A DNA stretch of 23,830 nucleotides, taken from positions 1 to 23,830 of the IMG/VR virus record IMGVR_UViG_3300025098_000291; one strand, 5' to 3'. This document shows, one piece after another, positions 1 through 23,830 of the stretch; the stretch's first letter is position 1, and each line of letters begins with the position of its first letter. Made by a program: the position numbers and the translations under genes. This stretch comes from a virus. Below the pieces are notes generated by a model. That model was not told the origin of the DNA and did no database searches. It was given only the letters and a program-made list of their open reading frames with translations.

Positions 1-980
1 TCAATACCTTTAATACCCCTACCTTGCTCGATGAACTCTTGAGCTACACAATCTAAGAATACGATAGCAGTCTGCACTGCATCAGTGTCCTTCCACTCGT
101 CATACTTAGATAAGTTCATAGAACTAAGCACACAAGTAAATGTGTGGAACTCATCACTGTGTAAAGTAATCTCAGTACACAAGTTACTGGCTTTAACTGA
201 TAAGCCATGCTCCGCATACATAGGCGGGTTAGCCTCATTAACTTTGTCTACGAAAAAGAAGTAACCTTTACCTGTAACCATCTTAACTTTCATAGCACGC
301 TGATAACGAGCTACAGCATCCTGCTCACCCTTATCCAATCTATCCATAAAGTCACTAGTAACATTCCAGCCTACGTTACAATCATCAGGGTGATTGATAA
401 TGTGGTCAGCAATCTCCCAGAAGTCCCCATGCTCTAGTTCGACATATCCCGCCCATGCACCTCGTCTTGTGTTTCCTTGTGATACATCGCGACTAAGCTG
501 GACAAAATCTCTAAGCACTGGCAGTATTCCGCTTGCCAATCCTCCGCTTGCGATAACACTACCTCTGTCTCTGATAGCTCCAATGTAACTTGAAGTTCCG
601 AAACCATTCTTGCTAAGGACAGCAACCTCTCTCTGTGCATCGTAAAAGTCATAGACACTATCTCCTACATAGCCACCACTGCATGACACAGAGCACCCAC
701 GTTTAGTTCCCATGTTAGCTAACACAGGTGTTGAGCATGCCAACCAGCCATTCCACATTAGGTTGAAGAACATCTTTTGCCAATGCTCTGAATCATCCAT
801 GTGCTTTGCAGCAGTAGTTGATATGCGTTTATAAATTGAATACAAGTCAGGACAATCAGGGGTTGTGTACTTATCCTTGAGTATCTGCCAGGCAGGTGTA
901 GTCACCCACAATGGTAGTTTGCCTTCTGATTGTAGGTGCTTACGTTCTTCACCTAACTCTTGATAGATTGATTTAGACAT
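1..980 (-). CDS. nrdA: Ribonucleoside-diphosphate reductase, large (alpha) subunit, partial
   Basis: Catalytic subunit of aerobic class I ribonucleotide reductase, which turns ribonucleotides into deoxyribonucleotides for phage DNA synthesis. The first 326 residues are present and the C-terminus lies beyond the left edge. Visible landmarks are Cys82 in ACSTPVLA (first redox cysteine, equivalent to E. coli C225), the radical-site motif NLCTEI with Asn266, Cys268 and Glu270 (equivalent to N437/C439/E441), and Cys283 in TCVLSSMNL (equivalent to C462). No N-terminal ATP-cone is seen, so the dATP off-switch may be missing, as in many phage enzymes. The ATG at 978-980 overlaps the upstream gene by 8 nt. 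It is transcribed after nrdB and a small nuclease-like gene. The reading frame is open throughout. Confidence 0.95.
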   Translation of the reverse strand, partial: MSKSIYQELGEERKHLQSEGKLPLWVTTPAWQILKDKYTTPDCPDLYSIYKRISTTAAKHMDDSEHWQKMFFNLMWNGWLACSTPVLANMGTKRGCSVSCSGGYVGDSVYDFYDAQREVAVLSKNGFGTSSYIGAIRDRGSVIASGGLASGILPVLRDFVQLSRDVSQGNTRRGAWAGYVELEHGDFWEIADHIINHPDDCNVGWNVTSDFMDRLDKGEQDAVARYQRAMKVKMVTGKGYFFFVDKVNEANPPMYAEHGLSVKASNLCTEITLHSDEFHTFTCVLSSMNLSKYDEWKDTDAVQTAIVFLDCVAQEFIEQGRGIKGI

Positions 981-1389
981 CTTTATACCTTGTTATTGTT
1001 TTTTCTACAAACAAGTTTCTGAGAGGTAGCAACCACATTCTTGATGCGTTATGGTCACCACCACTCACAGACTTCTTGCTCGGTATTACTTCCAATATTT
1101 TCTTTAACTGTTTAGTTTCAAATACAAGTGTAGCATATATGTCATCACCGACACATAAGTTATGAAACCAGTAGTCAGACTCAGTAGCTTCAATGCCAGA
1201 CGGCTTACCATAACTCTCATACTCGATAGCTATGTTACCAGTCTTTATCCACATACCACGTTCAGATTTAACTTCAACCTTTTTGTTTTGTAGCATATCA
1301 GCTATGGCTTGTTCTCGTACTTCACCATAAGCTAGGTCAATGTCAAACTTCTTCCTGTCCTTCTTAGCTGGTTTCGTTTTGTCTACCAT
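973..1389 (-). CDS. PD-(D/E)XK nuclease-like phage protein
   Basis: A 138-residue protein between nrdB and nrdA, overlapping both (7 and 8 nt). After a lysine-rich N-terminus it has acidic residues Asp16, Asp18 and Glu23, then Glu39-Val40-Lys41 (VEVKSE). It continues with a strand-like GNIAIEYES and a GKPSGIEATESDYWF segment. The E-x-K pair followed by a conserved aromatic segment resembles the core of the PD-(D/E)XK restriction-endonuclease-like fold, so a small DNA nuclease or resolvase-like function is inferred. This rests on motif reading only. It could instead be an inactive member of the fold, or an unrelated hypothetical protein. Co-transcription with nrdA/nrdB suggests a link to nucleotide recycling or DNA processing. 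Confidence 0.6.
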   Translation of the reverse strand: MVDKTKPAKKDRKKFDIDLAYGEVREQAIADMLQNKKVEVKSERGMWIKTGNIAIEYESYGKPSGIEATESDYWFHNLCVGDDIYATLVFETKQLKKILEVIPSKKSVSGGDHNASRMWLLPLRNLFVEKTITRYKDV

Positions 1390-2357
1390 GCAAATTTACC
1401 CTCTGTCCAGTCACGACTGTAGTTGTTACCTTGCTTAGTAAAGAAGTCATGTAGACTTCCAGAATTAATGTTTTTGTAAAACCATTGACTAATAGGGTCA
1501 TACTCTACTTCAAACATTGGCACAATGTCTAGTTGTTCTAGGCATAAATTTAAACGTGATTTGATAAAGTTCTTCATTTGTACGTCAGTAATACCTTTGA
1601 TAGCACCCTTCTCGAATATCATATCAATGATGCGTGACTCATGCTCTAGTATCTGGCGACAGGTACGTCTAATCTTACTTGTTACTTTGCTCATTCTATC
1701 AGGGTCAGGCTTTTCTTCCTCTAATAATTTCTTATATAACCATGCACCTGCTTCACTGTGTAGGTTCTCATCTCGTACAGAGAAGTTGATACCTGCTGTC
1801 ATGTTCATTAACTTGTTCTTACCTTCTGCTTGAAAGTGCTTTAGGAAAGCAAAGTTAGAATACAAGATAGCACCTTCCGTAATACTACCCATAGCAGTAA
1901 TCAATAGTGGGTCATCAACCTTGAACTGTCTATCAACCCAAGCCATACGGTCAGCCAGTACCTTATCTTTAGTGTATGACTCGTAAAACTCGTCTGTCTT
2001 TAAACCCATAACATCATTCAGCTTGTCATAGAATGGTGCGTGTACGTTCAGCTCAAACATACCAAACAAACTAGCCATACGCTGTATCTCAGGGCGAGGA
2101 AAAGTCTTACGAACATAGTCTAACCAGTATTCGTTGCCTACATGCAGTTCGTACAGAGTAAACAGTTTGAGTACAGTAGTTACACCATGTAGTTCTGCTT
2201 CCGTAAGATTAGTCTTGAGGTCATGTATGTCCTTCTCCATCTCAATCTCGTCTGCTGTCCAGAATATAGACTGCTGCCTTTCTGTATAGCTTAGTGCCTG
2301 GGGGTAGTCATACGTGTAAGTAGACTTAGGTGTTAGTATTTGTATATTAGTCATCAT
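1383..2357 (-). CDS. nrdB: Ribonucleoside-diphosphate reductase, small (beta) subunit
   Basis: Di-iron, tyrosyl-radical subunit of class I ribonucleotide reductase. It works with NrdA encoded just downstream. At 324 residues it is about the usual length. Probable metal ligands are Glu70 (FTLYELHVG), Glu102 and His106 (FELNVHAPFY), a Glu in GSITEGAILYS, and the Glu and His of RDENLH. The probable radical tyrosine is Tyr110, four residues after His106 as in E. coli Y122. The first Glu-His pair is spaced ExxxH rather than the usual ExxH. The C-terminus ends EGKFAW, a tail of the kind that docks into NrdA. Two adjacent ATGs (2357 and 2354) follow a GAGGAA ribosome-binding site, and the upstream one is used here. 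It overlaps genes on both sides. Confidence 0.95.
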   Translation of the reverse strand: MMTNIQILTPKSTYTYDYPQALSYTERQQSIFWTADEIEMEKDIHDLKTNLTEAELHGVTTVLKLFTLYELHVGNEYWLDYVRKTFPRPEIQRMASLFGMFELNVHAPFYDKLNDVMGLKTDEFYESYTKDKVLADRMAWVDRQFKVDDPLLITAMGSITEGAILYSNFAFLKHFQAEGKNKLMNMTAGINFSVRDENLHSEAGAWLYKKLLEEEKPDPDRMSKVTSKIRRTCRQILEHESRIIDMIFEKGAIKGITDVQMKNFIKSRLNLCLEQLDIVPMFEVEYDPISQWFYKNINSGSLHDFFTKQGNNYSRDWTEGKFAW

Positions 2358-2568
2358 CTAGTTCCTCAAGTTCTGCTTTCGAGTTAGTGATAACTACACC
2401 GTATAGCAACCACTCAAGTAGAAATGACTTGAACTCTTTATCTTCATGTTCAAAAGTTACAAAGCCAGCAAAGGGCAGCCAACCACCGAATAACGGAAAA
2501 CCAAACATAAGTATACATCCATCACCTTCGTTGATACGAAACGGTGTTAATTCAAATTGAAATTTCAT
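2347..2568 (-). CDS. Hypothetical protein, 73 aa
   Basis: I do not recognise this small protein. It begins with a basic/aromatic stretch (MKFQFELTPFR), has a hydrophobic glycine/phenylalanine-rich middle (LMFGFPLFGGWLPFAGFV), and ends in a very acidic tail (ELEELDDD). The middle could be a buried beta-rich core or a weak membrane segment. The ATG at 2566-2568 comes two bases after the stop of the upstream small gene, and its own end overlaps the nrdB start by 11 nt. It is therefore almost certainly translated as part of the leftward operon. No function is inferred. Confidence 0.65.
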   Translation of the reverse strand: MKFQFELTPFRINEGDGCILMFGFPLFGGWLPFAGFVTFEHEDKEFKSFLLEWLLYGVVITNSKAELEELDDD

Positions 2569-2570
2569 TT

Positions 2571-2747
2571 TTATTCCTCTAGTTCATCGAACTCTGCTTC
2601 AAAGTCTAACTGCAAGTCGTCCATCCTCTCTTCAATCTTATCAACAAATCTGTCCACTATCTCGTCAGAGTTTATTTCCAAGACTTCCATTAAGGATATT
2701 TCATCTATGTGTTTTAGTCTGTCGCAAAGCTCATTAAGCGTTAGCAT
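2571..2747 (-). CDS. Small acidic conserved phage protein, 58 aa
   Basis: A short reading frame running from an ATG at 2745-2747 to a TAA at 2571-2573. The protein starts MLTLNELCDRLKHIDEISLM and continues as an acidic, helix-prone chain rich in Asp and Glu, ending DELEE. It resembles short proteins I recall next to endonuclease I and ribonucleotide reductase genes in T7-like and marine phages, but I know no assigned function. It overlaps the end of the endonuclease I gene by 7 nt and leaves only 2 nt before the next gene, which supports it as real. Amphipathic helices with alternating Ile/Leu suggest a small helical bundle. Confidence 0.75.
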   Translation of the reverse strand: MLTLNELCDRLKHIDEISLMEVLEINSDEIVDRFVDKIEERMDDLQLDFEAEFDELEE

Positions 2748-3115
2748 ATTTTTTCTCTTATCTTCATGTAATGATTTAATTCTTTAATGGTGTCTATTGT
2801 AAAATATTTAATACCTTCCTTGTCGCACCATTGCCCCATGTTCATCTTACTGCCCTTCCTAAGTTTCTTACTTGGGTTGGATAAAACAAAAATAAGTTCG
2901 TAAGTTCCTTCTATGTCTCGTTTGATTGATTTATATTTCGCAGTGTCACCTGCACGAAAGAAGCCTTTACACTCTATCAGCACATCATCCTTAACAAAGT
3001 CTGGCTTGTATTTACGCTTGACAATATATGGCACATCAAACGGCTCAAAATCATAACCAGATGTTTTGTTGGCAAATGCTTCTTCTAAACCACTTCTATA
3101 CTTTGGCTTGCTCAT
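2741..3115 (-). CDS. T7-like endonuclease I (Holliday-junction resolvase)
   Basis: A 124-residue homologue of T7 gp3. That enzyme cuts branched DNA, resolves recombination and replication junctions before packaging, and helps degrade host DNA. The four catalytic positions of the T7 enzyme (E20, D55, E65, K67) can be matched: Glu11 in SGLEEAF, Asp39 in YKPDFV, and Glu48 and Lys50 in LIECKGFF. The protein is a little shorter than the 149-residue T7 protein. It overlaps the 5'-3' exonuclease upstream by 20 nt and the 58-aa gene downstream by 7 nt. Grouping resolvase, exonuclease and SSB in one transcript is typical of T7-like replication modules. In T7 the enzyme is a domain-swapped dimer, and the same is expected here. 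Confidence 0.9.
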   Translation of the reverse strand: MSKPKYRSGLEEAFANKTSGYDFEPFDVPYIVKRKYKPDFVKDDVLIECKGFFRAGDTAKYKSIKRDIEGTYELIFVLSNPSKKLRKGSKMNMGQWCDKEGIKYFTIDTIKELNHYMKIREKIC

Positions 3116-3806
3116 AAAAATCTATAGGCATTTCCTTGCCCCTCTGTAGCATCCAAAGTAACTGGGAGTTCTCCACAGCCCGTTGGAATCCGTTATCAAA
3201 TTCATCCAGGTACATGTCAACAATAAGCTTGTCCCAGTCATCGTGTTCATCCAATAACTTGTCAGCCTTCTTGTCTCCAATACCCCTGATACCCGTTATA
3301 TTATCTACCCTGTCACCAGTCAGCATCTGCTTGTAAAAGAAACGTTTGCCCTCCTCAGCAGTCACAGTTTTCCATTCCTTAGTATTATAGTTGTAGTGTA
3401 GTCCTTCAACCATAAGTAAGTCTTTGTCGATAGTAGCGATAGCAGTAGAATGGTCAGGCTCTTGCTGTAACCCTAGAGCATCATCCGCTTCCATACCACT
3501 AACAACTTGGGCTTTATATCTTTCTTCCAAGTAGTCGCGAATAAGATGATAGTGAATAGGCTTCACGGCTTTTGACCGATTGCCTTTATAATCGTCTCTA
3601 ACTTTATCTCGGAAGTTCGGTCTACCCGAAAGGAAAACTTTGTAGCTTTTGCATTCTGTATCATGAATCAGGTCTGACATATACAGTTTGCAGGAGTGTA
3701 GTGCGTGAGATTCAGGGTCAGCTTTCACCGACCCGTCCTCCTGTTTCTTCTGACTAGCGAACGCTATGCGATAAACAATAGGGTCACCATCAATGAGTAG
3801 TTTCAT
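3096..3806 (-). CDS. 5'-3' exonuclease (T7 gp6 / FEN-like)
   Basis: Metal-dependent 5' nuclease that removes RNA primers, degrades host DNA to nucleotides and makes ends for recombination. The 236-residue chain shows the FEN signature in order. It starts with MKLLIDGDPIVYR (first metal aspartate). SGMEADDALG (Glu and paired Asp) and ATIDKDLLM (second Asp pair) follow. Next is GDRVDNITGIRGIGDKKADKLL, the last Asp pair and the helix-3-turn-helix that grips the DNA backbone. A basic RDKVRDDYKGNR segment lies before the active site, as in the helical arch of the family. Its ATG overlaps the SSB stop codon (TAATG). The nucleotides released would feed the ribonucleotide reductase and polymerase made from the same arm. 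Confidence 0.92.
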   Translation of the reverse strand: MKLLIDGDPIVYRIAFASQKKQEDGSVKADPESHALHSCKLYMSDLIHDTECKSYKVFLSGRPNFRDKVRDDYKGNRSKAVKPIHYHLIRDYLEERYKAQVVSGMEADDALGLQQEPDHSTAIATIDKDLLMVEGLHYNYNTKEWKTVTAEEGKRFFYKQMLTGDRVDNITGIRGIGDKKADKLLDEHDDWDKLIVDMYLDEFDNGFQRAVENSQLLWMLQRGKEMPIDFYEQAKV

Positions 3807-4459
3807 TAGAATGGAATAGCGTCTTCAAAGTCTTCGGAACTTTCTACAGCTTTGGCTTCCGTTCCGTTATTACCACCTTTGATTCTACGGTCAAAGATGT
3901 AACGAGGTAAGCCGAACATAGCACGTTGTGCAGGATTGTTATCGTCATCAGCGTCACCGACAGCCATGTCAGTAACAGTTGATGCGTCTACAGAGTCCTG
4001 ATACTTAGTAGGGATAGGTGAAATAGAGTCAATGTTGTCATAGAGTCTATTTGCATTGTCTCCCTTACCTGCTACGTTTACTACGAGTACGTTGCATGGT
4101 TTACCCAGTACGGAATCCCAATCTGCTACCTGACCTTCTTTGGCGGTAGAGTCAAATGTTTTATAGTATTTGTACTCATTGCCTTTCTCATTCATCTCGT
4201 AAAAGATATTGAATGGTTTAGTCCATAGTAGTCGGGGTTGCTCCTTACCGTCCACAACAACAGTGTTACCTAAAATCTCAATCCCTAGAGAAATCTGTTG
4301 TGCAGGTGGTTTTGACTCGCCCATGTACTCACGCTCTTGCAAGCCCAAGTCTGCTACATAGACAAGTCTGCCTTCGTACTCACCTTCTTTTAGGTTAGTG
4401 TATTCTACGTCACTCGAAGCAGTGGTAGTAGATACAGAACTTTTTCTATTTAATGCCAT
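3806..4459 (-). CDS. Single-stranded DNA-binding protein (T7 gp2.5-like)
   Basis: Coats single-stranded DNA at the fork and recruits polymerase and primase-helicase. The 217-residue protein has a beta-rich OB-fold-like central part (about residues 20-150). An Asp/Asn-rich linker follows, and the tail carries many acids and ends EDFEDAIPF. The acidic tail with a terminal phenylalanine is the hallmark of gp2.5, where it contacts the polymerase and helicase. The exact D-x-IPF ending also copies bacterial SSB tails. It is the first gene after an internal leftward promoter and has a strong AAAGGAG ribosome-binding site, consistent with a need for large amounts. Family assignment rests on tail, length and context, because gp2.5 proteins diverge strongly. 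Confidence 0.85.
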   Translation of the reverse strand: MALNRKSSVSTTTASSDVEYTNLKEGEYEGRLVYVADLGLQEREYMGESKPPAQQISLGIEILGNTVVVDGKEQPRLLWTKPFNIFYEMNEKGNEYKYYKTFDSTAKEGQVADWDSVLGKPCNVLVVNVAGKGDNANRLYDNIDSISPIPTKYQDSVDASTVTDMAVGDADDDNNPAQRAMFGLPRYIFDRRIKGGNNGTEAKAVESSEDFEDAIPF

Positions 4460-4490
4460 TTGTAACTCCTTTGTTTAATGTTACCCTAAT

Positions 4491-4519
4491 AGTATAACAC
4501 ACTTTAATGTATTTGTGAA
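4491..4519 (-). promoter_or_regulatory. Leftward sigma70 promoter of the SSB operon
   Basis: Reading the minus strand: TTCACA (-35, plus-strand 4514-4519), a 17-base spacer, a TGT extended element, and TATACT (-10, plus-strand 4491-4496). Each hexamer has 5 of 6 consensus matches. Transcription would start about 25 nt before the SSB ATG. The -35 lies inside the end of the polymerase gene. The -10 lies within a 13-base sequence (CCCTAATAGTATA on plus, 4484-4496) that recurs in the 50-bp palindrome at 12224-12273. Confidence 0.7.
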
Positions 4520-6324
4520 TAATTATTTCCAAACTGTACATCACAATCTAAATCTCTGTTTAGTTTCAATAACTTATTTACTTTAGCTATCGAATCTTTT
4601 AACAGCTTCTCTGCCTTTGGTTCATCTCCTTTCTTTATTTCAAGTATTATCTCATCATGGAACTGAGCTGTTAGCTGTGGTCTACGCTGTAGTATAAATC
4701 CTATCCACAAGTCAAAGCAGTAAACACCAGTGCCTTGATTCAGCGTAGAGAATATGTCCTTCTCACTACGTAGCTTGTACCATAACTTACTGACAGGGTT
4801 AAACAACCAGTCCTGCTTTGTTGTAACTGAGTCACTAATTTTCTTCAATGACCAATTACGTTTCCAGTATGCAGTGTGTATCGTTGTTGCCTGTTCCTGT
4901 GTGATACCTAGCTGTCTAGCTAATGTAGGTACTCCACACCCGTAGGTACACGCATAGTTACCCCCTTTGTAGTTATGACGAGTGGTGCTTATTGACGTAT
5001 CCGTACCGTCCTTATAAGCCTGTACCTGCTCAGGTGTAACAGCGTCAGCAGATAAAGCTAAGTCAAGGTGTGGGTCAAAGCCATCAACCTGCATCTCTTT
5101 AACGTACTCAGGGTCGAACTCCCACATGTAATGTTGCTTGGTTCTGTCTTCTAGAGACGACATGTCACTGCCACATAGGATATTACCTTCATGGCTAGTC
5201 AGTAATGCTCTTATTTCTTTGCCGTATGGCTTACGAGAAGAAGGTATGTTTACACATATCTTATGCTTGAATCGCAGTGTGTTAGTCAACCCTTGTATCT
5301 CTGCCTTAACATAACCATTGTCATGGTTCTCAATCAAACCCTGAACCAGCCCTATGCGGTGCTTAATCACAGTCATAGTTGATAGCTTGGCAAGTGATGG
5401 AACGTCAGGCACTAGCTTCTCAATTGACTCACACAATTCACCGTCACCTGATTTTATCTGCGGTATCCTGCGCTGGTCTTTCGTGTACTTAAATGTCTTG
5501 GGCTTCCATCCCATGTCAAACAACCAGTCTTTAATCTGCACAGTAGAAGTAGGATTAGGCTCATCAAAACCTGTAACTACCTCTATATCATCTGAGTGGT
5601 CAAAGTCTAAGTTATTCATCTCACATAAGTCTAGCCACTTCTTACCATGTGCAGACAGTGTACCGTCCTGCTTGTACGGCTTGGCTGGTCGCTTACGCTT
5701 TACAGTCTTTGGCACTTGAGGCATAACTTCTTTTAATGCTACCACTGACTTGTCGTACTCTGATTCTAAGTCGTGTAGAAGTTCATATGCTTTTTGTACG
5801 TCTAGTTTCCAGCGAGACTTCTCTTGTAGTCTAGCGCAGTTCATTTTATGTGTGAGATAACTTAGTAGATTGTCATACTCCTCATCATACAGGTCGGACA
5901 GGATTTGCTTTTGTCTCTCCCATAATAGATGATTAATCTTTACGTCTTCCTCGCACCTATGGATGTATGTCTCTAAGTCAGCATTCTCCCAGTCTTCTAC
6001 CTGTGGCTTGGCTACACCTAGCTTCTCGCCCCACTGTGCTAGTCCGTGTCGGTTCTCTTCAGGGAACAAGTACCAAGACAAGGCAAGAGTATCCACTAGC
6101 TTACAAGGTATCTTAGTATCTAGGATACGTTCAATCACTGGTGCATCGTACCTAATAAAGTTATGACCTATCAATCTATCATTCTTCTCAAGGGTAGCTA
6201 AGAATATTAGCATGTCTTTATATTCTGATAAGGTATTGATAGTTTCACCACTATTGATAGACATGCAGTGTATCTTACTTGGGTTTACCCCATCAGTTTC
6301 AATGTCTACGATGTAGTCAGTCAC
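4504..6324 (-). CDS. Family A DNA polymerase with 3'-5' exonuclease domain
   Basis: The replicative polymerase, 606 residues, shorter than T7 gp5 (704). The N-terminal proofreading domain has Exo I (VDIETDG, Asp7 and Glu9), Exo II (GHNFIRYDAPVI) and an Exo III-like YIHRCEEDVKI in which the usual Tyr four residues before the Asp is Arg. The polymerase domain has motif A (CGSDMSSLEDR), motif B (RHNYKGGNYACTYG) and motif C (AQFHDEIILEI). The residue matching E. coli Phe762 is Tyr, as in T7. The start is GTG inside GTGA, overlapping the stop of the HNH gene upstream by 4 nt, with a GGAG about 9 nt before it. Host thioredoxin binding cannot be judged, because no clear T7-type thumb loop is seen. 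Confidence 0.95.
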   Translation of the reverse strand: MTDYIVDIETDGVNPSKIHCMSINSGETINTLSEYKDMLIFLATLEKNDRLIGHNFIRYDAPVIERILDTKIPCKLVDTLALSWYLFPEENRHGLAQWGEKLGVAKPQVEDWENADLETYIHRCEEDVKINHLLWERQKQILSDLYDEEYDNLLSYLTHKMNCARLQEKSRWKLDVQKAYELLHDLESEYDKSVVALKEVMPQVPKTVKRKRPAKPYKQDGTLSAHGKKWLDLCEMNNLDFDHSDDIEVVTGFDEPNPTSTVQIKDWLFDMGWKPKTFKYTKDQRRIPQIKSGDGELCESIEKLVPDVPSLAKLSTMTVIKHRIGLVQGLIENHDNGYVKAEIQGLTNTLRFKHKICVNIPSSRKPYGKEIRALLTSHEGNILCGSDMSSLEDRTKQHYMWEFDPEYVKEMQVDGFDPHLDLALSADAVTPEQVQAYKDGTDTSISTTRHNYKGGNYACTYGCGVPTLARQLGITQEQATTIHTAYWKRNWSLKKISDSVTTKQDWLFNPVSKLWYKLRSEKDIFSTLNQGTGVYCFDLWIGFILQRRPQLTAQFHDEIILEIKKGDEPKAEKLLKDSIAKVNKLLKLNRDLDCDVQFGNNYSQIH

Positions 6325-6863
6325 TCAGAAGCTCCATGATTTTTATGAAAGCCGTAGTGTGTTCTGGCTTCTTTTACTGCTTGAGCTGCGTCTTCTAGGT
6401 TTTCAAAATAACCTAAATGTATTTGTTGATAATTGAACATGATATTAGCTTGATATTTCTTAGCTCCTTTACTAAACGATACGCCACAAAATCCAGTTTT
6501 ATTAGTTTTCGGCATTGACCTATTTCTTTGATTTTCCCCGTGTGTAACCGCTCTCAAATTATTTATTCTGTTATCAAGTTTATTTTGGTTAATGTGGTCT
6601 AATTGTAGTTTAGGAAACTCACCATACTCATACAACCAAGCCAATCTGTGTACGTAAAAATTTGTAAATTTCCCATCAAATCTCATAGCGATAATTCTAT
6701 ACCCATTCGGATTAATACAACCAGCCTCTCTACCGCGCATTCTAGCATGATTTAATTCACTATCTGTCCAAGTAAATATACCTGTGTCTTTATCGTAGTG
6801 TAGTTTTTCCTTTAAAAGCTCTTGAGTAAGTAAAGCCTGTTTATCTTTATTTATTGCTACCAT
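6321..6863 (-). CDS. HNH endonuclease with AP2 DNA-binding domain (homing-type)
   Basis: A 180-residue free-standing homing-endonuclease-like protein. Residues 71-115 form an HNH core (VHRLAWLYEYG, then LDHINQNKLDNRINNLR, with His72, Asp89-His90 and Asn98). Residues 121-172 form an AP2-type DNA-binding domain (TGFCGVSF, YQANIMF, LGYFENLEDAAQA, ARTHYG). Such genes spread by cutting alleles that lack them, often close to the insertion point. Here it sits between the primase-helicase and polymerase genes, which are neighbours in many phages. Its ends overlap them by 7 and 4 nt, so it is translationally coupled rather than interrupting a gene. All key residues look intact, so it may be active. 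Confidence 0.9.
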   Translation of the reverse strand: MVAINKDKQALLTQELLKEKLHYDKDTGIFTWTDSELNHARMRGREAGCINPNGYRIIAMRFDGKFTNFYVHRLAWLYEYGEFPKLQLDHINQNKLDNRINNLRAVTHGENQRNRSMPKTNKTGFCGVSFSKGAKKYQANIMFNYQQIHLGYFENLEDAAQAVKEARTHYGFHKNHGASE

Positions 6864-8515
6864 TTGTTCACCTCTTGGTATTGAACTGTTTGTTCATCAA
6901 AGTATACGTCACATTTATACGTCTGCCCGTACTCCCTGTCAAACAGCATATAAAATTCACTGACGTTTTTACGCTCAATAGGACACTCTTCGGTCCTGTC
7001 CCTGCTGATTCCATGTCCATAATGAAACCATTTTTCCATAGCACGACTGCCTGTAAACTCACTGGATAACACCCTTGCACCCTGCTCATGTGGCTTACTG
7101 CCTTTTTGCTTCGGGTTGACGTGTGAGTAGCAGAACAAGGTGATTGGATACAGGTTCACCAAGTCAGCCATATCCGTGCATATCTCGTTCAGCTTGTCGT
7201 TTGCTTCCGATGAGTTATAACGAGAAATCAGTGCGGTTAGTGGGTCAATAAAGAATAGATTGATTCCATCTAGTAAGTGCATTTCCTCAATACAAATTCG
7301 AATGTCTTGCCAATCACGACTAGCACCACGGTCATAGAATCTAACCTTGCCTTGTAAGTCTAATAACGTGTCATGTAGCACTTGAGGATTAAATTCCTTA
7401 TCTGGTCTAGTGAAGTCCTGTTTTGCTTCCTTACTCGCTATTCGTACTGCGGTTTTAACAGGTGCGTTCTCTAAATCAAATACCCCTACACTATGGTCTA
7501 GCTTGAGTAGGTGCTGGATTAATTGATACTCATGATGTGACTTACCTACCTTTGGTGCTGCCCCTACGACATGAATAGTGTGTGGGCGAATACCAAATGT
7601 TGCTTTGTTTACCGTATTCCACGGGAACGGTATGCCCATTTCTGGTTTGACTAATGCTTTCTGAATTAGGTCAGCATCAATGTCTACCACTTCGCCCTGT
7701 CTAATATGCTCCGCCTTATACATAGCTAACTCGTACAGCTTCCTAGACTCACCTGCTTGCAACATCTCGTTACTATCCTTCATAGGTAGCTTAACTGATT
7801 TGAAGCGAGGAAAGACTTTGAGAACATCTTTAACAGCTTTCTGTCCTGCATCGTCCGAGTCGAGTACAAGAATAACATCATCGTAACTTTCTACGAAATC
7901 CCTGTTATTCATTAAGTCCTTTACTGCACTGGTCGCACCTTTTGTTACTGATACGACAGAAGGCTTACCAGCATAACCTTTTGGCTTATGGTCGAATAGC
8001 GACTGGTACAATGACATAGCGTCCAGCCTACCTTCCGTAATAAATAATTTCTTACCACCATTTTTCATGGCGATATGTTGTCCCCATAATTCTAAATTAC
8101 CTTTTCTATCACCGACTGAGGTTATTTTCTTGTCTGTAGATTTTACCTCGTAACCAATTACCTTACCTTTGGAACGGTCAGGAAATACATGGCTGGTTAT
8201 TGTTTGACCATCTGTCTCAGACAACAAGACTTTGACCCCAAAACCCTTGCATATTTCCTCTCTAACGCCTCTTATTCCGCGTGTAGGAAGACTTTCTACG
8301 TTATTAATATCGAACATTGGCTTACTCTTATGTCTCTTTAAAAACGATTTGACGGCTTGAGTTTCATCATCTGGTGGATAGTATGTTTCACACGAAAAAC
8401 AAAAAGCGTCTATCTCCCCGCTTGGTTTTTCAAATACTTGTTTGGCGTCACTGCTACCGCATTTTTCACACGGTTCTTTGTGCAGTGGTGTCCCTCTTTC
8501 TTTCTCTCTATTCAT
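6857..8515 (-). CDS. T7 gp4-like primase-helicase
   Basis: Bifunctional fork protein that makes RNA primers and unwinds DNA as a ring. The 552 residues read in order as follows. A zinc ribbon (Cys16, Cys19, Cys39, Cys42) recognises primase sites. A TOPRIM-type primase core follows (KLFITEGRLDAMSLY, then VILVLDSDDAGQKAV). A RecA-type DnaB-family helicase domain completes it, with Walker A VGAAPKVGKS, Walker B INLFFIDPLTAL and a FCYSHVNP motif. Length and order match T7 gp4 (566 residues). The ATG at 8513-8515 is preceded by AGGAGAATAAGCAA. A possible leftward promoter lies 60-90 nt upstream. It overlaps the HNH gene by 7 nt. Confidence 0.95.
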   Translation of the reverse strand: MNREKERGTPLHKEPCEKCGSSDAKQVFEKPSGEIDAFCFSCETYYPPDDETQAVKSFLKRHKSKPMFDINNVESLPTRGIRGVREEICKGFGVKVLLSETDGQTITSHVFPDRSKGKVIGYEVKSTDKKITSVGDRKGNLELWGQHIAMKNGGKKLFITEGRLDAMSLYQSLFDHKPKGYAGKPSVVSVTKGATSAVKDLMNNRDFVESYDDVILVLDSDDAGQKAVKDVLKVFPRFKSVKLPMKDSNEMLQAGESRKLYELAMYKAEHIRQGEVVDIDADLIQKALVKPEMGIPFPWNTVNKATFGIRPHTIHVVGAAPKVGKSHHEYQLIQHLLKLDHSVGVFDLENAPVKTAVRIASKEAKQDFTRPDKEFNPQVLHDTLLDLQGKVRFYDRGASRDWQDIRICIEEMHLLDGINLFFIDPLTALISRYNSSEANDKLNEICTDMADLVNLYPITLFCYSHVNPKQKGSKPHEQGARVLSSEFTGSRAMEKWFHYGHGISRDRTEECPIERKNVSEFYMLFDREYGQTYKCDVYFDEQTVQYQEVNKW

Positions 8516-8519
8516 TTGC

Positions 8520-8585
8520 TTATTCTCCTATTGTTATAAGTAAAAGTAAGAAACAAATAGTAATAACTACTATTAAGTTTAGCAT
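8520..8585 (-). CDS. Possible 21-aa transmembrane micropeptide
   Basis: ATG at 8583-8585 to TAA at 8520-8522. The product, MLNLIVVITICFLLLLITIGE, is almost wholly hydrophobic, one membrane helix long. A GAGGG lies about 10 nt before the ATG, within the end of the zinc-ribbon gene upstream. It fills most of the gap before the primase-helicase. The same bases also read as the -10 end of a promoter-like sequence (8576-8604), so this may be chance. If it is made, it must come from longer transcripts. Confidence 0.35.
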   Translation of the reverse strand: MLNLIVVITICFLLLLITIGE

Positions 8586-8604
8586 ATTTTTTAACCCTCG
8601 TCAA
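8576..8604 (-). promoter_or_regulatory. Candidate leftward promoter before primase-helicase
   Basis: On the minus strand: TTGACG (-35, plus 8599-8604), a 17-base spacer ending TGC, and TAAACT (-10, plus 8576-8581). The spacer end and -10 (AAAATATGCTAAACT) resemble the strong rightward promoters (AAAATATGCTATAAT). The -10 is only 4 of 6, so this is a moderate call. Confidence 0.4.
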
Positions 8605-8773
8605 CTTGTATAAATTCTGACCATAGTTTCATATCGCTCATATCGTCATCTAAATCATAGTTAAATATGGACTGTAAACATTTGTTGCAAGTGTCTAAGT
8701 ATTCCTTAGTCTCTGGATGTTTACGGCTAGTCTCGCCATCTGTCAATGGCTCATCACACACTGAGCAGCGCAT
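8591..8773 (-). CDS. Small zinc-ribbon protein, 60 aa
   Basis: The protein has two CxxC knuckles: Cys3-Cys6 at the start (MRCSVCDEPL) and a second pair in DTCNKCLQSIF. They are separated by a charged linker, the pattern of a small zinc-binding ribbon. The C-terminus is acidic (DLDDDMSD). Small zinc ribbons in phages often act as DNA- or protein-binding adaptors, but the partner here is unknown. It overlaps the 49-aa gene upstream by 20 nt, and its stop lies just before the primase-helicase leader. Confidence 0.75.
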   Translation of the reverse strand: MRCSVCDEPLTDGETSRKHPETKEYLDTCNKCLQSIFNYDLDDDMSDMKLWSEFIQVDEG

Positions 8774-8903
8774 TAGCCATTTCCATTTCGTGTTGCTTTT
8801 GTAATTCTAACTCTTGCATAGCCAGTAAATCTAAGTAAGTTATATACTGATTGTATGCCCAAAGTATGTCCTCATCGGTCATTGTAGTATCATCATCATT
8901 CAT
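8754..8903 (-). CDS. Hypothetical acidic helical protein, 49 aa
   Basis: ATG at 8901-8903 to TGA at 8754-8756. The protein starts MNDDDTTMTDEDILWAYNQY and continues as a Leu/Met/Glu/Gln-rich helix (LDLLAMQELELQKQHEMEM). I know no family. It overlaps the PAPS-reductase-like gene by 8 nt and the zinc-ribbon gene by 20 nt. Without it there would be a gap of about 120 nt in an otherwise gapless operon, so it is likely real. Confidence 0.6.
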   Translation of the reverse strand: MNDDDTTMTDEDILWAYNQYITYLDLLAMQELELQKQHEMEMANALLSV

Positions 8904-9741
8904 TGTTTATATCTCCAAAAATTTCACAGGACTCTGAACAAGAACCTGTATCTTCTGCTTTACTACCCCTTATTCTAGTTTTTATTTCGCTGTCTGACAA
9001 GCCATCAAAAGTTTTTATTAATTGTTCAAGTGACTGCGAACCACGATACATTTTAGACCAGTGTCCCGTTTTGTTGTCATTACGAACCGAGTCAGAATTG
9101 AGCGCAGTAATGAATTGTTTATAGATTAATGGCTCATCTTTATGTGCTGCTGCCAACTTTAAATTTGATTTTTTAGGACAAAACACACAATTACCCAAAT
9201 ATTCTGGCAAACCTAAATCAAAACTTTGGCTTTTCCAAAAGTCTAGTATGTCATCTTTTTCAAATTCGCTTATATCAGCTAAATATTTAAAACCACTTGT
9301 CTTGTTAATTCTTTTGGGTTCATCTGCTCTTATACCTAGCCATGTTTCGTAGTTACCCTTTCCGTATTTTTCATTACAGTATTTTTTAAAAGGCACTAGT
9401 TTCATTCTATCAGTACAAAACATACCGCCTATATACGGAACGCCATACTTTTGCATCATGTCTTTAAACGGTTTCATGTCTAAACAAATGTCATCAATAT
9501 CAACCACTATGTACTTATTGCCTTCGCCCAATGGGGTGTCAAAGTCGGTTCTCAAGCATATAAGGTTTAGTTTAAATTCGCTATTTACTTTTCTAACGAA
9601 TTCGTAAGTTTTGGGGTGCTCAAAACCCGTATCCATGAATACAAAGTGCACATCATCAGCATGCATTTTTTTCATTAGGTACGATAAATATGCGCTGGTT
9701 CTGCCACCTGAAAAACTTACGACTTTTTGTTTATCGCTCAT
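8896..9741 (-). CDS. PAPS-reductase-like adenine-nucleotide alpha-hydrolase (PP-loop) protein
   Basis: A 281-residue member of the PP-loop ATPase/PAPS-reductase family. The nucleotide-binding loop is SFSGGRTSAYLSYL near residue 10, followed by FVFMDTGFEHPKTYEFV, as in PAPS/APS reductases and DndC-type proteins. A second half carries WLGIRADEPKR and a cysteine pair in GNCVFCPKKSN. Cys-Ser-Glu-Ser-Cys lies near the C-terminus. Family members reduce PAPS to sulfite or activate substrates by adenylation for sulfur insertion into DNA or tRNA. No partner DndD/E or sulfur-pathway gene is in the window, so the substrate is open. It sits among early genes. The ATG overlaps the stop of the 50-aa gene upstream by 4 nt (ATGA). 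Confidence 0.85.
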   Translation of the reverse strand: MSDKQKVVSFSGGRTSAYLSYLMKKMHADDVHFVFMDTGFEHPKTYEFVRKVNSEFKLNLICLRTDFDTPLGEGNKYIVVDIDDICLDMKPFKDMMQKYGVPYIGGMFCTDRMKLVPFKKYCNEKYGKGNYETWLGIRADEPKRINKTSGFKYLADISEFEKDDILDFWKSQSFDLGLPEYLGNCVFCPKKSNLKLAAAHKDEPLIYKQFITALNSDSVRNDNKTGHWSKMYRGSQSLEQLIKTFDGLSDSEIKTRIRGSKAEDTGSCSESCEIFGDINNE

Positions 9742-9890
9742 TGTTCTAGCCTCTTGCGTAGTTCAGACAGAAATTTTTCCAGGCCGTGTCGCTCAATATA
9801 GTCTTCAGCTTCAGCCATACACCACTGTAACTGGTACTCATCACGGCTTTGCTCATCTAGCAATTCATTGCCATAGTCATCTTGTGCCAT
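9738..9890 (-). CDS. Hypothetical protein, 50 aa
   Basis: ATG at 9888-9890 to TGA at 9738-9740. The chain is acidic and helical (MAQDDYGNELLDEQSRDEYQ, later AEDYIERHGLEKFLSELRKR). There are no motifs I recognise. It overlaps the PAPS-reductase-like gene by 4 nt (ATGA) and follows the 77-aa gene with a 1-nt gap. That coupling and the lack of any other gene here support it. A GAGG lies about 10 nt before the start. Confidence 0.6.
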   Translation of the reverse strand: MAQDDYGNELLDEQSRDEYQLQWCMAEAEDYIERHGLEKFLSELRKRLEQ

Positions 9891-9891
9891 A

Positions 9892-10125
9892 TTAGTATAC
9901 CTCGTTTATGTTATTTACTTTTATCGGTTCACCATTGGTTACTAAATACTCAATATACAGGTTTTTACACTCGTACACAAATATGCGCCACCTTTCACCA
10001 AGAGGCTGCATTTCACTCACAGCGTGTTGAAAAGCTAATTTGCGTGACTGATGGCGGTCTTTAAACTCCACGATAACCCCGTTATCTATCTCAACTTCTG
10101 CCCAGTATCTAGGATTGCCCGCCAT
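9892..10125 (-). CDS. Hypothetical protein, 77 aa
   Basis: I do not recognise it. The chain looks like a small alpha/beta protein: RYWAEVEIDNGVIVEFKD (strand-turn-strand), a basic helix (HQSRKLAFQHAVSEM), then WRIFVYECKNLYIEYLV and a short tail. The ATG lies inside the end of the DUF3310 gene, an overlap of 17 nt. It belongs to the run of small early genes that phages often use to alter the host, but nothing in the sequence shows what it does. Confidence 0.65.
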   Translation of the reverse strand: MAGNPRYWAEVEIDNGVIVEFKDRHQSRKLAFQHAVSEMQPLGERWRIFVYECKNLYIEYLVTNGEPIKVNNINEVY

Positions 10126-10372
10126 CTTCCGTGATTTCCTTTTGTTGTAATTGATTTATTCTCATCTGCGCATAGCGAATAACCTTGAGCAAGTCCACTT
10201 GTTCACTATCCGCCTGGCATAATCCATCGTACTGTTTGAAACCTGCACGGCTTGCGTACTTGATTATATTACCGCGCCAGAACTCCATCCCATTAACCAT
10301 TACATAAGTTATGGGCTCTATATCCCAGCGTTGATAATGATTTGGGCGCACTACTTTGTCGTCATTATTCAT
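10109..10372 (-). CDS. DUF3310 protein (T7 gp1.7-like family)
   Basis: An 87-residue protein with the DUF3310 pattern: VVRPNHYQRWDIEPITYVMV, then FWRGNIIKYASRAGFKQ, then a helix with DLLKVIRYAQMRINQLQQ. The HY..W.IEPI start and the GNIIKYASRAG helix are the family hallmarks. The T7 member, gp1.7, phosphorylates dTMP and dGMP, so a role in nucleotide supply is plausible, but most DUF3310 proteins are untested. It abuts the 104-aa gene upstream (1-nt overlap) and overlaps the 77-aa gene downstream by 17 nt. Confidence 0.8.
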   Translation of the reverse strand: MNNDDKVVRPNHYQRWDIEPITYVMVNGMEFWRGNIIKYASRAGFKQYDGLCQADSEQVDLLKVIRYAQMRINQLQQKEITEDGGQS

Positions 10373-10686
10373 TAATCACGCTCCAATAGTGGTCGGCTGT
10401 AGTCGTTATAAGATACAAGCGCATCATGTGCTAACAAATACAAATACTCGCCAAGCTCGGCATAAGATACCTTACTATGGCCTTTGTTATGTATGTGCCT
10501 AACAATGTCGCGCAGCCTGTCGGTGCGTATATCGTCACCTTCCTGCGGAATTATTGCCTCTTCTATCCAGATTTGGAACTCGTCTTCTAATGTTTCGTTT
10601 ATATCATCGGTCATCTTTCTTACCTCGTAAGTTGTCATGAATTGGTCTTGATACTCGTCATTCCATTCGTCTATTCTATCTTTCAT
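10372..10686 (-). CDS. Hypothetical acidic protein, 104 aa
   Basis: No family recognised. The chain is strongly acidic and helix-prone, with MKDRIDEWNDEYQDQFMTTY, a DINETLEDEFQIWIEE helix and a C-terminal ELGEYLYLLAHDALVSYN. It has no cysteine motif or membrane segment. It overlaps the gene upstream by 11 nt and shares one base with the DUF3310 gene downstream. The acidity would suit a DNA-mimic or a protein-protein role, but that is speculation. Confidence 0.6.
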   Translation of the reverse strand: MKDRIDEWNDEYQDQFMTTYEVRKMTDDINETLEDEFQIWIEEAIIPQEGDDIRTDRLRDIVRHIHNKGHSKVSYAELGEYLYLLAHDALVSYNDYSRPLLERD

Positions 10687-10888
10687 TGTCGTTATACCTC
10701 ACTCTGTTTATATGGTTTAAGCATATTTCTATCATACATCGCCTTTCATGGCTTGACAATTGTAAAGCATCATCAATGCGCTTAATACAGTAATCTAATT
10801 CCTTGCGCGGTTCTGCCAGGTGCAAGCTATTTTCAGCGACCATACGCGCAAAACCTAAATATATTGTCTCAATCATCATCACCCCCAT
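10676..10888 (-). CDS. Hypothetical helical protein, 70 aa
   Basis: No family recognised. Predicted mostly helical, with LGFARMVAENSLHL, KELDYCIKRIDDALQLSSHERRCM and CLNHINRV. Two starts are possible: the ATG at 10886-10888 (GAGG 7 nt upstream) and the ATG pair near 10879, which follows a GGGGGTG. The longer form is given. It overlaps the gene upstream by 20 nt and the gene downstream by 11 nt. Its length matches the next gene upstream (also 70 aa) but the sequences do not look related. Confidence 0.55.
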   Translation of the reverse strand: MGVMMIETIYLGFARMVAENSLHLAEPRKELDYCIKRIDDALQLSSHERRCMIEICLNHINRVRYNDNER

Positions 10889-11081
10889 TAACTACCTCAT
10901 TAACGCGACCATCTAAGCATAGTCTCAATGCCTCTGTGAATTCTATATAATCATAAATATCTAAATCACCAGCAATAGCCAGGTCGCGCAAAGTATTAAT
11001 TGCTCTTGCGCCATCGTCTAATGCTCGGCTTGCTTGCTCGAATATTTGTTCTTTGTGTATATCGTTATGTGTATGACTCAT
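10869..11081 (-). CDS. Hypothetical protein, 70 aa
   Basis: No family recognised. The chain begins MSHTHNDIHKEQIFEQAS, continues with helical segments (RALDDGARAINTLRDLAI, DIYDYIEFTEALRLCLDG) and ends NGGDDD. It carries no membrane segment or metal motif. It overlaps the following 70-aa gene by 20 nt and is separated from the small membrane-protein gene upstream by 11 nt. It is part of the leftward early block. Confidence 0.55.
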   Translation of the reverse strand: MSHTHNDIHKEQIFEQASRALDDGARAINTLRDLAIAGDLDIYDYIEFTEALRLCLDGRVNEVVNGGDDD

Positions 11082-11092
11082 ATTATTCCCCT

Positions 11093-11242
11093 TTATAAAT
11101 TCATTAATGCTTCAACGGCTAGTAGTAAGTAAATTGCCGCCACTGATAACCCGAACCATGCTAAGCCCATGATGACACCTAACCAGATTGGCTCGTCTAT
11201 TTGTTCTGGCTGTTGCTTTTCTTTATAGTCTATTTTAACCAT
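11093..11242 (-). CDS. Small single-pass membrane protein, 49 aa
   Basis: ATG at 11240-11242 to TAA at 11093-11095, preceded by a strong AAAAGGAG ribosome-binding site 6 nt upstream. A charged N-terminus (MVKIDYKEKQQPEQIDEP) is followed by one clear membrane helix, about residues 20-45 (WLGVIMGLAWFGLSVAAIYL and on). Topology would place the charged N-terminus in the cytoplasm. It is located between the gp88-like gene and the block of small early genes. Possible jobs are host-membrane modification or superinfection exclusion, both guesses. Confidence 0.7.
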   Translation of the reverse strand: MVKIDYKEKQQPEQIDEPIWLGVIMGLAWFGLSVAAIYLLLAVEALMNL

Positions 11243-11244
11243 GT

Positions 11245-11910
11245 TTAACTCCTTTTAGTTATAGCCACCTTAGCGACTTTTAGATTTATTACTTTTTTCA
11301 TTTTAACCCCATGCGCTGGATATGCAATAGTATTTATATCTTTATTCCAGCAAGCGCGACATGTTCCACACTTGCCAGCGCGGTCATATGCTTCGCACAC
11401 TGTCATATCACTAGTGGCGTGTGCTGGTGTAGGTATAATAGTACTAGTTGTCAAGCCGTCTATTGTCTCGCCGTGTACGCTGTCACTAGACTTGCGCACA
11501 ACTACATTAGGCAATGATTCCATTTTAGCCAATATGTTTTTAAACTTACTAAACTTATGCATACGTGTTGGCAGCCAATGGTTGCAGTGTGGCGTAGCTT
11601 GCATAACTTCTAGAATTTTTTCTGCTAAACCAAGCGTATAAACATCACCGCTATCAAACCAGCGGAAATATCTATCATTGTCTAGTTCCGCAATCATATC
11701 CGCTGACCATTCTGCGCGCTTCCAGTCTTGTTTATTGTGCTGTCTAGGTGCTTTAACATTAGGAAAGCGATAGTTGCCCGTAGTGGCATAACAGCCTTGG
11801 CAAGCTGGCACGAGTTCGCCATTGCTGTCCTTACTTGCTGGACACGTGCTGATTGCTTCTAGTGACCAAGAGCGGCAAGGCATTTTACTTGCTTTTGATA
11901 GTTTAATCAT
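11245..11910 (-). CDS. Phage gp88-like cysteine-rich protein
   Basis: A 221-residue protein whose start matches the pattern I associate with the phage Gene product 88 family: MIKLSKASKMPCRSWSL, then STCPAS and ACQGCYATTGNYRF. The middle has an aromatic WFDSGDVYTL segment and HWLPTRMHKF. The C-terminal third carries TVCEAYDRAGKCGTCRACW. At least eight cysteines in CxxC-type pairs suggest an iron-sulfur cluster or structural zinc. CQGCYA is loosely like the cluster motif of some radical-SAM-related phage proteins. The function of the family is unknown to me. It is the second gene of the leftward arm, so likely expressed very early. Confidence 0.65.
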   Translation of the reverse strand: MIKLSKASKMPCRSWSLEAISTCPASKDSNGELVPACQGCYATTGNYRFPNVKAPRQHNKQDWKRAEWSADMIAELDNDRYFRWFDSGDVYTLGLAEKILEVMQATPHCNHWLPTRMHKFSKFKNILAKMESLPNVVVRKSSDSVHGETIDGLTTSTIIPTPAHATSDMTVCEAYDRAGKCGTCRACWNKDINTIAYPAHGVKMKKVINLKVAKVAITKRS

Positions 11911-11922
11911 TTTCTATATCTC

Positions 11923-12105
11923 CTATTTTAAATACTCTTTAAAAATACTATCTATATATTCAAGGCTCATTATATTATATTTAGCGGTCAATCTGTCACG
12001 CCAATAATCCCTTTCTTTTCCACAAAGTGCGCCGCGTTCCGCGAGCTTTTCGTGTACAATAAACCATATTTTGTCCTCTCTACTTTCTTTTGTAATGTCT
12101 AACAT
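11923..12105 (-). CDS. Hypothetical protein, 60 aa; first gene of leftward arm
   Basis: The ATG at 12103-12105 (MLDITKESREDKIWFIVHEK) has an AGGG about 8 nt upstream. An in-frame TTG at 12154-12156 would add 17 residues, but it lies within the leftward promoter, upstream of the expected transcript start, so the ATG is chosen. The protein is charged and helical (ALCGKERDYWRDRLTAKYNI, SLEYIDSIFKEYLK). It resembles no family I can name. As the first gene after the promoter it should be among the earliest phage proteins made. Confidence 0.65.
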   Translation of the reverse strand: MLDITKESREDKIWFIVHEKLAERGALCGKERDYWRDRLTAKYNIMSLEYIDSIFKEYLK

Positions 12106-12141
12106 TGTTTTAACCCTGTGTTGTTTTGTTATCGTAGGTTC

Positions 12142-12169
12142 ATAGTAACACGGCAATTTATACTGTCAA
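12142..12169 (-). promoter_or_regulatory. Leftward sigma70 promoter for the early arm
   Basis: On the minus strand: perfect TTGACA (-35, plus 12164-12169), a 16-base spacer ending TGT (extended -10), and TACTAT (-10, plus 12142-12147, 4 of 6). It would start transcripts about 30 nt before the first leftward ATG at 12105. It marks the divergence point of the two arms. Confidence 0.75.
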
Positions 12170-12223
12170 GCATTAATTATAATTATTTTACTATATACCC
12201 CATCGTGGATATAACTAGTAAGC

Positions 12224-12273
12224 GAATAAGGTACAATCCCTAATAGTATATTATTAGTGTTAGTACCCTATTC
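12224..12273. repeat. 50-bp imperfect palindrome
   Basis: The two 25-base halves, 12224-12248 and 12249-12273, pair at 20 of 25 positions around one exact centre (between 12248 and 12249). Outer arms are GAATAAGGTAC and GTACCCTATTC. The inner 18-base core, CTAATAGTATATTATTAG, has a single mismatch. It lies 55 bp upstream of the leftward -35. CCCTAATAGTATA at 12238-12250 recurs exactly over the -10 of the SSB promoter (4484-4496). Reasonable readings are a dimer-bound operator, a cruciform at an origin, or a further weak leftward promoter (TATACT at 12245-12250 on minus). Confidence 0.75.
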
Positions 12274-12300
12274 AAATCCTTATGGTAAACACACGTCAAA

Positions 12301-12540
12301 ATTACATAGGTGGTTATCCTGCAAAACACAGGTGGCTACCACACCGATACACACACTTGCAAATCCTGGGAGGCGAACAGAACGAACAAGGAATATTCCT
12401 GTCGCTCCCTGGCAAACTGTTAGGAATCCCCCTGGCAAACTCCCCAGAAAAATTTATTCAGGTAGGCTCAGAGGGGAGGGGAGGGGGGACAGCCCCGTTA
12501 GGATTATTGTGGTAGCCTCCCAGATACAAAATAGGTGGTT
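12301..12540. other. GC-rich, hairpin-prone block (possible structured RNA or origin)
   Basis: Clearly richer in G and C than its flanks. It includes a long imperfect hairpin at 12365-12412 (CCTGGGAGGCGAACAG against CTGTCGCTCCCTGG). It also has a 12-bp perfect palindrome AGGAATATTCCT (12389-12400), a 12-base direct repeat CCCTGGCAAACT (12407-12418 and 12430-12441), and a G-run GGGGAGGGGAGGGGGG near 12473-12488. GGGGACAGCCCC forms a small hairpin at about 12485-12496. Distant arms GGCTACCACA (12334-12343) and TGTGGTAGCC (12508-12517) are perfect complements. Open frames here give low-complexity, unconvincing proteins. Confidence 0.55.
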
Positions 12541-12712
12541 TTTGGGCATTTTAATTGGCGAAACTAACGAAAAAAGAAAGTAAACTAACTTGTTGTTTTT
12601 ATTATTGGTTATTATTTATTTGTCTAGGACATTAAATGGACAGATTGTCACGAAGTGTGAACCGTACAGAACGATACGAAGTATGATAATACCACCACAG
12701 TTTTTTCGTAGC

Positions 12713-12734
12713 TGTTTATCGTATGTTTATCGTA
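12713..12734. repeat. 11-bp perfect tandem repeat
   Basis: TGTTTATCGTA occurs at 12713-12723 and again immediately at 12724-12734, ending 15 bp before the -35 of the main rightward promoter. One helical turn per repeat suggests two protein-binding sites on the same face of the DNA, or origin iterons. Confidence 0.65.
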
Positions 12735-12749
12735 AGTAGTAAATAGTTC

Positions 12750-12778
12750 TTGACTTTTGTAAAAAAATATGCTATAAT
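12750..12778 (+). promoter_or_regulatory. Main rightward (late) sigma70 promoter
   Basis: TTGACT (12750-12755), a 17-base spacer ending in TGC, and a perfect TATAAT (12773-12778). The 23 bases 12764-12786 are identical to 19981-20003 at the second rightward promoter. Transcription would begin near 12785 and read into the small basic genes. Confidence 0.85.
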
Positions 12779-12811
12779 ATTATATAAGTTTGATGCGAAG
12801 CATGAGATACT

Positions 12812-12922
12812 ATGTTAGTAACAAGAGAAGAAGAAATAAAAAATAAGCAAAATAAGAAAACAAGAAAGGTTTGGAAGAAAACAAACAAGAAGAAAAGAAG
12901 AAAAACTCATATATCTAATTAG
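12812..12922 (+). CDS. Very basic 36-aa peptide
   Basis: ATG at 12812-12814 to TAG at 12920-12922. The product MLVTREEEIKNKQNKKTRKV continues WKKTNKKKRRKTHISN, so about half its residues are Lys or Arg. No good ribosome-binding site precedes it, only GATACT-type sequence. The purine-rich DNA here could also be an untranslated leader with an accidental frame. In favour of it are its position as the first open frame after the late promoter and the three further small basic proteins that follow. It could bind nucleic acid. Confidence 0.45.
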   Translation: MLVTREEEIKNKQNKKTRKVWKKTNKKKRRKTHISN

Positions 12923-12933
12923 AGAGGGGTGCT

Positions 12934-13119
12934 ATGGCTGTTAAAAAAGCCAAGTCAACAGTAAATAAAGCTGGTAATTATACCAAACCTACCATGCGTA
13001 AAAACCTGTTCAATAAAATAAAAGCAGGTACTAAGGGTGGTAAGGCTGGTCAATGGTCTGCTCGTAAAGCCCAGATGCTCGCTAAGGAATATAAAGCTAA
13101 AGGTGGGGGCTACAAGTAA
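12934..13119 (+). CDS. Small basic conserved phage protein, 61 aa
   Basis: Lysine/glycine-rich protein: AVKKAKSTVNKAGNYTKPTM, RKNLFNKIKAGTKGGKAGQW, SARKAQMLAKEYKAKGGGYK. Highly similar short proteins are, from memory, common in marine phage genomes, with no established function. The strong positive charge and conserved WSARKAQ-type helix suggest DNA binding, perhaps condensing genome or host DNA. The ATG follows GAGAGGGG by 4-6 nt. Its stop overlaps the next start (TAATG), so the two are coupled. Confidence 0.8.
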   Translation: MAVKKAKSTVNKAGNYTKPTMRKNLFNKIKAGTKGGKAGQWSARKAQMLAKEYKAKGGGYK

Positions 13120-13361
13120 TGGCTCTCAAGAAACCACAGAAGTCCCTGAAGAAGTGGACTAAACAAGATTGGGGTACAAAGTCAGGTAAGAAATCTAGCA
13201 AGACAGGTGAACGATATTTACCCAAAGCAGCTAGACAGGCTTTATCCGCTAAAGAATATGCAGCTACTACTCGTAAGAAACGAGAAGACACAAAGAAAGG
13301 TAAGCAGCATAGCAAGCAACCTAAAAAGATTGCAGCTAAAACAAGAAGACATCGCAAATAA
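13119..13361 (+). CDS. Basic DUF5872-like protein, 80 aa
   Basis: Lysine-rich protein with KKWTKQDWGTKSGKKSSKTG, ERYLPKAARQALSAKEYAAT and TRKKREDTKKGKQHSKQPKK in order, then an Arg/Lys tail (TRRHRK). This matches my recollection of the DUF5872 family of phage and algal-virus proteins, whose role is unknown. The composition again points to nucleic-acid binding. Start and stop coupling with the 61-aa gene (1-nt overlap) suggests they are made in equal amounts and may act together. Confidence 0.75.
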   Translation: MALKKPQKSLKKWTKQDWGTKSGKKSSKTGERYLPKAARQALSAKEYAATTRKKREDTKKGKQHSKQPKKIAAKTRRHRK

Positions 13362-13379
13362 CTAAGAGGAGGTGATTCA

Positions 13380-13496
13380 ATGCCATACGGTAAAGGTACA
13401 TACGGTTCTAAAGTGGGAAGACCACCTAAGAAAAAATCAAAAATGAGTTCCGCTAAAAAACCTTCTGGTATGAAAAAGGTAAAGCGTAACAAATAA
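13380..13496 (+). CDS. Basic AT-hook-like protein, 38 aa
   Basis: ATG at 13380-13382 to TAA at 13494-13496, with a strong AGAGGAGGTG ribosome-binding site. The product starts MPYGKGTYGSKVGRPPKKKS and ends in Lys-rich sequence (KPSGMKKVKRNK). VGRPPKKK is an AT-hook-like core (GRP flanked by basic residues), which binds the minor groove of AT-rich DNA. It is the fourth consecutive small basic gene and the last before the AlkB-like gene, 12 nt downstream. Confidence 0.75.
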   Translation: MPYGKGTYGSKVGRPPKKKSKMSSAKKPSGMKKVKRNK

Positions 13497-13508
13497 GAAG
13501 GATTAAAA

Positions 13509-14588
13509 ATGAAGAAACTACTGATTAACTTACGTTACTTGTTAGCACCAGCCTCGATTAGTTTGGCACTCTACGGAGTGGTTCAAGGAGGTGTATTGTC
13601 GTGGCTAGGTGTTTTTATGCTAGGTGCAGCGATTATTGTTGACACGTTAGTTAAAACACAAACAAAGGGCGCAGGCTTTGATGATGATGGAGAAACCAAT
13701 GGAGTAGCATGGTTTCAAAATACAGTCATGTACGTCATGCTCCCACTATTTATCTGCCTACAAATTGCCCTAGCCGTTCAGGTCAGTGCGTTTATGGCAG
13801 GAGCAGCATCACTAACTGAGTTAATTGGTTGTACTCTATCCGCAGGTATCTTTCTTGGTATCGGCATAATTTACGGTCACGAGCTAGCACACACCAAAGG
13901 GTTCTCCTTTACTATTGCTAGACTAATGATGGCTTTAAGTGGTAAGGCACACTTCTGTTACGCGCATGTCTATAATCATCACTTAGAGTTGGGACACCAA
14001 GATGACCCAGCAACATCTCCTCGTGGTCGTACCCTTTATAAGCACTACCCGTTGTCAGGCTTAGGTCAATCTAAGTTTCTCTTTATGATGGAGAAGCAAA
14101 GATTAGAGCGACTAGGTAAGCCTTTCTTATCGCACCACAATCGCTGGTTGACTGGTTACGCTATGTCGTTACCAACCATTGCATTGTTCTGGTTCGTAGG
14201 TGGTTGGGCAGGTATGGCAGTATTAGCTACTATGTGGTTAATCAGTAACTTTGAATTAGAAACATTAAACTACTTAGAGCACTATGGTCTTTACAGAGAA
14301 AAGGGTCAGCCTATTGATTATCGTCACAGTTGGGATAACTCTACTGCTTTCTCAAGCTGGTTCTTTATCGAGATTGGAAGGCAGGGCGACCACCATGACA
14401 GAGGCGAGACGCATTTCTGGGAGCTAGATGAGGTAGGTGCACCAGATACAGGTCATGGTTACTTCCAGCTATTTGCTTTAGCCCTAATGCCAAAGGTCTT
14501 CTTTAAGATGATTAATGAGTCCCTAGACAAGTGGGACAATGAGATGGCATCAGAAGGTGAGTTGAAGATAGCTCAACAAGTTAAGTGA
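13509..14588 (+). CDS. AlkB / fatty-acid-desaturase-superfamily membrane di-iron oxygenase
   Basis: Integral-membrane enzyme of the alkane 1-monooxygenase (AlkB/XylM) type, 359 residues, with about six hydrophobic helices (roughly 12-48, 72-122 and 214-246). Histidine motifs in order: HELAH (His124, His128), HVYNHH (His153, His157, His158) followed by DDPATSPRG as in the EDPASS of AlkB, NYLEHYGL (His258, the AlkB HYG motif), and RQGDHH (His295, His296). AlkB has RHSDHH at this last place, so one iron-ligand His is Gln292. RHSWDNS before it also matches AlkB. Family members hydroxylate alkanes or modify fatty acyl chains using O2 and rubredoxin- or ferredoxin-supplied electrons. No electron carrier gene is in the window, so host partners would be needed. 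AAGGA lies 7 nt before the ATG. Its substrate is unknown. Confidence 0.85.
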   Translation: MKKLLINLRYLLAPASISLALYGVVQGGVLSWLGVFMLGAAIIVDTLVKTQTKGAGFDDDGETNGVAWFQNTVMYVMLPLFICLQIALAVQVSAFMAGAASLTELIGCTLSAGIFLGIGIIYGHELAHTKGFSFTIARLMMALSGKAHFCYAHVYNHHLELGHQDDPATSPRGRTLYKHYPLSGLGQSKFLFMMEKQRLERLGKPFLSHHNRWLTGYAMSLPTIALFWFVGGWAGMAVLATMWLISNFELETLNYLEHYGLYREKGQPIDYRHSWDNSTAFSSWFFIEIGRQGDHHDRGETHFWELDEVGAPDTGHGYFQLFALALMPKVFFKMINESLDKWDNEMASEGELKIAQQVK

Positions 14589-14791
14589 AGGTTGCAATCA
14601 TAATGGTAATTGTCTTGGGGTTAGATGGTAAGTTTGACACCAAGACTACCGTTCAAGACGAATGCCCAGACATGAACGCATTGGTAGAGCACTTAGAGAT
14701 GATGAAAGAATCTAAGGCTATAAAGGACTTTGGTGCTGTGTGTATACCAGCCCAATTTAAAGAAGAACAAATAGAAGGGATACCACTTTGA
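14585..14791 (+). CDS. Hypothetical small protein, 68 aa
   Basis: Starts with GTG in a GTGA overlap with the stop of the AlkB-like gene. A short hydrophobic start (MKVAIIMVIVLGLDGKF) is followed by a soluble part with two cysteines (QDECPDMNALVEHLEMM, GAVCIPAQF). The hydrophobic stretch is short for a membrane anchor and may be a beta strand, so the protein may be a small alpha/beta fold. Tight coupling to the oxygenase gene hints at, but does not show, joint function. Confidence 0.6.
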   Translation: MKVAIIMVIVLGLDGKFDTKTTVQDECPDMNALVEHLEMMKESKAIKDFGAVCIPAQFKEEQIEGIPL

Positions 14792-14889
14792 AGAAATGTT
14801 TAAACAGTGTAGGTGACTGGTGCTTTTTTGCAGCAGTCTCTGGTTTTTGTGTAGGTGTATTTGGCATAGCCTTAGTTATATTTACATAA
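14788..14889 (+). CDS. Tiny membrane protein, 33 aa
   Basis: TTG at 14788-14790 overlaps the previous stop (TTGA), and AAGGG lies about 10 nt upstream. The product is KKCLNSVGDWCF-type sequence followed by one membrane helix (AAVSGFCVGVFGIALVIFT). Its stop overlaps the next ATG (TAATG). Without it a 100-nt gap would interrupt the coupled genes. Comparable TTGA starts occur elsewhere in this arm (large terminase), which supports the call. Possible roles in lysis are speculative. Confidence 0.5.
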   Translation: MKKCLNSVGDWCFFAAVSGFCVGVFGIALVIFT

Positions 14890-15089
14890 TGAATAAAGAA
14901 ATAGTACAAGCTCTTATAGCTCACGCAGAAGGTCATATAGCCAAGCACGTTATGAATGTGAATGTCTATATGGCTAATGCTGTGGGCGTAGGCGAACATT
15001 CAGACATCTTAGAAACTATAGAACAGGAACTTGAATCAATCTCTAAATATGATGACCAGTTAGAGATGCTTAACAAATACTTTAAGTGA
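14889..15089 (+). CDS. Hypothetical helical protein, 66 aa
   Basis: The ATG at 14889-14891 is chosen because it overlaps the preceding stop (TAATG). The frame stays open upstream but gives only membrane-like nonsense there. The product, MNKEIVQALIAHAEGHIAKH, continues with NVYMANAVGVGEHSDIL and an acidic helix (ETIEQELESISKYDDQLEML). It has no family I recognise. Small soluble proteins of this form with an alanine/histidine helix occur in phages with unknown roles. Confidence 0.65.
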   Translation: MNKEIVQALIAHAEGHIAKHVMNVNVYMANAVGVGEHSDILETIEQELESISKYDDQLEMLNKYFK

Positions 15090-15095
15090 GGCTAG

Positions 15096-15338
15096 ATGTA
15101 TAAGACTGGTGTTTACATTAAGTGGAATGATGCCTGTGAAGGTGACAGCATGGAAGATGTTCACATGCTCGAGTGCATACAGGAAGTTATGGGGTTTCTC
15201 GTTGATAAGGATATGGAAGGTAACTACTACGTTGCCAGAGACTACAATACTACAAATGGCGAAGGTTCTGAATGCTTTGAGAAAGTTATTCGTATCCCAG
15301 AAGCCTACATATTAGAAAAAAGATTCTTTGAGCTGTGA
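15096..15338 (+). CDS. Hypothetical acidic protein, 80 aa
   Basis: ATG at 15096 after GAGGCTAG. An acidic soluble protein, with MYKTGVYIKWNDACEGDSME, LECIQEVMGFLVDKDMEGNY and FEKVIRIPEAYILEKRFFEL. There is no motif I can name. Its stop overlaps the GTG of the following membrane-protein gene by 4 nt. It lies in the run of small genes between the oxygenase and the lysis/packaging genes. Confidence 0.6.
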   Translation: MYKTGVYIKWNDACEGDSMEDVHMLECIQEVMGFLVDKDMEGNYYVARDYNTTNGEGSECFEKVIRIPEAYILEKRFFEL

Positions 15339-15613
15339 ACATGCAAGCCATCATTACTTCGCTGATACCTGTGTTGTTAGCAGCGATTGGTTTTCTTATT
15401 ACCAGTATCAATGGTATTGAAAACCGTATGTATCAAGTAGAAAGTAAGATGATGCAGTTGATTAGCCCAGATAATCAGGTAGTGCCAAGCCCAGAAAACG
15501 CTTTTCAACGTCAAGTTATTCGTGAAGAGTTTATGATGAAACACATGGAAACTCTTAGTCGATTAACACTACTTGAAGAAAAAGTAAAGGAACACAAGAA
15601 GGCACAGCATTAA
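15335..15613 (+). CDS. Small membrane-anchored coiled-coil protein (spanin- or holin-like)
   Basis: One N-terminal membrane helix (about residues 4-25, IITSLIPVLLAAIGFLITSI) is followed by a heptad-like charged region (ENRMYQVESKMMQLI) and a second helix (SRLTLLEEKVKEHKKAQH). Type II membrane proteins with a periplasmic coiled coil are typical of inner-membrane spanins, but the protein is short and no outer-membrane partner is obvious. The start may be the GTG at 15335 (GTGA overlap with the previous gene) or the ATG at 15341, two codons later. Its position just before the holin-like gene suggests a lysis role. Confidence 0.6.
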   Translation: MNMQAIITSLIPVLLAAIGFLITSINGIENRMYQVESKMMQLISPDNQVVPSPENAFQRQVIREEFMMKHMETLSRLTLLEEKVKEHKKAQH

Positions 15614-15987
15614 TGATACCAATAATTTCAGCAGTAGCCCAGGTAGCAACTACTTGGGTATCAGGCAAGGCAGAAGCCGCTAGAATCAACTCAGAGGCTA
15701 AACTAGCTACTACTAAGGCTAAGGCAGCAGTAATGCAAAAGGTAGCCACAGGGGAGCTTGAGTGGAATCAGGCTATGGCTGAGGCAAGCAACAAGAGTTG
15801 GAAGGACGAGTGGCTAACTATTCTCGTATCTATACCACTTATCCTAGCGTTTACAGGGCATGAAGATGTAGTTATGAAAGGATTTACTGCACTAGAGCAG
15901 ATGCCTGACTTTTACAAGACAGCAGTAGGTGTGGTGTTCGCTGCATCATTCGGTATTCAATCTATTAAAAACATGATGAAAAAATAA
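15613..15987 (+). CDS. Putative holin (GTA 3TM-holin-like)
   Basis: A 124-residue protein. An alanine/lysine-rich helical N-terminus (residues 15-60, KAEAARINSEAKLATTKAKA) leads to KDEWLTILVSIPLILAF (membrane helix near 67-83) and a second hydrophobic helix with VGVVFAASFGIQSI near 105-119. The KDEW..I.VSIP.I..F segment and the ASFG near the C-terminus resemble the holin family described from gene transfer agents (GTA_holin_3TM). Holins form holes that release the endolysin. The likely endolysin is two genes downstream. It has an ATG 1-nt overlap with the gene upstream, and the next gene begins directly after its stop. Confidence 0.65.
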   Translation: MIPIISAVAQVATTWVSGKAEAARINSEAKLATTKAKAAVMQKVATGELEWNQAMAEASNKSWKDEWLTILVSIPLILAFTGHEDVVMKGFTALEQMPDFYKTAVGVVFAASFGIQSIKNMMKK

Positions 15988-16395
15988 ATGACTGACGAAA
16001 AAGCAGTTCCCAAACGCAGGGGTAGACCGCCTAAGAAAGCCATACAAGCAAAGAAGAAACCCGGTAAAGTAGGAAGACCTGCTGGAGATGCAGCAGCTAT
16101 AGCAGATTACAAAGCTAGACTCCTTGCTTCACCTAAGTCTCGTAAGGTGCTTGACTCAATACTCAATGCAGCACTTGATGACGAACATAAGAATCAAGCA
16201 GCAGCATGGAAGCTATTAGTAGATAGACTTATGCCACTATCTTACTTTGATAAAGATAAGATGGGCGGTGGTAAGTCAGCAGTCAACATTACTATTACTG
16301 GTGTTGGCGGTGATACTACTATTATTGGCGATAAAGAAGACGCACTTGAAGGTGAGTTTATAAATCTTAATCCAACGGAAGGAGAGCAAGAGTGA
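15988..16395 (+). CDS. Probable small terminase subunit with AT-hook-like motifs
   Basis: A 135-residue protein. The N-terminus has two GRP cores in basic sequence (KRRGRPPKK and GKVGRPAGD), which can bind the minor groove. A helical middle follows (RKVLDSILNAALDDEHKNQA, AWKLLVDRLMPLSYF) and then a glycine-rich, acidic end. DNA-binding start, oligomerising helices and a position two genes before the large terminase make the DNA-recognition subunit of the packaging motor the best guess. Small terminases diverge so much that this rests mainly on context. There is no space between it and the holin-like gene. Confidence 0.6.
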   Translation: MTDEKAVPKRRGRPPKKAIQAKKKPGKVGRPAGDAAAIADYKARLLASPKSRKVLDSILNAALDDEHKNQAAAWKLLVDRLMPLSYFDKDKMGGGKSAVNITITGVGGDTTIIGDKEDALEGEFINLNPTEGEQE

Positions 16396-16739
16396 GATAC
16401 TTTACTATAAAGGAGTTTGACTGTCAGGAAACAGGACAGAATCAAATGAAACGTGACTTTTTAGATAAGTTAGATGAACTCAGAGATGCTTGTGACTTTG
16501 CTTTTGTTATTACATCTGGATATCGCTCACCTATCCATAGTGCTGAAGTAGATAAGCCTAACGGGGGTGGCACTCATACGGAAGGAATAGCTGCCGACAT
16601 ACGAGTTAGAAACGGCACTGAGCGTATGATTATTGTGCGTGAAGCAATCAAACTAGGCTTTAATGGTATTGGTGTAGCCAAAGGTTTTGTGCATGTAGAT
16701 ACCCGTAACGCACCTCCTGTTATGTGGACTTATAGTTGA
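16392..16739 (+). CDS. Peptidase M15-type endolysin
   Basis: A 115-residue zinc peptidase of the M15 D-Ala-D-Ala carboxypeptidase family, likely to cut peptide crosslinks of peptidoglycan at lysis. Substrate-binding motif SGYRSPIHSAEV comes first. Zinc ligands follow as His62 and Asp69 (GGTHTEGIAADI) and His101 (FVHVDTR), as in family members. There is no signal peptide, so it should need the holin to reach the wall. The start is GTG in a GTGA overlap with the small-terminase-like gene, and its stop overlaps the TTG of the large terminase. Placing the lysin between the two terminase genes is unusual but not unique. Confidence 0.85.
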   Translation: MRYFTIKEFDCQETGQNQMKRDFLDKLDELRDACDFAFVITSGYRSPIHSAEVDKPNGGGTHTEGIAADIRVRNGTERMIIVREAIKLGFNGIGVAKGFVHVDTRNAPPVMWTYS

Positions 16740-17986
16740 GCACAGATTTAAATATTAAACTGTTACCGTGGCAACAAAAAGTCTGGGACAGTAAAGCTAG
16801 ATTTAAAGTAGTAGCAGCAGGACGAAGAACTGGTAAGTCTCGCATGGCTGCTTACTTACTTATATTTTATGCACTGCAAGTAAAACAAGGGCATGTGTTC
16901 TATGTAGCACCAACACAAGGACAAGCCAGAGACATTATGTGGCAAAATTTACTTGAGATAGGTCATCCTGTTATTAAGAGTAGTCACATTAACAACCTAC
17001 AGATTACACTTATCAATGGTGCAACTATATCATTGAAAGGTGCTGACAGACCAGAGACTATGCGTGGTGTGTCACTAAAGTTTCTAGTAATGGATGAGTA
17101 CGCAGACATGAAGTCTAGCGTGTGGGAACAAATCCTAAGACCAGCGTTGGCTGACCAAAAAGGTACAGCTTTGTTTATTGGTACACCTATGGGTCGTAAC
17201 CATTTCTATGACTTGTATAAGTATGCAGAACTAAAAGAAGATGATACTTACGAGTGCTGGCATTTTACTTCCTACGATAACCCATTACTAGACCCTAAAG
17301 AAATAGATGCAGCTAAGAAGTCAATGTCTAGCTTTGCATTTAGACAGGAGTTTATGGCTTCCTTTGAGGCACAAGGTTCTGACATATTTAAAGAAGAGTG
17401 GATTAAATATAGTGAAGAAGAACCACAGGTAGGTAATTATTATATAGCTATTGATATGGCTGGTTTTGAGGAAAGTCCTAAAAGTAAAAAGTCTAGGCTT
17501 GATGACACAGCAATAGCAGTAGCTAAGGTTAGCGAACACGGTTGGTGGATAGCTGACATTATACATGGTAGGTGGACATTTGAAGAAACCGCTAACAAAA
17601 TATTTGAAGCAGTAGAAGAATATCAACCAGCAGCAGTAGGAATAGAAAAAGGTATTGCTAGGCAAGCCATAGTATCTCCACTTGCTGACTTAATGAAACA
17701 ACGTAATAAATTTTTTCGTATAGAAGAATTAACACACGGTAATAAGAAAAAGACGGACAGAATAGTAGCAGCCTTACAAGGTAGATTTGAGCATGGTGCT
17801 ATTACTCTAAACAGGGGGTCTTGGAACTTACAGTTTTTGGACGAGTTATTTCAATTTCCTAACAAACAAGTACACGATGATTTGATAGATGCTCTGGCTT
17901 ACATAGACCAGTTAGCAAACATATCTTACTTTTATGACTACGAACAAGACTCTTTTGAACCAATAGATAATTACGCAGGATACTAA
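16736..17986 (+). CDS. terL: Terminase large subunit
   Basis: The packaging ATPase and nuclease, 416 residues. The ATPase domain has Walker A at residues 28-35 (AGRRTGKS) and Walker B (FLVMDEYADM) with catalytic Glu. A GTPMGRNHFYDL coupling motif follows. The RNaseH-like nuclease domain has YIAIDMAG, an acidic middle (VGIEKGIARQ) and HDDLIDALAYI near the C-terminus. The start must be upstream of Walker A. The only in-frame candidate that fits is TTG at 16736 (TTGA overlap with the endolysin), because the next ATG lies after the P-loop. The gene is followed after 2 nt by the portal gene. Confidence 0.95.
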   Translation: MSTDLNIKLLPWQQKVWDSKARFKVVAAGRRTGKSRMAAYLLIFYALQVKQGHVFYVAPTQGQARDIMWQNLLEIGHPVIKSSHINNLQITLINGATISLKGADRPETMRGVSLKFLVMDEYADMKSSVWEQILRPALADQKGTALFIGTPMGRNHFYDLYKYAELKEDDTYECWHFTSYDNPLLDPKEIDAAKKSMSSFAFRQEFMASFEAQGSDIFKEEWIKYSEEEPQVGNYYIAIDMAGFEESPKSKKSRLDDTAIAVAKVSEHGWWIADIIHGRWTFEETANKIFEAVEEYQPAAVGIEKGIARQAIVSPLADLMKQRNKFFRIEELTHGNKKKTDRIVAALQGRFEHGAITLNRGSWNLQFLDELFQFPNKQVHDDLIDALAYIDQLANISYFYDYEQDSFEPIDNYAGY

Positions 17987-17988
17987 AT

Positions 17989-19965
17989 ATGTACCAAGAC
18001 GATGACAATGATTTTGCACCTACACTAGAAAGTTGGGTAATTAATAAATGTGAACATTGGCGTGACCACTACGAAACAAACTACTCAGAAACTTTTGATG
18101 AATACTATCGCATATGGCGTGGTATTTGGGATAGACAAGATTCTATGCGAGAGTCTGAGCGTTCTAAGATTATATCACCAGCTACACAACAAGCAGTTGA
18201 GTCTGCTGTAGCTGAAGTAGAAGAAGCTACATTTGGGCGTGGCAAATTCTTTGATATTAAAGATGACGTACGAGATATACGACCAGAAGATATACAACTT
18301 ATCCGCAAGCAGTTAGAAGAAGATATGCACTTTACAAAGGCTCGTAGTGCTATTGCTGAGTGTATTCTTAATGCTGCTGTATTTGGCACAGGTATTGGTG
18401 AATTAGTAATGGAAGAAACAACAGAGTTTGTTCCTGCTACTCGACAATCCCCTGAAGCTGGTGTAGAGATTATTGGTACGGAAGAAAAAGAAAGATTTGT
18501 TGTAAAACTACAGCCAGTAATGCCACAAAACTTTTTGATTGACCCTGTAGCTACTGACGTTGATAGTGCTTTAGGCGTAGCTATTGACCAGATGGTTGCT
18601 TATCATCAAGTACAACAAAACATAGATAGTGGAGTGTATCTTGATGTAGAAGTTGGTAAAGATTCTTATGACCCTGACTTATTAGATGCTAGTAAAAATT
18701 ATCCTATCTACGAGGATGATATGGTACGTCTAACTAAATACTATGGGTTAGTGCCTAAATCTTTATTTAATGAAGCCATGAAGATGTATGGTGAAGGGGC
18801 TGTAGAAGAAGAAGAAGGCGAAGAAGTAGTAGAGCTATTTGAAACAGAGCAAGGTGCAGAAAATAGTCAAAGTTATGTTGAGGCTATTGTAGTAATTGCT
18901 AATGGTGGGACTATTCTAAAGATAGAAGAAAATCCATACATGATGAAAGACCGCCCTGTTATTGCTTTTGCTTGGGACAGAGTACCTAGCCGTTTTTGGG
19001 GTCGTGGAATCTGTGAGAAGGCGTATAACAGCCAAAAAGCATTAGACACGGAGTTACGTGCTCGTATTGATGCTTTGGCTCTTACAGTGCATCCTATGAT
19101 GGCTGTGGACGGCTCTCGTATGCCTCGTGGTGCTAAACTAGACGTAAGACCTGGAAAAACTATCTTAACTAATGGCGACCCAAGAGAAGTTCTAAATCCA
19201 TTTAACTTTGGTCAAGTAAGTCAAATTACTTTTGCACAAGCTGGTGAGTTACAAAAGATGGTACAAACCTCTACTGGAGCTGTTGATGCTGCTGGTATTC
19301 CCGGTTCTATTAATGGGGAAGCTACAGCCGCAGGTATCTCAATGTCTCTTGGTGCAATTATTAAACGACATAAGCGTACACTAATAAACTTCCAAGAAAA
19401 TTTCTTAATCCCATTTGTTAAGAAGTCTGCTTGTCGTTACATGCAGTACACTCCTGAGCTATATCCTGCACAAGACTTTAAGTTCGTAGCTTCTAGTTCA
19501 CTAGGTATTATTGCACGTGAATACGAAGTTACTCAGTTAGTACAGTTGCTACAAACAATGTCTCCTGATTCTCCAATGTACCCAATGCTTATTGAATCTA
19601 TTGTGGACAACATGGGATTAGCTAATAGAGAAGAAATTATTGCTAACATGCGTCAGGCTGCACAACCTAACCCTGAGCAACAGCAAGCACAACAAGCACA
19701 ACTTCAATTACAACTACAATCTGCTCAAGCCAGCTTAGAAAATATACAAGCACAAACAGCAGAGATTGTATCTAGAGTACAACAAAATCAAGTAGAGACT
19801 CAATTACTACCAGTAGAAGAAGAAACCAGACGCATTGCAGCTCTTGCTAAACAAATGCCTGCTGATGAGTTTGAAAGACTAATTGAAGTAGCTAAATTAG
19901 AACTAAAACAAAAAGAAATTGAATCTAGAGAGGACATAGTACAGTTACAAATGCAGAAAAAATAG
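17989..19965 (+). CDS. Portal protein (head-tail connector)
   Basis: A 658-residue protein that forms the ring through which DNA enters and leaves the capsid. It has no signal or membrane segment. The N-terminal half includes YYRIWRGIWDRQDSMRESER and SKIISPATQQAVESAVAEVE, as in portals of podovirus type. A conserved RPVIAFAWDRVPSRFWGRGI segment lies in the middle, followed by a GEATAAGISMSLGAIIKRHK wing/stem region. The last 110 residues are glutamine-rich coiled coil (about 560-658), fitting the helical barrel seen in P22-like portals. Position directly after terL supports the call. Its stop is 1 nt before the -35 of the second late promoter. Confidence 0.88.
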   Translation: MYQDDDNDFAPTLESWVINKCEHWRDHYETNYSETFDEYYRIWRGIWDRQDSMRESERSKIISPATQQAVESAVAEVEEATFGRGKFFDIKDDVRDIRPEDIQLIRKQLEEDMHFTKARSAIAECILNAAVFGTGIGELVMEETTEFVPATRQSPEAGVEIIGTEEKERFVVKLQPVMPQNFLIDPVATDVDSALGVAIDQMVAYHQVQQNIDSGVYLDVEVGKDSYDPDLLDASKNYPIYEDDMVRLTKYYGLVPKSLFNEAMKMYGEGAVEEEEGEEVVELFETEQGAENSQSYVEAIVVIANGGTILKIEENPYMMKDRPVIAFAWDRVPSRFWGRGICEKAYNSQKALDTELRARIDALALTVHPMMAVDGSRMPRGAKLDVRPGKTILTNGDPREVLNPFNFGQVSQITFAQAGELQKMVQTSTGAVDAAGIPGSINGEATAAGISMSLGAIIKRHKRTLINFQENFLIPFVKKSACRYMQYTPELYPAQDFKFVASSSLGIIAREYEVTQLVQLLQTMSPDSPMYPMLIESIVDNMGLANREEIIANMRQAAQPNPEQQQAQQAQLQLQLQSAQASLENIQAQTAEIVSRVQQNQVETQLLPVEEETRRIAALAKQMPADEFERLIEVAKLELKQKEIESREDIVQLQMQKK

Positions 19966-19966
19966 C

Positions 19967-19995
19967 TTGACATTTTAGTCAAAATATGCTATAAT
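19967..19995 (+). promoter_or_regulatory. Second rightward sigma70 promoter (capsid genes)
   Basis: Perfect TTGACA (19967-19972), a 17-base spacer ending TGC, and perfect TATAAT (19990-19995). The best promoter in the window. It begins straight after the portal stop codon and would boost scaffold and major capsid protein, which are needed in hundreds of copies. Bases 19981-20003 repeat 12764-12786 exactly. Confidence 0.9.
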
Positions 19996-20021
19996 ATTAT
20001 ATATAACACATAACGAGGAGA

Positions 20022-20285
20022 ATGTCAATACCTATGACACCTGAATTACAAAAATATTATGAAGATTATGCTGACTTATTTTTAACTGATGGTTGGAAGA
20101 CTTTTCAGGAAGATATACAAGCAGCAGCACTAACCATTAACATAATGGCTATGAAAGACGCTAAAGACCTGCACATATCGCAAGGCAAACTTGACGTTTT
20201 TCAAAGACTACTCAACTGGCAAAACTCAATCGAGAATGCCTATGAGGAACTTCTCCAAGAGGAGAAAGAGGGTAGCAGTCAATGA
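20022..20285 (+). CDS. Hypothetical structural-region protein, 87 aa
   Basis: First gene after the capsid promoter, with a GAGGAGA ribosome-binding site. The chain is acidic and helical: MTPELQKYYEDYADLFLTDG, WKTFQEDIQAAALTINIMAM, LDVFQRLLNWQNSIENAYEE. Small helical proteins between portal and scaffold are common in T7- and P22-like phages, but their roles vary. The stop overlaps the next ATG by 4 nt. Confidence 0.7.
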   Translation: MSIPMTPELQKYYEDYADLFLTDGWKTFQEDIQAAALTINIMAMKDAKDLHISQGKLDVFQRLLNWQNSIENAYEELLQEEKEGSSQ

Positions 20286-20485
20286 AGCGTATCTATGACT
20301 TCACCTGCTCCAACAACCACACCACAGAACACTACATAGACTCTGAAACCAGAGAAATACTATGTCCAGTATGTGGTCACACCGCAACGCGGATAATTTC
20401 CCCAGTTTCTTTTTCATTAGACAATACCTTTCCGGGTCATTCTATGAAATGGGCGAGAGACCATGAGAAAGCCGCCAAATCTTAA
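20282..20485 (+). CDS. FmdB-like zinc-ribbon protein, 67 aa
   Basis: A small zinc ribbon: Cys9 and His13 in YDFTCSNNHTTEHYI, then Cys28 and Cys31 in LCPVCGHTATRI. The sequence then runs IISPVSFSLDNTFPGH. The layout fits the FmdB family of putative regulatory zinc ribbons, with one Cys replaced by His. It is not a rubredoxin, because only one CPxCG knuckle is present. Genes of this type occur next to scaffold genes in several phages. The role is unknown. Confidence 0.75.
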   Translation: MKRIYDFTCSNNHTTEHYIDSETREILCPVCGHTATRIISPVSFSLDNTFPGHSMKWARDHEKAAKS

Positions 20486-20496
20486 AACATCCACAA

Positions 20497-20511
20497 TACT
20501 TTATAAAAGTA
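20497..20511 (+). other. Short perfect hairpin before scaffold gene
   Basis: TACTTT-ATA-AAAGTA pairs perfectly over 6 bp and sits in the 42-nt gap before the scaffold ATG, just upstream of its CGGAG ribosome-binding site. It is AT-rich and weak. It may tune translation or be chance. Confidence 0.3.
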
Positions 20512-20527
20512 CGGAGTAATTATTAAA

Positions 20528-21346
20528 ATGACACGAATTGTAGAACCCCTAGAAGATAAGGTATCTATTACGGAAGATGAACAACTCGCTGATGTAACTC
20601 AAGTAGGTAATGAGCCTGAACAACAGACTCTTGACTTACAAGAAGAAACACAAGAGCAAAAGTCTGAATTACCTGAGAAGTATCAAAACAAAAGCATCGA
20701 AGATATAGTTCGTATGCACCAAGAAGCTGAAAAGGTACTAGGACGACAAAGCTCTGAAGTTGGCGAACTCAGAAAAGTAGTAGACGATTTTATCAAGGCA
20801 AAGTCACAAGAAGTAACACAAAGCCCAGCAACACAAGAGTCAGACGAAGATGTAGATTTTTACACTGACCCTAATGTAGCTGTTAATAAAGCTGTTTCTA
20901 ATAATGATGACATTAAAGAGTTAAAAGAGTTTGCTGAACAAACTAAACAACAGCAAGTTCTTGCACAAATTAATGCCAAATATCCTGACTTACAGCAAAT
21001 AGTACAAGACCAAGCGTTTGTAGAATGGGTTACTAGTTCTACAATAAGAACTGAATTATTCCAACGCGCAGAGAAAAACTTTGATTTTGCTGCTGCTGAT
21101 GAATTATTGGGTTCTTGGAAAGAACGACAAGGAGTTGTAGCTAAGACGCAAGAGATGCAGGAAGAAGATAAAAAGAAACAACGTAAAGCAGCCTCAACAG
21201 GTAATGTAAAAGGTTCTGGTGAACCAGCAACTCGTAAAATTTATAGACGCGCTGATATTGTCAATTTAATGATTAATGACCCCGAACGATATAAAGCTAA
21301 TGTTGACGAATTCGACAGAGCTTATAGAGAAGGTAGGGTCAAATAA
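20528..21346 (+). CDS. Capsid scaffolding protein
   Basis: A 272-residue, charged, mostly helical protein directly before the major capsid gene, the standard place for the scaffold that guides head assembly. It has an acidic, Gln/Glu-rich N-terminal third (EPEQQTLDLQEETQEQKSEL). A conserved-looking LPEKYQNKSIEDIVRMHQEA segment follows, with a coiled coil after it (GRQSSEVGELRKVVDDFI), then a further helical region. The basic C-terminus (TRKIYRRADIVNLMINDPER) is expected to touch the coat protein, as in P22 and T7. There is no sign of a protease domain, so it is probably a reusable or expelled scaffold. Confidence 0.85.
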   Translation: MTRIVEPLEDKVSITEDEQLADVTQVGNEPEQQTLDLQEETQEQKSELPEKYQNKSIEDIVRMHQEAEKVLGRQSSEVGELRKVVDDFIKAKSQEVTQSPATQESDEDVDFYTDPNVAVNKAVSNNDDIKELKEFAEQTKQQQVLAQINAKYPDLQQIVQDQAFVEWVTSSTIRTELFQRAEKNFDFAAADELLGSWKERQGVVAKTQEMQEEDKKKQRKAASTGNVKGSGEPATRKIYRRADIVNLMINDPERYKANVDEFDRAYREGRVK

Positions 21347-21380
21347 CTTTTTACTTTTTATCTTATAGGAGATATATATA

Positions 21381-22322
21381 ATGGCTGGTTTAGGCAACTC
21401 TAATCACGTCACTCCAACTAATGTGGATGCTTTTGTCCCTGAGATTTGGTCTGACGAAATCGCTGCGGCTTACAAGTCTAATCTTGTAATCGCTAATCTA
21501 GTAAAGAAAATGAACCATATTGGCAAGAAGGGTGATACAATTCATATCCCTAAGCCTGTACGTGGTTCAGCTACTGCTAAAGCAGAGCATACTCAAGTAA
21601 ACCTAATCGTAGGTGCTGATACAGACTTCACTGTCTCTATCGACAAGCACTTTGAGTATTCTCGTCTAATTGAAGACATCACTGATGTTCAAGCATTACC
21701 ATCACTACGTTCTTTCTACACAGAAGACGCTGGTTATGCTCTAGCTCGTCAAATGGATTCTGACTTAGGTGCTTTAGGTAATTCATTAAGTGGTCGCTAC
21801 TACATGGATAGCTCAACTAACTTGACAGCTTATGCTGCTGACACAGTTACTGCGGCTGACGTATTCACTGACTTAGGCTTCCGTCAAGCTATTCAAGAGC
21901 TTGATGATGCTGACGTACCTATGGACAACCGTTTCATGGTTGTACCACCTTCAGTTAAGAAGGACATTCTAGGTATTGACCGTTTCAACTCATCTGACTT
22001 CGTTAATGGTCGACCAGTTGAGAATGGTTTGCTTGGTGACATTTACGGCATCAAAATCTATGTATCTACTAACCTACCTGAGATTGAGTCTGCTGCTGAA
22101 AACAGTGCAGATGGTCGTATCGTAGGTGGTATCTTGGGTCATCGTGACGCATTTATTTGTGCAGAGCAAATGGGTGTTCGTGTTCAGACTCAATACAAGC
22201 AAGAGTACTTAGGTGACTTGATGACTGCTGACACAATCTATGGCGTAGCCGAGCTACGTGATGGTGCAGCAATTCAACTTGCATTTGCTTCTGACGCTAC
22301 TCCAAGCACAGCAGCACCTTAA
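21381..22322 (+). CDS. Major capsid protein
   Basis: A 313-residue coat protein, presumably with the HK97 fold. The N-terminus NHVTPTNVDAFVPEIWSDEI and the following AAYKSNLVIANLVKKM fit the N-arm and first helix. KKGDTIHIPKP, then GADTDFTVSIDKHFEYSRLI, are typical of the E-loop/P-domain in phage coat proteins of P22/N4-gp56-like type. Later MVVPPSVKKDILGIDRF and GDIYGIKIYVSTNLPEI match the A-domain part. A strong AGGAGA lies 9 nt before the ATG. A weak terminator hairpin follows, fitting a high-copy message. Codon use looks tuned for expression (uniform common codons). Confidence 0.9.
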   Translation: MAGLGNSNHVTPTNVDAFVPEIWSDEIAAAYKSNLVIANLVKKMNHIGKKGDTIHIPKPVRGSATAKAEHTQVNLIVGADTDFTVSIDKHFEYSRLIEDITDVQALPSLRSFYTEDAGYALARQMDSDLGALGNSLSGRYYMDSSTNLTAYAADTVTAADVFTDLGFRQAIQELDDADVPMDNRFMVVPPSVKKDILGIDRFNSSDFVNGRPVENGLLGDIYGIKIYVSTNLPEIESAAENSADGRIVGGILGHRDAFICAEQMGVRVQTQYKQEYLGDLMTADTIYGVAELRDGAAIQLAFASDATPSTAAP

Positions 22323-22341
22323 TACTTTAGTGTATATGGAC

Positions 22342-22366
22342 AGGGGTGGGCAACTGCCCCTTTCCT
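22342..22366 (+). terminator. Weak terminator or attenuator after capsid gene
   Basis: Two mutually exclusive GC stems: GGGC-AACT-GCCC (22348-22359), or AGGGG pairing with CCCCT (22342-22361). They are followed by a broken T-rich stretch (TTTCCTTT). It is not a perfect intrinsic terminator, so it could stop part of the transcripts and set a high capsid to tail-fibre ratio. Confidence 0.45.
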
Positions 22367-22383
22367 TTATATAGGATACCAGT

Positions 22384-22593
22384 ATGAGTTTAAAAGAAAT
22401 AGACCCAGTAGAATATGGAAAGCTACTGAGCAAGGTCGAATCCTTAGAAGAAAAAGTAGATTCTATGGAAGCTGACCTAAAACAATTATTGGCCCTAGCC
22501 AACAAGTCAAGAGGTGCTTTTTGGGTAGGTCTAACTGTAGCTAGTTTTGTAGGTGCTTTAGCTACAATCATATTTAGAAGATTCTTAGGATAA
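22384..22593 (+). CDS. Small coiled-coil membrane protein, 69 aa
   Basis: N-terminal coiled coil (YGKLLSKVESLEEKVDSMEA, leading to LKQLLALANKS) followed by one C-terminal membrane helix (about 46-64, FWVGLTVASFVGALATIIF) and a basic RRFLG end. This is the layout of XhlA/hemolysin-type and some holin-like phage proteins. A lysis role or a virion-linked membrane role is possible. Its position between capsid and fibre genes does not settle which. It has its own GGATACCAGT leader after the capsid hairpin. Confidence 0.6.
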   Translation: MSLKEIDPVEYGKLLSKVESLEEKVDSMEADLKQLLALANKSRGAFWVGLTVASFVGALATIIFRRFLG

Positions 22594-22597
22594 GTAG

Positions 22598-23830
22598 ATG
22601 GCGATATACAGAGGCGATGGTGGTGCAGGTGACGCAGACAATGACGTTACGGTTACTACGGTAACACAGAAAGCACTAGAGGCTGAGGCTTCAGCTACTG
22701 CTGCCGCTGCTTCTGCTAGCTCTGCTTCCGCTTCTGCATCTACAGCAACATCAGAAGCTAGTGATGCATCTACTTCTGCAACAGCCGCAGGTGTATCAGC
22801 TACTAATGCTAGTGCATCTGAAAGTGCTGCCAGTGCAAGTGCTACAGCCGCAGCCTCATCAGCTAGTGCAGCGAGCACATCAGCAAGTAATGCAGCGACA
22901 AGTGAAACAAATGCTGCTGCTTCTTATGATGACTTTGACGATAGGTACTTAGGCGATAAAGCATCAGACCCAACTGTAGATAATGATGGTGATGCACTTA
23001 TAACAGGTGCTTTATACTTTAATACAGTATCTAACTCTATGAAAGTATACAACGGTACTGCATGGACAGTATTAACAGGCTCAGGTGGTGCTGAAGTAAA
23101 CGACTTAACTGCTGCTGTCGTATGGGCAAACGTACCAGATGCAAACATTACGCAAAGTAGTGTAACGCAACATCAAGCAGCTTTATCAATTACTGAGTCA
23201 CAAGTATCTGACTTGGGTTCTTATATTACAGCAAGTTCTACTGATACATTGACTAATAAGTCAGGTAACATAAGTCAGTGGACAAATGATTCAGCATATT
23301 TAACTGGCAACCAAACCATTACATTAAGTGGTGATGCTTCTGGTTCTGGTACTACGTCTATTGCTGTTACAGTAGCAGACGATTCACACAATCATATTAT
23401 ATCTAACGTAGATGGTTTACAAACTGCACTAGATGCTAAAGGTACATTATCTAACGTAGTGGAAGATACTACACCACAGTTAGGTGGTACATTAGATGCT
23501 AATGGCAATACTATTGACATGGGTGTTAATGTTATTAGTGACACTAAAGTTGGTCAATGGGACACAGCATATAGTTGGGGCAATCATGCAAGTGCAGGTT
23601 ATTTAACTTCTTATACAGAAACAGACCCAGTCTATACAGCATCTAGCTGGTACACTACTACTAATAATTCTAGTAACTGGGACACAGCATATGGCTGGGG
23701 AGACCACAGTACAGCAGGTTACTTAACTAGTTTTACTGAAACAAACGACCTAACAGCAGCAGTGACATGGGCTAATGTCCCTGACGCTAACATTACACAG
23801 TCCAGCGTTACACAACACCAAGCTGCACTA
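22598..23830 (+). CDS. Tail fibre protein, partial (C-terminus beyond window)
   Basis: 411 residues are present and the frame is open to the right edge. The short head, MAIYRGDGGAGDADNDVTVT, is followed by about 80 residues that are almost all Ala/Ser/Thr (residues 29-110), a low-complexity trimeric stalk of the kind common in phage fibres. YLGDKASDPTVDNDGDALIT and YFNTVSNSMKVYNGTAW then resemble the repeated domains of marine phage fibres. From residue 168 on, several repeats occur, such as WDTAY-WG-H-AGYLTS (twice, 40 residues apart) and NDLTAAV-WANVPDANITQ (twice). It should bind host surface receptors, and its tip is not in the window. Confidence 0.85.
   Translation, partial: MAIYRGDGGAGDADNDVTVTTVTQKALEAEASATAAAASASSASASASTATSEASDASTSATAAGVSATNASASESAASASATAAASSASAASTSASNAATSETNAAASYDDFDDRYLGDKASDPTVDNDGDALITGALYFNTVSNSMKVYNGTAWTVLTGSGGAEVNDLTAAVVWANVPDANITQSSVTQHQAALSITESQVSDLGSYITASSTDTLTNKSGNISQWTNDSAYLTGNQTITLSGDASGSGTTSIAVTVADDSHNHIISNVDGLQTALDAKGTLSNVVEDTTPQLGGTLDANGNTIDMGVNVISDTKVGQWDTAYSWGNHASAGYLTSYTETDPVYTASSWYTTTNNSSNWDTAYGWGDHSTAGYLTSFTETNDLTAAVTWANVPDANITQSSVTQHQAAL
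23099..23185 (+). repeat. Fibre repeat, copy 1 (29 residues)
   Basis: Encodes NDLTAAVVWANVPDANITQ followed by SSVTQHQAAL. The copy at 23744-23830 differs by one residue, while many third codon positions differ. Confidence 0.85.
23558..23743 (+). repeat. Fibre WDTAY repeats (two copies, 120-nt period)
   Basis: WDTAYSWGNHASAGYLTS (23558 onward) and WDTAYGWGDHSTAGYLTS (23678 onward), each followed by an aromatic residue and TET. They are exactly 40 codons apart. Confidence 0.85.
23744..23830 (+). repeat. Fibre repeat, copy 2 (29 residues, at window edge)
   Basis: Encodes NDLTAAVTWANVPDANITQ then SSVTQHQAAL, 28 of 29 residues identical to the copy at 23099-23185. The reading frame continues past the window. 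Confidence 0.85.

Follow-up and report, generated by a model that had tools for sequence, protein, structure and literature searches.

What does an oxygenase gene resembling alkB do among the late genes of an ocean phage? AlkB/XylM-type oxygenases start hydrocarbon breakdown, and the original prediction for this locus, made from the DNA alone, was an alkane hydroxylase acting late in infection, either on host membrane lipids or hydrocarbons, perhaps in aid of lysis, or with host rubredoxin so as to keep an alkane-degrading host fed. The window analysed here, a stretch of 23,830 nucleotides, is in its entirety one virus record (IMGVR_UViG_3300025098_000291), and the oxygenase open reading frame was confirmed at 13509-14588 on the plus strand, where it encodes a protein of 359 residues. 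As detailed below, this protein is a XylM/AlkB-like membrane di-iron oxygenase of a subfamily in which Gln replaces one of the iron ligands.

The oxygenase gene in its phage genomes

The window has its replication module on the minus strand (family A DNA polymerase, helicase-primase, 5'-3' exonuclease and the small subunit of ribonucleotide reductase) and, on the plus strand, a late block that includes endolysin, terminase, portal-like protein and capsid protein. PHROG and Pfam matches confirm the predicted position of the oxygenase gene in this late block, between two genes for small basic phage proteins (12934-13119, +, phrog_17747; 13119-13361, +, phrog_14910) and the genes encoding the endolysin (16392-16739, +, Peptidase M15, phrog_894) and the terminase large subunit (16736-17986, +). 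Its stop codon is overlapped by a gene encoding a 68-residue protein (14585-14791, +), which lacks Pfam and PHROG matches, is neither a rubredoxin nor a ferredoxin and, in phages of the window type, is encoded either 5' or 3' of the oxygenase. A sigma-70-like sequence with an extended TG (TTGACT-17-TATAAT, 12750-12778, +, 11 of 12 matches) is presumed to be the late promoter, a tentative assignment because such sites are no commoner in the region than in shuffled sequence. The stretch at 12257-12583, which lies between the divergent gene blocks, is G-rich, contains only overlapping mechanical ORFs and looks non-coding; it might be the site of an early/late control region.

A first scan of viral contigs yielded 33 loci with relatives, and a second retained 80 of the 198 loci that it saw. 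Two contigs from other metagenomes match the window almost perfectly across the edges of the gene (L002, 99.8% identity over 10.6 kb; L027, 99.98% over 5.4 kb), and more than 20 window-type contigs share one gene order around it. That the gene belongs to the phage, as predicted, is thus borne out; the opposite view, that host DNA was misassembled into a viral contig, could appeal to cellular homologues with up to 69% identity, but is already refuted by these independent contigs and is further at odds with a 40.5-kb contig with overlapping ends that carries the gene. The dN/dS ratios between the window copy and the seven nearest relatives tested range from 0.046 to 0.084 which, together with intact homologues in many independent contigs, excludes a chance match to the motifs. 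Judged from these sequences, the gene is intact, viral and under strong purifying selection.

Two contigs deserve a comment of their own. One window-type contig carries a frameshifted oxygenase copy (L031:10001-11079), which reflects either an assembly error or real decay; the other copies checked alongside it read through. In the 40.5-kb contig IMGVR_UViG_3300046169_000059 (L018/L019), the two ends have about 1.68 kb in common (98.4% identity), a stretch that contains the oxygenase gene; the contig is either an almost complete genome of about 38.7 kb or an assembly of mixed strains.

Altogether, at least three phage backbones have the gene, each time in a late or virion region, and the late position noted in the window therefore recurs in unrelated phages. 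The first backbone is the window type, represented by 27 contigs with shared window-type neighbour genes; the second consists of T4-like phages in which the gene lies between those for the major capsid protein and the tail tube; the third consists of T4-like phages in which it lies beside the neck and sheath-stabiliser genes. Pelagibacter phage Mosig, whose capsid protein is 80% identical to that of the second backbone, displays an 89-base gap at the oxygenase site. The gene is likewise absent from 32 terminase relatives of the window phage for which upstream sequence is available, and is therefore optional in that lineage.

In a tree built with cellular homologues, the phage clades are nested in a gammaproteobacterial family. 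They adjoin different gammaproteobacterial clades, indicating several transfers between bacteria and phages: viral labels require five changes and cellular labels six, of which well supported branches force four to five (at least four), with the root and the exact order of transfers left unsure by the very long branch leading to XylM and AlkB. The terminase and capsid proteins of the window phage have only distant isolate relatives, and it is from the oxygenase tree alone that we infer a gammaproteobacterial host for this phage. Host-derived, intact, under selection and located inside a phage genome, the gene has the properties by which phage auxiliary metabolic genes are recognised.

An AlkB fold with a Gln in the third histidine box

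The protein scores 96.4 bits against the Pfam FA_desaturase profile (PF00487; curated cut-off, 29.7), and its sole solved relatives by sequence are two AlkB structures (E 7e-29 and 2e-26). An AlphaFold2 model built from 25 relatives (pLDDT 80.7, pTM 0.83) matched in the PDB, using Foldseek, only the AlkB structures 8f6t (E 3.7e-10, TM 0.77) and 8sbb (E 1.2e-8, TM 0.80); no stearoyl-CoA-type (SCD1-like) desaturase fold was present among these matches, and none of the viral models in BFVD convincingly shows an AlkB fold. The expectation that the protein is closer to AlkB than to desaturases is therefore upheld. Membership in AlkB proper is not: XylM matches the protein as well as AlkB does, aligning over its whole length (29% identity, 353 columns) with 128 bits versus 110 bits for AlkB from a marine plasmid, and one ligand of the second iron, Fe2, is replaced. 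The protein is an AlkB-fold membrane di-iron protein, yet it belongs to a separate subfamily, which we found in 81 viral and 75 gammaproteobacterial proteins. NCBIfam holds no model for either this protein or XylM.

The motifs HELAH, HVYNHH, DDPATS, NYLEHYGL, RHSWDN and DHH follow one another in the predicted order, which complete phage relatives keep, small substitutions aside; the claim that all AlkB landmarks are present fails only at the third box, which reads RQGDHH instead of RHSDHH. In the alkane hydroxylase FtAlkB, the iron ligands are nine His, among them His311 on Fe2, and one Glu (PMC10113152). On the Fe1 side, the ligands H124 and H128 of the first box (H124-E-L-A-H128, 13878-13892, +) align with H137 and H141 of FtAlkB; in the second box (H153-V-Y-N-H157-H158, 13965-13982, +), H153 and H158 are assigned to Fe1 and H157 to Fe2. 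E257 and H258 of NYLEHYGL (14277-14282, +) correspond to E271 and H272 of FtAlkB on the Fe2 side. In the third box (Q292-G-D-H295-H296, 14382-14396, +), Q292 takes the place of H311. The ligand table shows that the eight other iron-binding His, including those of the first two boxes and H258, are invariant in all 156 proteins of the subfamily, that the position of E257 is occupied by Glu in 81/81 phage and 70/75 bacterial proteins (Gly in the five others), and that position 292 is Gln in 81/81 viral and 75/75 gammaproteobacterial proteins, the third box being RQ[G/A]DHH across the subfamily. XylM, AlkB and the next homologues outside the subfamily, four more distant proteins (27-34% identity), all have His at the first position of this box. 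Gln292 thus characterises the subfamily and is no lesion of the phage gene.

Both known enzymes resemble the phage protein in part. XylM from the TOL plasmid pWW0 has a similar size and a similar C-terminal tail (WD..ASEGE / WD..ATPGE), aligns end to end, and works with a XylA-type reductase, which is found here in the bacterial relatives and not in the phages; it differs in keeping the third-box His (NHINHH) and in having a Gln where the subfamily has the Glu of NYLEHYGL. FtAlkB (8f6t, 8sbb) shares the fold, the first two His boxes, NYxEHYGL and the HSW motif, but has His in the third box, as well as Arg residues for docking its partner that are mostly lost here, where the partner is a reductase and not rubredoxin.

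All nine His are reported to be indispensable in GPo1 AlkB (PMC10110569), and the Gln could therefore cripple classical AlkB chemistry. A Gln in the third box is reported to be essential in front-end acyl desaturases (PMC6130074; PMC12405942), so that replacing His by Gln need not mean a loss of function. Those desaturases share the Gln of QxxHH with the phage protein, but have a different fold of their own and a cytochrome b5 domain, and the likeness would be convergent. Note that the model supports the AlkB fold as a whole and is least certain at the third box, with pLDDT below 50 at residues 289-309.

A host reductase as the probable electron donor

FtAlkB docks rubredoxin through six Arg. 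Reading the sequence alignment to FtAlkB, two of the six positions are positively charged in the phage protein (K130 and R201), and the four others are a Phe, a Tyr, a Pro and a deletion. The bacterial relatives have another partner, a XylA-like [2Fe-2S] NAD(P)H reductase that shares 38% identity with XylA itself and whose gene adjoins the oxygenase gene in many loci. Scored in 274 genomes of one class, this reductase is present in 14/14 genomes with the oxygenase gene or a near homologue of the Gln-type gene versus 1/260 others (Fisher p 1e-22; p 5e-15 for the 10 Gln-type genomes alone), p-values that overstate independence, given the relatedness of the genomes and our own choice of thresholds. 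In three genomes (G001, G044 and G185), the oxygenase gene is solitary and the reductase is encoded elsewhere. Rubredoxin is present in 8/12 host-type genomes; neither it nor a Fer2 protein was found in 11 phage records, many of which are fragments, and phage loci contain no electron-donor motif. We therefore discarded rubredoxin, which the original prediction had proposed as the donor, as well as a donor encoded by the phage itself. The bacterial reductase link and the lack of a phage-borne Fer2 protein or rubredoxin together suggest that the phage enzyme most likely runs on the host reductase.

The strict link to an electron-transfer partner also bears on whether the protein is an enzyme at all. 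The loss of one of nine ligands, along with nearby genes for a truncated globin, a peroxiredoxin and an IscU-like protein in some loci, could mean that catalysis by the di-iron protein is altered or abolished and that it is retained for a different purpose, for instance the handling of O2 or iron; with the other His ligands invariant in 156 proteins and purifying selection strong, we regard this as most improbable.

The gene neighbourhoods of the bacterial copies vary. The oxygenase gene is often the first in an operon whose other genes encode varying combinations of GST-like proteins, a small membrane protein, a truncated globin and a [2Fe-2S]-FAD-NAD reductase, in place of which SAR86-type loci have a protein from that cluster with the length of a ferredoxin. 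The GST assignment is weak (GST_C, 28.6 bits), the GST-like genes lying in tandem in the operon. Solitary copies are flanked by genes for FabA and a MerR/B12-type regulator with no adjacent GST genes, and one clade has an OmpW porin close by. A 500-residue protein that ends one operon type looked FadL-like by eye, but had no Pfam or NCBIfam match and was dropped as a candidate outer-membrane hydrocarbon porin.

Marine gammaproteobacteria harbour up to several copies of the subfamily per genome. The chromosome OX638335.1 has two copies without a single difference in their 1122 bases (L035:6001-7122 and L037:6001-7122). The identity stops within 10 bases upstream and 21 downstream and the operon contexts differ, a pattern suggestive of gene conversion or of a very recent duplication restricted to the gene; another genome, G049, also has two equal-scoring copies. 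In sponge-symbiont-like genomes, a second AlkB-like protein, of the His type, of 712-832 residues with a long C-terminal part is encoded about 4 kb from the Gln-type gene (L058:10985-13120, L062:9430-11880, L063:10163-12661).

Candidate substrates and role in infection

If the protein were a true alkane 1-monooxygenase running on host rubredoxin and keeping an alkane-degrading host fed, the AlkB fold and motifs, including DDPATS and NYLEHYGL, would be accounted for, as would E257, which is as in AlkB where XylM has Gln. Against this stand the Gln at an Fe2 ligand position in every member, the two positive docking positions out of six, a XylA-like partner and the patchy rubredoxin of host-type genomes. 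The bacterial operons weigh in the same direction: no alcohol or aldehyde dehydrogenase was recognised among their recurrent neighbour families, unlike the xyl operon, which carries such dehydrogenases for benzyl alcohol and benzaldehyde, and a catabolic role is disfavoured for that reason. Several of the bacteria bearing the gene are titled as sulphur-oxidising types. The alkane substrate and the alkane-degrading host of the original prediction thus lose ground, and we hold this explanation to be very unlikely.

An oxygenase acting on an alkene or aromatic compound, with a reactive product such as an epoxide cleared by glutathione, would fit the operon of oxygenase, GST-like, XylA-like reductase and small membrane protein genes seen in many bacteria, and the OmpW porin nearby in one clade; the GST-like partners do point to a reactive product. 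The GST match is weak, though, solitary bacterial copies have no adjoining GST genes and phages carry the oxygenase alone, which makes this possibility an unlikely one.

A hydroxylase, epoxidase or desaturase modifying membrane lipids or fatty acids, and thereby altering host membrane properties late in infection, is a plausible candidate, if still somewhat short of even odds. The third-box Gln also marks front-end acyl desaturases, although the likeness is convergent at most, and a role in membranes has been proposed for desaturases of viruses; the fold is that of AlkB and not of the SCD1 desaturase. Other hints come from gene neighbours only, namely FabA and the MerR/B12-type regulator at solitary oxygenase genes of bacteria and, in 15 phage contigs, a Lipase_3 gene no more than about 6 kb away. 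These neighbours are circumstantial, differ between phage groups and do not occur in the window phage. The Lipase_3 contigs, 15 of L139-L168, form one T4-like group (e.g. L154:8547-9356) whose members also encode phosphoribosyl pyrophosphate synthetase and, in some cases, an IscU-like protein. Separately, uroporphyrinogen decarboxylase and a probable 5-aminolevulinate synthase are encoded in oxygenase-bearing phage contigs (L162:5626-6603, L159:6341-7519).

Taken together, we propose, with a probability of about 0.7, that the gene is an auxiliary metabolic gene encoding a XylM/AlkB-type QxxHH oxygenase that borrows the host reductase to oxidise a membrane-dissolved substrate late in infection. 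The phage protein would insert into the host membrane and receive electrons from the XylA-like reductase of the host, phages carrying none; its di-iron site would activate O2 and insert oxygen into, or desaturate, a hydrophobic membrane-dissolved substrate, the likeliest being a lipid or a small hydrophobic compound of the host membrane. The phage copy would perform the same reaction as the host copy and sustain it late in infection. The sequences directly back the fold, eight of the nine His and the Glu, the gammaproteobacterial origin, the transfers, the selection, the late position and the reductase link. As to the substrate, a lipid or fatty acid is favoured over an alkane taken up as food; most weight goes to an oxygenase of lipids or hydrophobic metabolites and little to alkane feeding or to lysis, a role that the analysis neither supports nor contradicts. 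A UfaO-like furan fatty acid oxygenase was considered and rejected, UfaO being an unrelated DUF1365 protein.

We know of no biochemistry or reaction for the Gln-type subfamily. A bolder claim, which we advance tentatively and would doubt as a whole, is that of a distinct Gln-site class with a chemistry of its own and a XylA-like reductase, common in several groups of ocean phages, where it would serve late membrane-lipid remodelling or the detoxification of hydrophobic compounds, and spread by phages among themselves and gammaproteobacteria.

Desaturases of cyanophages were reportedly described by Roitman et al. in 2018. Fatty acid desaturases have also been found in viruses from Arctic brine and sea ice, with a proposed membrane role (PMC7300359), and in Baikal viruses (PMC7678222). 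Such viral desaturases belong to the same Pfam superfamily as the phage oxygenase and are thought to act on membrane lipids, but models of the Arctic proteins were based on the fold of stearoyl-CoA desaturase (PMC7300359) and the phage oxygenase has that of AlkB. A pelagiphage-like scaffold with a fatty acid desaturase and a 5-aminolevulinate synthase (PMC11480375) suggests that a member of the subfamily has perhaps already been seen as a desaturase, since some of our loci carry an aminotransferase-class gene read as 5-aminolevulinate synthase. In the part of the literature covered, we found no report of such an AlkB-fold or Gln-type enzyme, or of phage alkB-like genes.

Surveys of seawater that use alkB-like markers may count members of this subfamily, viral copies included, as alkane degraders, and the subfamily makes the effect of a His to Gln replacement on the AlkB di-iron site testable. 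If our proposal is true, an AlkB/XylM relative with a rebuilt iron site would be a regular component of several groups of ocean phages, and these viruses would influence a type of O2-dependent oxidation that is absent, as far as we found, from the listed viral metabolic functions.
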